Shown: positions 1 to 64,000 of the stretch, one piece after another
Layout of the letters: every line of letters starts with the position of its first letter
Numbering within the stretch: the stretch's first letter is position 1
Source of the DNA: Frankia alni ACN14a
Lineage (GTDB): Bacteria; Actinomycetota; Actinomycetes; Frankiales; Frankiaceae
NCBI RefSeq assembly: GCF_000058485.1
Contig: NC_008278.1
Location: forward strand, 3,776,962 to 3,840,961
DNA length: 64,000 bases
Direction of reading: 5' to 3'
The notes under the pieces: generated by a model
Databases searched by the model: none
The model's input: the letters and a program-made list of their open reading frames with translations, nothing else
What the model was told of the DNA's origin: nothing
Position numbers and translations under genes: made by a program

Positions 1-212
1 GCGATGCTGTTGCGACCGAGCAGGGCCACCCGGTCCTGGCGGCGCAGGCCGGCTCGGGCGAGGGCCGCCGCGATCGCCGTCGCGCGACGCAGCAGCTCAC
101 GGTGGGTGACGCTGCGCCCCTCGTACAGGTAGGCGGGAACGTCGCCGAACCGCTCCGCATTGCGGCGCAGGATGTCGGCGAGGCAGGGATCCGGGATGTG
201 TTTCGTCGGCAC
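1..212 (-). CDS. Acyl-CoA ligase (AMP-dependent synthetase), N-terminal part only
   Basis: This is the first 70 codons of an adenylate-forming acid-CoA ligase; the rest lies beyond the window edge. The GTG start is fixed by an in-frame TAG two codons upstream. The visible residues show the usual opening of the family: a short lead (MPTKHIPDPCLADIL), a conserved VPAYLYEGRSVTHRELL segment and the LRRQDRVALLGRNS segment that precedes the substrate helix. The family activates a carboxylic acid with ATP and then CoA. It is divergent from the isochorismatase-fold gene, with an inverted-repeat operator site in the 33-50 bases upstream of the start. Family assignment is firm; the acid is unknown. Confidence 0.85.
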   Translation of the reverse strand, partial: MPTKHIPDPCLADILRRNAERFGDVPAYLYEGRSVTHRELLRRATAIAAALARAGLRRQDRVALLGRNSI

Positions 213-244
213 GGGCTACTCCGTCGAAGCTCCGAGCGTTAATG

Positions 245-262
245 TTTGACGATGATGTCAAA
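245..262. promoter_or_regulatory. Operator site 1 (TTGAC-N6-GTCAA family)
   Basis: TTTGACGATGATGTCAAA is a perfect inverted repeat with six-base arms. It lies between the divergent ligase and isochorismatase-fold genes and overlaps the start codon region of the latter. No -10 element sits at the right distance on either strand, so here it looks like an operator rather than a -35 box. Confidence 0.6.
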
Positions 263-899
263 CAACGACACCGCGGGCAAGCGCCCCCCGCGGCCGATCG
301 ACCCCCGGACCAGCGCGGTCGTCCTGGTGGAGTGCCAGAACGGGGTGCTCGGCCCGGACTCCATGCTGCCGTCGCTCGCGGCCGACTCGGCCGACATCCG
401 CGACGGCCTGCGCCGGCTGGTCACCGCCGCGCGGTCCGCCGGAGTGCTCGTCGTGCATGCCACGTTCGAGGGCTGGCTGGGGTCCACCGACCCCGGGACC
501 GCGCCGCTGTGGCGGACCGCCGCCCAGAGCAGCAAGGACTGGGGCCCCGGCCACCCGGCCACCCAGGTCGTGCCCGACCTGCTCGACCCCACAGACCTGA
601 TCATCCCGCGCCACCACGGCCTGTCGCCGACCTGGGGCAGCGAGCTGCTGCCGATCCTGCGCGGGCACCGGGTGAACACGGTCGTCTTCGCCGGCGTCTC
701 GCTCAACGTCGCGATCCCGCTCGCGGTGGGGCAGACCGTGCACGAGGGCTTCCACGTCATCGTCACGCGCGACGCGGCCGCGTCGACCCCGGCCGAGTAC
801 GGCCAGCACATCCTGGCGAACACGATCGCCATGCTCGCCCGCGTCACCACGGTCGACGACCTCGCCGCCGCCTGGGCCGCCGCCACCGCGACCGTCTGA
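252..899 (+). CDS. Isochorismatase-fold (cysteine hydrolase-like) protein lacking the catalytic cysteine
   Basis: About 215 residues with the alpha/beta fold of the isochorismatase/nicotinamidase family: opening strand SAVVLVECQNGVLG, a central LIIPRHHGLSPTWGSELL segment, and the VVFAGVSLNVAIPLAV segment. In active members the first motif carries Asp (DxQND) and the last carries the nucleophilic Cys (GxxTxxCV). Here the first acid is Glu and the Cys position is Ala, so classical hydrolase chemistry is unlikely. No Shine-Dalgarno is visible; ATG at 252 or 255 is chosen over a TTG at 246, and a leaderless transcript is possible. Three copies of a 17-bp repeat follow the stop. Function is not known. 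Confidence 0.8.
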   Translation: MMSNNDTAGKRPPRPIDPRTSAVVLVECQNGVLGPDSMLPSLAADSADIRDGLRRLVTAARSAGVLVVHATFEGWLGSTDPGTAPLWRTAAQSSKDWGPGHPATQVVPDLLDPTDLIIPRHHGLSPTWGSELLPILRGHRVNTVVFAGVSLNVAIPLAVGQTVHEGFHVIVTRDAAASTPAEYGQHILANTIAMLARVTTVDDLAAAWAAATATV

Positions 900-949
900 G
901 CTGCCGAGCCGTCTGAGCTGCCGAGCCGTCTGAGCTGCCGAGCCGTCTG
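893..949. repeat. 17-bp tandem repeat, 3.4 copies, over a stop codon
   Basis: The unit CGTCTGAGCTGCCGAGC is repeated exactly at 893, 910 and 927, followed by a partial fourth copy. The first copy contains the TGA stop of the isochorismatase-fold gene, so each copy repeats that stop. Confidence 0.9.
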
Positions 950-987
950 ACGCCGCGAGGCAGCCTGAGCCGAGTTCGCGACAAGTG

Positions 988-1016
988 TTGGCGGAAGTGT
1001 CAAGTTTGGCTAGGGT
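988..1016 (+). promoter_or_regulatory. Promoter with overlapping operator site 2
   Basis: TTGGCG (988-993), 17-bp spacer, TAGGGT (1011-1016). The -35 and spacer contain the imperfect operator TTGGC-N6-GTCAAG (988-1004). A start near 1023 would give the VOC gene a leader of about 135 bases. Confidence 0.65.
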
Positions 1017-1156
1017 CAGGCGGAGCTCGATGGCCGCGGTGCTGGGCCCGTGACGGTCCGCCGAGCGTCCTCGCGTACCCGCACCGAACGTGACCGCACC
1101 GCCGGACCGGCCGTGGTCCCCGCGGCCGATCCGGCTCCCCTTCCCGGAGGCGCCCC

Positions 1157-2188
1157 ATGAGCACCAGCACCGAGTCGACGGCGAGCGGCGTCCCGGCGGC
1201 GTCGCCGTCCGCCCGCCCTGCCCCCTCTGCCAGCCCGGCCCCCTCTGCCCGCCCGGCCCCCTCTGCCAGCCCGGCCCACCATGCCCACGCCGTGCTGCAC
1301 TGCAACCTCAACACCGTCGACGTCGACCGCTCCGCCGCCTTCCACCTGTCGCTGTTCGGCGGCGAGCCGCGGATGCGCTCGATCAGCACCGACGGCGACA
1401 CCGCCACCATGGGCCTGGGCGCCGGCACCGCCAGCGTCACCACGTTCCTCTACGACCTGCGCGGCCCGCGCTCGGCCCCCGCCGTCGAGCTGGTCGGCTG
1501 GACCACGCCGCACACCGTGCCCGCCACCGCCGACCAGCGGCCCACCGGGTTCACGGCGCTGGGCTACCGCGTCGAGTCCCTGCGCATCGTCACCGCGCGC
1601 CTGGAGGCCACCGGCGTCGCGTTCACACCGGTGCCCGAGGGACTGGCGGTCCGCGGCGCCGTTCGCCCGGCGTTGCGGCTGACCGACCCCGACGGAGCCG
1701 TCATCGAGGTCGTCGAGATCCCCGCCGCCCCCGGCGATCCGCGCCGGCTGCCGCTGCTGTCCCACGAGCGGATGCGCTGCACCGACCTCGAACGCACCCT
1801 CGCCTGGTACACCGGGATCGGCTGGACGGTGCGTGACCGTGGCGAGAGCCCGACCGGACCGACCGCGTCGCTGGTCCTGCCCGAGGACCCGACGTTCTCC
1901 CTGGAGTTCGTCCAGCAGCCCGCGCCCGCCGGGGCCACGGCGACGCCGCCGGCCAACGTCCAGGGCCTCTACCGGATCGCGCTCGCCGTGGAGGACGTCC
2001 GCGAGGCGCACGCCTCGCTCGTCGCCGACGGCGCGATCGGCGACGTCGACGACCCGGTCGTCATGCCGATGCCGGACACGCCGACCGGCGGCTTCACGGT
2101 GCTGTTCCTGCACGACCCGGACGGTGCCGTCGTCGAGTTCGTCGACCGTCCCCGCTCGGCCGTGCGCCGCCCCACCGAACCCGCCTGA
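1157..2188 (+). CDS. Double-domain VOC (glyoxalase/bleomycin-resistance/dioxygenase fold) protein
   Basis: 343 residues with two vicinal-oxygen-chelate modules. The first starts after a Ser/Ala/Pro tail at about residue 40 (HAVLHCNLNTVDVDRSAAFH); the second at about residue 195 (HERMRCTDLERTLAWYTGIGW) and ends in HDPDGAVVEFVDR. Two modules in one chain are typical of extradiol-dioxygenase-like or lyase-type VOC proteins; some Glu/His metal ligands are visible but the reaction cannot be read. The N-terminal tail consists of repeated APSARP/APSASP units. GGAGG about ten bases upstream supports the ATG. It is transcribed alone from the site 2 promoter and faces the TetR gene tail to tail. The neighbourhood suggests ring or aldehyde chemistry. 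Confidence 0.85.
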   Translation: MSTSTESTASGVPAASPSARPAPSASPAPSARPAPSASPAHHAHAVLHCNLNTVDVDRSAAFHLSLFGGEPRMRSISTDGDTATMGLGAGTASVTTFLYDLRGPRSAPAVELVGWTTPHTVPATADQRPTGFTALGYRVESLRIVTARLEATGVAFTPVPEGLAVRGAVRPALRLTDPDGAVIEVVEIPAAPGDPRRLPLLSHERMRCTDLERTLAWYTGIGWTVRDRGESPTGPTASLVLPEDPTFSLEFVQQPAPAGATATPPANVQGLYRIALAVEDVREAHASLVADGAIGDVDDPVVMPMPDTPTGGFTVLFLHDPDGAVVEFVDRPRSAVRRPTEPA

Positions 2189-2208
2189 CCCGCCTGACCC
2201 GCCTGACC
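2182..2208. repeat. 9-bp tandem repeat (CGCCTGACC x3) over a stop codon
   Basis: Three exact copies; the first contains the TGA stop of the VOC gene, giving three in-line stops spaced by nine bases. Confidence 0.85.
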
Positions 2209-2247
2209 CCGCCGGCCTGACTCTGGCGGCGGGCAGTCCACCCCGGC

Positions 2248-2883
2248 TCAGCCGGGGTGGATCGTGGCGACGAGCAGGGCCGCTGCCTCGGCGATGATGT
2301 CGGTCTCGTCCATCCGGATCTCGGTGGCCCGGATCTTGTACCAGCAGCGGTCCAGCATCGCGAGCACGACCAGGCCGACCGCCTCCGGCGAGCCGGCGGG
2401 GTCGTGCTGGCGGGCGTGGAGCAACTCGCCGAGCTTGCGGGCGACGCGGATCTGCGTGCGATGGGAGTCGGTGCGAAAGGCCGCGTCCGTCGGCGCGGAC
2501 AGCATCGCGGCCAGCGCGAAGGCCCCGTGCTGGTCGAGGTGGGTGAAGTAGAGCCGGATCCACTCCTCGACGGCCGCGGCCGGCCAGTCGTCGGGCACCG
2601 CGGTGAGCCGGGCGACGACGGCGAGGCTGGACTGGTACCCGGCCCGGCCGAGCTCGGCGAAGATCTCCCGCTTGTCCCGGAAGTAGGTGTAGAACCCGGC
2701 CCGCGAGATGCCGCACGCCTCGGTGATGTCGGCGACGCTGGTGCCCGCGTAACCGTGGCGCAGGAACAGCCCGCGGGCGGTGTCGACGATGACGGCCCGG
2801 GTGCGCGCGGCGCGCGGGCCGAGGTCCGCCGCCGAGACGGGGGCGCGTTGTCGGGGAGTGTCGGACGGTTGCATGGCCATCAT
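2248..2883 (-). CDS. TetR-family regulator A
   Basis: About 211 residues. The N-terminal helix-turn-helix spans roughly residues 27-75, with the recognition segment CGISRAGFYTYFRDKREIF, followed by a helical ligand domain of usual length. It is the last gene of the minus-strand operon that begins with the enoyl-CoA hydratase, so it is probably co-transcribed with the genes it controls. Its DNA-reading helix is identical to that of TetR B at 11.8 kb, which lies beside an operator of the TTGAC-N6-GTCAA type. I infer that both recognise this sequence and respond to an acyl-CoA or pathway intermediate. Several in-frame ATGs (2883, 2880, 2874) make the exact start uncertain; no strong ribosome site is visible. 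Confidence 0.88.
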   Translation of the reverse strand: MMAMQPSDTPRQRAPVSAADLGPRAARTRAVIVDTARGLFLRHGYAGTSVADITEACGISRAGFYTYFRDKREIFAELGRAGYQSSLAVVARLTAVPDDWPAAAVEEWIRLYFTHLDQHGAFALAAMLSAPTDAAFRTDSHRTQIRVARKLGELLHARQHDPAGSPEAVGLVVLAMLDRCWYKIRATEIRMDETDIIAEAAALLVATIHPG

Positions 2884-2954
2884 CTCGAGCGCGTCGACCG
2901 TGGCCGCCGTGGCGGGCGGCCGCACGGGGCGACCGCCGGCCACGGCGGCGGTGG

Positions 2955-3971
2955 TCAGATCGCGACGACCGGTTCGAGCTCGGCGCCGGCGAGAAGCTCG
3001 GTGCCGAGCTGTTCGGCCAGGGTACGGTGGTCGCCGAGCAGCAGGTCGAGCGCGGCGGTCCGGGCGACGAAGCGGTGCAGCTCGCTTTCCAGCGACAGCC
3101 CCATCGCGCCGCAGACCTGCACGGCGTGGCGCATGACCTCGGCCTGGGCGAGCCCGGCCCGCAGCTTGACCAGCCGCGCCGCCCAGGCGCCGCCGTCCGC
3201 CTGCCCGGCGCTGCCCCAGGCCACCGTCAGCTCGGAGCGCAGCGACTCGACCGCCACGTGCGCCTCGGCGAGGCGGTGGCGCACGGCCTGGAAGGTCGCG
3301 ATGGACCGGCCGTACTGGACCCGCGCCGAGGTGTGCGCGACCGCGATCGCCAGCGCCGCCTCGCAGCCGCCGATGATCTCGGCGGCGAGCGCCCGGCGCC
3401 CGGCGGCGACGGCGCGGGTCCACGCCTCGCCGGCCGGGGTGGCGGGGCCCGCCGCGCCCGCCGGCGCCGCGGAGACGGTGAGCCAGCCCGCGGCGGTGTC
3501 GAAGCCGCGCACCGGCTGCGCGGCGGCCGCGACCAGCTCGGCCGGCAGGATCCGCAGCGTGGCGCCGCCCGCGTCGGCGGTGTCGCCCGCGTCGGCGGCG
3601 TCGAGGGCGGTCGGCACGACGACCTCGGTGATGCCGTCGAGGCCGCCGAGCAGCAGCCCGGTCAGCGGGCCGCGCGGGTCGGCCGGCTGGTCGGAGTGCA
3701 GCGGGTAGAGCAGGGCCCGCGGGCCGGTCGCGGCGGGCAGCGCGCCGGCGAGCTCGGCGAGCAGGACGTCGTCGAGGACACGGGAGTGGGCCAGCGCCCG
3801 CCCGTGCTCGGCGAACAGCAGGGTGGTGGCGCGGGCCGGGTCGTCGGCGAGCACGTCGGCCCAGCCGAGCTCCGCCAGCGCCGCGGCGAGGTCGCCGCCC
3901 TCGGCGAGCACCTCCCGCAGGGAGCCCGCCAGCAGCTCGGCGGTGGCGTCATCGAGTCCCGAAGTGGTCAC
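2955..3971 (-). CDS. Acyl-CoA dehydrogenase, small (non-FAD-motif) subunit of pair 1
   Basis: 338 residues of acyl-CoA dehydrogenase fold. The C-terminal helical domain is well conserved (SARVQYGRSIATFQAVRHRL, then VCGAMGLSLESELHRF), but the middle domain lacks the SEPxAGSDLA flavin/substrate motif seen in its partner. That asymmetry is typical of the heteromeric ACADs of steroid side-chain breakdown, where two different subunits share FAD sites. The GTG start overlaps the stop of the upstream ACAD (GTGA), and GGAGG lies just ahead, so the two are translationally coupled and probably form one enzyme. It oxidises an acyl-CoA to the 2,3-enoyl-CoA; the substrate is unknown. Confidence 0.9.
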   Translation of the reverse strand: MTTSGLDDATAELLAGSLREVLAEGGDLAAALAELGWADVLADDPARATTLLFAEHGRALAHSRVLDDVLLAELAGALPAATGPRALLYPLHSDQPADPRGPLTGLLLGGLDGITEVVVPTALDAADAGDTADAGGATLRILPAELVAAAAQPVRGFDTAAGWLTVSAAPAGAAGPATPAGEAWTRAVAAGRRALAAEIIGGCEAALAIAVAHTSARVQYGRSIATFQAVRHRLAEAHVAVESLRSELTVAWGSAGQADGGAWAARLVKLRAGLAQAEVMRHAVQVCGAMGLSLESELHRFVARTAALDLLLGDHRTLAEQLGTELLAGAELEPVVAI

Positions 3972-5203
3972 TTCGCCTCCTTCGGCAGGCCGAGGACGTG
4001 ATCGGCGATGATCGTGCGCTGGACCTCGGCGGAGCCGCCGAGGATCGTCGCCGAGCGGGAGAACCACCACTCGTTGCGCCAGGCCCTGACCTCGTCCGTG
4101 GCGCCGAGGACGAACTCGGTGCCCAGCAGGTCGCGGGCGAGGTCGAACAGGGAGATCTCGACGGTGGCCAGCAGGACCTTGTCGACGCTGGCCTCGGGGC
4201 CGACCGTGTCGCCCGCGGCGAGGCGGCGCACGGTGCCGGCGCTGCGGGCGCGCAGCGCGATGATCTGCTCGTAGACGAAGCCCAGGCGCGCGGCCGCGCC
4301 GTCGGGCAGCCGGGCGCCGGCGGCGAGCCGGGTGGCGACCTGCCCGCGCAGGTCCCGCAGCCGGCGCAGCGCGTCGGCGGCGCTGAGCCAGGCGTACATC
4401 GCCCGCTCCCACTGCAGCAGGTACATCGCGACGGCCCAGCCCTTGCCCTCCTCGCCCACGAGGTTGGACGCGGGGACCACGACGTCGTCGAAGAACACCT
4501 CGGCGAGCTCGTTCTCGCCGCTGGCCAGCGCGATCGGCCGGATCGTGACGCCCGGCGCGTCGGCGTCGAGCATGATCATGGACAGGCCGCGGTGGCGCGA
4601 CTCCGGGGTGCCGGTGCGCACCAGGCACACCAGCCGGCTCGAGGTCGCCCCGTGACTGGTCCACAGCTTCGACCCGGACAGGACGTAGGTGTCGCCCTCG
4701 CGCCGCGCGCGGCAGCGCAGCGACGCCAGGTCACTGCCGGCCTCCGGCTCGGAGAAGCCCTGCCCCCACCATTGTTCGCCGCGCAGGTAGGCCGGCAGGT
4801 AGGCGGCGGCGAGCTCGGGGGCGAAGTGCACCACCGGCGGCCCGAGGGTCTCCAGCATCAGGTGCGGCGCGGGGATCGGCAGCCCGGCGGCGGCGAGGCC
4901 GTCGTAGAGGACGGCGCGGTGGCGCTCGTCCCCGCCGAGGCCGCCGGCCGACTCCGGCCAGCCGTAGCGGTTCCAGCCGGCGCGGAACAGCACACCCATG
5001 AGCAGGCCGTGGTCGGCGATGCGCTCCTCGGTGTTCGGGTAGTGCCGCCCGCGCCACCGATCCAGCGCCGGCTCGCTGGCCAGCCACGCGCGCAGCCCGC
5101 GGGCGTAGGCGTCGAGGTCGTCGCGCAGGACCGCCGGGTCGGTCACCGCCTCGGCGGCCGTCGGGCCGCTCGCCGTCGGATCGGTCGCCGTCGTGGTGGT
5201 CAT
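3968..5203 (-). CDS. Acyl-CoA dehydrogenase, large subunit of pair 1
   Basis: 411 residues, full three-domain ACAD. Visible motifs are the FAD/acyl motif GFSEPEAGSDLASL near residue 147, SKLWTSHG about 30 residues on, the beta-domain ELAEVFFDDVVVP and the C-terminal SRSATILGGSAEVQRTI, which closes the flavin pocket. It catalyses alpha-beta desaturation of an acyl-CoA, passing electrons to ETF. The ATG overlaps the stop of the enoyl-CoA hydratase gene (ATGA), and its own stop overlaps the small subunit start, so three genes are coupled. In context it works immediately before the upstream-encoded hydratase in a beta-oxidation cycle. Confidence 0.93.
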   Translation of the reverse strand: MTTTTATDPTASGPTAAEAVTDPAVLRDDLDAYARGLRAWLASEPALDRWRGRHYPNTEERIADHGLLMGVLFRAGWNRYGWPESAGGLGGDERHRAVLYDGLAAAGLPIPAPHLMLETLGPPVVHFAPELAAAYLPAYLRGEQWWGQGFSEPEAGSDLASLRCRARREGDTYVLSGSKLWTSHGATSSRLVCLVRTGTPESRHRGLSMIMLDADAPGVTIRPIALASGENELAEVFFDDVVVPASNLVGEEGKGWAVAMYLLQWERAMYAWLSAADALRRLRDLRGQVATRLAAGARLPDGAAARLGFVYEQIIALRARSAGTVRRLAAGDTVGPEASVDKVLLATVEISLFDLARDLLGTEFVLGATDEVRAWRNEWWFSRSATILGGSAEVQRTIIADHVLGLPKEAK

Positions 5204-6006
5204 GCGGGGCGTCCCGCCGCGGCCGCCCGGGCCTTGGAACGCTCGAGGAAGCTGCGCACGAGCGCCTGGTGCTCGGGGGTGTCGAAGGAGGCGAACTCCT
5301 CGCCGAGGGCGTACTCCAGCACGCCGGCCACGGCCCGCTTGATGTGCATGTTCAGCGCCCGCTTGGTGCTCTGCACGGCCTGCGGCGGCTGGGCGGCGAG
5401 CTTGTCCGCGACCTTCAGCGCCTCGTCGAGCAGCTCCGCGTCGGGCACCACCCGGTTGGCCAGGCCCAGCGAGACGGCCTGGTGGGCGGGGATGCGCTCG
5501 GAGGTCAGCAGGTACTCCTTGGCACGCAGCATGCCCATCAGCAGCGGCCAGGTCGGCGCGCCGCCGTCGGCCGCGGTCAGCCCGACGCCCACGTGCGGGT
5601 CGGAGATGAACGCGCTCTCGGCGAGCAGCACGATGTCGCTGCACACCGCCAGGTTGCAGCCCAGACCCACCGCGGCGCCGTTGACCGCGGCCACCACCGG
5701 CAGCGGGAAGTCGACCATCTCGTTGAGCAGCCGCCGGGCGCCGTCGATCTCGGCGCGGCGCAGCTCACGGTCGTCCCACAGCTCGACGAAGTGCTGGAAG
5801 TCGCCGCCGGCGCTGAACGCCCGGCCCGCCCCGGTCAGCACGACCGCGCGCGCGTCCGGGTCCTCCGCCAGATGCCGCCACACCCTGACCAGGGCGTGGT
5901 GCAGCGCCTCGTTCGTCGCGTTGAGCGCCTCCGGCCGGTTCAGGGTGACGAGGCGGACTGGACCCCTCTCCTCGATGAGCAGCTCCGGCGCGAACGGGTT
6001 GTCCAT
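5200..6006 (-). CDS. Enoyl-CoA hydratase/isomerase (crotonase family)
   Basis: 268 residues, usual crotonase length. The two oxyanion-hole segments are visible: LTGAGRAFSAGGDF near residue 60 and AVNGAAVGLGCNLAVCSD near residue 110, plus the C-terminal AVQSTKRALN helix. The family hydrates 2-enoyl-CoA or shifts double bonds. It is the first gene of the minus-strand operon hydratase, ACAD, ACAD, TetR A. AGGAG ahead of the ATG at 6006 fixes the start; longer in-frame extensions have no ribosome site. Operator site 3 lies in the divergent region upstream, so control by a TetR protein is likely. Confidence 0.92.
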   Translation of the reverse strand: MDNPFAPELLIEERGPVRLVTLNRPEALNATNEALHHALVRVWRHLAEDPDARAVVLTGAGRAFSAGGDFQHFVELWDDRELRRAEIDGARRLLNEMVDFPLPVVAAVNGAAVGLGCNLAVCSDIVLLAESAFISDPHVGVGLTAADGGAPTWPLLMGMLRAKEYLLTSERIPAHQAVSLGLANRVVPDAELLDEALKVADKLAAQPPQAVQSTKRALNMHIKRAVAGVLEYALGEEFASFDTPEHQALVRSFLERSKARAAAAGRPA

Positions 6007-6449
6007 CAGTTCTCCTGTCGGTCCTGCTGTGCGCCTGCGATAGGTCTGAAAGATCGGCGGGCCGGTACGTCGGCGAGGTCGGTCGGCGAGGTCGGTAGGT
6101 CGGCGGTGGGCCCGCGGCGTGCCGTGCCCCGCCCGCCGCGCGACCGGCCGGGCCGCGGCGGGCGTCCGGGCCGCCTCCGGCCGGCCTTCGTCCGCCGGGG
6201 GTGAATCTCCCGTCAACTGCCCGCTGCCCTGCCTGGCAACGCCACCGGTGGTGCGCCACCCCGGCCATGAGACCGTTGTTTGACGGAAATGTCAAGTTCT
6301 CCTAGGGTGCTCCTGGTGGCGGCGTCAGCCGCCCCCGAGGTCCACTGTGGGACCTGCGGACGGCGGCTCCGAGGGCGCCGTCCGACGAGCGCGCGGCCCG
6401 GCCGGTGCCGTCGACCGCGACGGCACGCGGGGTCGCGGGAGGAGGCGGC
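6007..6449. other. Divergent intergenic region with operator site 3
   Basis: 443 bases between the hydratase operon (minus) and the DUF35 operon (plus). It holds a GGTCGGCGAGGTCGGT-type short repeat at about 6068-6105 and the plus-strand promoter and operator at 6279-6308, followed by a leader of about 130 bases. No credible gene is seen. Confidence 0.7.
6279..6308 (+). promoter_or_regulatory. Promoter with overlapping operator site 3
   Basis: Operator TTTGACGGAAATGTCAAG (6279-6296). TTGACG (6280-6285) forms a -35, with a 17-bp spacer and -10 TAGGGT (6303-6308), driving the DUF35-thiolase-MaoC operon. A bound repressor would cover the -35. Confidence 0.75.
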
Positions 6450-6947
6450 GTGACGGACACAAGTTCCCCGGCACCAGCGAGTTCCCAGGCGTACGCGAGG
6501 CCCGAGCGGCGGCTGCTGCCGCAGCCGACCGCCGAGTCGGCGGCGTTCTGGACCGGTGGGCGCGACGGCAAGCTGCTGATCAGCCACTGTCGGGGCTGCG
6601 GACATTTCTTCCACCCGCCGGGCCCGGTGTGCTGGCGCTGCCGCAGCACCGACGTCGGCCCGGAGCCGGTCTCCGGCCGGGCGACGGTGGCCACCTACAC
6701 GATCAACCGCCAGCCGTGGATCCCCGGCTACCCGCCGCCGTACGTGGTGGCGATGGTGGAGCTCGCCGACGAGCCGGACGTCCGCCTCATCACCAACATC
6801 GTCGACATCCCGCTCGACGAGGTGCGCGTGGGCCTGGAGGTAGAGGTGTTCTTCGAACAGTGGCCGGCCGAGCCCGGTCCGGATGACGCGCCGGTGTGGC
6901 TGCCGCTGTTCCGGCCGGCCACGGCAACGGTCGGGGGTGCGCGATGA
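6450..6947 (+). CDS. DUF35 OB-fold protein with rubredoxin-like zinc ribbon (ChsH2/Ltp partner type)
   Basis: 165 residues. A four-cysteine zinc ribbon (C47, C50, C61, C64: CRGC...CWRC) is followed by an OB-fold (TYTINRQPWIPGYPPPYVVA, then GLEVEVFFEQ). Such proteins bind SCP2-type thiolase-like enzymes; in steroid degradation a DUF35 domain is needed by the retro-aldolase Ltp2. The next gene is exactly such a thiolase-like protein, overlapping by ATGA, so a complex is likely. The GTG start is preceded by AGGAGG at the right spacing and is preferred to an ATG at 6405. Expression is from the site 3 promoter. Confidence 0.9.
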   Translation: MTDTSSPAPASSQAYARPERRLLPQPTAESAAFWTGGRDGKLLISHCRGCGHFFHPPGPVCWRCRSTDVGPEPVSGRATVATYTINRQPWIPGYPPPYVVAMVELADEPDVRLITNIVDIPLDEVRVGLEVEVFFEQWPAEPGPDDAPVWLPLFRPATATVGGAR

Positions 6948-8131
6948 GCGGCGGGCCGTTCGACGGCAAGGCCGTCGTCACCGGGGCCGGCAAGTCCCAG
7001 GTCGGCCGGCGCCTCGGGCGCACCGGGCTGGACCTGACCATCGAGGCGGTGACCCGCGCGATCGCCGACGCGGGCCTGTCGGTCGACGACATCGACGGCA
7101 TCGCCAGCTACCCCGGGCCCGGCGTGCCGGACCTGGGTTTCTCCGGGGCCACGATCACCGAGGTCCGCAACGCCCTCGGCCTGCGCAGCCGCTGGTACCT
7201 GTCCTCGACGGAGACCGCCGGGCAGATCGGCCCGGCGATCGAGGCGTGCATGGCCGTCACCCTGGGGTTGGCCAACCACGTCGTCGTCTACCGCTCGGTC
7301 TGGGAATCGACCGCGCAGGCCGGCGCCGGCCGGGCGTCGGTGCTGTTCGGCGGCGGGGCCCTGTCCGGGCACCTGGAGTACACCGGCCCCTTCGGCGCGC
7401 TGTCCGCGGCGAACTGGCTGTCCATGCCCGCGCAGCGCTACATGCACGACTTCGGGCTCACCCGCGAGCAGCTCTCCGCCATCCCGCTCAACGCCCGCGC
7501 CAACGCCGGGCTCAACCCCGACGCGATCTACCGCGACCCGCTCACCCTCGACGACTACCTGGGCGCCCGGATGATCTCCGAGCCGCTGTGCCTGTTCGAC
7601 TGCGACGTGCCCTGCGACGGGGCGACCGCGGTCATCATCTCGCGGCGCGACGCCGCGGCCGGGCTGCCGCGCCACCCGCTGACGGTGGAGTCGGTCGGCA
7701 CCGGGATGTTCGAGCGGGCCACCTGGGACCAGCGCGTCGACATCACCACCATGGCGGCGCACGACGTGGCCGCCACCCTGTGGGAGCACACCAAGCTGCG
7801 TGCCTCCGACGTCAACCACGCCCAGCTCTACGACGGGTTCAGCTTCCTGACCGTCATGTGGCTGGAGGCGCTGGGCTTCGCCGAGCACGGCAAGGTCGGG
7901 CCGTTCATCGAGGGCGGCGAGCGCATCGCCCTGGACGGCCCGCTGCCGCTGAACACCTCCGGCGGGCAGCTGTCCGGCGGCCGGCTGCACGGCATGGGCT
8001 TCCTGCACGAGGCGTGCGTCCAGCTCTGGGGCGAGGGCGGCGAGCGGCAGGCGCGCAACAGCCCCGAGGTCGCGGTCGTGGGCGTGGGCGGCGGCCCGGT
8101 CGGCGGCGCGATGCTGCTCAGCACCCGCTGA
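6944..8131 (+). CDS. SCP2-type thiolase-like protein without the catalytic cysteine (Ltp2-like)
   Basis: 395 residues of thiolase fold. Where thiolases carry the nucleophile in a CATG context, this protein reads YLSSTETAGQIG (about residues 85-96). Where they carry the catalytic His (EVHDCFT), it reads AQLYDGFS, with Tyr. The glycine-rich GGQLSGGRLHGMGF loop is kept. Loss of Cys and gain of Tyr is what is known for Ltp2, which cleaves beta-hydroxyacyl-CoAs as an aldolase together with DUF35. The gene overlaps the DUF35 stop by ATGA. I infer a retro-aldolase rather than a thiolase; substrate unknown. Confidence 0.88.
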   Translation: MSGGPFDGKAVVTGAGKSQVGRRLGRTGLDLTIEAVTRAIADAGLSVDDIDGIASYPGPGVPDLGFSGATITEVRNALGLRSRWYLSSTETAGQIGPAIEACMAVTLGLANHVVVYRSVWESTAQAGAGRASVLFGGGALSGHLEYTGPFGALSAANWLSMPAQRYMHDFGLTREQLSAIPLNARANAGLNPDAIYRDPLTLDDYLGARMISEPLCLFDCDVPCDGATAVIISRRDAAAGLPRHPLTVESVGTGMFERATWDQRVDITTMAAHDVAATLWEHTKLRASDVNHAQLYDGFSFLTVMWLEALGFAEHGKVGPFIEGGERIALDGPLPLNTSGGQLSGGRLHGMGFLHEACVQLWGEGGERQARNSPEVAVVGVGGGPVGGAMLLSTR

Positions 8132-8157
8132 GCCCGACGGACAGGGAGAACGCCCAG

Positions 8158-8631
8158 ATGGAGATCTACCGCAGCGCGGCCGACCTGGAGGCCGCGCTCG
8201 GCACCGAGATCGGCCCCACCGACTGGCTCACCGTGGAGCAGTCGCGGATCGACCTGTTCGCGGACGCCACCGAGGACCACCAGTGGATCCACGTCGATCC
8301 CGAGCGGGCAGCCGGCGGCCCGTACGGGGCGACGATCGCCCACGGTTTCCTCACCGCCTCGCTGGTGCCGTACTTCATGAACAAGCTGCGCACCATCGAG
8401 GGCATCCGGATGGGCATCAACTACGGCCTGGACCGGGTGCGCTTCCCGTCGCCGGTGCGGGCCGGCGCGCGCATCCGCGCCCGCGCGACCCTCATCGACC
8501 TGCGCAAGCTCGACGACGGCGCCGTCCAGGTCACCAACCGGGTGACGATCGACGTCGACGGCTCCGCCAAGCCCGGCTGCGTCGTCGAACTGCTGGCCCG
8601 GTACTACTTCGCCGACGCCGCCGGTTCCTGA
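8158..8631 (+). CDS. MaoC-like hotdog enoyl-CoA hydratase
   Basis: 157 residues, single hotdog domain of the MaoC/NodN type. The hydratase motif is visible at about residues 33-65: FADATEDHQWIHVDPERA, with the Asp-x4-His pair, then the GATIAHGFLT helix. These enzymes hydrate 2-enoyl-CoA to the (R)-3-hydroxyacyl-CoA, often acting just before an Ltp2-type aldolase in side-chain removal. That fits its place after the DUF35 and thiolase-like genes. A GGGAG about ten bases ahead supports the ATG. The 3' end overlaps the convergent CaiB gene by 28 bp, inside a 15-bp tandem repeat. Confidence 0.9.
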   Translation: MEIYRSAADLEAALGTEIGPTDWLTVEQSRIDLFADATEDHQWIHVDPERAAGGPYGATIAHGFLTASLVPYFMNKLRTIEGIRMGINYGLDRVRFPSPVRAGARIRARATLIDLRKLDDGAVQVTNRVTIDVDGSAKPGCVVELLARYYFADAAGS

Positions 8632-9830
8632 GCCGCCGGTTCGTGAGCCGCCGGTTCGTGGGCTGACGCAGCCCATGCACGCAGGACCTCGCCGGTGTGC
8701 TGCCCGACCGTGGGCAGCACACCGGCGAGGGGGGTGGCGCTCGTGGCCGGGTCGCCCGTGGCCGGCTCGTGGGCGGCGCGGGGGGACGGCGCCGGCACGG
8801 TGACGGTCGCGCCCTCCGGGGTGCGCAGCGTGCGCAGGGCTCCCCGGTGGCGCAGGTGCGGGTCCGTCACCACGTCGTGGGCGGTGTTGACCGGCGCCCC
8901 GGGCAGCCGCGCGGCGGCGAGGCGGTCCACGGCCTCGGCGCGGTCGAGCCCGCCCGCCCACGCCCGCACCGCGGCGCCGAGCTCCCCGCCGACCGTCCCG
9001 GCCGGCGCGCCGACGATCGCGGCGAGGTCGCGCAGCTGGCGGGGGGTGGAGACGCTCACCGCGAGCCAGCCGCCGTCGGCGCAGGCGTACACGTCGCGCA
9101 GCGCCGAGCCCGCGAGCCCGCCGCCGAGGCGCCCGGGCGGGGCGGCCCCGGCCCCGACCCCCGCCGCCGCCGTGACCAGCGTCGGGCCGACGACGTGCAG
9201 CATCGCCTCCACCGGGTTGACGTCGACGACCCGGCCGGGCCCGCCGTTGACCCGCACGTCGTGGCAGGCGGCGGCGACCCCGAAGGCGCCCGCGTAGGCC
9301 ATCACCGCGTCGCCGAGCGGGACCGAGGGCAGCATCGGCGGCCCGTCCGCATCGCCGGTCATGTGCGTCAGGCCCGCGAACGCCTCGCCCATCGTCCCGT
9401 TGCCCGGCCGTCCCGCGGCGGGGCCGTCGGCGCCGTACCCGCTCACGTGCGCCACGACGAGGCGGGGGTTGACGGCGAGCATCGTGGCGGGATCCAGGCC
9501 GCGGGCGGCCAGCCGCGCCGCCGGCTCGTTGACGACGACGACGTCGGCGGCGGCGACCAGGCCGCGCAGCGCCGCCCGCCCGCCCGCGTCGGCCGGGTCG
9601 AGGACGACCGACCGCTTGCCCCGCGCGACCAGCGGCCAGAACGCGGTCGCCCGGTAGGCGTCCCCGCCGGGGGGCTCCAGCTTGACCACGTCCGCGCCCT
9701 GGTCGGCGAGCAGGCTCGCGAGCAGGGGGGCGGCGTACAGGGAGGCGGCGTCGAGCACCCGCAGCCCGGCGAGCGGACCCGCGGCCGTGCTCGGAGTGCC
9801 GGCCGTGCTCGCAGTGGCGGGTCGGTTCAT
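8604..9830 (-). CDS. CaiB/BaiF family CoA-transferase or acyl-CoA racemase
   Basis: 408 residues, full-length family III CoA-transferase/alpha-methylacyl-CoA racemase fold (LAGLRVLDAASLYAAPLLAS at the start, DQGADVVKLEPPGGD near residue 48). The segment that usually holds the catalytic Asp reads GNGTMGEAFAGLTHMTG and lacks Asp at that point, so the exact chemistry is unclear. The C terminus ends in repeated HEPAA units that arise from the 15-bp DNA repeat shared with the convergent MaoC gene. GGAG lies ahead of the ATG. It is divergent from the acyl-CoA ligase at 10.1 kb, with operator site 4 upstream. Confidence 0.88.
   Translation of the reverse strand: MNRPATASTAGTPSTAAGPLAGLRVLDAASLYAAPLLASLLADQGADVVKLEPPGGDAYRATAFWPLVARGKRSVVLDPADAGGRAALRGLVAAADVVVVNEPAARLAARGLDPATMLAVNPRLVVAHVSGYGADGPAAGRPGNGTMGEAFAGLTHMTGDADGPPMLPSVPLGDAVMAYAGAFGVAAACHDVRVNGGPGRVVDVNPVEAMLHVVGPTLVTAAAGVGAGAAPPGRLGGGLAGSALRDVYACADGGWLAVSVSTPRQLRDLAAIVGAPAGTVGGELGAAVRAWAGGLDRAEAVDRLAAARLPGAPVNTAHDVVTDPHLRHRGALRTLRTPEGATVTVPAPSPRAAHEPATGDPATSATPLAGVLPTVGQHTGEVLRAWAASAHEPAAHEPAAQEPAASAK
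8617..8661. repeat. 15-bp tandem repeat, three copies, in overlapping 3' gene ends
   Basis: Units GCCGCCGGTTCSTGA begin at 8617, 8632 and 8647. They cover the MaoC stop and the last codons of the convergent CaiB gene, where they encode the repeated HEPAA/QEPAA tail. Confidence 0.85.
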
Positions 9831-9869
9831 CCGAGGTCTCCTTCGCTGGGTGCGGCAGCCCGCGCCATG

Positions 9870-9885
9870 TTGACAAAGGATTCAA
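9870..9885. promoter_or_regulatory. Operator site 4
   Basis: TTGACAAAGGATTCAA, an imperfect member of the operator family (right arm TTCAA), 40 bases upstream of the CaiB start on the minus strand and in the divergent region before the ligase at 10062. No clear -10 is aligned with it. Confidence 0.45.
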
Positions 9886-10061
9886 CTCTTTGATGTGGTT
9901 GCCCTGGTCAAGGAGAGCACCCGTCCGACACTGCCGTCAATCACGGAGCCGCCGTCACCCGCGGAGCCGTCACCCGCGGAGCCGTCGATCATGGACCCCC
10001 GCCGCGCCGCCGGAGGCGCGGTGGTCTGCTCGCCGGACGCCGGAGTCTCAGGAGGCGCGTC

Positions 10062-11747
10062 ATGACGTCCGTGTCGAGCGAGCAGTCCGCGGCGGGCGGT
10101 CTGGCCGCGACCGAGGCGGTGGCCCTGGCGCAGGCCGCCGAGCAGTGGCCGTGGCTGCTGACGGCTCCCACGGTCGACGGGCTGGTCGCCCGCCGCGCGC
10201 AGGCGACCCCCGACGCACTGATGCTCGTCGACGAGCACGACGCCCGGCTGACCTTCGCCGAGTTCGACGCGAAGGTCGACCGGGTCGCGGCGGCCCTGGC
10301 GGGCGAGGGCGTCACGGCCGGCACCCGGGTGGCCTGGCAGCTCCCCACGCGGATCAGCACCCTGCTGGTGATGATCGCGCTGCGCCGGCTCGGGGCCCTG
10401 CAGGCGCCGGTCATCCCGATCTACCGCGAGCGGGAGGTGGGCGCCGCGCTCGCCGCCGTCGACGCGGAGGTCTTCCTGGTGCCGGGGACGTGGCGGGGCA
10501 CCGACTTCACGGCGATCGCCCAGGCGGTCGCCGCCGCCGGCGGGCCCGCGCCCCGACTGCTGGAGATCGGCCACGACGCGCCGGAGGCCGACCCGCCCGG
10601 CGCGGTCGCGGGCCAGGACCCCCGTCCGGACCAGCGGGCGGACCAGCGGGCGGACCACCGGGCGGACCACCTCCCGGACGAGGTGCGCTGGATCTACTTC
10701 ACCTCCGGGTCCACCGGCATCCCGAAGGGGGCGCGGCACAGCGACGGCACGCTGCTGGCGACCGCGGTCTGTTTCGCCGGCGTGAGCGGTCTCGGCCGGG
10801 CCGCGGGGGAGGTCGGCGCGGTCGGCTTCCCGGTGGCGCACGTCGGCGGGATCCAGTACCTCATCGCCGCGCTCGCCGCCGGCTTCCCGATCCTGCTGCT
10901 CGAGGCGTTCGTGCCCGACCAGGCCGTGGAGCTCTTCCGCCGCCATGACGTCACCGCCACCGGCGGCAGCACGCCGTTCTACACCGCGCTGCTCGACCTC
11001 GCCGCCGCCCGCCCGGGGGAGCCGCTGATCCCGACGCTGCGCAGCCTCAAGGGCGGCGGCGCCCCCTGCCCGCCGCACCTGGTCGGCGAGGTGGACCGGG
11101 TGCTCGGCGCGGTGCTCGCACACGACTACGGGATGACGGAGGTGCCGATGGTGGCGGTGGCCGCCATCGCCGACCCGCCCGACGTGCTGGCCGCCACCGA
11201 CGGCCGGCCGGTGCCGGTCAACCGGCTGCGCTTCGTCGACGAGGGCGGTGCGCCGCTCGCGCCGGGCGCCGTCGGCGAGGTGCAGGTCGCCGGCCACGGC
11301 GTGTGCCACGGCTACACCGACCCGGAGGCGACCCGGGCGGCGTTCACCGCCGACGGCTGGTTCCGCACCGGCGACCTCGGCCGGTTGCTCCCCTCCGGCC
11401 ACATCGAGATCGTCGGTCGGCTCAAGGACCTCATCATCCGCAAGGGCGAGAACATCGCCCCCCAGGAGATCGAGGCGCTGCTCGGCCGCCACCCCGACGT
11501 GGCCGAGGTCGCCGTGATCGGCCTGCCGGACCCCGATCGCGGCGAGCGCGTGTGCGCCGTCGTCGTCGCCCGACCCGGGCGGCCGGTCCCGTCGCTGTCG
11601 GAGCTGTCGGCGTGGCTGCGCGAGGCCGGGCTGATGCGCCAGAAGCTGCCCGAGCAGCTCGAGCTGATCGATCTCATGCCGCGCACCGGGCTCGGCAAGG
11701 TCGCCAAGGCCCAGCTGCGCGCCCGCTTCGAGCCGCGCGAGTCCTGA
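10062..11747 (+). CDS. Acyl-CoA ligase (adenylate-forming)
   Basis: 561 residues. The ATP/phosphate loop YFTSGSTGIPKGARHSDG is at about residue 211, ALAHDYGMTEVPMV is the central motif, FRTGDLGRL and GRLKDLIIRKGENIAPQEIE form the hinge, and the C-terminal lysine lies in PRTGLGKVAKAQL. All catalytic motifs are intact, so it should activate a carboxylic acid to its CoA ester. Between residues 188 and 204 a 12-bp DNA repeat encodes DQRADQRADHRADH, an insertion not needed by the fold. A second ligase of the same subfamily lies at 38.8 kb. It stands alone, divergent from CaiB; substrate unknown. Confidence 0.92.
   Translation: MTSVSSEQSAAGGLAATEAVALAQAAEQWPWLLTAPTVDGLVARRAQATPDALMLVDEHDARLTFAEFDAKVDRVAAALAGEGVTAGTRVAWQLPTRISTLLVMIALRRLGALQAPVIPIYREREVGAALAAVDAEVFLVPGTWRGTDFTAIAQAVAAAGGPAPRLLEIGHDAPEADPPGAVAGQDPRPDQRADQRADHRADHLPDEVRWIYFTSGSTGIPKGARHSDGTLLATAVCFAGVSGLGRAAGEVGAVGFPVAHVGGIQYLIAALAAGFPILLLEAFVPDQAVELFRRHDVTATGGSTPFYTALLDLAAARPGEPLIPTLRSLKGGGAPCPPHLVGEVDRVLGAVLAHDYGMTEVPMVAVAAIADPPDVLAATDGRPVPVNRLRFVDEGGAPLAPGAVGEVQVAGHGVCHGYTDPEATRAAFTADGWFRTGDLGRLLPSGHIEIVGRLKDLIIRKGENIAPQEIEALLGRHPDVAEVAVIGLPDPDRGERVCAVVVARPGRPVPSLSELSAWLREAGLMRQKLPEQLELIDLMPRTGLGKVAKAQLRARFEPRES
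10628..10672. repeat. 12-bp in-frame tandem repeat in the ligase gene
   Basis: About 3.8 copies of GGACCAGCGGGC, drifting to GGACCACCGGGC, encoding the DQRA/DHRA insertion. Confidence 0.8.
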
Positions 11748-11796
11748 CCGGCACCGCGCGCAGGGCCGGCATCAGGCGGTAGGGCCGGCGTCAGCG

Positions 11797-12459
11797 TCAG
11801 GCGGTCAGGACCGCCATGATGAAGCCGGCGATGGTGGCGACGACGTCGGTGTCGTCGACCGGCAGGTGCTGGCCGTGGCAGTGGTACCAGGCGCGGTCCA
11901 TCATCGACTGGACGGCCAGGCCCAGCGCCTCGGGGGCGTCGGTCGGCGTGCGCTGACGGCCCCGCAGGTGCACCCCGAGCAGCCAGACCACGCGCAGCTC
12001 CATCTTGTTACGCGCGCTGCCGACGGCCAGATCGCCGGGGCCGGACTGGGCGGACAGGATGAACGCGCCGTGGCGGTCCATGAACGCGAAGTACTCCCAC
12101 ACCCAGGCCGCGACGTCCGCCTGGGTGCAGGGGCGTGCCATGGTCTCCCACCGCGCCATGACCTGCAGGATCTCGTGGTAGGTGGCCTCGCCCAGGGTGT
12201 CGAAGATTTCCCGCTTGTCCCGGAAGTACGTGTAGAAGCCGGCGCGGGAGATGCCGCAGGCGTCGGTGATGTTGTTGACCCGGGTGCCCGCGTAGCCGCG
12301 CTCCAGGAACAGCCGGCGGGACGCGTCGAGGATGAGCCCGCGGGTGCGGGCCGCGCGGTGGCCCATGGCCCTGGGAGCCGCCTTGACCGCGTCAACCGCC
12401 TTGACCGCGTCCGTCGCGTCCGTCGCGTCCATCGCATCGACGGCAGGGGGCTCATCCAT
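11797..12459 (-). CDS. TetR-family regulator B
   Basis: 220 residues. A low-complexity head (repeated DAT/AVKAVDAVK units) precedes the HTH, whose recognition segment CGISRAGFYTYFRDKREIF matches TetR A residue for residue; flanking helices are also close (RAARTRGLILDASRRLF). The C-terminal ligand domain diverges more, so the two could sense different compounds yet bind the same operator. It is divergent from the amidohydrolase operon at 12.7 kb, with operator site 5 between, the classic arrangement for a TetR and its target. GGGAG ahead of the ATG at 12459 supports this start. Confidence 0.9.
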   Translation of the reverse strand: MDEPPAVDAMDATDATDAVKAVDAVKAAPRAMGHRAARTRGLILDASRRLFLERGYAGTRVNNITDACGISRAGFYTYFRDKREIFDTLGEATYHEILQVMARWETMARPCTQADVAAWVWEYFAFMDRHGAFILSAQSGPGDLAVGSARNKMELRVVWLLGVHLRGRQRTPTDAPEALGLAVQSMMDRAWYHCHGQHLPVDDTDVVATIAGFIMAVLTA

Positions 12460-12587
12460 GATTCTCCCAAGTCTAGGAGGGGCATGCCGGGGCCGGGCCT
12501 GACGGACCTGTCGACGCCGGTGCCTGCCATCGGCCGAAGTGACCCGGCGGGGTCCCACATGTCCGTGTCAGCTACGTTCTGACAAAG

Positions 12588-12616
12588 TTGACAGTTTCGT
12601 CAAGTCGGCTTAGTGT
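12588..12616 (+). promoter_or_regulatory. Promoter with overlapping operator site 5
   Basis: Operator TTGACAGTTTCGTCAA (12588-12603). TTGACA (12588-12593), 17-bp spacer, -10 TAGTGT (12611-12616). It drives the amidohydrolase-LLM-amidohydrolase operon and lies about 130 bases upstream of TetR B. Confidence 0.78.
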
Positions 12617-12730
12617 GGCCTCGCGCAGCAGTACGCGAGACAGCACCGAGGTGGCGAAAGCCCGGTCGCCCACGGTCGACGGCACCTGACGCCGACGGCG
12701 AGTTCCCCCGGGCAGCGAGGAGCAGCAGCC

Positions 12731-13948
12731 GTGACGCAGTTCACCGACGCGCCGATCTTCGACGCCGACCAGCACATGTACGAGACCCCGGACGCGCTCA
12801 CCCGGCACCTGCCGGAGCGCTACCGGCGCGCGGTGCAGTTTGTGCAGGTCGGCCGGGCGACCAGGATCGCGATCAGAGGCAAGATCACCGACTACATCCC
12901 GAACCCGACCTTCGACCGGGTGGCGGCGCCCGGTGCCTGGGAGAAGTTCTTCTCCGGCCAGAACCGCGAGGGCCAGTCGCTGCGGGAGATGACCGGGCGG
13001 GCCATCGAGTCCCGCCCGTCGTTCCGCGAGCCCGCCCCCCGCCTGGTGGAGATGGACGCCCAGGGCGTCGACGAGGCGCTGGTCTACCCGACGCTGGCGA
13101 ACCTGGTCGAGCACTCCGCCGCCGAGGATCCCGAGCTCGTCGTCGCGATGATCCACGCGCTCAACCGATGGATGCTCGACACCTGGGGCTACACCCACGC
13201 CGACCGGCTGTTCATGACGCCGGTCATCAGCTGCGCCCTGGTCGACGACGCCCGCCGCGAGCTCGACTACGTCCTGGAGAACGGGGCGAAGGTCGTCCTG
13301 ATCAAGCCGGCGCCGGTCAAGGGCCTGCGGGGCTGGCGCTCCCCGGCGCTGCCGGAGTTCGACCCGTTCTGGGCCGACGTCGAGCGCGCCGGCATCCCGG
13401 TGGTGCTGCACTCCAGCCAGCCGCCGCTGGACGACTACATCAACCGGTGGGAGCCGCCGGACTCCAACGACTTCACCGAGATGAGCGCCTTCCGCTGGGT
13501 GACGCTCGGCCACCGCGAGATCGCCGACATGCTCACCAGCCTGATCTGCCACGGCACGCTCACCCGGTTCCCGAAGCTGCGCATCGCCAGCATCGAGAAC
13601 GGCAGCGCCTGGATCCACCCGCTGTTCGACGACCTGCAGGCCGCCTACAACAAGATGCCGCAGGCGTTCCCCGAGCACCCGCTGGAGGTGTTCCGCCGCA
13701 ACGTGTGGGTCAGCCCGTTCTGGGAGGGCTCCGTGGCCGACGTGATCTCCACGGTCGGCTGGGACCGGGTGCTGTTCGGCTCCGACTTCCCGCACCCGGA
13801 GGGCCTCGCCGAGCCGCGCGGCTACTACGCCTACGCCGAGGGCATGGACGAGAAGCGGACCCGCGACTTCATGGGTGACAACGCGCGGCGGCTACTCGGC
13901 CTGCCGGTGCGCGACCCCGCCGGTGACCGGTCCCCGGTCGCGGTCTGA
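12731..13948 (+). CDS. Amidohydrolase-2 family metal-dependent hydrolase/decarboxylase
   Basis: 405 residues of the TIM-barrel amidohydrolase-2 family, which includes gamma-resorcylate and ACMS decarboxylases. Likely metal-site segments are PIFDADQHMYETPDALTRHL at the N terminus, GIPVVLHSSQPP near residue 225, ASIENGSAW near residue 295 and the C-terminal LFGSDFPHPEG with the catalytic Asp. It is closely related to the gene at 14910: same opening motif and same NPTF...AAPG block. The GTG start follows a GAGGAG. First gene of a three-gene operon under site 5. Decarboxylase versus hydrolase cannot be decided here. Confidence 0.9.
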   Translation: MTQFTDAPIFDADQHMYETPDALTRHLPERYRRAVQFVQVGRATRIAIRGKITDYIPNPTFDRVAAPGAWEKFFSGQNREGQSLREMTGRAIESRPSFREPAPRLVEMDAQGVDEALVYPTLANLVEHSAAEDPELVVAMIHALNRWMLDTWGYTHADRLFMTPVISCALVDDARRELDYVLENGAKVVLIKPAPVKGLRGWRSPALPEFDPFWADVERAGIPVVLHSSQPPLDDYINRWEPPDSNDFTEMSAFRWVTLGHREIADMLTSLICHGTLTRFPKLRIASIENGSAWIHPLFDDLQAAYNKMPQAFPEHPLEVFRRNVWVSPFWEGSVADVISTVGWDRVLFGSDFPHPEGLAEPRGYYAYAEGMDEKRTRDFMGDNARRLLGLPVRDPAGDRSPVAV

Positions 13949-13952
13949 CGCC

Positions 13953-14864
13953 GTGGAGTTCAACTACCAGTTTCCGACCCGTGCGGTGAAGCACTGGGAG
14001 CGGTGGATCGGCGAGCGTGACCTCGCCGACGTGGCGGTCGCCGCCGAGGAGAGCGGTTTCGACATCGTCTCCACGACGGACCACCCCTTCCCGTCCAGCG
14101 CGTGGATCGACGGTGGCGGCCACCACTCCTTCGACCCGTTCGTCTCGTTGGCGTTCATGGCGGCGGTCACCCGGCGCGTGCGCCTGTTGACGTTCATCCT
14201 GGTCGCCGGCTACCGCAACCCGTACCTGACGGCGAAGTCCACGGCCAGCCTCGACCTGCTCTCCGGCGGCCGGCTGATCGTGGGCATGGGCGCCGGGTAC
14301 CAGAAGCCCGAGTTCGACGTGCTCGGCGCGCAGTTCGACGGCCGCGGCGGCCGGTTCGACGCGGCCATCGCCGCGATGCACGCCGCCTGGACGGGCGAGG
14401 TCGTCGAGCGCGACGACGACCCGTACTTCCCGGCGTCGGGCCACGTCATGCTGCCCCGCCCGGCGCAGCGCCCCGGCCCGCCGATCTGGATCGGCGGCAA
14501 CAGCCGGGCGGCGATGCGCCGGGTCGCCGAGGTCGCCGACGGCTGGCTGCCCTTCGAGCAGCCCGCGCAGATGGCGGAGATCACCACCACGCCGAGCCTG
14601 GCCGCCGACGAGATCGGCGAGCGGATCGCCACCCTGCGTGAACTGCGCGTGGCGGCGGGCCGCCCGTCCACCTTCGACGTCTGTTTCACCCCGCAGGTCA
14701 GCCGGGATCCGGCGCGCGCCGCCGAGGCGCTCGCGGCCGCCGCCCCCGGGTACGAGGCCGCGGGCGTCACGCACCTGTCGGTCGAGTCGCACGCCCGCAG
14801 CATCGACGACTGCCTGGCCGAGATCGAGCTGTTCGGCAAGGCCCTCGCGTCTGCCCCGCTCTGA
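13953..14864 (+). CDS. F420-dependent LLM-class oxidoreductase
   Basis: 303 residues of the luciferase-like monooxygenase fold (FNYQFPTRAVKHWERW, then TDHPFPSSAWIDGGGHHSFD, LLTFILVAGYRNP, LDLLSGGRLIVGMGAGYQ and GPPIWIGGNSRAAMRRVAE). Actinobacterial proteins of this type mostly use the deazaflavin F420 to transfer hydride. The GTG start lies four bases after the preceding stop. A longer reading to 13875 would run inside the upstream gene and is rejected. Its position between two amidohydrolases suggests a reduction or oxidation step on the same substrate. Confidence 0.9.
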   Translation: MEFNYQFPTRAVKHWERWIGERDLADVAVAAEESGFDIVSTTDHPFPSSAWIDGGGHHSFDPFVSLAFMAAVTRRVRLLTFILVAGYRNPYLTAKSTASLDLLSGGRLIVGMGAGYQKPEFDVLGAQFDGRGGRFDAAIAAMHAAWTGEVVERDDDPYFPASGHVMLPRPAQRPGPPIWIGGNSRAAMRRVAEVADGWLPFEQPAQMAEITTTPSLAADEIGERIATLRELRVAAGRPSTFDVCFTPQVSRDPARAAEALAAAAPGYEAAGVTHLSVESHARSIDDCLAEIELFGKALASAPL

Positions 14865-14909
14865 AGAACTGCCGCTCACGTCCCGCACGCTCGACAACGA
14901 GGAGAGTCC

Positions 14910-16124
14910 ATGACCACCCTGGCAGCCCCCGGCGACGCGGCCGTGCTCCCGTCGCTGGGCTACCCGCTCTACGACGCCGACCAGCACTACTACGAGACGG
15001 CCGACGCGCTCACCCGTCACCTGGCGCCCGAGTACAAGCGGCTGATCAAGATTCTGCAGACGCCGGACGGCCGGACCCGGATGGTGATCAACAACAGGCT
15101 CTACACCACCAACCCGGACCCGACGTTCCCGACCGTCGCCGCCCCCGGCGTGTTCGAGCAGTACTTCCGCAGCAACAACACCGAGGGCCGGGAGCTGGCG
15201 TCGTTCGTCGGCAGGCTGCAGGAGAGCCAGCCCGAGTACACCGACCGCGACGCGCGCATCGCCAAGCTCGACGAACAGGGCGTCGCCGCGACGATCATGC
15301 TGCCGACGGTCGGGGTCGCCGTCGAGGGGCTGCTCACCGACAAGCCCGACGCGCTGCACGCCATCGTCGAGGCGTTCAACCGGTGGATCGAGGACGAGTG
15401 GGGCTACTCGTACCAGGACCGCATCATCTCGACGCCGGTGCTGTCGCTGGCCGACCCCGACCTGGCCGTCAAGGAGCTGGAGCGGGTGCGTGACGCCGGC
15501 GCCCGCATCGTCGTGCTGGTGCCGGGCCCCGTCCGCGCCGGCGCGATCACCCGCTCCCCGGGCAACCCGATCTTCGACCGGTTCTGGGCGACCGCGGCCG
15601 AGGCCGGCATCGTCGTGTCATACCACACCGGTGAGGCCGGCTACGAGTGGGTCGCCGAGAAGTGGGGCGAGGGCGCCTTCGAGGGCCTGCGCACCACGCC
15701 GCTGCCCGAGATCATGCAGCTGCACGTCGAGCGGCCCATCCAGGACACCATCGCGGCGCTGGTCGGCCACGGCGTGTTCGAGCGGCACCCGGCGCTGAAG
15801 GTCGCCACCATCGAGGCCGGTTCCACCTGGGTGCTCGACCTCGTCCGCCGGATCCGCAGCGCCTACGGCAAGATCCCGCAGAAGTTCGCCGTCGACCCGG
15901 TGGAGAGCTTCCGCGAGCACGTCTGGGTCGCGCCGTTCTACGAGGACGACCTGCTCGCGCTCTCCGACGCCCTCGGCATCGGGCACATCATCTTCGGGTC
16001 GGACTGGCCGCACCCGGAGGGCCTGCCGACTCCGGGTGCCTTCGTCCGCGACGCCGCCGTGCTCTCCGAGGAGGACCGCAAGCTGATCCTCTCGGACAAC
16101 CTCAAGTCCCTGCTGCAGCTCTAG
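14910..16124 (+). CDS. Amidohydrolase-2 family protein (paralogue of the gene at 12.7 kb)
   Basis: 404 residues. Motifs parallel those of the first amidohydrolase: LYDADQHYYETADALTRHLA, DPTFPTVAAPGVFEQYF, GIVVSYHTGEAG, ATIEAGSTWVLDLV and IIFGSDWPHPEGLP. Two related copies around an LLM gene suggest a tandem duplication followed by divergence, perhaps acting on successive intermediates. GAGGAG precedes the ATG. The TAG stop shares the palindrome CTAG with the stop of the convergent Rieske gene, so the two genes overlap by four bases with no terminator between. Confidence 0.9.
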   Translation: MTTLAAPGDAAVLPSLGYPLYDADQHYYETADALTRHLAPEYKRLIKILQTPDGRTRMVINNRLYTTNPDPTFPTVAAPGVFEQYFRSNNTEGRELASFVGRLQESQPEYTDRDARIAKLDEQGVAATIMLPTVGVAVEGLLTDKPDALHAIVEAFNRWIEDEWGYSYQDRIISTPVLSLADPDLAVKELERVRDAGARIVVLVPGPVRAGAITRSPGNPIFDRFWATAAEAGIVVSYHTGEAGYEWVAEKWGEGAFEGLRTTPLPEIMQLHVERPIQDTIAALVGHGVFERHPALKVATIEAGSTWVLDLVRRIRSAYGKIPQKFAVDPVESFREHVWVAPFYEDDLLALSDALGIGHIIFGSDWPHPEGLPTPGAFVRDAAVLSEEDRKLILSDNLKSLLQL

Positions 16125-17185
16125 CGGCTCGCAGCTCCTGCAGCGTCCTGTGGCGCGGCGGCGGTCCTGCGGGCCTCGGGGCCGACCGCCGCGTCCGGGT
16201 AGAACTGCGCGGACCAGCTGCGCAGCGCGCGGAAACCGCGGGCCTCCTCGGTCGCCAGCGCCGGCGCGTCGAGGAAGGTCTGGTTGGTCCAGATGACGAT
16301 GTCGTCAGGTAGCGCCAGCTTGGCGTCGGCCATGCGCCGTTCGTAGGTTCCGTCGGCGAGGTCGCCGTCGAGCTCGTCGATCCAGTAGGTCGCGAAGATC
16401 TCCGTGCGGCCGTCCTCGACCGGCGTGGTGTTGATCGAGATGACCCGGACGCCCTCGCCCATGTGCTCGACGTTGACGCTGACGCCGGGGCCGGACCAGA
16501 GGATCTCGATCGTGTTCGCGCTGTCGGTGCGCAGCCTTCCCGCGGCGTCGAGGGCGTGCTCCGCCCAGCCGCGCCCGAAGCCGACCCGCGACCACCACTG
16601 CGGCCCCTCCACGCGTTCTTCGAGCACCACCGGGCTGCGCGAGGTGTGGTGGACGAACTGGAAGTGGTGCGGGTCGACGACGTTCTCCAGCACCATCTGC
16701 GGGTGGGCGCGCAGGTCGCGGAAGTGCTGGCGGCCCTCCACGCCGGCCGGGTGGAAACGCCGGCTCGCCGCGTGTGGCGCGTCGCCGAGTGCGTCGGGGA
16801 CCTCCCACAGCGGCTCCCGGCCGGCGGCGTCGTGCCAGACGTAGATCGTCTCGTTGCGTTCGGCCACCGTCCAGGTTCCCAGCTTCGGGCCGCGGTTGGG
16901 CCGCTCCTGGTAGGGGATCGACACGTTGCGACCCTCCGGGCTCCAGACCCAGCCGTGGAACGGGCAGCGGATGCCGTCGTCGACGACGCAGCCGCCGTGG
17001 GCCAGGCTCGCGCCGAGATGCCGGCAGTACCGGTCGTGGACACGGACCACGCCGTCGCGACCGCGGTAGGCGACGAGGTCCCGGCCGAAGTACCGCAGCG
17101 GGACGACCTGTTCCGGGCCGACGTCGACCGACCACGCCACCTGGAACCATCCGGTCAGCGCCAAATCCAAACCGTGCAGTTTCAC
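16121..17185 (-). CDS. Rieske non-haem iron oxygenase, KshA-like terminal oxygenase
   Basis: 354 residues. The [2Fe-2S] Rieske ligands are C54, H56, C74 and H77 (YCRHLG...CPFHGW); the mononuclear iron site is D171-x2-H174-x4-H179 in ENVVDPHHFQFVHH. The layout and length match the KshA/ring-hydroxylating oxygenase alpha subunits that hydroxylate steroids and other cyclic substrates with electrons from a separate reductase. No reductase or ferredoxin is in the window, so it must borrow one. GGAGG ahead of the GTG fixes the start. It is divergent from the ACAD operon at 17.5 kb with operator site 6 between. Confidence 0.92.
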   Translation of the reverse strand: MKLHGLDLALTGWFQVAWSVDVGPEQVVPLRYFGRDLVAYRGRDGVVRVHDRYCRHLGASLAHGGCVVDDGIRCPFHGWVWSPEGRNVSIPYQERPNRGPKLGTWTVAERNETIYVWHDAAGREPLWEVPDALGDAPHAASRRFHPAGVEGRQHFRDLRAHPQMVLENVVDPHHFQFVHHTSRSPVVLEERVEGPQWWSRVGFGRGWAEHALDAAGRLRTDSANTIEILWSGPGVSVNVEHMGEGVRVISINTTPVEDGRTEIFATYWIDELDGDLADGTYERRMADAKLALPDDIVIWTNQTFLDAPALATEEARGFRALRSWSAQFYPDAAVGPEARRTAAAPQDAAGAASR

Positions 17186-17517
17186 TGCCCCGACCTCCGC
17201 GTTCTCCCGGCCTGCGGGACTTCCCAGAATGAATGCACCCTACGGGGAACGGCATTCCCGGACAAGCCGACGGTCGACGGCCGCCGGGCGGCTCGCCGGC
17301 TGCTCGCCCGGTGACGTGCCGGCCTCGGTCCGCGCCGGCCCGGCGGCCGGCGCGGCGGTTTACTTCTGACGAAATCGTCAACTACGATGTGCGGGCTGGA
17401 TCGCACCCCCCGGGCCGCGGTGCGAAGCATCCCGCCGACATCGGTGCGAGCGGCGTCCCGCGGCGGCTGCGCACTCGGAGGAAACCTCATGATCGTCGCC
17501 CGCGACGAGGTCGGCTG
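17186..17517. other. Divergent region with operator site 6 and a leader ORF
   Basis: 332 bases between the Rieske gene and the ACAD operon. It contains operator site 6 (17366-17381) and a nine-codon leader ORF (17489-17518). I see no clear promoter with consensus spacing. Confidence 0.6.
17366..17381. promoter_or_regulatory. Operator site 6
   Basis: CTGACGAAATCGTCAA; the core TGACGAAATCGTCA is an inverted repeat. It lies 180 bases upstream of the Rieske start and about 137 bases upstream of the ACAD start. No -10 is well placed on either strand. Confidence 0.55.
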
Positions 17518-17518
17518 A
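17489..17518 (+). CDS. Putative nine-codon leader peptide upstream of the ACAD pair 2 operon
   Basis: ATG at 17489 follows a strong GGAGGAA at 17478-17484, encodes MIVARDEVG and stops at TGA, which shares its last base with the ATG of the next gene (TGATG). The GAGG inside it is at the right distance to serve as ribosome site for the ACAD gene. It may couple translation or be a relic of an older start. Nothing shows that the peptide itself has a function. Confidence 0.35.
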   Translation: MIVARDEVG

Positions 17519-18615
17519 TGGCCGACCCCCACGACAAGCTGCGCCGGGAGGTCCGCGCGTTCGTCGCCGAGGCCGGCATCGTGGCGCGCAACGACAGCTG
17601 GCTGCGCGGCTACGACCCCGACTTCACCCGCGAGCTCGGCCGCCGCGGCTGGATCGGCATGACCTATCCGACCGAGTACGGCGGCGGCGGGCGGTCGAAC
17701 ACCGAGCGGTTCGTCGTCACCGAGGAGCTGCTGCGCGCCGGTGCTCCGGTCACCGCGCACTGGACGGCCGACCGCCAGATCGGCCCGACGATCCTTCGGG
17801 TCGGCACCGAGGGCCAGCGCGCCGAGATCCTGCCGAAGATCTGCCGTGGCGAGGTCGTCGTCGGTCTGGGCCTGTCCGAGACCGAGGCCGGCTCGGACCT
17901 CGCCGCCGTGCGTACCCGGGCGACGGCGATCGACGGCGGCTGGTCGATCACCGGGGCGAAGGTGTGGACCACCTCGGCGCACCACGCCACCCACCTGTAC
18001 ATCCTCGCCCGCACCGGCGAGGGGGCCTCCAAGCACGAGGGCCTGACCGAGTTCCTCGTCGACGCCGACACCCCCGGCATCACCGTGCGGCCCATCCTCG
18101 ACCTCGTCGGGGAGCACCACTTCAACGAGGTGATCCTCGACGACGTGCACGTGCCCGACGACCGCGTGCTCGGCACGGTCGGCGCCGGCTGGAAGCAGGT
18201 CACCGAGCAGCTCGCCTTCGAGCGCGGCGGGGTGGAGCGCTACCTGAGCACCTACCCCGTGCTCGCCGCGATGATCCGCACCGTCGCGCGCCATCCCGAC
18301 CGGGCCGCCACCGAGCGCCTCGGCGAGCTGGCCGCGCGCCTGACCGCGTTGCGCCAGCTCGGCCTGCAGCTCGCCGGCGCCCTCGACCAGGGCGAGGCGC
18401 CGGTGCGCCTGGCCGCGGGCCTCAAGCTCGCCGGCACCCGGTTCGAGAAGGACGTCGTGGAGACCGCCCGGTACGTCCTCGACGTCTGCGAGGGCGACAC
18501 CGAGGCTCACCGGCTGCTCGTCGACGGCCTGGCCGTCGTGCCCGGTGCGTCGATCCGCGGCGGCTCGTCGGAAGTCCTGTACACCGTCATCAGCCGGGCG
18601 GAGCTGCCACGATGA
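17518..18615 (+). CDS. Acyl-CoA dehydrogenase, large subunit of pair 2
   Basis: 365 residues. ACAD motifs visible: GLGLSETEAGSDLAAVRTRA near residue 120, SITGAKVWTTSAHHATHLYI, the beta-domain HHFNEVILDDVHVP and a C-terminal PGASIRGGSSEVLYTVI loop. It is slightly short compared with the usual 380-400 residues, missing part of the N-terminal helical region. Together with the overlapping next gene (ATGA) it should form a heteromeric acyl-CoA dehydrogenase. First of five closely spaced genes (ACAD, ACAD, DUF35, thiolase, CoA-transferase), a complete oxidation-cleavage module except for hydration, which must be supplied elsewhere. Confidence 0.9.
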   Translation: MADPHDKLRREVRAFVAEAGIVARNDSWLRGYDPDFTRELGRRGWIGMTYPTEYGGGGRSNTERFVVTEELLRAGAPVTAHWTADRQIGPTILRVGTEGQRAEILPKICRGEVVVGLGLSETEAGSDLAAVRTRATAIDGGWSITGAKVWTTSAHHATHLYILARTGEGASKHEGLTEFLVDADTPGITVRPILDLVGEHHFNEVILDDVHVPDDRVLGTVGAGWKQVTEQLAFERGGVERYLSTYPVLAAMIRTVARHPDRAATERLGELAARLTALRQLGLQLAGALDQGEAPVRLAAGLKLAGTRFEKDVVETARYVLDVCEGDTEAHRLLVDGLAVVPGASIRGGSSEVLYTVISRAELPR

Positions 18616-19658
18616 TCTTCGATGCCGATCTGCGCCCCGTCGTCGACGACGTGCTCGGGGCGAACACCGACACCGCCCCCGGCGCGCTGTGGGCGCTGCT
18701 GACCGAACTCGGCTGGCCGGTCGTCGGCGTCGCCGAGGACGACGGCGGCGCCGGCGGGGATCTCGCCGCGGTCGCCGAGCTCGCCGCGGGCGTCGGGCGC
18801 CACGCCGTCGCCGTCCCCCTGATCGAGACCGGCCTGGCCGCCTGGGCGCTGGCCGGCGCCGGCCTGCCCGTCGCCGCGACCGCCGAGCGCGCCGCGGTGG
18901 CGCTGGCTCCCGCCGGCTCCGTCGAGGCCCGCCGCGACGGCGCCGACGGCGGCGACGCGGGCGACTGGATCTTTGACGGCACCGTCGCGCGCGTTCGCTG
19001 GCTGTCCGAGGTGCCCACGGTCGTGCTCGTCGTCGAGCAGGCCGACGCCACCGTCGTCGCCATCCTCGACGCCGCGGCGAGCGCCACCCCGCCCGAGCGT
19101 GACCTGGCCGACGAGCCGTCGGGGACGCTGCGCCTCGACGGCCTGCGGGTGCCCGCCGACCGCGTCGCCGCGGCCTCCGCGGGGCTCGCCGGGGACGTGC
19201 TCGACCGCGTCGCGGTGCTGCGTGCCGCGGCGATCTCCGGCGCCGTCGAGCGGGCCTGCACGCTGACCAAGGACCACGTCACCACCCGCCAGCAGTTCGG
19301 CCGGCCGCTGTCGGCGCTGCCCGCGGTGCGCCAGCTCGTCGCCGGCCTGGCCGTCGAGCGCGACCTGCTCGACGCGGCGCTCAGCGTCGCCGTGACCCGC
19401 CCGGGGCGCGGCACCGCGGCGGCGGCCCGCGCGGTGGCGGCCCGCAGCGCCGGGACGGTGGCGACGGACACCCACCAGCTGCACGGCGCGATCGGCATCA
19501 CCCAGGAGTACCCGCTGCACCTGGTGACCCGTCGGCTGTGGTCGTGGCGCGACGACGAGGGCACGCAGCGGCGCTGGGAGCGGCTGCTCGGCGACGAGGT
19601 GGTCGCCACCGGTTCGGACGAACCGCTGTGGGCGCTGGTCACCGGCGCCTCCGTCTGA
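18612..19658 (+). CDS. Acyl-CoA dehydrogenase, small subunit of pair 2
   Basis: 348 residues, ACAD fold with a weakened N-terminal half that has no SEPxAGSDLA motif. The C-terminal domain is recognisable (LTKDHVTTRQQFGRPLSALP, then TDTHQLHGAIGITQEYPLHL). As in pair 1 and pair 3 the small subunit is encoded downstream of the large one and its ATG overlaps the large subunit stop (ATGA). By analogy with ChsE1/ChsE2-type alpha2beta2 dehydrogenases it is expected to complete the active site of the partner. Short CTCGACCG-type repeats follow the stop. Confidence 0.88.
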   Translation: MIFDADLRPVVDDVLGANTDTAPGALWALLTELGWPVVGVAEDDGGAGGDLAAVAELAAGVGRHAVAVPLIETGLAAWALAGAGLPVAATAERAAVALAPAGSVEARRDGADGGDAGDWIFDGTVARVRWLSEVPTVVLVVEQADATVVAILDAAASATPPERDLADEPSGTLRLDGLRVPADRVAAASAGLAGDVLDRVAVLRAAAISGAVERACTLTKDHVTTRQQFGRPLSALPAVRQLVAGLAVERDLLDAALSVAVTRPGRGTAAAARAVAARSAGTVATDTHQLHGAIGITQEYPLHLVTRRLWSWRDDEGTQRRWERLLGDEVVATGSDEPLWALVTGASV

Positions 19659-19735
19659 CCGCTCGACCGCTCGACCGCTCCACCCGCGCACAGGCTCGAC
19701 CGCGCACAGGCTCGAAGGCTCGAAGGAGAGTGGGA

Positions 19736-20194
19736 ATGGCACAGCAGGTACCCCTGGCCGAAGATCTGTTCACCTGGCCGGCGGAGGAACCCGCCCTGAT
19801 CGGCGGCCGGTCGTCGGACGGCAAGGTCGTCTTCCCGTACCGCAGCCACAAGCTGGTCGGGGGCGTCAACGAGGAGCTGGAGCGGGTGGAGCTGCCGCGC
19901 CGCGGCACGCTCTGGACGTTCACGGGCCAGCGGTTCCGCCCGCCGTCCCCGCCCTACACCGGCGACGACACGCCGAAGACGTTCGAGCCGTTCGCGGTCG
20001 GCTACGTCGAGCTGCCCGGCGCGCTGCGGGTCGAGGCCCGGCTCACCGAGGCCGACCCCGACAAGCTGCACATCGGCCAGGAGATGGAACTGCGCATCGT
20101 CCCGTTCGGCACCGACGCCGACGGCAACCAGACCTTGATCTACGCGTTCGCCCCGGTCGGGGCCGAGGAGGGACACGGCGATGGCTCCGAGTGA
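19736..20194 (+). CDS. DUF35 OB-fold protein without the zinc-ribbon cysteines
   Basis: 152 residues. The C-terminal OB-fold is recognisable (ALRVEARLTEADPDKLHIGQ and EMELRIVPFG), but the N-terminal part, where relatives have CxxC pairs, reads GRSSDGKVVFPYRSHKL and has no cysteine. So the zinc ribbon is lost or remodelled. AAGGAG ahead of the ATG fixes the start; a longer in-frame reading from 19538 runs inside the ACAD gene and is rejected. It overlaps the next thiolase gene by 14 bases, as expected for partners made in equal amounts. Confidence 0.85.
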   Translation: MAQQVPLAEDLFTWPAEEPALIGGRSSDGKVVFPYRSHKLVGGVNEELERVELPRRGTLWTFTGQRFRPPSPPYTGDDTPKTFEPFAVGYVELPGALRVEARLTEADPDKLHIGQEMELRIVPFGTDADGNQTLIYAFAPVGAEEGHGDGSE

Positions 20195-21332
20195 CGTTGC
20201 GATCATCGGCACGGGCCTGCACCCGTTCGGGCGCTACCCCGGCAAGTCGGCGCTGGAGATGGGCGAGGACGCCGTCATCGAGGCCCTCGCCGACGCCGGG
20301 GTCGAGTGGTCGGCCATCCAGGCGCTCTACGCGGGCAGCATGGAGGTCAAGAACCCCGAGGCGATCGTCGGCCTGCTGGGCCTGACCGGCGTGCCGGGCC
20401 GGGCGGTGTTCACCGGCTGCGCGACGGGCGCGACCTCGCTGGCGATGGCGGCGCACTCCATCCGCCTCGGCGACGCCGACATCGCGATCGCCATCGGCCT
20501 GGACAAGCACCCCCGCGGCGCGTTCTCCGACCACCCGTCGGTCTCCGGCCTGCCCGGCTGGTACGGCGAGGCCGGCCTGTTCCTCACCACGCACTTCTTC
20601 GGCATGAAGATCAACCGCTACATGCACGACTTCGGTATCACCCCGATCACGCTGGCCCGGGCGGCGGCGAAGGCGTTCCGCAACGGCGCGGCGAACCCGC
20701 GGGCATGGCGGCGCACCCCGATGACCGCCGAGCAGATCCTCGAGTCGCAGTACCTGAACTACCCGCTGACCCAGTACATGTACTGCTCGCCGGACGAGGG
20801 CGCCGCCGCGGTCGTGCTCGCCCGCGCGGACCTGGCGTCGAAGTACACCGACAAGCCGATCTACCTGCGCGCCAGCACCCTGTTCTCCCGCCGCGAGGGC
20901 GCCTTCGAGCTGCTCAGCCCGTCGCTGCCGCTGGAGACGGCCCCGAGCCCCACCGTCTTCGCCTCCCAGGCCGCCTACGAGCAGGCCGGCATCGGCCCCG
21001 AGGACGTCGACGTCGCCCAGCTCCAGGACACCGACGCCGGCTCGGAGATCATCCATCTGGCCGAGAACGGCTTCTGCAAGGACGGCGAGCAGGAGACGCT
21101 GCTGGCCGAGGGTGCCACCGAGATCGGCGGGAAGCTGCCGGTCAACACCGACGGCGGGCTGCTCGCCAATGGTGAGCCGGTCGGCGCCTCCGGGCTGCGC
21201 CAGATCCACGAGCTGGTCACCCAGCTTCGCGGCCGCGCCGGGGACCGCCAGGTCGCCGGCAGTCCGCGGGTTGGCTACGCCCATCTCTACGGCGCCCCCG
21301 GCACCGCCGCCGTCACCATCCTGTCCACCTGA
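20181..21332 (+). CDS. SCP2-type thiolase-like protein, Cys kept but His motif altered
   Basis: 383 residues. The nucleophile context VFTGCATGATSLAMA puts Cys at residue 80, but the site of the usual EVHDCFT motif reads VAQLQDTDAGSEI, with no His, and the final GHP-type motif is GLLANGEPVGASG. It shares the INRYMHDFGI segment with the Ltp2-like protein at 6.9 kb. It may be a thiolase with reduced capacity, or a lyase assisted by the overlapping DUF35 protein. It belongs to the five-gene operon and probably performs the cleavage step after ACAD pair 2. Confidence 0.88.
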   Translation: MAPSDVAIIGTGLHPFGRYPGKSALEMGEDAVIEALADAGVEWSAIQALYAGSMEVKNPEAIVGLLGLTGVPGRAVFTGCATGATSLAMAAHSIRLGDADIAIAIGLDKHPRGAFSDHPSVSGLPGWYGEAGLFLTTHFFGMKINRYMHDFGITPITLARAAAKAFRNGAANPRAWRRTPMTAEQILESQYLNYPLTQYMYCSPDEGAAAVVLARADLASKYTDKPIYLRASTLFSRREGAFELLSPSLPLETAPSPTVFASQAAYEQAGIGPEDVDVAQLQDTDAGSEIIHLAENGFCKDGEQETLLAEGATEIGGKLPVNTDGGLLANGEPVGASGLRQIHELVTQLRGRAGDRQVAGSPRVGYAHLYGAPGTAAVTILST

Positions 21333-21362
21333 GCTGACTGACCCGACGACGAGGGTGATGGC

Positions 21363-22553
21363 GTGAGTGTCGGTGCTGGCATGAGTGTCGAGAGCGGGAA
21401 GCTGGCGGAGCTCGTCGAGCCGGGCAGCCGGGTGGCGCTGGCCGACGGGATCGGCGCGCCGCGGTCGGTGTCCGGCGAGCTCGCCGCCGCGGCTGCCGCG
21501 GCGGGCGGGGTGCGGCTGCTGCTCGGCTGGCTGCCCGTCGCCGACCGGGAGCTCGACCTCGCCGCCTTCGCCGACGTCCGCGCGGTGATGTCCGGCTGGG
21601 GGCTGCGTCGGCCGGTGGACGACGGGCGGGTCCGCGCGCTGCCGGTGCGGCTGTCGGCGGTGCCGTCGCTGCTGCACGGTCCGCTGCGCCCGGACCTGCT
21701 GGTCGCCACGGTCGTGCCGGCTCCCGGCGGCGGCTACGCCTTCGGTACCGAGGTGGCGTGGATGCACGCCGCGATCGCCGCCGGCGCCCGCGTCGCCGGC
21801 GTCGTCGCCCACGCCACCCCGCACTGCGACGCGGGCCCCCCGCTGCCCGCCGACCGGCTCGTCCTGGTGGGGGAGACCGACACCCCGCCGATCGCGCTGG
21901 AGTTCAGCCCCCCCGGCGACGAGCACCGGGCGATCGCCGAGCGGGTCGCCGCCCTCGTCCCCGCCGGTGCCCGGTTGCAGGTCGGGCCGGGGGCGCTCGG
22001 CGTCGCGGTGCTGGAGGCGCTGCGCACCCCCGTGCACATGGACTCGGGCCTGCTGCCCGAGGGCGTCGTCGACCTCGACCGCCGCGGCCTGCTCGCCGGC
22101 ACCCCGGTCACGACCTACCTGGCCGGCGGTCCCGGCCTGCTGGCCTGGGCGGCGGGCCGCCGGCTGCTGCATCCCATCGAGCACACCCACGACCTGGGCC
22201 GGCTGTCGAGCGGGCTGCCGTTCGTCGCGGTGAACACCGCGATCGAGCTTGACGAGCAGGGCCAGGTCAACGTGGAGGGCTTCCCTGGCGCGACCGTCGG
22301 CGGCGTCGGCGGCCACGCCGACTACGCCGCCGCCGGCGCCCGCTCGCCCGGCGGCCTGTCCATCATCGCCATGCCGGCGACCCACCGCGGCCGCCCCACC
22401 CTCGTCGAGCGTCTGTCGGCCCCCGTGAGCACCCCCGGCCACGACGTCGACGTCGTCGTCACCGAACACGGCACCGCCGACCTGCGCGGCCTGGACCGCC
22501 GCGAACGCGCCGCCGCCCTCCACCACCTCTGGGACCGCCCGGCGTCATCCTGA
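21363..22553 (+). CDS. Acetyl-CoA hydrolase/4-hydroxybutyrate CoA-transferase family protein
   Basis: 396 residues of the two-domain class I CoA-transferase fold: a first half with the VPAPGGGYAFGTEVAWMHAA segment, the GPGALGVAVLEAL helix, and the C-terminal HGTADLRGLDRRERAAALHH motif. The segment that carries the catalytic Glu (HxEM type) reads HMDSGLLPEGVVDL, with Asp rather than Glu, so transferase activity is uncertain. It closes the five-gene operon and could recycle CoA from a cleaved product to a new acid. The GTG start follows a GAGG; an ATG six codons in is the alternative. Confidence 0.85.
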   Translation: MSVGAGMSVESGKLAELVEPGSRVALADGIGAPRSVSGELAAAAAAAGGVRLLLGWLPVADRELDLAAFADVRAVMSGWGLRRPVDDGRVRALPVRLSAVPSLLHGPLRPDLLVATVVPAPGGGYAFGTEVAWMHAAIAAGARVAGVVAHATPHCDAGPPLPADRLVLVGETDTPPIALEFSPPGDEHRAIAERVAALVPAGARLQVGPGALGVAVLEALRTPVHMDSGLLPEGVVDLDRRGLLAGTPVTTYLAGGPGLLAWAAGRRLLHPIEHTHDLGRLSSGLPFVAVNTAIELDEQGQVNVEGFPGATVGGVGGHADYAAAGARSPGGLSIIAMPATHRGRPTLVERLSAPVSTPGHDVDVVVTEHGTADLRGLDRRERAAALHHLWDRPASS

Positions 22554-22803
22554 TCTCCGCGTGCCCGAATTCCTCTGGTGGGTTCGGCGTCCGGTTTGGC
22601 GCTGAAGTAGGACCCGGATGGTCCGTTCCCACGCAGGCCTCTCGCACCGGCCGGCCGACCCCGACCCGGATCGGCGGAGATGACCGAGACGCCACAGCAG
22701 TGACCGGGACGAGCTCGCCCGAGCATCAGACAAGGCCCGAGCGCAGCGCCAGCCGCAGCGGAACCGACGCAATCACGCGCCCGCCCTGCGGCGCAGGCAC
22801 GAT

Positions 22804-22838
22804 GACCGTGACGCGGTTCCGCGGAACACCAAGATCGT
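22804..22838. repeat. 35-bp dispersed palindromic repeat, copy 1
   Basis: Matches 42957-42991 in 33 of 35 positions. The core GCGGTTCCGCGGAAC contains the perfect 12-bp palindrome GTTCCGCGGAAC, and the right side reads ACCAAGATCGT. Confidence 0.8.
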
Positions 22839-22847
22839 CTTTGGGGT

Positions 22848-22889
22848 GCCGGCTTGGTTGCCGGCCACGCCGCCGGCTTGGTCGCCGGC
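22848..22889. repeat. Two direct copies of an 18-bp hairpin
   Basis: GCCGGCTTGGTTGCCGGC at 22848 and GCCGGCTTGGTCGCCGGC at 22872. Each is a GCCGGC-N6-GCCGGC hairpin; the 24-bp period gives a compact structured element. Confidence 0.75.
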
Positions 22890-23133
22890 GTGGCTTCCAG
22901 GCGCCGTTGCGGGTCTGCCGCCGGCTGGTGCGGGTTCCGCGGCATTCCATGTTCGGACGCCCTGATGCCCTGATGCCCGGACGCCGTGCTGCAAGCCGGG
23001 TTCCGTGTCCGGGGCGGGGGTGCGGGTCGGTCGCGGCGGTGTGTGGGCGTTGCCGCCTGGTTGATCTTGGTGGGTTTTTGTCGGTGGGGGGTGGGACGAT
23101 GTTCGAGTCCTGTTCGACGACACCCCTGGCCCG

Positions 23134-24609
23134 GTGATCATGATGGCTGTTCCTGTGTTCCCCGTTTCCGCCGATCCTGCCGCCTCCTCGGCGCTGGGGG
23201 TGGATGTGGAGTCGGCGTCGTTGGGGGAGGTGGAGGAGGTGATCTGCCGGTGGGCGGGGCGGATCGCGGCGGCGACGTGTGCCTGGCTGCTGGCGGTGGC
23301 GGCGTTCGATCGGCGCCAGGGCTGGTCGGGGATGGGGCTGGGGTCGTGTGCGCACTGGTTGTCGTGGCGGTGCGGGATCGGTCTGCGCACCGCGCGGGAG
23401 CAGGTGGCGACCGGGCATGCGTTGGAGCGTCTGCCGGCGATCCGGGCCGCGTTCGCCGCGGGCACCCTGTCGTATGCGAAGGTCCGGGCGGTGACCCGGA
23501 TTGCCGACGAGCATTCCGAGCAGGCGTGGTTGACCCATGCCCGGTTCTGCACCGCCGGGCAGATCGAGCGGCTGGTGCGTTGCGCCCGGCAGGCCCGCGG
23601 GCAGGAGAAGACCCGCCGGTCGGCGCCGCGGCTGGGGTGGCAGTACGACGACGACGGGATGCTGCGGGTGAGCGCGGTGCTTTCCCCGGACGACGGTGCC
23701 CGGCTGATCGCGGCGTTGGACGCGGCCCGGGCCGGCCTCGACACCACCACCCCCCTCGACTCCCCCGGTGATGCCGAGGCCGGTGAGGTGCCGGCGGACG
23801 GGGAGAGTGTGGTCCGGGCGCGGGATCGTAGGCGGGACGCCGAGGCGCTCGTCGCGTTGGCCGACGGGTTCCTCGACCGGCAGGCACCCGGGCTGACGGC
23901 CCCCGAGCACACCCTGACCGTCCACCTGACCACGACCCTGCCCGACACCACCGCCAGCCCCGACACCACCGCCAGCCCCGACGGCACGGCCAGCGGCGGC
24001 GAGGACAGCACCCCGGCCAGGGCAGCAGATGGTGGCGCCGCGGGGCCGGTGGGGATGGCGCGGATCGGGATCGGGGCGTGGGCGCAGGTCGACGGGGGGA
24101 TCGGGCTGTCCCGGCAGGTCGTGGCACGCCTGGGCTGTGACGGGTTCCTGCGCGGCCTGGTCACCGACCCCGACGGCAACAACCCGCTGCACCTGGGCCG
24201 GCGGCAGCGTCACCCCGGCCAGCGGCTGCGTGACGCCGTCTACGCCCGCGACCACGGCCACTGCCAGTACCCCGGCTGCGGACACACCCGCTTCCTGCAG
24301 ATCCACCACCTCACCGAATGGACCCGGGGCGGTGACACCGACATCGACCGGCTACTGCTGATCTGCTCGGCCCATCATCGGGCCGTCCACGACGACGACA
24401 TCCGCCTCGACCGCGCCCCCGACGGCACCGTCACCGCCCGCACCGCCGACGGCCGGGTCCTCACCGCCGCCCCACCCCTGCTGCCCGGACCCGAACCCGC
24501 CAGCAGACTCGCCCACGCCACCCGCCACATCACCCCCACCGCCATCCACACCCCCGACGGCGGCCGACTCAGCCTCATCGACTCGATCCACGCCCTCCTC
24601 AACCCCTGA
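23134..24609 (+). CDS. DUF222/13E12-repeat family protein with C-terminal HNH nuclease domain
   Basis: 491 residues. An N-terminal DUF222 region (about residues 20-180, rich in ALERLPAIRAAFAAGTLSYA-type helices) is followed by a variable Thr/Pro/Asp linker with TTASPD repeats near residue 270 and an HNH domain at about 375-430: CQYPGCGHTRFLQIHHL...CSAHHRAVH. The two CxxC/CxxH zinc pairs and the HH pair are present, but the mid-motif Asn (usually TDLDN) reads TDIDR, which may affect cutting. The family is multicopy in actinobacteria and linked to the REP13E12 mobile elements of mycobacteria. Third codon positions switch from mainly G to mainly C along the gene. Palindromic repeats flank it. 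Confidence 0.9.
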   Translation: MIMMAVPVFPVSADPAASSALGVDVESASLGEVEEVICRWAGRIAAATCAWLLAVAAFDRRQGWSGMGLGSCAHWLSWRCGIGLRTAREQVATGHALERLPAIRAAFAAGTLSYAKVRAVTRIADEHSEQAWLTHARFCTAGQIERLVRCARQARGQEKTRRSAPRLGWQYDDDGMLRVSAVLSPDDGARLIAALDAARAGLDTTTPLDSPGDAEAGEVPADGESVVRARDRRRDAEALVALADGFLDRQAPGLTAPEHTLTVHLTTTLPDTTASPDTTASPDGTASGGEDSTPARAADGGAAGPVGMARIGIGAWAQVDGGIGLSRQVVARLGCDGFLRGLVTDPDGNNPLHLGRRQRHPGQRLRDAVYARDHGHCQYPGCGHTRFLQIHHLTEWTRGGDTDIDRLLLICSAHHRAVHDDDIRLDRAPDGTVTARTADGRVLTAAPPLLPGPEPASRLAHATRHITPTAIHTPDGGRLSLIDSIHALLNP

Positions 24610-24632
24610 TTCGGGACAGACCCCGACGCCGA

Positions 24633-24648
24633 CGGTTCCGCGGAACCG
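24633..24648. repeat. Perfect 16-bp palindrome downstream of the DUF222/HNH gene
   Basis: CGGTTCCGCGGAACCG. It shares the GGTTCCGCGGAAC core with the 35-bp repeat upstream of the same gene. Confidence 0.75.
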
Positions 24649-24753
24649 GCCAGGGTTACCATGGACGCATCATGGAGCTCTGACACCACCCGCGTCCGCG
24701 GCCGAGGCAGCGTCCCGGCGGGCGAGAGATGCGATCCTCTCGGTGGTGTTCGC

Positions 24754-26378
<1,625 letters not shown>

Positions 26379-26382
<4 letters not shown>

Positions 26383-26390
26383 CCGGTCAG
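26379..26390. repeat. 12-bp palindrome joining two convergent stop codons
   Basis: CTGACCGGTCAG contains the TGA of the ABC-F gene and, on the other strand, the TGA of the TetR gene. It is too short to be called a terminator by itself. Confidence 0.5.
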
Positions 26391-27064
26391 CGGCGGGTGT
26401 CCGGCTTCGGCGGCGCCGAACGCAGGCGCAGCATCGCGCGGTACATGGCGGTGCGGCTCGGTGGCGGGGGCAGGGCGAGGTGAGTCTGGGAGTCGGGGTC
26501 GGCGGCGAAGGAGCGCAGCAGGTGGCCGACCAGGCGTCGGGAGGCGGCCTCGGCGGCGGGGCCGCTGGCGGCGACGACGCCGGCGTTGGCCATGAGGATC
26601 ACGACGAGGTCCTGGTGGGCGAAGTCGGGTCGCAGCCGGCCGGCGGCCTGGGCCCTGGCGATGAGCCGGCCGAAGTCGGCGGCGACCTCGTCGCGCTGCG
26701 ACTCCAGCGCCCGCGCGGTGGGGAAGGTCCGGGTCAGGACCTCGGTGAAGCCGAGGTCGGCGACCTGCATGCCGCAGACGGTCTCGAGGAACCGGCTGAA
26801 CCCGTGCCAGGGGTCGGGGTCGGCCAGGGCGGCGGACATGGCGTCGCGGTAGCCGGCCATCTTGGGCCCGAACACGGCGCCGACGAGGTCGTCGCGGGTC
26901 GGGAAGCGGCGCAGCACGGTGGCGATGCCGACGCCGGCGTGGCGGGCGACCTCGTTGGTCGACACCGACAGCCCCTGTCGGGTGAACAACTCCCGGGCGG
27001 CCTCGACGATCCGGTCGCGGTTGCGCCGCGCGTCGAGGCGGATCCGCTGGCCGTCATCCGTCAC
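26387..27064 (-). CDS. TetR-family regulator C
   Basis: About 225 residues. The HTH lies at residues 15-60 (RIVEAARELFTRQGLSVSTN and then ARHAGVGIATVLRRFPTRDD), a TetR subclass different from A and B. The C-terminal domain is of usual length with a basic tail. It is divergent from the LLM gene at 27.1 kb, 60 bases away, so it probably controls that gene and itself. The GTG at 27064 is chosen because the in-frame extension is basic and unlike TetR heads; the ribosome site is poor. Confidence 0.85.
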   Translation of the reverse strand: MTDDGQRIRLDARRNRDRIVEAARELFTRQGLSVSTNEVARHAGVGIATVLRRFPTRDDLVGAVFGPKMAGYRDAMSAALADPDPWHGFSRFLETVCGMQVADLGFTEVLTRTFPTARALESQRDEVAADFGRLIARAQAAGRLRPDFAHQDLVVILMANAGVVAASGPAAEAASRRLVGHLLRSFAADPDSQTHLALPPPPSRTAMYRAMLRLRSAPPKPDTRR

Positions 27065-27112
27065 GGCTCCGACCGTACCGCACCATCTGGAGCGCCTTAT
27101 CCGGTTGTCCCG

Positions 27113-27118
27113 TAGGCT
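27113..27118 (+). promoter_or_regulatory. Probable -10 of a leaderless transcript for the LLM gene
   Basis: TAGGCT ends seven bases before the ATG at 27125, and no Shine-Dalgarno precedes that ATG, which fits a transcript starting at the ATG. The -35 region is weak. Confidence 0.4.
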
Positions 27119-27124
27119 GCGCAC

Positions 27125-28180
27125 ATGCTCGAACTCGGGGTGCTATCGCTCAGCGACCGCCAGGTCCGGCTCGGGACGGGGGAGCGGGTCGGTCACGGTG
27201 AGCGGCTGGACGAGATCGTGGGTCACGCGACGCTCGCCGAGCGGGTCGGGCTCGACCTGTTCGCCCTGGGGGAGCACCACACCCTCGACTTCGCCGTCTC
27301 CTCGCCGGCGGTCGTGCTCGCCGCCGTCGCCGCCCGGACCAGTCGGATCCGGCTCACCAGCGCGGTGACCGTGCTGCCGATCCTCGACCCGGTGCGGCTC
27401 TACCAGGACTTCGCCACCCTCGACCTGCTCAGCCACGGCCGCGCCGAGATCATCGCCGGGCGCAGCGCGTACGCCGAGCCGTTCGAGATGTTCGGCGAGC
27501 ACCTCGCCGACGCCGACGCGTTGTTCGACGAGAAGCTCCGCCTGCTGCTGGCCCTGCGCGAGCGGGAGCGGGTGACGTGGCGCGGCCGCTTCCGCCCCCC
27601 GCTGACCGACGCGCCGATCACGCCCCGGGCCGAGCCCGGCTCGCTGCCGGTGTGGGTCGGGGTCGGCGGGTCACCCACCAGCGCCGAGCGGGCCGGCCGG
27701 CTCGGCCTGCCGATGGTGCTCGGCTACATCGGCGGCCCGCTCAGCCACGCTCGCCGGGCCGTCGACCTGTACCGGGAGGCCGGCGAGCGGGCGGGCCATC
27801 CCGCCGAGCGGCTCAAGGTCGGCATCTCGACCCACTTCTACGCGGCGGCCTCCGAGCAGGACGCCCGCGACGTCCACCCGTACTACTACGAGTACCTGCG
27901 TCCCAAGACCCCCGGCGGGCGCGGCTTCGTCGTCTCCGCGGAGGCGTTCGCCGACGGGATGCGCCGCGGCAACGCCATCATGATCGGTACACCGGCCCAG
28001 CTCGTCGAGAAGATCCTCGACGCCCACCAGACCCTCGGCCTGGACCGGTTCTACGGCCAGATCGACTGGGGCGGCCTACCCCGCGAGCAGGTCGCCGAGT
28101 CCATCCACCGCTTCGCCGAGGCCGTCGCCCCGGTCGTGCGCACCCACACCGACAGCCAGCCCAGCGTCGCCACCCGCTGA
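27125..28180 (+). CDS. LLM-class flavin/F420-dependent oxidoreductase
   Basis: 351 residues of bacterial luciferase-like fold (GLDLFALGEHHTLDFAVSSP, IRLTSAVTVLPILDPVRLYQ, DFATLDLLSHGRAEIIAGRS and LPVWVGVGGSPTSAERA). The GEHH and GRAEI motifs place it in the group of probable monooxygenases or hydride transferases related to the LLM family FMN-dependent proteins. It is a separate subfamily from the LLM at 13.9 kb. The likely regulator is the divergent TetR C; no metabolic operon partners. Confidence 0.88.
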   Translation: MLELGVLSLSDRQVRLGTGERVGHGERLDEIVGHATLAERVGLDLFALGEHHTLDFAVSSPAVVLAAVAARTSRIRLTSAVTVLPILDPVRLYQDFATLDLLSHGRAEIIAGRSAYAEPFEMFGEHLADADALFDEKLRLLLALRERERVTWRGRFRPPLTDAPITPRAEPGSLPVWVGVGGSPTSAERAGRLGLPMVLGYIGGPLSHARRAVDLYREAGERAGHPAERLKVGISTHFYAAASEQDARDVHPYYYEYLRPKTPGGRGFVVSAEAFADGMRRGNAIMIGTPAQLVEKILDAHQTLGLDRFYGQIDWGGLPREQVAESIHRFAEAVAPVVRTHTDSQPSVATR

Positions 28181-28197
28181 TCAGCCTCGCCCACCGC

Positions 28198-29790
28198 TCA
28201 GCGGCGGGGGCCCCAGGGGGTGTCGGTGCGCAGGCGGGCCTTGTCGACCTTGCCGGCGGCGTTGCGGGGCAGCGGCTCGGTCAGGATCGCCACGTACTGG
28301 GGGATCTTGAAGTCGGCGAGGCGGCCGGCGGCATGGGTGAGCAGAGCGGGGATGTCGACGGCGGCGCCGGGGCGGGGGACGATCGCCGCGGCGACCCGCT
28401 GGCCCAGGCGCGGGTCGGGCACGCCGACGACGGCGACCTCGCCGACGCCGCCGAACGCCGCCAGCACCCGTTCGACCTCGATGCTGTAGACGTTCTCGCC
28501 GCCACGGTTGATCATGTCCTTGATGCGGTCGAGCAGGTGGATGCGCCCGGCGTCGTCGATGCGGGCGAGGTCGCCGGTGCGCAGCCAACCGTCGACGAGA
28601 GCCTCGGCGGTGGCCTCGGGGCGGCGCCAGTAGCCGCTCATGAGCTGCGGGCCGCGTACGAGGAGCTGGCCGATGCCGGCGGCGGCCTCGGGGCCGTCGA
28701 GGCGCAGTTCGGTGGCGGCGACCGCGCTGCCGACCGTGTCGGCGTGGGCGAGGACGTCGTCGTGGTCGAGGCCGCTGACGCAGGCGGCCTCGGTCAGCCC
28801 GTAACCGGGGCCGAAGCGGGCCGCGGGGAAGGCGGCGAGCAGCTCCGCGACCTGGCTCGGCGGGGTCGGCGCGGCGCCGTAGCTGACCAGCCGGACGCGG
28901 GAGACGTCGGTGCGGGGGAAGTCGGGGTGGCGCAGCGCCTGCCAGTACATCGCCGGCACGCCGTTGAGCACGTCGATGCGCTCGTCGCGGATCGCCCGCA
29001 GCCAGGCGCCGGTCTCGAAGTGGGTGGCGATGACGACCGTGCCGCCGGCGAGCAGGGCGGGCAGCCACTGCATGCCGAAGGCGAGGACGTGGAACAGCGG
29101 CGCGGCGATCAGCGTCCGGGTCACCTCGGTCGGGCCGAGGTGCAGGGCGCGGCGGCACTGCTCGGCCGCGGACAGCAGCGCCCGGTGCGACAGCATCGCG
29201 CCCTTGGGCACGCCGGTGGTGCCGGAGGTGTAGAACAGCGCCGCCAGCGCCTCCGGGTCGTCGGCGAGCCGGACGGTGGGCGGGCCGTCGGGCAGCGCGG
29301 CCGGGTCGTCGACGACGAGCGTGGCGGCGGAGTCGGTGACGATGTGGGCGACCTCGGCCGGGGTCAGCCGGGTGTTGACGGGGACGGGCACGGCGCCGGC
29401 GAGGATCGCGCCGAGCACCGCCGCGCACCAGGGCGCGCCGTTGGGCAGCCGCACGGCCACCCGCTCACCCGGGTCGACGCCCGCGGCGACGAGGCCGCCG
29501 GCGACCCGGCTGGCCGCGTCCCACAGTGCGCGGTAGGTCAGGCGCTGGCCGGTGGCGAGGTCGACGAGGGCCTCGGCGTCGGGCACCCGCTCGACGGTGG
29601 CGCGCGTGCCGTCGCCGACGGTGGTCGCCAGGCCGGTGAAGCGCAGCCCTGCCGCGGTGCGCACCGTGCCCGCGGTGTCCGGGCCGGGGCCCGGTGCGGC
29701 AAGCCCCGGACCCGGCGGCGGCGAGGCGGCTGGGACGGTGGCCGTGCCCGCGCCGCCGGGCACGGTGGCCGGGTCCGGGGCGGCGCTCAC
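28198..29790 (-). CDS. Acyl-CoA ligase (long-chain fatty acid-CoA ligase type)
   Basis: 530 residues. ATP-loop ALFYTSGTTGVPKGAMLSH at about residue 191, FGPGYGLTEAACVSG centrally, LRTGDLARID and DRIKDMINRGGENVYSIEVE at the hinge, catalytic Lys in LPRNAAGKVDKARL. An N-terminal Gly/Pro/Ala tail of about 40 residues precedes the fold. The GTG start overlaps the stop of the preceding small ACAD (GTGA). Last gene of the ACAD, ACAD, ligase operon, so it should activate the acid which that ACAD pair oxidises. Confidence 0.92.
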   Translation of the reverse strand: MSAAPDPATVPGGAGTATVPAASPPPGPGLAAPGPGPDTAGTVRTAAGLRFTGLATTVGDGTRATVERVPDAEALVDLATGQRLTYRALWDAASRVAGGLVAAGVDPGERVAVRLPNGAPWCAAVLGAILAGAVPVPVNTRLTPAEVAHIVTDSAATLVVDDPAALPDGPPTVRLADDPEALAALFYTSGTTGVPKGAMLSHRALLSAAEQCRRALHLGPTEVTRTLIAAPLFHVLAFGMQWLPALLAGGTVVIATHFETGAWLRAIRDERIDVLNGVPAMYWQALRHPDFPRTDVSRVRLVSYGAAPTPPSQVAELLAAFPAARFGPGYGLTEAACVSGLDHDDVLAHADTVGSAVAATELRLDGPEAAAGIGQLLVRGPQLMSGYWRRPEATAEALVDGWLRTGDLARIDDAGRIHLLDRIKDMINRGGENVYSIEVERVLAAFGGVGEVAVVGVPDPRLGQRVAAAIVPRPGAAVDIPALLTHAAGRLADFKIPQYVAILTEPLPRNAAGKVDKARLRTDTPWGPRR

Positions 29791-30962
29791 ACGCCGGCCT
29801 TGGCCAGCAGTCGCTCGTAGTAGACCGCCGGGCCGCCGAACAGCAGCTGGGAGGCCTTCGCCCGGCGGTAGTACAGGTGCGCCGCGTGCTCCCAGGTGAA
29901 GCCGATGCCGCCGTGGACCTGGATGTTCTCGGTGGCCACCGCGAGGAACGCCTCGGAGCAGACGGCGTGCGCGACGGCGGCGGCGACGCCGGCGTCGGGG
30001 GCGTCGGCGAGGCCGTCGACGGCGCGGGCGGCCTCGCGGGCCGCGGCGTCGGCGACCTGGACGCGGGTGAGCATGTCCGCGGCCTTGTGCTTGACGGCCT
30101 GGAAGCTGCCGATCTGCCGGCCGAACTGGACGCGGTCCTTGGCGTAGGTGGTGGACGCCTCCAGGCAGGCGCGGGCGGCGCCGACCTGCTCGGCGGCCAG
30201 CGCCGTCGTCGCCACGTCGAGGACCCGGTCGAGGACCGCCGCGGCGCCGCCGGCCGCGCCGACCAGGCGGGCGGGAGTGGCGGCGAAGGTGACCTTCGCG
30301 ATGCGGCGGGTCAGGTCCAGCACGGGCAGCGGGGTGCGGGTGAGCCCGGCCGCGTCGGCGTCGACGGCGTACAGGCCGGGGCCGGCCGGGCCGCCCGCGA
30401 CGACGAGGAGCACGTCGGCGCCGGCGCCGTCGAGCACGAGCGGCGCGGTGCCGTCGAGGGTGACGGCACCGCTGTCGGCACTTGCCGTGCCGGCGCTCGC
30501 CGTGACGGCGAGAGCGTCGCCCGCGCCGCGCCCGCCGAGCGACCAGCCGCCGTCGACGGACGGCGGGGCGAGGGTGGCGGTGGTGGTGCCGGCGGCGATG
30601 CCGGGCAGGATCCGCGCGGCCTCGTCGCCGCCCGCGGCGACCAGCGCGGTGCCGGCGAGCACCACCGAGGACAGGAACGGCGAGGGCAGCAGCGCCCGGC
30701 CCATCTCCTCGAGCACGACGGTGAGCTCGACCAGGCCGTAGCCGTCGCCGCCGTGCTCGGTGGGCAGGGCGAGCGACTGCAGGCCGAGCTGCTCGGCCAT
30801 CTGCGCCCAGACCTTGTCGTCGTAGCCGCGCTCGGAGTCGATCGCCGCGCGCACCGCGCGCTCGTCGGCCTTGGCGGACATGAAGTCGCGTACCGCCGAG
30901 CGCAGCTCGTCCAGCTCGGTGCTGGTGGTGTTCTCGCTGCTGGTGGTGACCTCGGTGCTCAT
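29787..30962 (-). CDS. Acyl-CoA dehydrogenase, small subunit of pair 3
   Basis: 391 residues. The C-terminal domain is well kept (TTYAKDRVQFGRQIGSFQAV, VHGGIGFTWEHAAHLYYRRA), while the middle domain lacks the SEPxAGSDLA motif. The VHGGIGFTWEHxxHLYxRR segment is the same as that in the N-terminal half of the fused ACAD at 58-60 kb, suggesting close relationship. The ATG overlaps the large subunit stop (ATGA). Expected to act as the second subunit of a heteromeric dehydrogenase. Confidence 0.9.
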   Translation of the reverse strand: MSTEVTTSSENTTSTELDELRSAVRDFMSAKADERAVRAAIDSERGYDDKVWAQMAEQLGLQSLALPTEHGGDGYGLVELTVVLEEMGRALLPSPFLSSVVLAGTALVAAGGDEAARILPGIAAGTTTATLAPPSVDGGWSLGGRGAGDALAVTASAGTASADSGAVTLDGTAPLVLDGAGADVLLVVAGGPAGPGLYAVDADAAGLTRTPLPVLDLTRRIAKVTFAATPARLVGAAGGAAAVLDRVLDVATTALAAEQVGAARACLEASTTYAKDRVQFGRQIGSFQAVKHKAADMLTRVQVADAAAREAARAVDGLADAPDAGVAAAVAHAVCSEAFLAVATENIQVHGGIGFTWEHAAHLYYRRAKASQLLFGGPAVYYERLLAKAGV

Positions 30963-32245
30963 GCGGACCTCGATTCCGTGGCGCCGGCCGAACGGCGGAG
31001 CTCCCGGAACGGCGACCTGGTGTCGATACCGGGCTCCTTGGGCAGGCCGAGCACCCGCTCCGCCAGGATGTTCTTCATGATCTCCTCGGTGCCGCCGAGG
31101 ATCCGCAGCGCCGGGGTGGACAGCAACAGCTCGGTCCAGGAGTAGGTGCCCCACGCGCCGGTGTCCGCGATCAGGCGCGGGCCGATGATCTCGGCGGCGA
31201 AGTGGGCGCCCCGGGTGAGGTTCTGGGCGTACATCAGCTTGGACACCGACGCCTCGGGGCCGGGCTGCTCGCCCGCGCGGAACCTGCGGACCATCTGGTG
31301 GTTGAGGTACTCGGTGGCGAGCGTGTCGGCGTGCAGCTCGGCGAGGCGGCGGCGGGCGGCGCCGTCGTCGAGGCGGCCGTTGGCGCGCAGCAGCTCGGTG
31401 AGGAAGGGCAGGGCGACCACGCGGCCGACGGGGCCGGCGCCCTCGCCGCCGACGCTGGCCCGCTCGTTCATCAGGGTCGTCAGGGCGACGCCCCAGCCGC
31501 CGTCGACGGGGCCGAGGCGGTGGTCGTCACCGACGTGGACGTCGGTGAGGAAGACCTCGTTGAACTCGGAGCCGCCGCTCATCTGGCGCAGCGGGCGCAC
31601 GTCCACCCCGGGGGCGGTCATGTCGACGACGAACGCGGTGATGCCCTTGTGCTTGGGGTTGTCGGGGTTGGTGCGGCACAGCGCCAGCCCGATCGCGGCG
31701 TGGTGCGCCACCGACGTCCAGACCTTCTGCCCGCCCAGCACCCAGCCGTCGCCCTCGCGCACGGCCTTCGTCTCCAGGCTCGCCAGGTCGCTGCCCGCGG
31801 CCGGCTCGCTGAACAGCTGGCAGGCGATGATCTCGCCGCTGTAGAGCCGGGGCAGGTAGCGCTGCTTGAGCTCGTCGGAGCCGTGGGCGAGGATCGTCGG
31901 GCCGATCATGCCGAGGCCGATGAGGGAGAGCACCCCGGTCTCGGGCACGTCGTAGGCGGCCTCCAGGCCGTCGTAGACGAGGTCGTGCAGGGTGGTCAGG
32001 CCGCGCCCGCCGAACTCGGTCGGCCCGGTGATCCAGCCGAAGCCGTTGTCGTAGCGGGTGCGCTGCCAGGCCTTGGCCGCGGCGACCTTGGCGTTCTCGA
32101 TCTCGGGCGGGTCGGTGCTGAAGTAGGTGATCCGGTCCTCGCCCTCGCCCCAGGCGACATCCTCGGCCGCCCGGGCGCGGCGGGTGGCGTGGGCGTCGAG
32201 AAACGCGGTGACCTCGGCGACGAACTGGTCCATCTCGCTCGGCAT
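30959..32245 (-). CDS. Acyl-CoA dehydrogenase, large subunit of pair 3
   Basis: 428 residues, the complete ACAD fold: ACQLFSEPAAGSDLASLETK near residue 140, LGGQKVWTSVAHHAAIGLAL, SEFNEVFLTDVHVGDDHRLG, and the C-terminal STPALRILGGTEEIMKNILA loop with the FAD contact. It ends with LGLPKEPGIDTRSPF, a tail common to actinobacterial FadE proteins. First gene of the minus-strand operon; the divergent region to the SDR at 32.4 kb carries operator site 7. Confidence 0.92.
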   Translation of the reverse strand: MPSEMDQFVAEVTAFLDAHATRRARAAEDVAWGEGEDRITYFSTDPPEIENAKVAAAKAWQRTRYDNGFGWITGPTEFGGRGLTTLHDLVYDGLEAAYDVPETGVLSLIGLGMIGPTILAHGSDELKQRYLPRLYSGEIIACQLFSEPAAGSDLASLETKAVREGDGWVLGGQKVWTSVAHHAAIGLALCRTNPDNPKHKGITAFVVDMTAPGVDVRPLRQMSGGSEFNEVFLTDVHVGDDHRLGPVDGGWGVALTTLMNERASVGGEGAGPVGRVVALPFLTELLRANGRLDDGAARRRLAELHADTLATEYLNHQMVRRFRAGEQPGPEASVSKLMYAQNLTRGAHFAAEIIGPRLIADTGAWGTYSWTELLLSTPALRILGGTEEIMKNILAERVLGLPKEPGIDTRSPFRELRRSAGATESRSA

Positions 32246-32346
32246 GGGCGATCTCCGACTGGGGTGTCAAGTATGGCGGAAAATCCCGGCCTGCAAGCGC
32301 ACACCGGGGCGGCATGAGCAAGGGATATGGCCTCATGACACTAAGG

Positions 32347-32377
32347 TTTGACGAATATGTCAAGTAGACCCTAGAGT
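32347..32377 (+). promoter_or_regulatory. Promoter with overlapping operator site 7
   Basis: TTTGACGAATATGTCAAG (32347-32364). TTGACG (32348-32353), 18-bp spacer, -10 TAGAGT (32372-32377), driving the SDR at 32422. It also lies about 100 bases upstream of ACAD pair 3. Confidence 0.75.
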
Positions 32378-32421
32378 CGCCAGCGTCGCCGTGCGGACTG
32401 ACCGGGCAGAGGAGCTGACGG

Positions 32422-33348
32422 GTGTCGCAACAGGGTGAGCGTCTCCTGGAGGGACGCGTCGTCATCGTGACCGGCGGAGGCCGGGGAATCGGCCGCAGCC
32501 ACAGCCTCGAGCTGGCCGCCCACGGGGCAACTGTCGTGGTCAACGACCTGGGCGTCGGAGTCCGCGGGGAGTCGTCGCAGGAGGAGCCCGCCGACGCCGT
32601 CGTCGCCGAGATCGAGGCCAAGGGCGGGGTCGCGGTGCGCGACACCGGCAACGTCACCGACTGGGCGGCGGTGCGCTCCCTCGTGGCGAACACGGTCGAG
32701 CGGTTCGGTCGACTCGACGCCGTCGTCAACAACGCCGGCATCCTGCGGGACGCGACGATCACCTCGCTCACCGAGCAGGACTGGGACGCCGTCATCGGCG
32801 TCCACCTCAAGGGCACCTTCGCCCTGACCAAGCACGCCTGCGACTACTGGCGGGCCGAGTTCAAGGCGGGCCGCCCGGTCGCCGGGCGGATCGTCAACAC
32901 CACCTCCGGCACGGGGTTGGCGGGCAACGTCGGTCAGGCCGCCTACGGCGCCGCCAAGGCCGGCATCGCGAACCTGACGCTGACCACGGCGCTCGAGGGC
33001 AGCCGCTACGGCGTGACCGCCAACTGCATCTCCCCGGTCGCCGCGACCCGGATGACCGCCGGCACGGGCCTCGCCCAGCCGGGCGCCGACGAGGGCTTCG
33101 ACCGGTTCGACCCGGCGAACTCCTCCCCGGTCGTCGCCTGGCTGGCCTCGGAGCGCTCCGGCTGGCTGACCGGGCGGGTGCTGCGCATCGACGGCAACAC
33201 CGTGCATCCGGTGGACCCGTGGAGCGTGCGCCGCGGCTACAGCGCCGCCCGCGGCGGGCGCCTCGACGCCGCCGAGCTCGACGCCGGGCTGCGCGTGGTG
33301 CTGGGCACGGCCCCGGCGGGCCTGGCCGGCCTGACCATCATTTCGTGA
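32422..33348 (+). CDS. Short-chain dehydrogenase/reductase, probable 3-hydroxyacyl-CoA dehydrogenase
   Basis: 308 residues. NAD(P) loop VTGGGRGIGRS (residues 16-26), NNAGIL at 103, catalytic Ser162, Tyr175 and Lys179. The insert after the first strand (VVNDLGVGVRGESSQEEPAD) is typical of the multifunctional-enzyme-type 3-hydroxyacyl-CoA dehydrogenases (HSD17B4/FabG4-like). It should oxidise the 3-hydroxyacyl-CoA made by a MaoC or crotonase hydratase. The GTG start follows GAGGAG. It is the first gene after operator site 7 and heads a run of genes leading to the thiolase at 34.7 kb. Confidence 0.9.
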   Translation: MSQQGERLLEGRVVIVTGGGRGIGRSHSLELAAHGATVVVNDLGVGVRGESSQEEPADAVVAEIEAKGGVAVRDTGNVTDWAAVRSLVANTVERFGRLDAVVNNAGILRDATITSLTEQDWDAVIGVHLKGTFALTKHACDYWRAEFKAGRPVAGRIVNTTSGTGLAGNVGQAAYGAAKAGIANLTLTTALEGSRYGVTANCISPVAATRMTAGTGLAQPGADEGFDRFDPANSSPVVAWLASERSGWLTGRVLRIDGNTVHPVDPWSVRRGYSAARGGRLDAAELDAGLRVVLGTAPAGLAGLTIIS

Positions 33349-33441
33349 CCGCGGTGTTTCCGTGAATTCCGGTGTTTCTGTGAGCGGTGTGCCTGTGATC
33401 GGGGAGTCCGTGATCTGCTGGCGGCGAGAGGAGACGACGCG

Positions 33442-34677
33442 ATGACGACGGTGGCCGCTGTCGGTACGTACCTGCCCCCCTGGGGCAGCGCGCGGGGACG
33501 GGTCCTGGGACCCGACGAGGACGCGGTGACCCTGGCCGTCGCCGCCGCCCGCGCGGCGCTGGAGCAGGCCACCCCGGCCGGCTCGGCGACGGCGCCGGAC
33601 GTGCGCCGGGTGGTTTTCGTGACCCGCGAGCTGCCGCTGCTCGTCGGCGGCAACGCCGCGGCGCTGCTGGCCGGCATCGGGCTGCCCGACGACGTGCCCG
33701 TGGTCGAGCAGGTCGGCGGCGGGCCGGCGGTGTTCGACACTCTCGGCGGCGCCGAGGCCGGCACGCTGGTCATCGGCGTCGACGCGGCCGAGTCCGGCCC
33801 GGTCGGCGCCGCCGCGGCGCTGCTGTCCGACGGGGCCGGGGTCGGCGTGGAGCCGATCGGCCGGATCGTGCGCAGCCTGCCGGTGCACAGCCGGGAGAAC
33901 GGCGGCGGCCCTCGCGACTACTCCGACGCCCGGCTGGAGCGCGAGCGCGGCGTCGGGGTCGCCATCGAGCGTCTCGAGCTCACCGACAAGCCGGTCGTCG
34001 TGGCCGGGCTGCCCGCCAAGCAGGCCCGGGCGCTGTGCGCCGGGGTGCCGCCGACGCTGCCGACGACGGGCGCGAGCGCGGCGCTGTTCGCGCTGGCGGC
34101 GCTCGCCGAGGTCGGCGCCGGCGGCCTGGTCCTCGCCGTCGAGCAGGGGTCGGCGACGGCGCTGCGCGTCGACGGGGTGCCCGCGGTGCGCCGTGACTCC
34201 CCGGCACTGCTGGCACCGGAGAAGCTGACCCGCACCCCCGGCCCGGACATCGCGATCTCGCTGGCCGCCTACGAGCGGGCCTTCGACGCGAAGCTGCGCT
34301 GGGACGCGGGGAAGTGCGACGCCTGCGGCACGCTGGCGCTGCCGCCGCGGCGGCGGTGCCTCAACTGCGGCTCGGAGGACGGCTGGTCGCTGACCCCGCT
34401 GCCGCGCACCGGCGAGGTGTACACGGTCGTCACCGTGCATGTTCCCGTGCCGGGATTGCCGACGCCGTACTCCCTGGCGATCGTCCAGCTCGACGGGGTG
34501 GACGTGCGGGCGCTGGTGAAGGTGACCGGCGCCCCGGCCGGCACCGTGCAGATCGGCGACCGCGGCCGGCTGGTGCTGCGCCGGGTCGCGGTGCGCTCAG
34601 GAATTCCGGACTACGGATATGCGCTGTACCCGGATGCGGCCACGGCCGCGGATGCAGGCGAGGGAGCGGTGCGATGA
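33442..34677 (+). CDS. HMG-CoA synthase-like/thiolase-fold protein fused to a DUF35 zinc ribbon-OB domain
   Basis: 411 residues. The N-terminal two-thirds resembles the 3-hydroxy-3-methylglutaryl-CoA synthase/ketosynthase III group (VAAVGTYLPPWG at the start, GADAAESGPVGAA-like core), but I cannot find a convincing catalytic Cys-His-Asn set. The C-terminal third (from about residue 280) is a DUF35 module with zinc ligands CDACG and CLNCG, then an OB-fold ending in DYGYALYPD. The next gene, overlapping by ATGA, is a canonical thiolase, so the fused DUF35 probably serves it. GAGAGGAG precedes the ATG. Confidence 0.85.
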   Translation: MTTVAAVGTYLPPWGSARGRVLGPDEDAVTLAVAAARAALEQATPAGSATAPDVRRVVFVTRELPLLVGGNAAALLAGIGLPDDVPVVEQVGGGPAVFDTLGGAEAGTLVIGVDAAESGPVGAAAALLSDGAGVGVEPIGRIVRSLPVHSRENGGGPRDYSDARLERERGVGVAIERLELTDKPVVVAGLPAKQARALCAGVPPTLPTTGASAALFALAALAEVGAGGLVLAVEQGSATALRVDGVPAVRRDSPALLAPEKLTRTPGPDIAISLAAYERAFDAKLRWDAGKCDACGTLALPPRRRCLNCGSEDGWSLTPLPRTGEVYTVVTVHVPVPGLPTPYSLAIVQLDGVDVRALVKVTGAPAGTVQIGDRGRLVLRRVAVRSGIPDYGYALYPDAATAADAGEGAVR

Positions 34678-35834
34678 GGCGAGTGGCGGTGGTCGGCGCC
34701 GGGATGACGGCGTTCGGCGAGCATTTCGGCCTGGGCATCAAGGAACTGCTGCCGATGGCGGTCTCCGAGATGGCCGCGCACGTCGACAAGGGCCTCAACC
34801 GTGACGACATCCAGGCGGCCTGGTTCGGTGAGCTGACGACCTCGGACGGTTTCCCGACGGGCATCCTCGCGGACACCTGCGGGCTGCTCGACATTCCCGT
34901 CACCCGGGTGGAGAACGCCTGCGCGACGGGTAACGACGCGGTCCGCAACGCCACCTTCGCGGTGGCCTCCGGCGCGTTCGACGTCGTGCTCGTCGTCGGC
35001 GCGGACAAGGTGCGCGAGTCCTCGGCGCGCAGCACGTTCTGGGAGTGGGCGGGCCTGACCCGCGACATGGCCTGGGACTACCCGCTCGGCCTGGTCGCCC
35101 CGGCGAACTTCGCCCTGCACGTCGCCCGCTACCTGCACGAGTCGCCCGCGACGAAGGAACACCTCGCGATGGTGGCCGTGAAGAACCACAAGCACGCCGT
35201 GCCGAACCCGAAGGCGCAGCTGCGCTACGAGATCACCGTCGAGCAGGCGTTGAACGCCCCCGTCGTGGTCGCCCCGTTCAACCTGTACGACTGCACGCCG
35301 CAGAGCGACGGCGCCGCGGCGCTGCTGCTCGTCTCCGAGGACGTCGTCGAGCGTTACACCGACCGTCCCGTCTGGGTGCGCGGCGTCGGGCTCGGCCTCG
35401 ACCGGGTCATGCACCAGCACAAGAAGGACATGACGACGTTCCCGCCGACCGTGAAGGCGTCGAAGGCCGCCTACGCGATGGCGGGGCTCGGCCCCGAGGA
35501 CATCGACGTCGCCGAGGTGCACGACTGCTTCACCGGCGTCGAGCTGATCAGCTACGAGGACCTCGGGTTCGCCGAGAAGTTCGGCGCCTACAAGCTCATC
35601 GAGAACGGCGTGACCTCCGTCGGCGGCGCGAAGCCGGTGAACCCCAGCGGCGGTCTGAAGGCGAAGGGGCACCCGCCGGGCGCCACCGGCGTCGCGCAGT
35701 GCGTGGAGCTGTTCGAGCAGCTCCGCGGCGAGGCGGCCAACCAGGTCGACGGCGTCCGCACGGCACTCGCGCACAACATCGGTGGCCCCACGGCGGTGTC
35801 CGCGGTGACAATTCTGTCGTCCCAGCGGGGCTGA
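34674..35834 (+). CDS. SCP-x/FadA-type thiolase with intact catalytic residues
   Basis: 386 residues. All thiolase landmarks are in place: Cys83 in RVENACATGNDAV, His at about 283 in DVAEVHDCFTG, and the C-terminal PSGGLKAKGHPPGATGVAQC motif. It should cleave 3-ketoacyl-CoA with CoA, like lipid-transfer-protein thiolases of sterol side-chain breakdown. Its ATG overlaps the stop of the DUF35-fusion gene. Among the three thiolase-like proteins in the window it is the only one with the full active site. Confidence 0.92.
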   Translation: MRRVAVVGAGMTAFGEHFGLGIKELLPMAVSEMAAHVDKGLNRDDIQAAWFGELTTSDGFPTGILADTCGLLDIPVTRVENACATGNDAVRNATFAVASGAFDVVLVVGADKVRESSARSTFWEWAGLTRDMAWDYPLGLVAPANFALHVARYLHESPATKEHLAMVAVKNHKHAVPNPKAQLRYEITVEQALNAPVVVAPFNLYDCTPQSDGAAALLLVSEDVVERYTDRPVWVRGVGLGLDRVMHQHKKDMTTFPPTVKASKAAYAMAGLGPEDIDVAEVHDCFTGVELISYEDLGFAEKFGAYKLIENGVTSVGGAKPVNPSGGLKAKGHPPGATGVAQCVELFEQLRGEAANQVDGVRTALAHNIGGPTAVSAVTILSSQRG

Positions 35835-35898
35835 CCGGCCCCAAGGCCAGAAGCCGGACGACCGGCGGCCGGAACGACACAGACGAGAAAGGGACCGG

Positions 35899-36669
35899 AT
35901 GACACTGGCAGGCAACGTCGCCCTCGTGACCGGCGGAGCGGGCGGCCTCGGTGAGGCCACGGTGCGGGCGATCGTCGCCGCGGGCGGGTCGGCGATCATC
36001 GCCGACCTCAACGACGAGCGCGGCGAGAAGCTCGCCGCCGAGCTCGGCGACGCGGTGAAGTACTCGCGCACCAACGTGCTCGACGACGACTCGGTGCTCG
36101 CGACGATCGAGGCGGCCGGACAGCTCGGCACGCTGCGCTACGCGGTGGCGGCGCACGGCGGCTTCGGTGTCGCCGAGAAGGTCGTGCAGCGCGACGGTTC
36201 GCCCGCGTCGCTGGACGGCTTCCGCAAGACCGTCGACCTGTACCTCACCGGCACGTACAACGTGCTGCGCCTGACCGCCGCGGCGATCGCGCGCGCCGAG
36301 CCCGGCGAGGACGGCGAGCGCGGCGCGGTCGTGACCACGGCCAGCATCGCCGCCTTCGAGGGCCAGATCGGCCAGTCGTCGTACGCGGCGGCCAAGGGCG
36401 GCGTCGTCGGCCTCACCCTCGCCGCGGCCCGTGACCTCGGCTCGCTCGGCATCCGGGTGGTCTGCGTCGCCCCGGGCACCATGCGCACGCCGATCATGGA
36501 GTCGGTCGGGCCGGAGGCGCTGGCGAAGTTCGGCGCGGCGGTGCCGTTCCCGAAGCGGCTCGGCCACCCGTCGGAGTACGGCGCGCTGGTCACCCACATC
36601 CTGACCAACCCGTACCTCAACGGCGAGACGATCCGCCTGGACGGCGCGCAGCGCTTCCAGCCGCGGTAG
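35899..36669 (+). CDS. Short-chain dehydrogenase, type II 3-hydroxyacyl-CoA dehydrogenase (HSD10-like)
   Basis: 256 residues. VTGGAGGLGEAT nucleotide loop at residues 10-21, VVTTASIAAFEGQIGQSSYA with catalytic Ser, Tyr and the AAAKGG lysine, and the CVAPGTMRTPIM and NGETIRLDGA segments typical of the HSD10 branch. Likely oxidises an (S)-3-hydroxyacyl-CoA or a steroid/alcohol hydroxyl. Same strand as and 64 bases downstream of the thiolase, so probably the same transcript. A GC-rich 12-bp-stem hairpin follows it. Confidence 0.9.
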   Translation: MTLAGNVALVTGGAGGLGEATVRAIVAAGGSAIIADLNDERGEKLAAELGDAVKYSRTNVLDDDSVLATIEAAGQLGTLRYAVAAHGGFGVAEKVVQRDGSPASLDGFRKTVDLYLTGTYNVLRLTAAAIARAEPGEDGERGAVVTTASIAAFEGQIGQSSYAAAKGGVVGLTLAAARDLGSLGIRVVCVAPGTMRTPIMESVGPEALAKFGAAVPFPKRLGHPSEYGALVTHILTNPYLNGETIRLDGAQRFQPR

Positions 36670-36675
36670 GTCCCG

Positions 36676-36711
36676 CGGCCGCGGGGGGCGCGGTGGCGAC
36701 CCCCGCGGCCG
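36676..36711 (+). terminator. Strong GC hairpin after the SDR
   Basis: CGGCCGCGGGGG (36676-36687) pairs perfectly with CCCCCGCGGCCG (36700-36711) across a 12-base loop. No U-run follows, as is common in actinobacterial terminators. Confidence 0.6.
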
Positions 36712-36744
36712 AAGCACGTTGTCGAACAGACAGGGGGAGTGGCG

Positions 36745-37764
36745 ATGATCCGAGCAGGTCATCCCGGCCATGGACCGCGCATCCCGGCGGCGGCGACCCC
36801 CCGGCGCCGGCCGGATTCGATCCGGCGCACCAGCACCGTCGACATCGCCGGCGGCCGCGAGCTCACCGGGCCGCTGGTGCTGCGCGGGCGGGGCCGCGAC
36901 CTGGTCACCGACCCCACCGGGGCCGGGCTCGAGCTGGCCCGTGCGGCCGTCGAGGTCGAGATCGACCGCGCGGGGCGTCCCGCCGTCGCCCGCGTCACCG
37001 CCGACCCGCCCCTGCCCGGCGCCGAGGCGCTCGTCGGTGCCGGCGTCCCCGGTGGGTTCCGCCGGGCCGTCGCCGCGGCCCTGCCGGCCGAGACGTCGTC
37101 GCTGGGGCACCTGCTGCTCGACGACGTGCCCGGCGCGGTCATCATCTCCGGGTACGCCTGGGCGGTGGAACCCGGTGAGAACGGGCCGCATCCCGGCGGC
37201 ATGGCGCAGGCCGACATCTGCTCGGGCTGGCGCTCCGACGGCACCATGATGATCTCCATGCGCACCGAGGGCGGGCTGCCGCCCATGGCCGGCCCCGTCG
37301 CCCCCGACCTCGCCGACCCCGACGACCCGGCCGCCTGGCACGAGCTGGCGCCGCTGGCCGTGCACGGGGTGCGCCGCCGCCGGCGGCTCGACCTGACGGC
37401 CCACGACGGGCTGCTCGACGTCGACGCGATGTTCCGCGACACCTACGTCGACTCCGACGGCGACGAGACCGTCGTCCACGAATACGGCCTGACCGCCGGG
37501 ATCGACGCGGCGACGTTCACCGTCGTCACGGTCGCCGCGCAGCCGCGGGTCCTGCCCTGGGTCGAGTGCCCGCTGGCCGGCGCGAGCGCGGACCGCCTCG
37601 TCGGCACCGACGTCCGCGCCGTGCGCGGACTGGTCGGCGGCGCCTTCCGCGGCATCTCCACCTGCACGCACCTCAACGACCTGCTGCGTTCCCTCGGTGA
37701 CGTCGAGGCGTTGGCCGCCGCGCTCGGAAAGAATGTCGGGGCGGTCCGCCCGGTATCCCTGTAG
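36745..37764 (+). CDS. DUF2889 family protein
   Basis: 339 residues. The C-terminal STCTHLNDLLRSLGDV motif and the FRDTYVDSDGDETVVHEY stretch mark the DUF2889 family, which has no assigned activity but recurs beside acyl-CoA catabolism genes in actinobacteria and proteobacteria. The acidic and His residues in these motifs are conserved and could be functional. GGGGGAG five bases ahead of ATG 36745 fixes the start. The following hotdog gene starts 12 bases after its stop, so the two may work together. Confidence 0.8.
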   Translation: MIRAGHPGHGPRIPAAATPRRRPDSIRRTSTVDIAGGRELTGPLVLRGRGRDLVTDPTGAGLELARAAVEVEIDRAGRPAVARVTADPPLPGAEALVGAGVPGGFRRAVAAALPAETSSLGHLLLDDVPGAVIISGYAWAVEPGENGPHPGGMAQADICSGWRSDGTMMISMRTEGGLPPMAGPVAPDLADPDDPAAWHELAPLAVHGVRRRRRLDLTAHDGLLDVDAMFRDTYVDSDGDETVVHEYGLTAGIDAATFTVVTVAAQPRVLPWVECPLAGASADRLVGTDVRAVRGLVGGAFRGISTCTHLNDLLRSLGDVEALAAALGKNVGAVRPVSL

Positions 37765-37776
37765 TACCGTCCAGGA

Positions 37777-38616
37777 ATGGTCAGGGATATTCGTGAAGTC
37801 ACCCCGGAAGAACACTGGAAGCAGTTTGAGGAGGCCTGGACGGCGCTGCTCAGCTACCGTTATCTGGGAAAGCTGAGCCCCGATCTCGACAGCGAGGTCG
37901 AGCGGGAGACGATGCCGCTGCGCCACGACATGCGCAACTCCACCGGTGGCATCATGGCGGCGCCGCTGTGCATCGCCTCGCCCGAGCCCTACTGGCTGGA
38001 CAGCCAGTGCGTGCCGGCACCGGTGGTGATGTCCTACGACATCCTCGACAGCGCCCGCGACGTCCGCGGTGTGGCCGTGCACCGCGACGTCATCCACCTC
38101 GGCCGCTCCATGGGCTTCAGCCGGTCGCTGACGGTCGACGCCGACGACCCGAGCCGGGTGATCGCCGTGTCGTGCGGGACCGGGGTGAGCCTCGGCGACG
38201 TTCCCGAGGACTACCAGAAGGTCTCGAACCCCCCGGTCCCGGTCGTGGACTCCCCGTCGCTGCCGCCGCTGCACCAGGTTTTCGGGGCGCGCCGCGGGCA
38301 GGACGGGGTCTGGCGGCTGCCCGAGGTCACCCCGGAGCTGTCCTCGCCGCACGCCGCGCTGCACCTCGGGCCCATCAACATCGTCCTTGAGGCCGCGGCG
38401 ACGGACGCCGCCGCCGCGCACGCCGGCACCGACGCGCTGCAGGTCGACAGCTGGATCGTCATGTTCGTCCGCCCCGGCGTCGCCGGGCCGTTCCGGGCCG
38501 AGGCCGAGGTGGTCAGCGGGCGCTCCGAGCGGATCGCGACGCAGTTGACGCTGCGCGACGAGGGACGAGAGGACCGCATCGTCAGCGTCGCCCGCGCCGT
38601 CTTCCGCCGGGTGTGA
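37777..38616 (+). CDS. Double-hotdog thioesterase/hydratase-like protein
   Basis: 279 residues without a sharp family match. The first half (LRHDMRNSTGGIMAAPLCIA at about residue 48) looks like a PaaI/acyl-CoA thioesterase hotdog. The second half (PHAALHLGPINIVLEAAATD, then VAGPFRAEAEVVSGRS) looks like another hotdog strand-helix set, so this is probably a double hotdog. No catalytic Asp/His pair can be named with confidence. The AGGA ends directly at the ATG, too close for a normal ribosome site, so initiation may be coupled to the DUF2889 gene. Confidence 0.7.
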   Translation: MVRDIREVTPEEHWKQFEEAWTALLSYRYLGKLSPDLDSEVERETMPLRHDMRNSTGGIMAAPLCIASPEPYWLDSQCVPAPVVMSYDILDSARDVRGVAVHRDVIHLGRSMGFSRSLTVDADDPSRVIAVSCGTGVSLGDVPEDYQKVSNPPVPVVDSPSLPPLHQVFGARRGQDGVWRLPEVTPELSSPHAALHLGPINIVLEAAATDAAAAHAGTDALQVDSWIVMFVRPGVAGPFRAEAEVVSGRSERIATQLTLRDEGREDRIVSVARAVFRRV

Positions 38617-38656
38617 CGCACGTCGGGTGAGCGGGCCGCTTCGGGGCGTCCCGTCA

Positions 38657-38686
38657 TTGACGATACTTGCGGCGGGTTCATAGAAT
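38657..38686 (+). promoter_or_regulatory. Promoter of the acyl-CoA ligase at 38.8 kb
   Basis: TTGACG (38657-38662), 18-bp spacer, TAGAAT (38681-38686). The -10 is the left arm of the inverted repeat at 38681-38695. Confidence 0.65.
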
Positions 38687-38695
38687 AGCGTTCTA
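38681..38695. promoter_or_regulatory. Inverted repeat TAGAA-N5-TTCTA over a -10 box
   Basis: TAGAATAGCGTTCTA, perfect five-base arms. A similar element, GTAGAA-N5-TTCCAC, precedes TetR E at 45.8 kb, suggesting that TetR E could bind here. Confidence 0.5.
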
Positions 38696-38808
38696 CGTGC
38701 GGCGAATAGGTGTCCTCCGTATCCTGCGCCGGGATTCCTCTGTCATTCGGGATCTCGTTTGCGTCGGTTCCGCCGGCCGAGCCGCATCGAGTCCGAGGGG
38801 TGCTTCGC

Positions 38809-40422
38809 GTGCCGGTTCCGGTTCCGGTCATCAATGACGCCGTCACCTGGTGGGAGCTGATCGAGCGCCGGGCGCGGGCGACCCCGGAGCTGGCGATGCT
38901 CGTCGACGCCGCCGGGCGGCGGCTGACCTTCCGCCAGTTCCGCGATGTCGCCGAGCGGGCCGCCGCCGGGCTGTGGGAGCTGGGGGTGCGCCCGGGGGAG
39001 ACGGTGAGCTGGCAGCTGCCGACGACGATCGAGGCCGCCGTGCTCATGTCGGCGCTGGCCCGCCTCGGCGCGGTGCAGAACCCGCTCATCCCGGTCCTGC
39101 GCGAGGCCGAGGTCGACTTCGTCGTCGGCCAGCTCGGGGCCCGCTGGATCGTCGTCCCCGAGGTCTTCCGCCGGTTCGACCACCGGACGATGGCGGAGAA
39201 GGTCGCCGCCCGCCACGACGCCCGCGTCCTCGTCTGCGATCCCGCCGCGCCGGCCGGGGGAGGGCACGCGGGGGTCGCGAGGCACGCGGGGGTCGCGATC
39301 GGACTGCCGCTGGGCGATCCGGCCGTGCTCCCGCCCCTGTCCGAAGCCGGGGCCGGGGACGGTGCCGGGGACGCGGTGCGCTGGGTGTTCTACACCTCGG
39401 GCACCACGGGCGTGCCCAAGGGCGTGCGGCACACCGACCGGTCGGTGCTCGCCAGCTCCAACGGGATGGTCTACCAGCTCGGGTTCACCGACGCCGACGT
39501 CGCCTCCATCCCGTTCCCGCTGGCGCACATCGGCGGCCCGGGGATGCTGGGCCTCATGACGCGGGTCGGGTGCTCCGGCGTGCTCGTGGAGACCTTCGAC
39601 CGGGAGGCCACCCCGGCGATGCTCGCCCGCCACGGCGTGACGATGCTCGGCAGCGCCGCCCCGTTCTTCCACGCCTACCTCGACGCGCAGCGCCGCCACG
39701 GCGACGAGCCGCTGTTTCCCCGGCTGCGGCTGTGCGTCTCCGGCGGGGCGCCGAACGAGCCGGGCCTGCACACGCGGATCCGCGCCGAGCTCGGCGGCGC
39801 CGGGATCTGCAACGGCTGGGGCCTCACCGAGCATCCCGTCGTCGGCTACGCCGCGCCCGGGTCCCCGGACGACCGGATGGAACGCACGGCCGGCCGCCCG
39901 GCGCCGGGCGTCAGCGTGCGGGTCGTGCGCGCCGACGACACGCCCGCCGCCCCCGGGGAGGAGGGCGAGCTGCGCCTGCGCGGCCCGCAGCTGTTCGCCG
40001 GCTACACCGATCCCGCCCTCGACGCGGACGCCTTCGACGAGGCAGGCTACCTGCGCAGCGGCGACCTCGGCTACGTCGACGCCGAGGGCTGGCTGCACCT
40101 GACCGGGCGGCTGAAGGACATCATCATCCGCAACGCGGAGAACATCTCGGCGCTGGAGGTCGAGGCGGTCGTGCTGCGCCATCCGGCGGTCGCCGAGGTC
40201 GCCGTCGTCGGGCTGCCCGACGCCCGCACGGGGGAACGCGCCGTCGCCGTCGTCGTGCCCGACCCCGACCAGCCGACGCCGACGCTCGCGGCGCTCGTGG
40301 CGTTCTGCCGCGCCGAGGGCCTCGCCCCCTACAAGATCCCCGAGCAGCTCGAACTCGTCGCCGAGCTCCCCCGCAACTCCATGGGCAAGGTCCTCAAGCG
40401 CCAGCTCCAGCTCGCCCTCTGA
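38809..40422 (+). CDS. Acyl-CoA ligase
   Basis: 537 residues, same subfamily as the ligase at 10.1 kb (opening VTWWELIERRARATPELAML, WQLPTTIEAAVLMSALARLG). The ATP loop VFYTSGTTGVPKGVRHTD, the hinge GRLKDIIIRNAENISALEVE and the Lys in LPRNSMGKVLKRQL are intact. The GTG at 38809 follows GAGGGG at proper spacing; the in-frame extension to 38710 lacks family similarity and would begin upstream of any ribosome site. Transcribed from the TTGACG/TAGAAT promoter; followed by the double CaiB gene after 104 bases. Confidence 0.9.
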   Translation: MPVPVPVINDAVTWWELIERRARATPELAMLVDAAGRRLTFRQFRDVAERAAAGLWELGVRPGETVSWQLPTTIEAAVLMSALARLGAVQNPLIPVLREAEVDFVVGQLGARWIVVPEVFRRFDHRTMAEKVAARHDARVLVCDPAAPAGGGHAGVARHAGVAIGLPLGDPAVLPPLSEAGAGDGAGDAVRWVFYTSGTTGVPKGVRHTDRSVLASSNGMVYQLGFTDADVASIPFPLAHIGGPGMLGLMTRVGCSGVLVETFDREATPAMLARHGVTMLGSAAPFFHAYLDAQRRHGDEPLFPRLRLCVSGGAPNEPGLHTRIRAELGGAGICNGWGLTEHPVVGYAAPGSPDDRMERTAGRPAPGVSVRVVRADDTPAAPGEEGELRLRGPQLFAGYTDPALDADAFDEAGYLRSGDLGYVDAEGWLHLTGRLKDIIIRNAENISALEVEAVVLRHPAVAEVAVVGLPDARTGERAVAVVVPDPDQPTPTLAALVAFCRAEGLAPYKIPEQLELVAELPRNSMGKVLKRQLQLAL

Positions 40423-40526
40423 TGCCGAAGCTGGACTCCACCGGAACTGACTGAGCTGCAGGAATAGTCGAATTAGGGTGAGAGGGTGGGGCGACGTCGG
40501 CGGGGACTTGGGCAGGAGGGCATGGG

Positions 40527-42920
40527 ATGAGTGGCGCGTATGACGGCGTGCGGGTCCTCGACGCGAGTGGGGCGATCGCGGGCGCGATGGCCGCGATGTA
40601 CCTGGCCGACCAGGGCGCCGACGTCGTGCGATTACTCCCGCCGGGGCGCGGCCCGCTCGACGGCGGCCCGGGTGCGCTGTGCTGGGACCGCAACAAGCGG
40701 CTGTGCGCCCTCGACCGGGCGGCGCCCGCCGGGGCGGCGCAGCTTCGCCGCCTGCTCGCCGCCGCCGACGTGCTCGTCGTCGACGACACCCCCGACGAAC
40801 TCGACCGCGACGGCCTCGACCCGGACGGTGTGCGCGCCGCGCATCCGGACCTGATCCACCTGTGGCTGCCGCTGCTCGCCCCGGCGGCGCCGTGGGGCCG
40901 GCTGCCGGCCGACCCGCTGCTCGCCGACGCGGTGTCCAGCGCCTCGGGCGAGCACGGCTCCTACGACGGTCACCCGCTCGCGCTGGTCACCCCGATCGCC
41001 GCCTACGGCCAGGCCATCCTCGGCGCGACCGCGGTCGCGGCCGCCCTGCTGGGCCGCGACGGTGCCGGCGGCGGGGGTGCCGGTCGCGGGAGTGCCGGCC
41101 GTGGGCGGGCGGTGCTGGTCAGCGGGCTGCACGCGACGGCGGCGATGCAGGCCGCGAGCCTCACCGACGCCGAGGGGATCATCCGCGCGAGCCAGCCGGG
41201 GGGCGGCGGCTCGTCGCCGAACTACCGGCTCTACCGCTGCTCCGACGACCGCTGGCTCTACCTCGGCGCCCTCACCGAGCCGCTGTTTCTCACCGCGCTC
41301 GACGTGCTCGACCTGTTCGAGGTGCTGACCATGCCGGGCGTGGACGGCTCGATGCTGAACATGCTGCGTCCCGGCGTCGGCGCCCCGGTCGTCGCACGGC
41401 TGGCGGCGCGCTTCGCCGAGCGGCCGCTGGCCCACTGGGAGCGGCTGCTGACCGACGCCGGGGTGCCCAACGCCCCGGCGCAGACCCGCGACGAGTGGTG
41501 GGCGGGCGAGGTCGTCGCGTCGAACGGGATGCGCCGGGTGCACGTCCATCCCGAGCTCGGCCCGGTGGAGATCCCCGGTGATCCGGTCCGGCTGAGCCGC
41601 ACCCCGGGGACGTTCTTCCACCTGCCGAGCACGCAGGCGTTCGTCGACGCCGCAGCGGTCTGGACCGATCCGCGCCCCGCCGCGGCGGCGGGGGAGCCGG
41701 CGGGGGAGCCAACGGGGGAGCCGGCGGCGCCGCTGGCCGGGCTGCGGGTGCTCGACCTGGGCAGCTTCGTCGCCGGGCCGTTCGGCTCGACGCTGCTCGC
41801 CGACTACGGCGCCGAGGTCATCAAGGTGGAGGGGCCCGGCGGCGATCCCTACCGGATCTACACCGTCTCCTTCCTCGCCTTCCACAAGGGCCAGGCCGAC
41901 ATCGTGGTCGACCTGAAGACCCCCGAGGGTCGGGAGACGTTCCACGACCTGGTGCGCAGCGCCGACGTCCTGCTCGACAACGTCCGCCCCGGCGTGCGCG
42001 AGCGCATCGGCACCGACTACGCCACCCTCGCCGCGATCAACCCGCGGCTCGTGCGCGGCACGGTCACCGCCTGGGGCACCGGCAACCCGCTGAGCGCCAC
42101 CCCCGCGTTCGACCCGCTGCTGCAGGCCCGCTCCGGGCTCATCACCGCCCAGGGCGGCGCCGGCGCACCCTGCCAGAGCGCCATGCTCGTGCACGACATC
42201 GGCACCGGGTCGCTCGTCGCCTTCGGCATCCTCGCCGCGCTGTACGCCCGCCGGCGCGACGGGCTCGGCCAGGAGGTCGTCACCACGATGGTGAACTCCT
42301 CGGTGATGATGCAGGCCGGGGAGTTCGTCCACCACGCCGGGCGGCCCGCGCCGGCGGTGGGCGGCCACGAGTACGTCGGCGACACCGCGGTGCACCGGCT
42401 GTACCCGTGCAAGGAGGGCTGGGTCGCCGTCGCCGCCACGACCCCCGAGCACGCCGCCGCCCTCGTGGCCGCGTTCGGCGAGGGTTCGGAGCCTGGCGGG
42501 GGACCGGGGCTCGGCGGGGGATCGGAGGTCGACGCCGTGGCGCTGCTGCGGGCGCCGGCCCGGGGCCCGGCGGCCGAGCGGATCACCGCGGCGCTCGCCG
42601 GCCTGACCGGCGCCGAGGCCGCCGGCCTGCTTGCCGCCGCGGGCGTGCCGGCCGCGCCCGTCCTCGACCGCGGCGGGTTCCTGACCGATCCCTGGTTCGC
42701 CGCGGCGGGCATCCTCACCCGCATCGACGAGCCGGACCTCGGGCCGTGCACGGTCGTGCGCCGCTACGCCGACTGGTCCGGCAACCCGGTCGAGATCACC
42801 GCGGCGGCGCCGCCCCCGGGGGCGGACACCCGCCGCATCCTCGCGGGTCTGGGCTACTCCGACGACCGCATCGCCGAGCTCCTCGCCGCGGGGGCCGTCC
42901 GGGAGCACGCCGCGCCGTGA
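40527..42920 (+). CDS. Fused double CaiB/BaiF CoA-transferase
   Basis: 797 residues, twice the family length. The first module (residues 1-380) starts DGVRVLDASGAIAGAMAAMY and keeps the DQGADVVRLL segment but is diverged. After a Pro/Gly-rich linker with GEPAGEPTGEPAAP repeats, the second module (about 395-780) starts LAGLRVLDLGSFVAGPFGST and has the better kept catalytic region AFDPLLQARSGLITAQGG with its Asp. Family III transferases form interlocked dimers, so one chain may fold as a pseudo-dimer with one main active site. Likely moves CoA between acids; donor unknown. Confidence 0.88.
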   Translation: MSGAYDGVRVLDASGAIAGAMAAMYLADQGADVVRLLPPGRGPLDGGPGALCWDRNKRLCALDRAAPAGAAQLRRLLAAADVLVVDDTPDELDRDGLDPDGVRAAHPDLIHLWLPLLAPAAPWGRLPADPLLADAVSSASGEHGSYDGHPLALVTPIAAYGQAILGATAVAAALLGRDGAGGGGAGRGSAGRGRAVLVSGLHATAAMQAASLTDAEGIIRASQPGGGGSSPNYRLYRCSDDRWLYLGALTEPLFLTALDVLDLFEVLTMPGVDGSMLNMLRPGVGAPVVARLAARFAERPLAHWERLLTDAGVPNAPAQTRDEWWAGEVVASNGMRRVHVHPELGPVEIPGDPVRLSRTPGTFFHLPSTQAFVDAAAVWTDPRPAAAAGEPAGEPTGEPAAPLAGLRVLDLGSFVAGPFGSTLLADYGAEVIKVEGPGGDPYRIYTVSFLAFHKGQADIVVDLKTPEGRETFHDLVRSADVLLDNVRPGVRERIGTDYATLAAINPRLVRGTVTAWGTGNPLSATPAFDPLLQARSGLITAQGGAGAPCQSAMLVHDIGTGSLVAFGILAALYARRRDGLGQEVVTTMVNSSVMMQAGEFVHHAGRPAPAVGGHEYVGDTAVHRLYPCKEGWVAVAATTPEHAAALVAAFGEGSEPGGGPGLGGGSEVDAVALLRAPARGPAAERITAALAGLTGAEAAGLLAAAGVPAAPVLDRGGFLTDPWFAAAGILTRIDEPDLGPCTVVRRYADWSGNPVEITAAAPPPGADTRRILAGLGYSDDRIAELLAAGAVREHAAP

Positions 42921-42956
42921 TCCAGCCCTGGGGAGGCCCGGCGGCGCTGGCGTGAC

Positions 42957-42991
42957 GACCGTGGCGCGGTTCCGCGGAACACCATGATCGT
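42957..42991. repeat. 35-bp dispersed palindromic repeat, copy 2
   Basis: Differs from the copy at 22804-22838 in two positions (G for A at 8th, T for A at 27th). It lies in the 80-base gap between the convergent double CaiB and SnoaL-like genes, with no DUF222/HNH gene beside it. Confidence 0.8.
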
Positions 42992-43005
42992 TGAGCTGGG
43001 CGGCG

Positions 43006-43500
43006 TCAGGCGGGATCGGTCCGCGGCAGGTCGCCGGCCTCGCTCAGCGCGAAGACGGTCCGGGAGTGGTAGGTGTCGTTGAACTCCCACAGCCGGCTGA
43101 TGCGCTCGCCCGAGAACTCGAACAGGAAGTGGTACGCCTGGTCGTAGTGCCTGCCGGCGACGGTGACCGCGTGGCCCTCCGTGAGGGCGGCGACGCGGTC
43201 GTCCTCGGCGGTGAGCGTCGTGATGGTCTGCTGGATCGGCGCCCGCAGCAGCTCGGTGTTGACCCAGTCGATCGACGCGCGCATCTGGTCACGGTCGGAG
43301 AACCGTCGCGTCGACAGGCTGAACCAGGCGGCGTCGTCGGTGAGCAGGTCGAAGGCGCCGGCCACGTCGCCGGCGTTCATCCGGTCGAAGAACGCCCGCA
43401 CCGCCGCCTTGTTCCGTGCCACCGCGTTCCGTGCCACCGTGTTCTGTGCCGCCGTGTTCTGTGCCGCCGTGTTCTGTGCCGCCGCACCGGTGTCGGTCAC
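43006..43500 (-). CDS. SnoaL-like/NTF2-fold protein with a repeat-encoded head
   Basis: 164 residues. The NTF2-like domain starts at about residue 30 (KAAVRAFFDRMNAGDVAGAF) and runs through HYDQAYHFLFEFSGERISRL. Members act as small cyclases, isomerases or hydrolases, or just bind ligands. The first 30 residues are low-complexity (AAQNT, AVARN), encoded by five 15-bp tandem repeats at 43411-43485. GTG at 43500 has AGGA upstream. It is divergent from TetR D, with a perfect inverted repeat between, so it is the likely target of TetR D. Confidence 0.82.
   Translation of the reverse strand: MTDTGAAAQNTAAQNTAAQNTVARNAVARNKAAVRAFFDRMNAGDVAGAFDLLTDDAAWFSLSTRRFSDRDQMRASIDWVNTELLRAPIQQTITTLTAEDDRVAALTEGHAVTVAGRHYDQAYHFLFEFSGERISRLWEFNDTYHSRTVFALSEAGDLPRTDPA
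43411..43485. repeat. 15-bp in-frame tandem repeat, five copies
   Basis: Five contiguous 15-bp units (from GTTCCGTGCCACCGC to GTTCTGTGCCGCCGY). The three right-hand copies are nearly identical; they encode the N-terminal low-complexity head of the SnoaL-like protein. Confidence 0.9.
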
Positions 43501-43534
43501 CTCGGGGGTTCCTTTCGTCGGCGCGGCTCCTATG

Positions 43535-43550
43535 CTGAACATCTGTTCAG
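43535..43550. promoter_or_regulatory. Probable TetR D operator
   Basis: CTGAACATCTGTTCAG, seven-base inverted arms with a two-base centre. It lies between the divergent SnoaL-like and TetR D genes, 35 bases from each start. Confidence 0.65.
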
Positions 43551-43584
43551 TGGGGCGGGCGCAGGCAGCGAGGGGGATGGGTAC

Positions 43585-44217
43585 ATGTCGACGCAGCTGA
43601 CCGGGCCGGAGGATCTCACCGCGAAGGCGCGCATCCGGGCGGCCGCCTTCGCCCTGGTCGCCGAGCGGGGCGTGCACTCGACGACCGTGCGCGGGATCGC
43701 CCAGCGCGCGGGCGTCTCACCGGCCCTGGTGATCCACCACTTCGGGTCGAAGCAGGGGGTCATCGACGCGATCTCGACGTGGATCGTGGAGTACCTGCAC
43801 CGCAACACCCGCGAGCCCGACCGCGGCGGCGACCCGGCGCAGGCGCTGCAGCGCCGGCTCGTCCGCTTCGAGCGCATGGTCGCCGAGGTGCCGCTGCTCG
43901 GCGCCTACGTCCGCCGGATGCTGCTCGACGGCCAGCCCGACGGCCTGGACTGGTTCCGCCGCGCGGTGGACCTCTCCGCGGAGGAACTCGCCCACCGCGA
44001 ACGCATGGGCAAGGCCCGACCGTCGACGGACCTGCGTGCCGAGGCGGCGATGCTGTTCATCCTCGGCTTCGCCCCGGTCCTGCTCGGCCCGATGCTGGAA
44101 CACGCCCTGGGCCTCGACTTCGACGACGAGCGGTCCTGGACGCGGTGGCGCGACGCCGAGTCCGAGCTGCTGACCTCCGCGCTCTACCCCGGCGCCGCGA
44201 CCACCGACGCGCCCTGA
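43585..44217 (+). CDS. TetR-family regulator D
   Basis: 210 residues. The HTH is at residues 15-60 (VAERGVHSTTVRGIAQRAGV, then SPALVIHHFGSKQGVID), a subclass distinct from A, B, C and E; the C-terminal domain is full-length. AGGGGGA precedes the ATG at 43585. The palindrome at 43535-43550 lies directly upstream, so autoregulation and control of the SnoaL-like gene are likely. A 17-bp tandem repeat follows the stop, in the short gap to the convergent amidohydrolase gene. Confidence 0.9.
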   Translation: MSTQLTGPEDLTAKARIRAAAFALVAERGVHSTTVRGIAQRAGVSPALVIHHFGSKQGVIDAISTWIVEYLHRNTREPDRGGDPAQALQRRLVRFERMVAEVPLLGAYVRRMLLDGQPDGLDWFRRAVDLSAEELAHRERMGKARPSTDLRAEAAMLFILGFAPVLLGPMLEHALGLDFDDERSWTRWRDAESELLTSALYPGAATTDAP

Positions 44218-44238
44218 CCGGCCGGCCAGGGCCCGGCC

Positions 44239-44297
44239 GGTTCAGGTGCTGAGCCGGTTCAGGTGCTGGGTCGGTTCAGGTGCTGGGCCGGTTCAGG
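44239..44297. repeat. 17-bp tandem repeat, 3.5 copies, between convergent genes
   Basis: Units GGTTCAGGTGCTGRGYC start at 44239, 44256 and 44273, with a partial fourth copy that runs into the last codons of the minus-strand amidohydrolase (stop at 44293). Confidence 0.88.
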
Positions 44298-45465
44298 AGG
44301 TGCGGGGGAAGTGGAGCATCGTGCGGGCGTTGGTCTCGGTGATCTTCACGACCTCGTCGTCGGGGACGTTCGCGAGGACCTCGGCGGCGCGCTTGCGGCT
44401 GTTCGGCCAGTTCGAGTCGGAGTGCGGGTAGTCGATCTCCAGCATGATCCGGTCGATGCCGACCTTGTGCCGGTTCTCCAGGCCGAACTCGTCGTCGATG
44501 AAGCAGCCCCAGAAGTGCTTGCGGAACAGGTCGGAGGGGCGGGCGTCGAAGTCGATCGGCTGGTAGTAGCGGTGGCGCTCCCAGACGAAGTCGGCGCGCT
44601 CGAGGATGTAGGGAATCCAGCCGATGCCGCCCTCGGCCAGGGAGAACTGCAGCTTCGGGTGCTTCTGGAGGATCCCGGAGAACAGCAGGTCGGTGGCCGA
44701 CCACATGAGGTTGGTCGAGAAGATGGTGATCGCCACGGCGAACGGGGCGTCGGGGAGGACGACCTCACCGGGAATGGCGCGGGTGGCGGCGAAGGAGAAG
44801 CCGGGCACGTAGCTGCCCGAACCGAAGTGCAGCGAGATGACCATGTCGGTCTCCTCGCAGGCCTCCCACACGGGCTCCCAGGCGGCGTTGTGGAACGAGG
44901 GCAGCCCCAGCGGCACGGGGCTGTCGGGGAAGGAGATGGTCCGGGCGCCCTTGGCGGCGGTGCGACGGATCTCCGCCGCGGCGAGCTGCGGGTCCCAGGT
45001 GGGGATCAGGGCGAGCGGGATGAAGCGGTCCGGCGCGGCCGCGCACCACTCGTCGATGTGGAAGTCGTTCCACGCCTGCACGCACAGCAGCGCGAGGTCC
45101 TTGTCGGGCGCGCGCTGGAACACGCCGCCGCCGAAGCCGGGGAAGGACGGGAAGCACAGGGCGGCCTGGATGCCGTCGAGGTCCATGTCCTTGACCCGGG
45201 CGACCGGGTCGTAACAGCCGGGGATCATCTCCTCGTAGCGGACCGGGTCGATGCCCCACTCCTGCGGCGGGCGGCCGGCGACCGCGTTGAGGCCGACGGT
45301 CGGGAAGACCGAACCGTCGTAGTGCCAGACGTGCTTGCCGTTCAGCTCGACGATGCGCGGGCCCTGCTCGCGCAGCGCCGCCGGTAGCCGATCCTGCCAG
45401 ACGCGGGGATGTTCGATGAGGTGGTCGTCCACCGAGACGATCTGATGATGATCCTGCAGCGGCAT
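44293..45465 (-). CDS. Amidohydrolase-2 family protein
   Basis: 390 residues of the TIM-barrel amidohydrolase-2 family: IVSVDDHLIEHPRVWQDRLP at the start, MVISLHFGSGSYVPGFSFAA near residue 215, FSLAEGGIGWIPYILERADF, and the C-terminal MLEIDYPHSDSNWPNS with the metal-site Asp/His. It belongs to a different branch from the pair at 12.7-16.1 kb. GGGAG precedes the ATG at 45465; an extension to 45528 would cross the promoter. It is transcribed from the minus-strand promoter that contains operator site 8, so it joins the putative regulon. Confidence 0.9.
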   Translation of the reverse strand: MPLQDHHQIVSVDDHLIEHPRVWQDRLPAALREQGPRIVELNGKHVWHYDGSVFPTVGLNAVAGRPPQEWGIDPVRYEEMIPGCYDPVARVKDMDLDGIQAALCFPSFPGFGGGVFQRAPDKDLALLCVQAWNDFHIDEWCAAAPDRFIPLALIPTWDPQLAAAEIRRTAAKGARTISFPDSPVPLGLPSFHNAAWEPVWEACEETDMVISLHFGSGSYVPGFSFAATRAIPGEVVLPDAPFAVAITIFSTNLMWSATDLLFSGILQKHPKLQFSLAEGGIGWIPYILERADFVWERHRYYQPIDFDARPSDLFRKHFWGCFIDDEFGLENRHKVGIDRIMLEIDYPHSDSNWPNSRKRAAEVLANVPDDEVVKITETNARTMLHFPRTS

Positions 45466-45506
45466 GAGACGCGCTCCCTCGTCGGTGTTGCGGTTGGGCG
45501 CGAGGC

Positions 45507-45535
45507 AGCGTACCCAATGTTGACGCATTCGTCAC
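45507..45535 (-). promoter_or_regulatory. Promoter with overlapping operator site 8
   Basis: TTGACGCATTCGTCA (45520-45534) is the operator. On the minus strand GTGACG (45535-45530), 17-bp spacer and TACGCT (45512-45507) form a promoter ending about 40 bases before the amidohydrolase ATG. Confidence 0.65.
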
Positions 45536-45761
45536 CTGATCGCTGTCCGCCCGTCAGGCGACTGCGTAGTGCAGCCGAGTGTCGACGTGCCGTGCAGACT
45601 GGGCAGATGCCTCGCGCACGCGAGGGAGCTGCGCGCCATCGCGGTCCGCCGGGCGTTCCGGCGGTCCGCCGGGGCCCTCCGTTGGCGGTGGCGTCAACTA
45701 CCGTGATGTCTCTCCGCCCGTCCGCCTCACGGGCACGTCATCGCGCCGCCGTCCACCCACC

Positions 45762-45778
45762 GTAGAATGATGTTCCAC
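45762..45778. promoter_or_regulatory. Inverted repeat GTAGAA-N5-TTCCAC upstream of TetR E
   Basis: One mismatch in the six-base arms. It resembles TAGAA-N5-TTCTA at 38681. Candidate autoregulatory operator; TAGAAT inside could be a -10. Confidence 0.45.
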
Positions 45779-45841
45779 GGGCCGTGGCCGGCCGCCGGCG
45801 CGCGCCCAGGGATCTGCTGTGCGCCGACGAAGGGAGCGCCG

Positions 45842-46453
45842 ATGGCGAGTCCGCTGCGCTACCTCGACGATCCCGCCGCCCTGGCGCGCGAGCGCGCGGC
45901 GTTCATCGCCGCGGCGCTGGACCTGCTCGCCGCGACGGACACGGTGGACCTGCAGGTGAGCCGGATCGTGGCGCGCGCCGGGCGGCACAACGCCGCCTTC
46001 TACCGGGTGTTCGGGTCGAAGGACGGGCTGACCCTCGCCGTGGTCGAGGAGGCGACGCGGCGCACGGCCGTGGTGGTGGAGCGCCGTGTCGCCGCCGCCG
46101 AAGCGCCCGTCGAGGCGGTACGCACCTGGGCGGTGGCGCTGCTGTCGCTGGCCCGGGGCGAGGCGGCGCGGGCGATCCGCGCCCTCGCCCTGGACCGCTA
46201 CCGTCTGCTGCACCGCTTCCCGCAGGCCGAGGCGACGCTCACTCTCCCGCTGCGCCAGCCCCTGACCCGCACGTTGCGCCGCGCCGCGCTGCCGCGGGCG
46301 GAACTGCTCGCCGACGCCGCGTTCGAACTGGTCATGAGCCGCCAGGCAGCCTGGATCGCCCTTGATCACCAGCCCGACGCCGACGAGGTCGCCGCCTACG
46401 CGGAGCTGGTCCTGGACCTCGTCGGACTGGCCCAGCCCGCCGCCTCGCGGTAG
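45842..46453 (+). CDS. TetR-family regulator E
   Basis: 203 residues. The HTH covers residues 20-65 (AAALDLLAATDTVDLQVSRI and ARAGRHNAAFYRVFGSKDGL). This head is shortened compared with typical TetR proteins, and the recognition segment GRHNAAFYRVFGSKD is distinct from A-D. AAGGGAG ahead of ATG 45842 fixes the start. It is divergent from the amidohydrolase but carries its own inverted repeat upstream. A long GC hairpin separates it from the convergent importer receptor gene. Confidence 0.87.
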   Translation: MASPLRYLDDPAALARERAAFIAAALDLLAATDTVDLQVSRIVARAGRHNAAFYRVFGSKDGLTLAVVEEATRRTAVVVERRVAAAEAPVEAVRTWAVALLSLARGEAARAIRALALDRYRLLHRFPQAEATLTLPLRQPLTRTLRRAALPRAELLADAAFELVMSRQAAWIALDHQPDADEVAAYAELVLDLVGLAQPAASR

Positions 46454-46460
46454 CCGGGCG

Positions 46461-46509
46461 CACGCAGGGGCGCCCCGGAGCCAGTGGCCCCGGGGCGCCC
46501 GTCTGCGTG
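46461..46509. terminator. Bidirectional terminator hairpin between TetR E and the receptor gene
   Basis: CACGCAG-GGGCGCCCCGG (46461-46478) pairs with CCGGGGCGCCC-GT-CTGCGTG (46490-46509): 18 base pairs with a two-base bulge and an 11-base loop. No U-tract. Confidence 0.75.
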
Positions 46510-46536
46510 TGCCGCCCGCGAGGGCAGGCGGAACCG

Positions 46537-47877
46537 TCAGCTCGCGCCGAGCTTGAAGATCCCGGTGGTGTCGAGGGAACGGAAGTTCGTCAGCGTGCCC
46601 TCCTTGTCGGAGTCCGCGATGAACCCGGTGGTGGAGCAGATGTTCGGCGAGACCGAGTTCGCCTTGCCGTTGCACTGGAAGGTCGCGCCGCCGCCGAGCG
46701 GGTACGTGGTGGGCGGCATGGTGTGCAGCGCCGTGGCGATGGCGGCGGGGCTGGCGTCCGTGCCGGGCACGGAGTTCACGCCGCGCACCAGGCCGAGCAT
46801 GCCCTGGTAACCGCTCATGCTGATCGCGTCGAACTTCAGGCCCTTGCCGTAGGCCTTGAGCACGGCGTCGAACAGCTTGAACTCGGGCGTGGACGGGTCG
46901 ACGTTGGCCTGCGCGATGATGTTGACGCCGGAGAAGCCGCCGGGGATCGACGCGCCGTGGTCGGCGCCGATGCAGCGGTCCAGCGCGGTGATCGGGGCGG
47001 TGATGCCGAGGGCCTTGATCGCCTTGATGGCGCTGGCGCAGAACGTCGGGTCACCGATGACGTGGTACATCGCCGGCTTGTTCTTCTGCGCGGTCTGGAC
47101 CTGCGGGGTCATGTCGGCGGTGCCCGGCGGGATCGCGATGACCTCGGCCTTGGTCCCGGCGTTGGCGAAGAACGGCGGGATGAGCTGCTTGGCCGGCTCG
47201 CTGGCCGCGGGCACGTCGATGACGAACACCGCGGCGCTGGTCAGCTTCTTGTCCCGGGCGAAGGCCGCGGGCGTACCGAAGGAGCCCAGGGGGTTGCCCC
47301 AGATGAACGTGTCCTTCGTCGACAGGCTGGCCTGGGTCGCGACGAGGTTGAGGGCCACCGGGATGCCCGCCGGCGCGACGATCTTCAGCCAGGGGTCGGT
47401 CTGCCCGGGGCTGCCGGCCGCGACCACGGAGACCTTCTCCCGCAGGAACTGGTTTCCGCAGGCCTGCGCGCTGGCCGGGATGGACTTGTCCTCGCAGGGG
47501 ACGAGCTCGATCTTGTGACCGTGCAGGCCGCCGAGGTGGGCGTTGGCGTAGTCGACGACGGCCTGGGCGGCCCGGATCTCGCCGGAGGTGTCGACGGCCT
47601 GCGTGCGGCCGGTGCTGACCCAGCCGACCTTCACCGGCGTGCCGGTGGCGGCCTTGGCGGGACCGAGCAGGCTGCTGTCCGACTTCGCGGCCCCGCCCGT
47701 GCTGCCGGCGCCACCGCCGCTGCTGCCGCCGCAGGCGGCCACGCCGGTGGCGACCGCCACGGCGAGCGCCACGGCCGACAGGCCGGCGCGGGCGCGCCCG
47801 CCGGATCGGGACAGGTGCCCGCGGGAGCGGGTCGGACACGCGCGCCGAAGCGGTAATCGCGAGCTGGAGATATGCAC
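46537..47877 (-). CDS. ABC importer substrate-binding lipoprotein (LivK-like), receptor 1
   Basis: 446 residues. A basic N terminus and hydrophobic segment lead to a lipobox with Cys49 (GVAACGG), then a Ser/Gly linker and a periplasmic-binding-protein type I fold (VKVGWVSTGRTQAVDTSGEI, VSVVAAGSPGQTDPWLKIVA, GYQGMLGLVRGVNSVPGTDA). It is closely similar to receptor 2 at 53.4 kb over its whole length. It should be anchored outside the membrane and deliver an acid or amide to the Liv-type permease. The GTG start has AGGAG upstream. It is divergent from the SDR at 48.2 kb, on the opposite strand to the permease genes. Confidence 0.9.
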   Translation of the reverse strand: MHISSSRLPLRRACPTRSRGHLSRSGGRARAGLSAVALAVAVATGVAACGGSSGGGAGSTGGAAKSDSSLLGPAKAATGTPVKVGWVSTGRTQAVDTSGEIRAAQAVVDYANAHLGGLHGHKIELVPCEDKSIPASAQACGNQFLREKVSVVAAGSPGQTDPWLKIVAPAGIPVALNLVATQASLSTKDTFIWGNPLGSFGTPAAFARDKKLTSAAVFVIDVPAASEPAKQLIPPFFANAGTKAEVIAIPPGTADMTPQVQTAQKNKPAMYHVIGDPTFCASAIKAIKALGITAPITALDRCIGADHGASIPGGFSGVNIIAQANVDPSTPEFKLFDAVLKAYGKGLKFDAISMSGYQGMLGLVRGVNSVPGTDASPAAIATALHTMPPTTYPLGGGATFQCNGKANSVSPNICSTTGFIADSDKEGTLTNFRSLDTTGIFKLGAS

Positions 47878-48237
47878 GCTGGAACTCCTCGTGGTGTTCG
47901 GGAAGTGCCCGGGGTCGACCCGGGTGGTGCGAGAGCGGAGCCCCGCGACGGGCGACGAGCCGTCGAGTCCGTCGGCCGCTCGGTCGAGATCGTCAGACCC
48001 GCGGGAGGACGGCCTCCTCCGCGGGATCGTGTGCGGCATCCGGACGTCGTCCGGCCGGCGGTCGGCTGACGTCCGGCCGCGATTGTGGCTTAGGTCACGT
48101 TGGGTTGTCAATGAGCGGTTGTGATCACCGTTGCGGGCGTCCCGTCGGCGCATGTGCCAGGATGGGAACGCCGTTCCCGGCCGGTGCGCGGGGGCATGGC
48201 AGCAGGGTGGATCCGTCCCGGTGGGAGAGGCAGAACA
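47878..48237. other. Divergent region between receptor 1 and the SDR
   Basis: 360 bases. On the minus strand TTGACA (48111-48106), an 18-bp spacer and CACAAT (48087-48082) form a likely promoter for receptor 1. The inverted repeat GGGAACGCCGTTCCC is at 48164-48178. No gene is seen. Confidence 0.6.
48164..48178. promoter_or_regulatory. Perfect 15-bp inverted repeat upstream of the SDR
   Basis: GGGAACGCCGTTCCC, seven-base arms around one base. It is 60 bases upstream of the SDR start and is a candidate operator for the SDR/receptor pair. Confidence 0.55.
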
Positions 48238-49035
48238 GTGGACCTTGGCATTCGTGACCGGGTGGCGCTCGTCGTCGGCGGCAGCAAGGGGATCGGGCTC
48301 GAGGTGGCGAGGATGCTCGCGGCCGAGGGCAGCCGCGTCGCCGTCGTCGCCCGCACGCAGCGTCACATCGACTCCGCCGTCGCCTCCATCGCGCAGGCCG
48401 GCGGCGAGGCGGTCGGGGTGTCGGCGGACATGAGCACCGCCGAGGGCATCACCTCGGCCGTCGCCGAGGTCACCGACCGGCTCGGGCCGCCGCTCATCGT
48501 GGTCACCCAGGCCGACTTCCACGTGCGCGGCTTCTTCGCCGAGATCACCCGGGCGGAGGACTACGTCGACTCCTACCGGACCTACACCCTCAGCCAGGTG
48601 CACATGCTGCACGCGGTCCTGCCGGGGATGCAGGAGGCCGGGTTCGGGCGCTACGTCCACATCGGCTCGGCGACCGCCAAGGAGCCGCAGAGCAAGCCTC
48701 CGCACACGGTGGCCAACGCCACCCGGCCGTCCACCGTCGGCCTGCTCAAGAGCGTCGCCGACGAGTACGCCCGCCACGGCATCACCATCAACACGATCGC
48801 CCCGGGCTGGATCGCGACGAAGACGACGAACTGGTACCTGTCGACCCACGAGGGCCTGACCGAGCCGGACGCGCGGCGCGAGTGGATGATCGAGACCGCG
48901 GGGGTGCCGGCGGCCCGGCTCGGTGAGCCCGAGGAGATCGCCTCGTCGATCGTCTACCTGTGCTCGCGCCAGGCCGGCTACCTGACCGGGCACTACATCG
49001 CCGTCGACGGGGGCCACCACCGCTCGGCCTTCTGA
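48238..49035 (+). CDS. Atypical short-chain dehydrogenase without the catalytic tyrosine
   Basis: 265 residues. The nucleotide loop LVVGGSKGIGLEVARML is intact and the C terminus reads YLTGHYIAVDGGHHRS. The region that should carry Ser-Tyr-x3-Lys reads IGSATAKEPQSKPPHTVANA then TRPSTVGLLKSV, with Asn where Tyr is expected; the Lys is kept. This divergent branch of FabG-like proteins is common in actinobacteria, and its activity is not established. GTG at 48238 follows GGGAGAGG. It lies between the importer receptor and permease genes and may modify the imported compound. Confidence 0.85.
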   Translation: MDLGIRDRVALVVGGSKGIGLEVARMLAAEGSRVAVVARTQRHIDSAVASIAQAGGEAVGVSADMSTAEGITSAVAEVTDRLGPPLIVVTQADFHVRGFFAEITRAEDYVDSYRTYTLSQVHMLHAVLPGMQEAGFGRYVHIGSATAKEPQSKPPHTVANATRPSTVGLLKSVADEYARHGITINTIAPGWIATKTTNWYLSTHEGLTEPDARREWMIETAGVPAARLGEPEEIASSIVYLCSRQAGYLTGHYIAVDGGHHRSAF

Positions 49036-49152
49036 TCGGCCCGCCGGCCCGCCGGCCCGTGAACGCAGCGTGACGCCGGGTGCGGAGAGGGTCCCCCGGC
49101 GGGCCGCGAACCGGCCGTTTGCCGCCCGTTCCGCCGCAGGTCACGGCATCGC

Positions 49153-49182
49153 TTGACAGGCTGTGAAGTAAGACACAAGAAT
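49153..49182 (+). promoter_or_regulatory. Promoter of the Liv-type importer operon
   Basis: TTGACA (49153-49158), 18-bp spacer, AAGAAT (49177-49182), 135 bases upstream of the permease start and followed by the inverted repeat at 49187. Confidence 0.5.
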
Positions 49183-49186
49183 CCAA

Positions 49187-49199
49187 TGAGTTTAACTCA
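49187..49199. promoter_or_regulatory. Perfect inverted repeat TGAGTTTAACTCA
   Basis: Six-base arms around a single T, at about +1 to +12 of the predicted importer promoter. A candidate operator for the GntR gene at the end of the locus. Confidence 0.5.
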
Positions 49200-49316
49200 A
49201 TCGGGGGGCCGGCGAGATCCGTCACGCGCCCCGAGGTCCTGTCGAGGCGCGGTGCTCCGCGACCTGCGCAGGCCTGAGCGCCCCTCCCGCTCTGGGACGA
49301 TCCTGCGGAGTGACTT

Positions 49317-52109
49317 TTGAGTCAACATATTGTTTTCCTGCTCCTCGGCCTCGGCAACGGTGCGGTGTTCGGTGCGCTCGCGCTCGCGCTCACCATCACC
49401 TACCGAAGCTCGGGGATCATCAACTTCGCGACGGGCAGCATCGCGCTGCTCGCCGCCTACGTCTATGCCTACCTGCGCTCCGGTGAACTGATCAACCTGA
49501 TCCCCGGCACGCCCACGACCATCGACATCGGTGGCGATCTACCGATGGGTGCGGCGTTGCCGATCGCGGTGGTGCTCTCCGCGCTGCTCGGCCTCGGGCT
49601 GCATCTGGTGATCTTCCGGCCGCTGCGCAACGCCCCGCCGGTCGCGAAGGCGGTCGCCTCGCTCGGCGTCTCGCTGGCGATCACCGCACTGATCGCCGCG
49701 CGGATGGGCACGACCGCCGTCGCGGTCGACCCGATCTTCCCGACCGACCTGTGGAAGGCCGGCTCGATCAACGTCCCGAGCGACCGGGTCTACCTGGCGA
49801 TCACCGTGCTGGCGCTCGCCGCCGCGATCTCGCTCGTGTTCGCCCGCACCCGCTTCGGCCTCGCCACCCGCGCGACGGCGTCGAGCGAGAAGGGCGCGTA
49901 CGTCAGCGGCATCTCCCCGGACCGGATCGCCGCCGGCAACTGGATGATCTCCTCGGCGGCGGCCGGGCTGGTCGGCATTCTCATCGCGCCGATCGTCCCG
50001 CTCATCCCCGTCTCCTACACGCTGTTCATCGTCCCCGCCCTGGCGGCGGCGATCATGGGCCGGTTCCAGTACGTCCTGTGGGCGGCGGTCGCCGGCATTG
50101 TCATCGGTGCCCTGCAGTCCGAGGCGCAGTACCTGCAGAACAACTACGACTGGCTGCCGTCGTCCGGCCTGCCGGAGCTCGTCCCGCTCGTTCTGATCCT
50201 CATCGTCCTCGTCGTGCGCGCCCAGCCGCTGCCCGGCCGCGGAGCGGTCATCACCCGCAACCTCGGCCGTGCCCCTCGACCGCACAACGTCGTGCTGCCG
50301 ACCGTGGTTCCGACCGTTCTCGGTGTCGTGGGCCTCATCGCGTTCACCGGCGACCTGCGGGACGGACTGATCTCCACGTTCGTCTACGCCGTCATCGCGC
50401 TGTCGGTCGTGGTCGTCACCGGCTACGCCGGGCAGGTGTCGTTCGCCCAGCTCCCCCTCGCCGGGGTCGCGGCGTTCCTGGTCGGGCCGATCTCCGAGCA
50501 CCTGCACATCGCCTTCCCCTTCGCGCCGATCGTCGCCGCGCTCGGCGCCACCGTCGTCGGCGTGGTGATCGGCCTGCCCGCGCTGCGCATCCGCGGGCTG
50601 ACGGTCGCCGTGGTGACCTTCGCGCTGGCGTTCGCGCTGGAGGCGCTGTGGTTCCGCAACCTCGACTTCGTCGGCTCGTCCGGCGCGGCGGTGCCCAACC
50701 CGGAGATCTTCGGGTGGAACCTCGGCGTCGGCAGCGGCTCGGACTTCCCCCGGGTGACGTTCGGGGTGGTCTGCCTGCTCGTGCTCGTGGTCGTCGGGCT
50801 CGGCGTGGCCTGGCTGCGCACCAGCACGCTGGGTTCACAGATGCTCGCCGTGCGCGCCAACGAGCGTTCCGCCGCGGCGGCCGGCGTCAACGTGGTGCGG
50901 GTCAAGCTCGCCGCGTTCGCGCTGGGGGCGTTCATCGCCGGTATCGGCGGGGCGCTGCTGGCCTACAAGTTCGGCAACGTCACCAACGACCCGTTCACCG
51001 CCATCGTCGGGCTGACCTTCTTCGGCACGGTCTACCTGGCGGGCACGACCTCGGTCTCCGGCGGCCTGCTCGCCGGGGTCACCGTCGTCAACGGGCTGCT
51101 CTACGCGCTCGTCGACAAGGTCGTCTCCACCGGCGTCTGGTACGAGGCGGTGGCGGCGCTGCTGCTGATCCTCACCGTCGTGTTCAACCCCGAGGGCGTC
51201 GTCGGCCCGGCCCACCAGCTGATCGAACGTCGCCGCTCGCGGTCCGCGACCACCCGCTCGGACGCGCTCGTCGCACCCGAGGACGCCGTGGTCGCCCAGG
51301 CCGGCGAGATCGTCGCCGACGCCGAGGCGGCGACCGCCGCGTCGGCGGTCACCTTCGACGACGACGGCGGGCCCCTGTTGACCGTGCGCGACCTCACCGT
51401 CCGCTACGGCGGTGTGCTCGCCGTCGACAGCCTGTCCCTGGCCGTGCCGCCGGGGCGGATCGTCGGCCTCATCGGCCCGAACGGAGCCGGCAAGACGACG
51501 GCGATCGACGCGATCAGCGGATTCGCGCGGGCCACCGGCAGCGTGGCGCTCGGCGACCAGGACGTGTCGACGCTGCGCCCGCACGAGCGGGTCCGCGCCG
51601 GGCTCGGCCGGACCTTCCAGGCGATCGAGCTCTACGAGGACCTCAGCGTCCGGGAGAACGTCAGCGTCGGGCTGACCGCGGGCGCCTCGCGGCGCCAGGC
51701 CGGCAGTTCCCGTTCCGAGGAGGTTGCGGCGACCCTCACCCTGCTGCGACTCACCGCGGTGGCCGACCGTCCCGCCGGTGAGCTCTCCCAGGGCCAGCGC
51801 CAGCTCGTCTCCATCGCCCGGGCCCTGGTCGGGCGGCCACGGGTGCTGCTGCTCGACGAACCCGCGGGTGGGCTCGACACGGTCGAGAGCCACTGGCTCG
51901 GCCAGCGGCTGCGCGACATCCGCGCCGCCGGCGTCACGATCCTCATGGTCGAACACGACATGAGCCTCGTGCTCAGCCTCTGCGACGAGATCCACGTGCT
52001 CAACTTCGGCAAGGTGATCGCGCACGGCACCCCGGCGGAGATCCGTAGTCATCCCGCCGTCGCCGAGGCCTACCTCGGTAGCACCCACGCGGAGGAGGTG
52101 TCGGCATGA
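49317..52109 (+). CDS. LivH-LivM-LivG fusion: two permease domains plus ATPase of a Liv-type ABC importer
   Basis: 930 residues combining three normally separate proteins. Residues 1-300 are LivH-like (LGNGAVFGALALALTITYRS, FATGSIALLAAYVYAYL, several membrane segments). Residues 325-630 are LivM-like, with the coupling segment AVRANERSAAAAGVNVVRVK and further membrane helices. After an Ala/Glu-rich linker (635-680), residues 682-930 are LivG: Walker A GPNGAGKTT at about 719, signature ELSQGQRQL, Walker B LLLDEPAGGLD. Such importers bring in branched-chain amino acids, urea, amides or aromatic acids. A TTG start is used, with GGAG six bases ahead. The stop overlaps the LivF-like ATG. Confidence 0.93.
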   Translation: MSQHIVFLLLGLGNGAVFGALALALTITYRSSGIINFATGSIALLAAYVYAYLRSGELINLIPGTPTTIDIGGDLPMGAALPIAVVLSALLGLGLHLVIFRPLRNAPPVAKAVASLGVSLAITALIAARMGTTAVAVDPIFPTDLWKAGSINVPSDRVYLAITVLALAAAISLVFARTRFGLATRATASSEKGAYVSGISPDRIAAGNWMISSAAAGLVGILIAPIVPLIPVSYTLFIVPALAAAIMGRFQYVLWAAVAGIVIGALQSEAQYLQNNYDWLPSSGLPELVPLVLILIVLVVRAQPLPGRGAVITRNLGRAPRPHNVVLPTVVPTVLGVVGLIAFTGDLRDGLISTFVYAVIALSVVVVTGYAGQVSFAQLPLAGVAAFLVGPISEHLHIAFPFAPIVAALGATVVGVVIGLPALRIRGLTVAVVTFALAFALEALWFRNLDFVGSSGAAVPNPEIFGWNLGVGSGSDFPRVTFGVVCLLVLVVVGLGVAWLRTSTLGSQMLAVRANERSAAAAGVNVVRVKLAAFALGAFIAGIGGALLAYKFGNVTNDPFTAIVGLTFFGTVYLAGTTSVSGGLLAGVTVVNGLLYALVDKVVSTGVWYEAVAALLLILTVVFNPEGVVGPAHQLIERRRSRSATTRSDALVAPEDAVVAQAGEIVADAEAATAASAVTFDDDGGPLLTVRDLTVRYGGVLAVDSLSLAVPPGRIVGLIGPNGAGKTTAIDAISGFARATGSVALGDQDVSTLRPHERVRAGLGRTFQAIELYEDLSVRENVSVGLTAGASRRQAGSSRSEEVAATLTLLRLTAVADRPAGELSQGQRQLVSIARALVGRPRVLLLDEPAGGLDTVESHWLGQRLRDIRAAGVTILMVEHDMSLVLSLCDEIHVLNFGKVIAHGTPAEIRSHPAVAEAYLGSTHAEEVSA

Positions 52110-53329
52110 CCGCGACGAACGAGCCGACCGCGAACGAGCCCACCGCGACCAGCGAGCCGACCGTGACGAACGAGCCCACCGCGACCAGCGAGCCGACCGC
52201 GATCAGCGAGCCGACCGCGACCAGTGAAGCGACCGCCGAAAAGCCGTCCGGGACGACGGACACGGTGGCGGCGAAGCCGGCCGATACTGCGAAGCCGGCC
52301 GATACTGCGAAGCCGGCCGATACTGCGAAGCCGGCCGATACTGCGAAGCCGGCCGATACTGCGAAGCCGGCCGACACGGCCGAACCAACTCCGGCGGAGG
52401 AGCCGACTGCCGTGCCGACGGCGGCTGCCGAGCCGGCCGCGGCCAGCGAGCCCGCCGCAGTGAAGGAGCCCGCCGCAGAGAAGGAGCCGGCTGCGGTGAG
52501 CGAGCCGGCTGCGGTGAAGGAGCCGGCTGCGGTGAGCGAGCCGGCGGTCGTGAAGGAGCCGGCCGTGGGTACCGCCGCGCCGGCGGTCGGCGGGGCCGGG
52601 ACGGGCGCCGCCACGCCGCTGCTGGCCGTGCGCGGGCTGGAGGCCGGCTACGGTGCCGTGCGGGTCGTCCGGTCGTTGGACCTGACCGCGGACAGCGGCA
52701 CGGTGCTCGGCGTTCTCGGCCCGAACGGCTCCGGCAAGACCACGATGATGATGACCCTCGCCGGGCTGCTGCCGCGGCTGGGCGGCGAGGTGCTGGTGGA
52801 CGGCTCGCCGGTGCCGGGGGGACGGCCGGCGGCGGCGAACCGGGCCGGCATCGTGCTCGTCCCCGACGATCGGGCGCTGTTCCCCGATCTCGACGTCCGG
52901 GAGAACCTCGTCGTCGCCCGGCGTTCCGGGGGATACAGTCTCGACGACGTCGTCGAGCTGTTCCCGAGCCTGGGCAAGCGGCTCAATGTGGCGGCGGGTG
53001 CGCTCTCCGGCGGGGAGCAGCAGATGCTCGCCGTCGCCCGCGCGCTCGTGCAGAAGCCGCGGGTGCTGCTCATCGACGAGATGAGCATGGGTCTCGCGCC
53101 GGTGATCGTCGAGGGCCTGCTGCCCGTGGTCCGCCGGATCGCCGACGAGACCGGGGCCGTCGTCATCCTCGTCGAGCAGCACGTCCAGCTCGCGCTGGAG
53201 GTCGCCGACCAGGCGGTCGTGCTCGTGCACGGCGAGGTCGTCCGCAGCGGCCCGGCCGCCGACCTGGCCCATGACCGGGCCGGTCTCGAGGCCGCCTACC
53301 TGGGAGCCGAGGCGGGCGCCTCCGCCTGA
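52106..53329 (+). CDS. LivF-like ABC importer ATPase with a long repeat-encoded N-terminal tail
   Basis: 407 residues; the family normally has about 235. The ATPase starts at about residue 170 (PLLAVRGLEAGYGAVRVV): Walker A GPNGSGKTT near 205, signature LSGGEQQMLAVARALV, Walker B LLIDEMSMGLAP. Ahead lie about 165 residues of Pro, Thr, Glu, Ala and Lys repeats: EPTATSEPT units, then six AKPADT units from 18-bp DNA repeats, then EPAAVKEPAAVSEPA. GGAGGTG directly upstream and the ATGA overlap with the permease-ATPase fusion show that the tail is translated. It should pair with the fused LivG domain to drive import. The tail may be a flexible spacer. Confidence 0.9.
   Translation: MTATNEPTANEPTATSEPTVTNEPTATSEPTAISEPTATSEATAEKPSGTTDTVAAKPADTAKPADTAKPADTAKPADTAKPADTAKPADTAEPTPAEEPTAVPTAAAEPAAASEPAAVKEPAAEKEPAAVSEPAAVKEPAAVSEPAVVKEPAVGTAAPAVGGAGTGAATPLLAVRGLEAGYGAVRVVRSLDLTADSGTVLGVLGPNGSGKTTMMMTLAGLLPRLGGEVLVDGSPVPGGRPAAANRAGIVLVPDDRALFPDLDVRENLVVARRSGGYSLDDVVELFPSLGKRLNVAAGALSGGEQQMLAVARALVQKPRVLLIDEMSMGLAPVIVEGLLPVVRRIADETGAVVILVEQHVQLALEVADQAVVLVHGEVVRSGPAADLAHDRAGLEAAYLGAEAGASA
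52271..52378. repeat. 18-bp tandem repeat, six copies, in the LivF-like gene
   Basis: GCGAAGCCGGCCGATACT at 52271, 52289, 52307, 52325 and 52343, exact; the sixth copy at 52361 ends GACACG, which is synonymous. Identity at synonymous sites suggests very recent expansion. Confidence 0.95.
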
Positions 53330-53440
53330 TCCCACATTCTTTCTGGCCCGCACCACGCACCATCCGCGCGCGGTCCATGGGCTGTCCGGTCCACGGACCG
53401 CGCGTCCATGTAGGTGATGAGATGACTAAGGAGCACCACC

Positions 53441-54745
53441 GTGCGCTTGTTACCGCTTCGTTTCACGACGGCCGGCCGGCTGGCCGCGCGGCCGCGTACC
53501 CGCACCGCGCTGACCGGCGTCCTGCTCGCCACCTCGCTGGTGGCCGCCGCCTGTGGTGGCAGCAGCGGCGGTGGCAGCAGCGGCGGGACGGCGAAGGCCG
53601 ACTCGGCGCTGCTCGGCCCGGCGAAGGCCGCCACCGGCACCCCGGTGAAGATCGGCTGGATCGGCACCGGCCACACCCAGGCCGTGGACGCCTCGGCGGA
53701 GGAGAAGTCGGCGCAGGCCGCCGCCGACTACGCCAACGCCCACCTCGGTGGGCTGCGCGGGCACCCGATCCAGATCGTCAGCTGTGAGGACAAATCCGTC
53801 CCCGCGGACGCGCAGGCGTGTGGCAACACGTTCGTCCGCGAAAAGGTCGCCGCGGTGGCCGGCGGCAGCCCGGGGCAGGCCGACCCCTGGATCAAGATCG
53901 TTTCTCCGGCCGGGATCCCGTCGGTGCTGAACCTGGTCGCGACGCAGACCGCCCTGACGACCAAGAACGTGTTCCTGCTGGGCAACCCGCTCGGGCCGTT
54001 CGGCACGGCGGCGGCGTACGCGCGTGAGGCCAAGCTGTCCCCGGCCGTCGTGCTCGTCATCGACGTGCCCGCGGCCAGCGGTCCGGCCAAGGCGCTCTCG
54101 CCGATCTTCTTCAACAACGCGGGAAGCAAGGCCACGGTCATCGCGATCCCGCCGGGTACCGCCGACATGACCCCGCAGATCCAGACCGCGCAGAAGGACA
54201 AGCCCGCGCTGTACCACATCACGGGTGACCCGACCTTCTGCGCCAGCGCGATCAAGGCGATCAAGGCCCTCGGCATCAAGGCCACGATCACCGCGCTGGA
54301 CCGCTGCGTCGGCACCGACAAGGGCGCCTCGATCCCCGGCGGCTTCGAAGGTGTGAAGATCATGGGTCAGGCCAACCAGGACCCGACCACCGCCGAGTAC
54401 AAGCTGTACTCGGCCGTGATCGACGCCTACGGCAAGGGCCTGAAGACCGTCGACGCCTACACCGTCAGCGGCTACCAGGGCATGCTCGGCCTGATCCGCG
54501 CGGTCAACGCCGTCCCGGGCACCGACGTGACGCCGGCCGCGGTCACGACGGCGATCAAGACGGCGCCGGCCACCCCCTACCCGATCGGTGGCGGGGCGAC
54601 CTTCCAGTGCAACGGCAAGGCGAGCCCGGTGTCGGCGAACATCTGCTCGACCACCGGATTCGTCGCCGACGCGTCCAAGACCGGCACGCTGTCGAACTTC
54701 CGCACCATCGACGCGACCGGAATCTACAAGCTCGGCGCGAACTAA
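53441..54745 (+). CDS. ABC importer substrate-binding lipoprotein (LivK-like), receptor 2
   Basis: 434 residues. Basic head, hydrophobic helix and lipobox with Cys38 (LVAAACGG), Ser/Gly linker, then the binding fold (VKIGWIGTGHTQAVDASAEE, SCEDKSVPADAQACGNTFVR, KLGAN end). It matches receptor 1 (46.5 kb) closely, including blocks such as GDPTFCASAIKAIKALGI. The GTG start has AAGGAG at the right distance. It is the third gene of the importer operon, 111 bases after the LivF-like gene. Having two receptors for one permease suggests two related ligands. Confidence 0.92.
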   Translation: MRLLPLRFTTAGRLAARPRTRTALTGVLLATSLVAAACGGSSGGGSSGGTAKADSALLGPAKAATGTPVKIGWIGTGHTQAVDASAEEKSAQAAADYANAHLGGLRGHPIQIVSCEDKSVPADAQACGNTFVREKVAAVAGGSPGQADPWIKIVSPAGIPSVLNLVATQTALTTKNVFLLGNPLGPFGTAAAYAREAKLSPAVVLVIDVPAASGPAKALSPIFFNNAGSKATVIAIPPGTADMTPQIQTAQKDKPALYHITGDPTFCASAIKAIKALGIKATITALDRCVGTDKGASIPGGFEGVKIMGQANQDPTTAEYKLYSAVIDAYGKGLKTVDAYTVSGYQGMLGLIRAVNAVPGTDVTPAAVTTAIKTAPATPYPIGGGATFQCNGKASPVSANICSTTGFVADASKTGTLSNFRTIDATGIYKLGAN

Positions 54746-54799
54746 CCCGTTCGCGACGAACTGACCCGCTCGTGAGCTGATCGCTCGTGAGCTGATCGC

Positions 54800-54849
54800 C
54801 TCGCCGAGGGCGTGGGCCGCGTGACCCGCGGTTCACGCCCTCAGGCGAG
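54800..54849. terminator. Bidirectional terminator hairpin between receptor 2 and GntR
   Basis: CTCGCCGAGGGCGTG (54800-54814) pairs with CACGCCCTC-A-GGCGAG (54834-54849), 15 base pairs with one bulge, 19-base loop. The right arm includes the GntR stop codon. Confidence 0.7.
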
Positions 54850-55665
54850 CAGGTCCAGAGTGGCGGCGTTGCGTCCGCCCCCGTCGAGGTAGGCGGCACC
54901 GGCCCGCAGATGACGCCGCCACAGTGCCTGCGCACCGGCGGCGTCCCGTTGCTCGACCAGATCGACCAGGGCGTGATGCGCCCGGACGGTCGCCCGCTCG
55001 GTCTCGGCCTGCACCGACGTCCCGAGGTCGCTCTCGACCGCGGCCAGGGTGGCGCGGTCGACGATCTCCCTGAGCATGCCGATGAGCAGCTCGAGGGTTT
55101 CGTTGCCGGCCAGCCGGACGACGAGGGCGTGGAAGTCGTTGTGCAGCCGGACCGTCTCGGCCGGATCGGCGCCGTGGCGCTCCACCGCCGCGCGCAGCAG
55201 GCCCAGGTCGGCGCGGGTACGCCGGCGGGCCAGCAGCCCCGCGACCGGCGGCTCCAGATACAGCCGCGCCTCCCACACGTCGGCGACCGTCGTGCCGCCA
55301 TGCTCCAGCACCAGCCCCGCGTAGCGGGCCGCGACCTGGGGGCTCGGCGTCTGCACCCGCGCCCCGCCGCCCGCGCCGCGGCGCACGGTGATCAGCGACT
55401 CCGCCTCCAGAATGCGCAGCGCCTCCCGCAGCGTCGGCCGGGACACCCCGTACTGCGCGACGAGCAGCGCCTCCGTCGGCAGCGCCTGCCCCTCGACCAG
55501 TTCGCCGCGCACGATGCGCTGGCGCAGGTCGGCCGAGACCAGCTCGGCCATCTTCGGCACCCGCATCCGCTGCCCCACGACGCCGACCCCGCCCGCGCCG
55601 GTACCGCCGGTGCTGCCCGCGTCGCCGGTGACGCCCCCGCCCACGGCGGGCTCCGCTGTCGGCAT
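54841..55665 (-). CDS. GntR-family regulator, FadR/FCD subfamily
   Basis: 274 residues. The winged helix is at about residues 35-105 (DLRQRIVRGELVEGQALPTE, then YGVSRPTLREALRILEAESL). The all-helical FCD ligand domain follows, with the metal/ligand His-containing segment VRLHNDFHALVVRLAGNETL. Such proteins sense organic acids or acyl-CoAs. AAGGAG lies six bases ahead of ATG 55665, so this start is better than the ATG five codons earlier, which contains the ribosome site. Convergent with the importer operon, which it may regulate; the inverted repeat at 49187 is a candidate site. Confidence 0.9.
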   Translation of the reverse strand: MPTAEPAVGGGVTGDAGSTGGTGAGGVGVVGQRMRVPKMAELVSADLRQRIVRGELVEGQALPTEALLVAQYGVSRPTLREALRILEAESLITVRRGAGGGARVQTPSPQVAARYAGLVLEHGGTTVADVWEARLYLEPPVAGLLARRRTRADLGLLRAAVERHGADPAETVRLHNDFHALVVRLAGNETLELLIGMLREIVDRATLAAVESDLGTSVQAETERATVRAHHALVDLVEQRDAAGAQALWRRHLRAGAAYLDGGGRNAATLDLLA

Positions 55666-56324
55666 GCGTGTCTCCTTCATGGGTGGATCTCCACGCTACC
55701 GGCCAGGCACGCCCAGGCCGCCCACCCTCTGCGAGCCGGTGTGCAGGGGAACGGCGCCATCTGCCCGTCCGGGAGGAGTAGAAGGGACGCCGAACCCTGC
55801 AGAACAACCGCGGAGGCCGCTCTCCCGTCCATGGTCGTGTGCAGGACCCGTCGACCGCCGCAAACTCTCGGGAGTTTTTCGGCAAGGCGCCGAGGGCTTC
55901 GATGACGGCGATGGCGGCCGCCTCGCTCGGGCCGTTTGCGGAACTGCTGGGGTGAAGCCGCCTTCCGACCGTGCTGGTCGGGGCTGGAGTTCATCGGTGC
56001 CAAGTTCCTTCGATGCCTGTCGTGAGGACGGTCGAAAAGCCCGTTCGTGGGCTGGCGGAGAGTGTCGCGTGATGCCATCGAGAGTGTCTTTGTGCAGGTG
56101 GCGACGGCTTGTGGGGCCGTCTGGCGGCGGGACCGCCGGCCGTTCTCCTGATCTTCGGTCAACGAGGAGCGGCGCGGCGGCGGCGGTAGGGCCATACGCC
56201 GCTCCCGCGGTCGAAAGCGAAGCGTCCGGCCTCATCGCAACACGCCCGGAAACCGCGCTGAAAGACGGTCTAGCCATTACCCTGTGCCGGAAAAGTTGAC
56301 TACCCTTTCAGCGGGAGGACAACG
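55666..56324. other. Gene-free region before the RCC1-repeat gene
   Basis: 659 bases of less extreme GC content. Readings in both strands lack ribosome sites, known motifs and normal codon use, so I call no gene. Promoter sequences for GntR (minus) and the RCC1-repeat gene (plus) must lie here but none is clear. Confidence 0.55.
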
Positions 56325-57590
56325 ATGTCCGACATACGGAAAATAAGATGGCAATCAGGAAAGCGGAAATCTGTGCCGGGCGCGGCTGTGTTCGCAGCCG
56401 CGTTCTCCCTGATATCCCTGACGCCCGCCGCGGCATTCGCGACGGGAACGGCCGACTGGTCCGCCGCGAAGCCGGCGGCAGCAGGCCGGCACGGCGCGCC
56501 GCCGGCCACCGGGGTCGCCTGGTCCTGGGGGTGGAACGTGGAGGGGCAGCTCGGCGACGGCACGCAGACCGACAGCAACCGCCCCCTCCCGGTCACCGGT
56601 ATCGACAGCGTCACCGCGGTGGCGGGTGGTGGCGTCACCGGGTACGCGCTGCGCCGCGACGGCACCGTCTGGGCCTGGGGCGCCAACTCGGCCGGGCAGC
56701 TCGGCGACGGCAGCACCACCGACAACAACGTGCCTGTCCGGGTCGGCGTGCTGGACGGGGTCACCGCCGTCGCCGCGGGCGCCACCGCCGGGTACGCGCT
56801 GCGCCGCGACGGCACCGTCTGGGCCTGGGGCGCCAACTCGGCCGGGCAGCTCGGCGACGGCACCACCACCGACAGAGACTTTCCTGTCCAGGTCGGCGGG
56901 CTGGCCGACGTCACCGCCATCGCCGCAGGCCAGAACGCGGGGTACGCGTTGCGCCGGGACGGCACGGTCTGGGCCTGGGGCGCGGGCTGGACCGGTCAGC
57001 TTGGCAACGGCACCGACACCGACAGCGGCACACCCGTCCAGGTCGCCGGTCTTGACGACGCCACCGCTGTCGCCGCGGGCGACGGCACGGGATACGCGCT
57101 GCGCCGCGACGGCACCGTCTGGGCCTGGGGAGCGAACGGGGTGGGTCAGCTGGGCAACGGAACCACCACGGAAAGCAACGTTGCTGTCCAGGTCGGTGGG
57201 TTGGACGAGGCCACCGCCATCGCCGCGGGCGCCGGATCGGCGTACGCGCTGCGCCGCGACGGCACCGTCCGGGCCTGGGGCAACAACTCGGAAGGCCAGC
57301 TGGGCGACGGCACCACCACCAGCAGCACCACCCCCGTCCAGGTCGACGGACTGGACGACGTGAACACGATCGGGGCCGGCGGCAACACCGGCTATGCGGT
57401 GCGCGAGGACGGCACAGCCTGGTCCTGGGGCGTGAACTGGTTCGGGCAGCTCGGCGACGGTACCAACACCGACAGCTTCAGCCCGGTCCGGATCGCCATC
57501 CCCGCTCGCGTCACCGCCATCGCCGGCGGTGGCTACAGCGGATACGCGCTCGGCGGGCCCGCCCGCAGGCGCCACGCAGAAGCCTCCTGA
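56325..57590 (+). CDS. Secreted RCC1-repeat (beta-propeller) protein
   Basis: 421 residues. A signal-like N terminus (basic RKIRWQSGKRKS, hydrophobic VFAAAFSLISLTPAAAFA) suggests export. After a short Ala/Pro stretch come seven RCC1-type repeats of about 50 residues, each with GYALRRDGTVWAWG and GQLGDGTTTD motifs, enough for a closed seven-blade propeller. Bacterial RCC1-like proteins are usually binding or cell-surface modules; no enzyme domain or anchor is visible. Adjacent repeats share DNA blocks identical over 73 bp. GGGAGGA precedes the ATG. It does not fit the catabolic context and has no operon partner. Confidence 0.9.
   Translation: MSDIRKIRWQSGKRKSVPGAAVFAAAFSLISLTPAAAFATGTADWSAAKPAAAGRHGAPPATGVAWSWGWNVEGQLGDGTQTDSNRPLPVTGIDSVTAVAGGGVTGYALRRDGTVWAWGANSAGQLGDGSTTDNNVPVRVGVLDGVTAVAAGATAGYALRRDGTVWAWGANSAGQLGDGTTTDRDFPVQVGGLADVTAIAAGQNAGYALRRDGTVWAWGAGWTGQLGNGTDTDSGTPVQVAGLDDATAVAAGDGTGYALRRDGTVWAWGANGVGQLGNGTTTESNVAVQVGGLDEATAIAAGAGSAYALRRDGTVRAWGNNSEGQLGDGTTTSSTTPVQVDGLDDVNTIGAGGNTGYAVREDGTAWSWGVNWFGQLGDGTNTDSFSPVRIAIPARVTAIAGGGYSGYALGGPARRRHAEAS
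56640..57575. repeat. RCC1-encoding tandem DNA repeats, about 150 bp each
   Basis: Six to seven units at 150-bp spacing. The block 56640-56712 is identical to 56790-56862, suggesting recent duplication or gene conversion. Confidence 0.85.
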
Positions 57591-57611
57591 CAGTACTACC
57601 GACTGTCACAT

Positions 57612-57655
57612 CGAACCCGGGGTGGCTCCGTCTTGAGCGGGCCGCCCCGGGTTCG
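57612..57655. terminator. Hairpin between the RCC1 and double-ACAD genes
   Basis: CGAACCCGGGG (57612-57622) pairs perfectly with CCCCGGGTTCG (57645-57655), loop 22 bases. A smaller stem TGACAGT/ACTGTCA (57588-57608) begins at the RCC1 stop. Both serve convergent genes. Confidence 0.7.
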
Positions 57656-57667
57656 GGACGTTCCAGG

Positions 57668-59962
57668 TCAGCGGGGCATGCCGAGGACGCGTTCGGCGAG
57701 GATGTTGCGCATGATCTCGGTGGTGCCGCCGGCGATCGTCGCCGACCGCGACATCAGGTACTCCCGCTGCGCGCGGCGCCCGGTCGTCTCGGCGACGCCG
57801 GCGAGGCCGAGCGCGGCGAGGTGCGTCTCGCCCTGGTGCTGCATGGCCCGCGACCACAGCAGCTTGATGACCGAGTGCTCGGCGCCGGGCGCGCCGCCCT
57901 CGGCGATGCGCCCGAGCGCGCGGCTGCCGAGCAGGCCGACGAGGCGGGCCTCGACGAGCCGGTCGGTGAGCTCCAGGCGGGTCTGCTCGTCCAGGCCGTG
58001 CCCGGACAGCGCCGTCACCAGGTCGTCGACGGACTGCTCCAGCCCGGCGGCGAGCTCGATGACCCCCGCCCGCTCGAAGCCGAGGGTGGTCATCGTGACC
58101 GTCCAGCCGGCGTGCAACGGGCCGAGCAGCGCGCTGCGCGGGACGCGAACCTCGTCGTAGAACACCTCGGCGAAGCCGCTCTCGCCGGTGATCATCGTGA
58201 TCGGGCGGCGGGTGATGCCGGGCAGGTCGAGCGGCACGAGCAGCGCGGAGATCCCGCGGTGCGCCGGCGCGTCGGGGTCGGTGCGGGCGAGCAGCAGGCA
58301 GTGGGTCGCCTCCATGCCCTCCGACGTCCACACCTTCTGCCCGGTGATGACGAACGCGGCGTCGTCGCCGTCGCCGACGAGCTCCGCGCGGGTGCGCAGC
58401 GAGGCGAGGTCGCTGCCGGAGCCCGGCTCGGAGAAGCCCTGGCACCAGATCTCGGTGCCGGCCTGGATCGCCGGCAGATGTGCCTTCTGCTCCGGGGTGC
58501 CGTAGCGCATGAGCGTCGGGGCGACGTTGTTCAGGCCGAGGACGCCGCCGAGCGGCTGCGGCGCCCGGTGCGTCGCCATCACCCGGTCGCAGGCGACCTG
58601 GTCGACGATGCCGAGCCCGCGCCCGCCGTACTCCACCGGCCACTGCGGGGCGACCCAGCCGACCGAGTGCAGCGCCTGCTGCCAGGCCATCCGGGAGGCG
58701 AACGACACCTCGTCACCCCAGCGCTCGCGCCAGGCGGGCAGCAGGGCGGCGACGTGCCCGGCGAGCTCCGCGGCGGGCCCGGAGTCGGGCACGCTCAGCG
58801 TCGGGCGGGCGCCGGTGCCGCGCCGCGTCGGGTCGAGCCGGGCGCGGTGCGCGCCGGCGCCGCCGAGCAGCGGCGCGCCGGCCGCGGCGCGGCGCAGGTA
58901 CAGGTGGACCTCGTGCTCCCAGGTGAAGCCGATCCCGCCGAGGATCTGCAGGTACTCGTTGGAGACGACGCCGGCGGCGCGCCCGGCGGCGAGCAGGGCC
59001 AGCGCCAGGGCGTCGTCGAGCTCGGCCGGGTCGGCGGCGGCGTCGTCGAGGCGGGCGGCGAGGTGGCGGGTGGCCGCGCGGGCCTGCTCGACCTCGGCGA
59101 GCATCTCGGCGCAGCGGTGCTTGATGGCCTGGAAGGAGCCGATCGGCCGGCCGAACTGGTGGCGGTCGGCCGCGTAGGCGACCGCGCCGGTCAGGCAGTG
59201 CCCGGCGAGACCGGTGCACTCGGCGGCCAGCGCGAGCGCCGCGGTGGCCTGACCCCGGCGCACCGCCGCGGTCGCCTCGGCGCCCGCGGCCAGCACGGTG
59301 CCCGGGGTGTCGTGCAGGGTCAGCGTGCCCAGTGGCCGGGTGGCGTCGACGCCGTCGACGCGGGTCAGGTCGAACCCGGCCGCGCCGGCGTCGACCGCGA
59401 CCAGCAGCGGACCGTCCGGTGCCTGCGGACCGCCGGCTGCTTCGGCGAGCACCAGCACGTGGGCCGCCTCGGGGGACAGCACGGCGGAGACCTCCCCGGT
59501 GAGGGTCACCTGCGCGTCGGTCGGCGACGGCGCGGTCGCGCGCACCGAGCCGGGCGCGCCCCACAGATCCTCGTGCGCGGTCCAGGCGAAGGTCGCCACG
59601 GTCCCCTCGGCGACGGCGCCGAGCAGCGCCGACGCCGGCGCACCGGGCAGCGCCTGGAGGGTTCCGAGCACCGCCGCGGCGCCGATGCTCGGCACCGGCG
59701 CGAGCACCGCCCCGACCGCCTCCAGGGCGACGGCAAGGTCGACCCAGCGACCGCCGGCGCCGCCCTGCTCCTCGGCCAGCGGCAGGCCCGCCAGCCCCAC
59801 CTCGGCCAGCGCCGCCCACACCGGCAGCTCCGAGACCTGGGCGGGGTCGGCGATCTGCTTGTGCCGGGAGTCCGCGGGCCAGTGGCGGGCGAGCTGGCCG
59901 ACCACCGCCTCGGTGAGCGCGGCCTGATCCTCGGTGTCGGCGACCCCGACCTGGTCGATCAC
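57668..59962 (-). CDS. Fused double acyl-CoA dehydrogenase (FadE34/ChsE3-like)
   Basis: 764 residues containing two ACAD modules. Residues 1-385 form a small-subunit-type module: no SEPxAGSDLA motif, but YAADRHQFGRPIGSFQAIKH and ILGGIGFTWEHEVHLYLRRA are clear. Residues 400-764 form a large-subunit-type module with CQGFSEPGSGSDLASLRTRA, TGQKVWTSEGMEATHCLLLA, GFAEVFYDEVRVP and SRSATIAGGTTEIMRNILAE. This is the heteromeric ACAD in one chain, as known for FadE34 of mycobacterial steroid breakdown. The order (small then large) is opposite to the gene order in pairs 1-3. GTG 59962 has GAGG upstream. It follows the CaiB gene on the same strand. Confidence 0.92.
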   Translation of the reverse strand: MIDQVGVADTEDQAALTEAVVGQLARHWPADSRHKQIADPAQVSELPVWAALAEVGLAGLPLAEEQGGAGGRWVDLAVALEAVGAVLAPVPSIGAAAVLGTLQALPGAPASALLGAVAEGTVATFAWTAHEDLWGAPGSVRATAPSPTDAQVTLTGEVSAVLSPEAAHVLVLAEAAGGPQAPDGPLLVAVDAGAAGFDLTRVDGVDATRPLGTLTLHDTPGTVLAAGAEATAAVRRGQATAALALAAECTGLAGHCLTGAVAYAADRHQFGRPIGSFQAIKHRCAEMLAEVEQARAATRHLAARLDDAAADPAELDDALALALLAAGRAAGVVSNEYLQILGGIGFTWEHEVHLYLRRAAAGAPLLGGAGAHRARLDPTRRGTGARPTLSVPDSGPAAELAGHVAALLPAWRERWGDEVSFASRMAWQQALHSVGWVAPQWPVEYGGRGLGIVDQVACDRVMATHRAPQPLGGVLGLNNVAPTLMRYGTPEQKAHLPAIQAGTEIWCQGFSEPGSGSDLASLRTRAELVGDGDDAAFVITGQKVWTSEGMEATHCLLLARTDPDAPAHRGISALLVPLDLPGITRRPITMITGESGFAEVFYDEVRVPRSALLGPLHAGWTVTMTTLGFERAGVIELAAGLEQSVDDLVTALSGHGLDEQTRLELTDRLVEARLVGLLGSRALGRIAEGGAPGAEHSVIKLLWSRAMQHQGETHLAALGLAGVAETTGRRAQREYLMSRSATIAGGTTEIMRNILAERVLGMPR

Positions 59963-60096
59963 TGCTGGGATACCTCGTGGGGCTCGGCGGGAGGCGCCGT
60001 GGGCGCCCCGCGGGGGTGAGAGCAGTACGTGAACGAAGCGGCACGTGCGACGGCGGGCCGGGCGTGCGTCACCGCGGCCCGGCCCGCCGTGCTCGG

Positions 60097-61311
60097 TCAG
60101 CTGGTGGCGCCGTTTTCCTTGAACTCGATGATCTTGTCCCAGTCGTAGCCGAGCTCGAGGAGGATCTCCTCGGTGTGCTGGCCGTGCTCGGGGGCGGCGG
60201 TGAGGTCGAGGTGCTTCTCGTCGAACTGCACCGGGCTCGCCGCGACGGAGAACGTGTTGCCGTTGCCGTCGGTGATCTTCGGCAGGTAGCCGTTGGCCTG
60301 GACCTGCGGGTCCTGATGCAGCTCGGGGGCGGTGCGCACGGCGTCCCAGACGCCGTCGAAGTCGGCGAGGGCCTTCTCCCAGTGCGACAGCGGCGCCGAC
60401 TCGAAGGTTGCCCGCAGCTCGGCGATGCACTCGCGCCGGTTGGCGAAGCGGACCTTCGCGTCGCTGTACCGGGGGTCGTCGATGAGGTCGGTGCGGCCGA
60501 GCCGGGTGCAGAAGTCCGCCCAGAAGCGGTCGGCCTGCAGCAGCACGACCGCGAGGAAACGGCCGTCGCCGGTGCGGTAGAGGTTCGCGACCGGGTTGGG
60601 CATCTCCTCGAGCTGGAACTTCGGGATCGGGGCGCCGGTGACGCCCGCCCCGACGATGTCCGGGGCGAGCTGCCAGATCGCGGCGGCCAGCAGGGACACG
60701 TCGACGACGGACGGCTCGCCGCTGCGCTCGCGACGGAACAGTGCCGCGGCGATGCCGCCCGCGAGCGCGAAGCCGCCGTAGGTGTCACCGAAGGCGGGAC
60801 GCTGCGGCGCGGGCCAGTCGCCCTCGTGCGGGATGAGCGAGTCGCCGATGCCGCCGCGCGACCAGTAGGCGGCCATGTCGTACCCGCCGCGGCCGGCCTG
60901 CTCCCCGCGCGAGCCGTAGCCGTGGCCGCGCGCGTAGATGATCTTCGGGTTCCAGGCGCGGACGTCGTCGACGTCGATGCCGGCGCGGGCGCGGGAGTCG
61001 GGCAGCAGGTTCGTCACGAACACGTCCGACTGCTCGACCAGCTTGCGCAGGATCTCGCGGCCGGACTCGCTGCCGATGTCCAGACCGAGGCTGCGCTTGC
61101 CGCGGTTGGGCTGCTCGATGAAGTGGTTGATGCTGCCGGCACCGGCGACGATGCCGGAGCTGATCAGGCCGCGCTGCGGGTCACCCGTGACCGGGTGCTC
61201 GATCTTGACGACGTCGGCGCCCCAGTCGGCGAGCACGGCGCCCGCCGACGGGACGAACGTCCACGTCGCCACCTCGACGACCCGCACGCCGGCCAGGATG
61301 TCCTGCTTCAT
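60097..61311 (-). CDS. CaiB/BaiF family CoA-transferase or racemase
   Basis: 404 residues. Family opening LAGVRVVEVATWTFVPSAGA, DWGADVVKIEHPVTGD, QPNRGKRSLGLDIGSESGRE, and the catalytic region GRGGYDMAAYWSRGGIGD with Asp in the expected place, followed by FGDTYGGFALAGGIAAALF. All features of an active family III enzyme are present. The ATG at 61311 lies inside the second copy of a 17-bp duplication, whose first copy supplies a six-codon leader overlapping by ATGA. ATG 61350 is an alternative without a ribosome site. It lies upstream of the fused ACAD on the same strand. Confidence 0.88.
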   Translation of the reverse strand: MKQDILAGVRVVEVATWTFVPSAGAVLADWGADVVKIEHPVTGDPQRGLISSGIVAGAGSINHFIEQPNRGKRSLGLDIGSESGREILRKLVEQSDVFVTNLLPDSRARAGIDVDDVRAWNPKIIYARGHGYGSRGEQAGRGGYDMAAYWSRGGIGDSLIPHEGDWPAPQRPAFGDTYGGFALAGGIAAALFRRERSGEPSVVDVSLLAAAIWQLAPDIVGAGVTGAPIPKFQLEEMPNPVANLYRTGDGRFLAVVLLQADRFWADFCTRLGRTDLIDDPRYSDAKVRFANRRECIAELRATFESAPLSHWEKALADFDGVWDAVRTAPELHQDPQVQANGYLPKITDGNGNTFSVAASPVQFDEKHLDLTAAPEHGQHTEEILLELGYDWDKIIEFKENGATS

Positions 61312-61329
61312 CGGATGTCCTGCCTCATC
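61296..61329. repeat. 17-bp direct tandem duplication over a start codon
   Basis: 61296-61312 and 61313-61329 (GGATGTCCTGCYTCATC on the plus strand) differ in one base. Each copy carries an ATG on the minus strand, but only the inner one is in frame with CaiB. Confidence 0.9.
61308..61328 (-). CDS. Putative six-codon leader peptide overlapping the CaiB start
   Basis: ATG at 61328 encodes MRQDIR and stops at a TGA that overlaps the CaiB ATG (ATGA). It exists because the start region of CaiB (ATG AAG CAG GAC ATC) has been duplicated with a 17-bp shift. A GGAG lies three bases ahead and GAGGAG further upstream. Translation is plausible but unproven. Confidence 0.3.
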   Translation of the reverse strand: MRQDIR

Positions 61330-61533
61330 GGCTCCGGTCTCCTCGAACATGTGTGTGTCTCTGCGGACTGAGCTGTCACGGACTGATCTCTACGGTTCTC
61401 TGAGCGGTGTGTGTCGCTGATGGTCCGAAGCCGGATCGGCCGGCCGTGGGGGCGGCGTGACTGGTCCGGATGCCGTTGCGGGCGCATGCTGATCACCCCG
61501 CCCGACGGCCCCACCGGTCGAGCATCCTGCATG

Positions 61534-61562
61534 TTGACATGACCGTCAAACGTCGCTCCAAT
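61534..61562 (+). promoter_or_regulatory. Promoter with overlapping operator site 9
   Basis: TTGACATGACCGTCAA (61534-61549). Plus strand: TTGACA, 17-bp spacer, TCCAAT (61557-61562), before the SnoaL/SDR operon. Minus strand: TTGACG, 17-bp spacer, GATGCT (61526-61521), toward CaiB. The site could control both directions. Confidence 0.6.
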
Positions 61563-61608
61563 GACGATGGCGAGGCCAGCGGCGGCCTCCCGAGGAGGTG
61601 GGCGAGCG

Positions 61609-61746
61609 GTGACGGCGGACATTTCGGACTTCCGAGGTCAGGAAAGAGCCCGTCCTTCGTCCGCCGGGGACCAGCTCCCAGGTCAGGCTCCGGCCGAATC
61701 TGTCGCTCCCGTCAACATCGTCGGCGCGCGGGCGGCCCGCCGGTGA
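61609..61746 (+). CDS. Putative 45-residue small protein coupled to the SnoaL-like gene
   Basis: The GTG at 61609 is preceded by GAGGAGG at 61592-61598. The reading frame MTADISDFRGQERARP... ends at 61746, where its TGA overlaps the GTG start of the SnoaL-like gene (GTGA). The SnoaL-like gene has no ribosome site of its own, so reading this small frame would explain how it is translated. No domain is recognisable. It could be just a leader. Confidence 0.4.
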   Translation: MTADISDFRGQERARPSSAGDQLPGQAPAESVAPVNIVGARAARR

Positions 61747-62330
61747 GCACGCCGACGGGTGGACCGGCCACGGCCGGCGACGAGGCGGCCATCCGCCGGG
61801 TGCTGCTGGAGTACTGCCGCGGCATCGACCGGCTCGACCTCGAACTGGTCCGCGGCTGCTACTGGCCGGAGGCGACCGACCGGCACGGCCCGTTCACCGG
61901 CACCCGCGACGAGTTCATCGACTGGGTCGGCCCGCTGCTGGGCCGCCAGACCATGACCATGCACCATCTCGGCAACGTCCTCGTCGACATCCCCGCCGGT
62001 CACGACGTCGCCGACGCCCACGTCGCCGTCGCCGAGAGCTACGGCGTCGCCTACCACGCGGGCGAGCCGGCCGGCGACGTGCGGTGGAACTACGCCGCGG
62101 GCTTCCGGTACGTCGACCGGTTCGAACGCCGCGACGGGCGGTGGCGCATCGCCGACCGGATCACCGTCATCGAGTGGGTCCGGCCCTGGGACGCCGACCG
62201 CGACCGGATCACCAAGTTCGGCGAGCACCTGCCGCGCCGCGACCGCACCGACCCGCTCTACGCCACGCAGGCGGCGGCCGAAGTGCGGGAACTGGGAGCG
62301 GGGAAGACAGCAGCGCGGGAATCGGCGTGA
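61743..62330 (+). CDS. SnoaL-like (NTF2-fold) protein
   Basis: 195 residues. The opening helix DEAAIRRVLLEYCRGIDRLD and LELVRGCYWPEATDRHGPFT are typical of SnoaL_4/ring-hydroxylating dioxygenase beta-subunit-like NTF2 folds, continuing through WRIADRITVIEWVRPW. Members act as dehydratases, isomerases or partner subunits in aromatic and steroid breakdown. It has no Shine-Dalgarno and begins by overlap with the small frame upstream. Its stop overlaps the SDR start (GTGA). Transcribed from the site 9 promoter. Confidence 0.85.
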   Translation: MSTPTGGPATAGDEAAIRRVLLEYCRGIDRLDLELVRGCYWPEATDRHGPFTGTRDEFIDWVGPLLGRQTMTMHHLGNVLVDIPAGHDVADAHVAVAESYGVAYHAGEPAGDVRWNYAAGFRYVDRFERRDGRWRIADRITVIEWVRPWDADRDRITKFGEHLPRRDRTDPLYATQAAAEVRELGAGKTAARESA

Positions 62331-63079
62331 GGCTGGCCGAGACGGTCGCCCTGGTGACCGGCGCCGGGCAGGGCGTCGGGCGTGGCGTGGCGCTGGCGCT
62401 GGCCGCCGAGGGCGCGGCCGTCGCGGTCGTCGGGCGCACGCTGGCGAAGTGCGAGGCGGTGGCGGCCGAGATCGTCGAGCGGGGCGGGCGGGCGATCGCG
62501 GTGCAGGCCGACGCGGGGGTCCGCGCCGACGTGGACGCCGCCGTGGCCGCGGTCCGCGCCGGGCTCGGCCCGGTGACGAGCCTCGTCAACGTCGCGCAGA
62601 CCACCCGGTACGGCTCGATCCGCCGGCTCACCGAGGACGACCTGGACGCCGTCTGGCAGTCGGGCCCGGTCGGGTCGCTGCGGTTCATGCAGGCCTGCTT
62701 CGACGACCTGCGGGCCAGCAAGGGCAGCGTGGTCAACTTCGGCTCCGGCAGCGGGCTGACCGCCCGCCCCGCGATGGGCGCCTACGCCGCGGTCAAGGAG
62801 GCGCTGCGGACGATGAGCCGCGTCGCCGCCGCCGAGTGGGGCCGCTACGGCATCCGGGTCAACGTCGTCTGCCCGCTCGCCGGCTCGCCCGGCTTCGACA
62901 GTTGGACGGCCGACCTGCCCGACGCCGCGGCGAGCCTCGCCGCCCAGGTGCCGCTGGGTCGACTCGGCGACGCCGAGGCCGACGTCGGGCGCGCCGTGGT
63001 CTTCCTCGTCGGCCCGGACGCTCAGTACATCACCGGCACCACCCTGATGGTCGACGGCGGCTATGACTACCTCCGGTGA
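62327..63079 (+). CDS. Short-chain dehydrogenase/reductase
   Basis: 250 residues with a complete classical SDR site: VTGAGQGVGRG loop (residues 10-20), catalytic Ser140 (FGSGSG), Tyr153 and Lys157 (AYAAVK), and the TGTTLMVDGGYD end. Where most members read NNAG this one reads LVNVAQ, a modest deviation. Substrate unknown: a hydroxyacyl-CoA or cyclic alcohol by context. The GTG start overlaps the SnoaL-like stop; the next SDR overlaps its 3' end by 17 bases, so the three genes are tightly coupled. Confidence 0.9.
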   Translation: MRLAETVALVTGAGQGVGRGVALALAAEGAAVAVVGRTLAKCEAVAAEIVERGGRAIAVQADAGVRADVDAAVAAVRAGLGPVTSLVNVAQTTRYGSIRRLTEDDLDAVWQSGPVGSLRFMQACFDDLRASKGSVVNFGSGSGLTARPAMGAYAAVKEALRTMSRVAAAEWGRYGIRVNVVCPLAGSPGFDSWTADLPDAAASLAAQVPLGRLGDAEADVGRAVVFLVGPDAQYITGTTLMVDGGYDYLR

Positions 63080-63998
63080 GTCGACCGGCCGCGCCGGTGC
63101 CCAGGGTCCGTTAGCCGGCGGCCCGCTGGCGGGCGGTTCGTCGGCGGCCGGTTCGCTGGCGGGTGGTTCGTTGGCGGGTGAGGTCGCGCTGGTCACGGGG
63201 GCGGGTTCGGGGATCGGCGCGGCCAGCGCCCGCCGGCTCGCCGCCGAGGGCGCGGCGGTCGCCGTCACCGACCTTGCCGGCGCGTCGGCGCAGCGGGTCC
63301 GCGACGAGATCGTCGCGGCCGGCGGGCAGGCCGTCGCGCTCGCCCTCGACGTCGCCGACGAGGCCGCCGTGCGCGACTGCGTCGCGCGGGTCGCGGCCGA
63401 GCTCGGCCCGATCGGCGTGCTGCACAACAACGCCGCCGCGACCGCACTGTCCGGCGGCGGCGGCGACGCCGAGGTGCTCACGATGTCGGCGGAGCTCTGG
63501 GACGCGACGATGGCCGTCAACGTCCGCGGGCCGATGCTGCTGGCGCGCGCCGCGCTGCCCGCGATGATCGCCGCCGGCCGCGGGTCGATCGTCAACACCT
63601 CGTCGGGGGCCGCCGCGGCCGCCGAGCACCTGCGCCCGGCCTACGGCGCGTCGAAGGCGGCGCTGGAGTCCCTGACCCGCAGCATCGCCGCCCGCTACGG
63701 CCCGGTCGGAGTGCGCTGCAACGCCGTCGCCCCGGGACTCGTGCTGACCGACACCGTCCGCGGGCCCGGCCGCGGGCTGCGCCGGATGCGCGCCGTGTTC
63801 GCCGCGCACACCCCGTCCCCGCTGGGCACGCCCGACGAGGTCGCCCGGGTCGTGGCGTTCCTCGCCTCCGACGCCGCCCGTTACGTCAACGGCGTCGTGC
63901 TGCGCGTCGACGGCGGCATGGGCGCCGCCCAGCCCTACCTCGCCGACCTGCTCGGCCGCCACGCCGCGGTCGAGAACGCGCCGACCGTGCTTTCCTGA
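63063..63998 (+). CDS. Short-chain dehydrogenase/reductase with a Gly/Ser/Leu-rich head
   Basis: 311 residues. The SDR domain starts at about residue 39 (GEVALVTGAGSGIGAASARR), then HNNAAATA in place of NNAG, VNTSSGAAAAAEHLRP with catalytic Ser, AYGASKAAL with Tyr and Lys, and VNGVVLRVDGGMGA. The head of about 38 residues is made of LAGG/SLAGG repeats from short DNA repeats and is not part of the fold. It overlaps the previous SDR by 17 bases. The stop lies two bases before the window end. Two consecutive SDRs may oxidise different hydroxyls of one substrate. Confidence 0.88.
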   Translation: MTTSGESTGRAGAQGPLAGGPLAGGSSAAGSLAGGSLAGEVALVTGAGSGIGAASARRLAAEGAAVAVTDLAGASAQRVRDEIVAAGGQAVALALDVADEAAVRDCVARVAAELGPIGVLHNNAAATALSGGGGDAEVLTMSAELWDATMAVNVRGPMLLARAALPAMIAAGRGSIVNTSSGAAAAAEHLRPAYGASKAALESLTRSIAARYGPVGVRCNAVAPGLVLTDTVRGPGRGLRRMRAVFAAHTPSPLGTPDEVARVVAFLASDAARYVNGVVLRVDGGMGAAQPYLADLLGRHAAVENAPTVLS

Positions 63999-64000
63999 GG

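Follow-up and report, generated by a model that had tools for sequence, protein, structure and literature searches.

A LivH-LivM-LivG fusion in Frankia alni ACN14a: a genuine single frame of an architecture ordinary for its lineage

Does one reading frame in Frankia alni ACN14a genuinely encode both permeases and an ATPase of a Liv-type ABC importer and, if so, how unusual is it and what might the importer carry? In the E. coli LivJ/LivKHMGF system (HAAT family, TC 3.A.1.4) the subunits are separate proteins, whereas a sequence-only reading of a 64,000-nucleotide stretch of the F. alni genome (positions 3776962-3840961 of 7497934 bases; hereafter the window) had proposed that LivH, LivM and LivG (H, M and G; F denotes LivF) are fused here, in that order, in a 930-residue frame. 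The open reading frame and its Pfam architecture, PF02653-PF02653-PF00005, confirm this proposal. The features concerned, in window coordinates, are:

49317..52109, plus strand: LivH-LivM-LivG triple fusion, 930 residues, TTG start (open reading frame, Pfam, codon comparison, AF2)
49317..50231, plus strand: LivH-like permease domain, residues 1-305, PF02653 (Pfam; boundaries from AF2 helices)
50232..50306, plus strand: H/M junction, residues 306-330, conserved, basic, probably cytoplasmic (alignment, codons, AF2)
50307..51224, plus strand: LivM-like permease domain, residues 331-636, PF02653 (Pfam, AF2)
51225..51374, plus strand: M/G linker, residues 637-686, fast-changing and of variable length (alignment, codons, AF2)
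51375..52106, plus strand: LivG-like ATPase domain, residues 687-930, with PF12399 at its C-terminus (Pfam, fold match, motifs)
52106..53329, plus strand: LivF-like ATPase, its start overlapping the stop of the fusion (open reading frame, Pfam, motifs)
52106..52618, plus strand: repetitive N-terminal tail of LivF, 171 residues, rich in Ala, Thr, Pro and Glu (sequence, ortholog comparison)
53441..54745, plus strand: substrate-binding lipoprotein, Peripla_BP_6, PF13458 (Pfam, lipobox-like C)
46537..47940, minus strand: second substrate-binding lipoprotein, Peripla_BP_6, start codon uncertain (Pfam, lipobox-like C)
48121..49035, plus strand: short-chain dehydrogenase/reductase directly upstream of the fusion (Pfam)
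54841..55680, minus strand: GntR/FCD regulator, FRAAL3533 of F. alni ACN14a by position (Pfam, table in PMC10252897)

The frame at 49317-52109 holds 930 sense codons and no internal stop. It opens with TTG and closes with a TGA overlapping the next ATG; GGAG lies six bases 5' of the TTG, and an in-frame TGA two codons 5' makes TTG 49317 the earliest possible start, a later one being possible. The two PF02653 (BPD_transp_2) stretches score 165 bits over the whole protein against a cut-off of 26.8 (87.4 and 85.9 bits as separate rows), and are followed by PF00005 (ABC_tran) at residues 704-850 (103.7 bits) and by PF12399 (BCA_ABC_TP_C) at residues 899-924, the C-terminus of a LivG-type ATPase (46 bits, cut-off 25.5). 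This order in one stop-free frame places the protein in the H-M-G class. The junctions, expected near residues 310 and 640, lie at about residues 306-330 and 637-686, and the LivG-like domain carries Walker A at 720, TFQ at 766, LSQGQ at 823, Walker B at 843 and VEH at 878.

A LivF-like second ATPase does overlap the fusion, as had been claimed, by the four bases ATGA at 52106. It matches PF00005 at 90.6 bits, with Walker A at 205, LSGGE at 300 and VLLIDE at 320, and Walker A, signature and Walker B are intact in both G and F. The overlap of stop and start suggests coupled translation. A subunit ratio of 1:1:1, which the sequence-only reading took to be fixed, holds for H, M and G through their covalent linkage, but the overlap with F fixes no ratio. 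The tail of LivF is encoded in the window by 18-base tandem repeats; where LivF is complete, in five Frankia strains (the window and L026-L029), it measures 106-171 residues and is hypervariable in length and sequence, yet stays in frame. LivF of the relatives L030, L031 and L033 has no such tail.

The two receptors flanking the transporter score 109.8 and 103.9 bits for Peripla_BP_6 (cut-off 31.7), both with a lipobox-like C. They share 72% identity across 383 aligned positions, a likeness from which the pair would apparently be a duplication. Two PF02653 stretches, two ATPases with intact motifs, PF12399 and a nearby Peripla_BP_6 receptor together mark the locus as HAAT/Liv-type. A table in PMC10252897 places FRAAL3533, a GntR-family regulator, at 3831802 in F. 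alni ACN14a, which is exactly window position 54841, and lists it among the genes that Frankia clusters 1-3 share and cluster 4 lacks at 50% identity. In another table FRAAL3527, a 'Branched-chain amino acid ABC transporter', shows a 3.71-fold higher level with fumarate than with propionate; the order and spacing of the labels make it probable that this is the 46.5-47.9 kb receptor. A search of the open-licence literature for the labels FRAAL3527 to FRAAL3532 returned FRAAL3527 only, in that paper, and passages of PMC8951365 and PMC4447401 contain nothing on the locus. Further along the window lie an RCC1-repeat protein with seven repeat matches (56325-57590, plus strand) and a 920-codon frame with repeated acyl-CoA dehydrogenase domains (57668-60430, minus strand); a similar double acyl-CoA dehydrogenase frame stands beside the Nocardia relative L048.

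We consider it highly probable, as a joint reading, that the fusion and LivF make up the core for translocation in a HAAT/Liv-type ABC importer, served by the receptors, whose substrate is likely a carbon source catabolised as CoA esters. One polypeptide would supply both membrane domains and the first ATPase, and LivF, translated from the overlapping start, would supply the second. Substrate would be delivered by either of the two similar lipoprotein receptors, and ATP binding would close the G-F pair and so drive the H-M pore. Going by what is generally known of ABC importers, the assembly most likely comprises one fused chain and one LivF. The E. coli system resembles the locus in its two PF02653 permeases, two ATPases, kind of receptor and two receptors per core; there LivJ and LivK share one core, and by this likeness one core may be common to both receptors here. 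The fusion is probably an evolutionary convenience, giving fixed stoichiometry and joint folding, and not a new mechanism.

Rather than leucine or valine, the importer probably takes up a carbon compound whose breakdown runs through CoA esters. The likeliest classes are carboxylic, aromatic or terpenoid-like carbon sources, a view favoured by proximity to Amidohydro_2 genes and by the CoA-catabolism genes that flank relatives; the fumarate difference of FRAAL3527, if that is the receptor, counts on the same side. The host genome has 31 PF02653 matches, which group into 14 clusters containing both H- and M-type matches, plus three other loci that lack them (L022-L024). Six of the 14, more than expected, have an Amidohydro_2 gene no more than 10 kb away (21 such genes exceed the cut-off; two weaker matches were dropped). 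Controls reached as many in 6 of 5000 rotations and, with local shifts, in 2 of 5000, counts that are not clean probabilities, since the family was picked after it had been sighted beside the window and L048 and two families and three distances were tried. Acyl-CoA dehydrogenase genes occur within 10 kb of five of the 14 clusters, a number equalled in 70 of 5000 rotations and in 383 of 5000 local shifts; given its weakness against the local control, this neighbourhood was rejected as substrate evidence. A scan of 20 chosen flanking ORFs in four loci (L030, L035, L041 and L048), made without control loci, found thiolase, enoyl-CoA hydratase, CoA-transferase, acyl-CoA dehydrogenase and amidohydrolase genes around the last three jointly. 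The ORFs chosen around L030 (Modestobacter) were SDR-type, GntR/FCD, DUF2889 and MMPL, with no CoA-pathway gene among them besides the SDR-type ORFs. Thiolase and crotonase genes also lie near the plasmid relatives in Rhodococcus BH4 and RHA1. Another actinobacterial ABC importer, PatDABC of Rhodococcus jostii, serves an aromatic acid, phthalate (PMC3983516; PMC10973024), but differs in having PatB and PatC as separate permeases beside the ATPase PatA (PMC3983516).

That the locus instead encodes a genuine importer of branched-chain amino acids, sharing the specificity of E. coli Liv, strikes us as rather unlikely. LivG is the best NCBIfam match of the ATPase, at 198.9 bits, and annotators' labels read 'branched-chain amino acid ABC transporter'. 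That score, however, falls short of the equivalog cut-off of 362, as does LivF (138.3 of 441 bits), a point on which the window departs from the E. coli system; moreover, 14 paralogous clusters in one genome, together with catabolic neighbours, suggest diverse substrates. A urea or amide importer of the Urt kind is very improbable. Among NCBIfam matches UrtD comes second for G, with 191.8 bits, and UrtE leads for LivF, with 181.3 bits, but the cut-offs of 304.1 and 285.8 are missed, as is that of UrtB (118 of 250.3 bits), and a Pfam scan of 11 proteins of the window found no urease family. With the Liv and Urt equivalog cut-offs missed alike, neither named function is transferable.

The chain that would form this core is a real triple fusion, neither a chance frame nor an assembly error. 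A full-length frame is present in five other Frankia genomes at 94-98% identity, and the five closest named relatives in that range are all Frankia strains; this conservation, together with 30 relatives that align with the window protein through both junctions, argues against an assembly error. A chance frame is contradicted by third-position GC of 0.84-0.97 in all five segments (H, H/M junction, M, M/G linker and G) and by the excess of third-position changes over first- and second-position changes in H, the H/M junction, M and G when compared with five Frankia orthologs (L025-L029). In the same comparison the H/M junction (306-330) shows 0-1 non-synonymous against 1-8 synonymous codon changes, and the M/G linker (637-686) shows 6-14 against 5-6, without a third-position excess. 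The linker nevertheless keeps its frame in the orthologs, with one whole-codon gap in one strain, and is, to judge from these substitutions, loosely constrained. Its length differs among the window and the 30 relatives, in all of which the H/M junction keeps P306, R308, G317, P320 and P322. Residues 302-325 include four K/R and no D/E, a basic character that agrees with the junction's probable cytoplasmic position.

An AF2 model built on the alignment of the window and 30 relatives reached a pLDDT of 82.3 and a pTM of 0.83 (an alignment-free run, at a pLDDT of only 38.8, was discarded). Values below 50 are confined to 54 residues, 305-316, 646-679 and 923-930, that is, both junctions and the final eight residues. 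In a fold search the ATPase domain of the model finds solved ABC ATPases, among them the branched-chain ATPase MJ1267 (1gaj; Z 29.1, rmsd 2.4, 232 aligned), and ATPase domains fill the lists obtained for the fusion. A PDB sequence search with residues 1-640, the H-M permease part, returned no match at E<=1.

The fast evolution of the M/G linker and the very low model confidence at 646-679 could also be read as marking a flexible site at which the chain is cut after translation, leaving the subunits to act separately; nothing positive speaks for such cleavage, and we hold it to be quite improbable. An artefact of sequencing or assembly, with the genes separate in the cell, is of negligible probability: high-GC genomes typically yield long chance frames and many overlapping ORFs are listed here, but frameshift errors at the junctions, the hazard that the sequence-only reading had itself raised, are ruled out by the frame shared with the five Frankia genomes and the relatives aligned across both junctions, by third-position changes dominating in four of the five segments, and by a fast linker that still holds its frame.

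How common, then, is the fusion? It had been thought less usual, and a census of the host genome, order, class and phylum led us to reject that view. In the host genome H, M and G share one frame in nine of the 14 Liv-type clusters (the window, L011-L016, L018 and L020); H and M are fused with G apart in four (L010, L017, L019, L021), and all three are apart in one (L009). Among 79 loci of relatives, kept from the best 80 of 358 and thus biased toward close kin, 32 are H-M-G, 31 have H-M with G apart or unseen, three have M-G, 12 have all three apart and one has ATPases only. The triple fusion occurs in at least 29 of the 35 genomes sampled from the order, at least 16 of 98 from the class and at least 13 of 296 from the phylum, a genome being counted where a single stop-free match row begins no later than residue 30 and ends no earlier than residue 900. 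These are lower bounds because few candidates per genome were scored (25, 9 and 3, respectively), and the samples are nested, each including the window's own genome. The architecture also has a RefSeq name, 'branched-chain amino acid ABC transporter permease/ATP-binding protein'. Census counts and existing name together establish it as widespread and ordinary for the lineage; the sequence-only reading had allowed that it might prove both widespread and already characterised, and the second part does not follow, as no paper describing or characterising an H-M-G fusion was found in the open-licence literature. Its remark on LivM-LivG fusions in actinobacteria was sound: H, then M-G, then F occurs in five genomes of the phylum (L141, L142, L144, L145 and L147), two of them of the same genus.

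A quick tree was built from the H, M and G domains joined end to end (81 rows; the program flags several long branches). It requires two or more changes for the joining of H and M and six or more for the H-M-G state; leaving out L136, whose frame may be split through an error in a draft assembly, lowers the latter minimum to five. An earlier tree of 76 rows, lacking the actinobacterial M-G rows, gave one change for H-M and six for H-M-G; the single joining of H and M was lost once those rows were added. Of seven M-G loci considered, the five with a visible H were used, the other two being cut by contig ends. Loci without all three domains, or repeated, were omitted (L001-L008, L022-L025, L056, L065, L107-L112, L123), as were L039 (split G match) and L125-L127 (H, M and G incomplete); 40 of the 116 remaining rows, mostly near-copies and picked by hand, were dropped before the 76-row tree. 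On this tree G has repeatedly joined or split, by gain or by loss of the link.

Frankia itself displays many states: H-M-G with F (the window), H-M with G and F (L010), H with M-G and F (L141), H-M with G-F (L019), H-M-G-F (L118), and H-M-G without a LivF gene close by (L020 and its orthologs). L019 (1786-5684) combines two two-part fusions, one frame holding H-M and a second G-F. The four-part state is a single case, found in the Frankia genome G297 as a frame of 1351 codons (L118, 922-4974, minus strand). The corresponding locus of the window's genome, L020, is H-M-G with no LivF match in the fetched flanks; the same holds within the fetched flanks of the counterparts in G306, G299, G305 and G296, and a LivF match is present for those in G302, G301, G303 and G307. 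By locus, the H-M-G orthologs without a LivF match in the fetched flanks are L020, L129, L130, L131 and L135, from five genomes; LivF adjoins H-M-G in L132, L133, L134 and L136, and L128 is uninformative, stopping at a contig end. Elsewhere, the nearest LivF-like frame to the triple fusion in L015 and L125 (3901-4929) was found a few kb upstream, not directly behind, and L117 and L119, which stood out by very long frames, proved to be H-M-G with LivF upstream in another frame.

Two loci offer a closer comparison with the window. WP_081559128.1 of Rhodococcus sp. BH4 has the same H-M-G order in one frame, at 53.9% identity over 99%, with a receptor gene before the fusion and an ATPase gene right after it, as in the window. 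It differs in having one receptor, upstream and on the same strand, and other flanking genes; its LivF, annotated at 726 bases, has no long tail, unlike that of the window. The closest paralogue in the host genome, L016 (65%), is likewise H-M-G with an adjoining LivF frame, at another locus and presumably for another substrate.

Taken singly, the case adds little, the architecture being widespread and named, with no characterisation found in the open-licence literature. A single-chain H-M-G protein may nevertheless be easier to handle in structural studies, and it is the H-M part that has no PDB sequence match at E<=1. We would also raise, as a speculation that we ourselves rather doubt, that actinobacteria have repeatedly been reducing a four-protein importer to fewer chains, that cores without F borrow a LivF or use one kind of ATPase, and that the LivF tail is possibly a substitute tether. 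The changing fusion states and the orthologs without F constitute a natural series on the role of covalent linkage in ABC importers.
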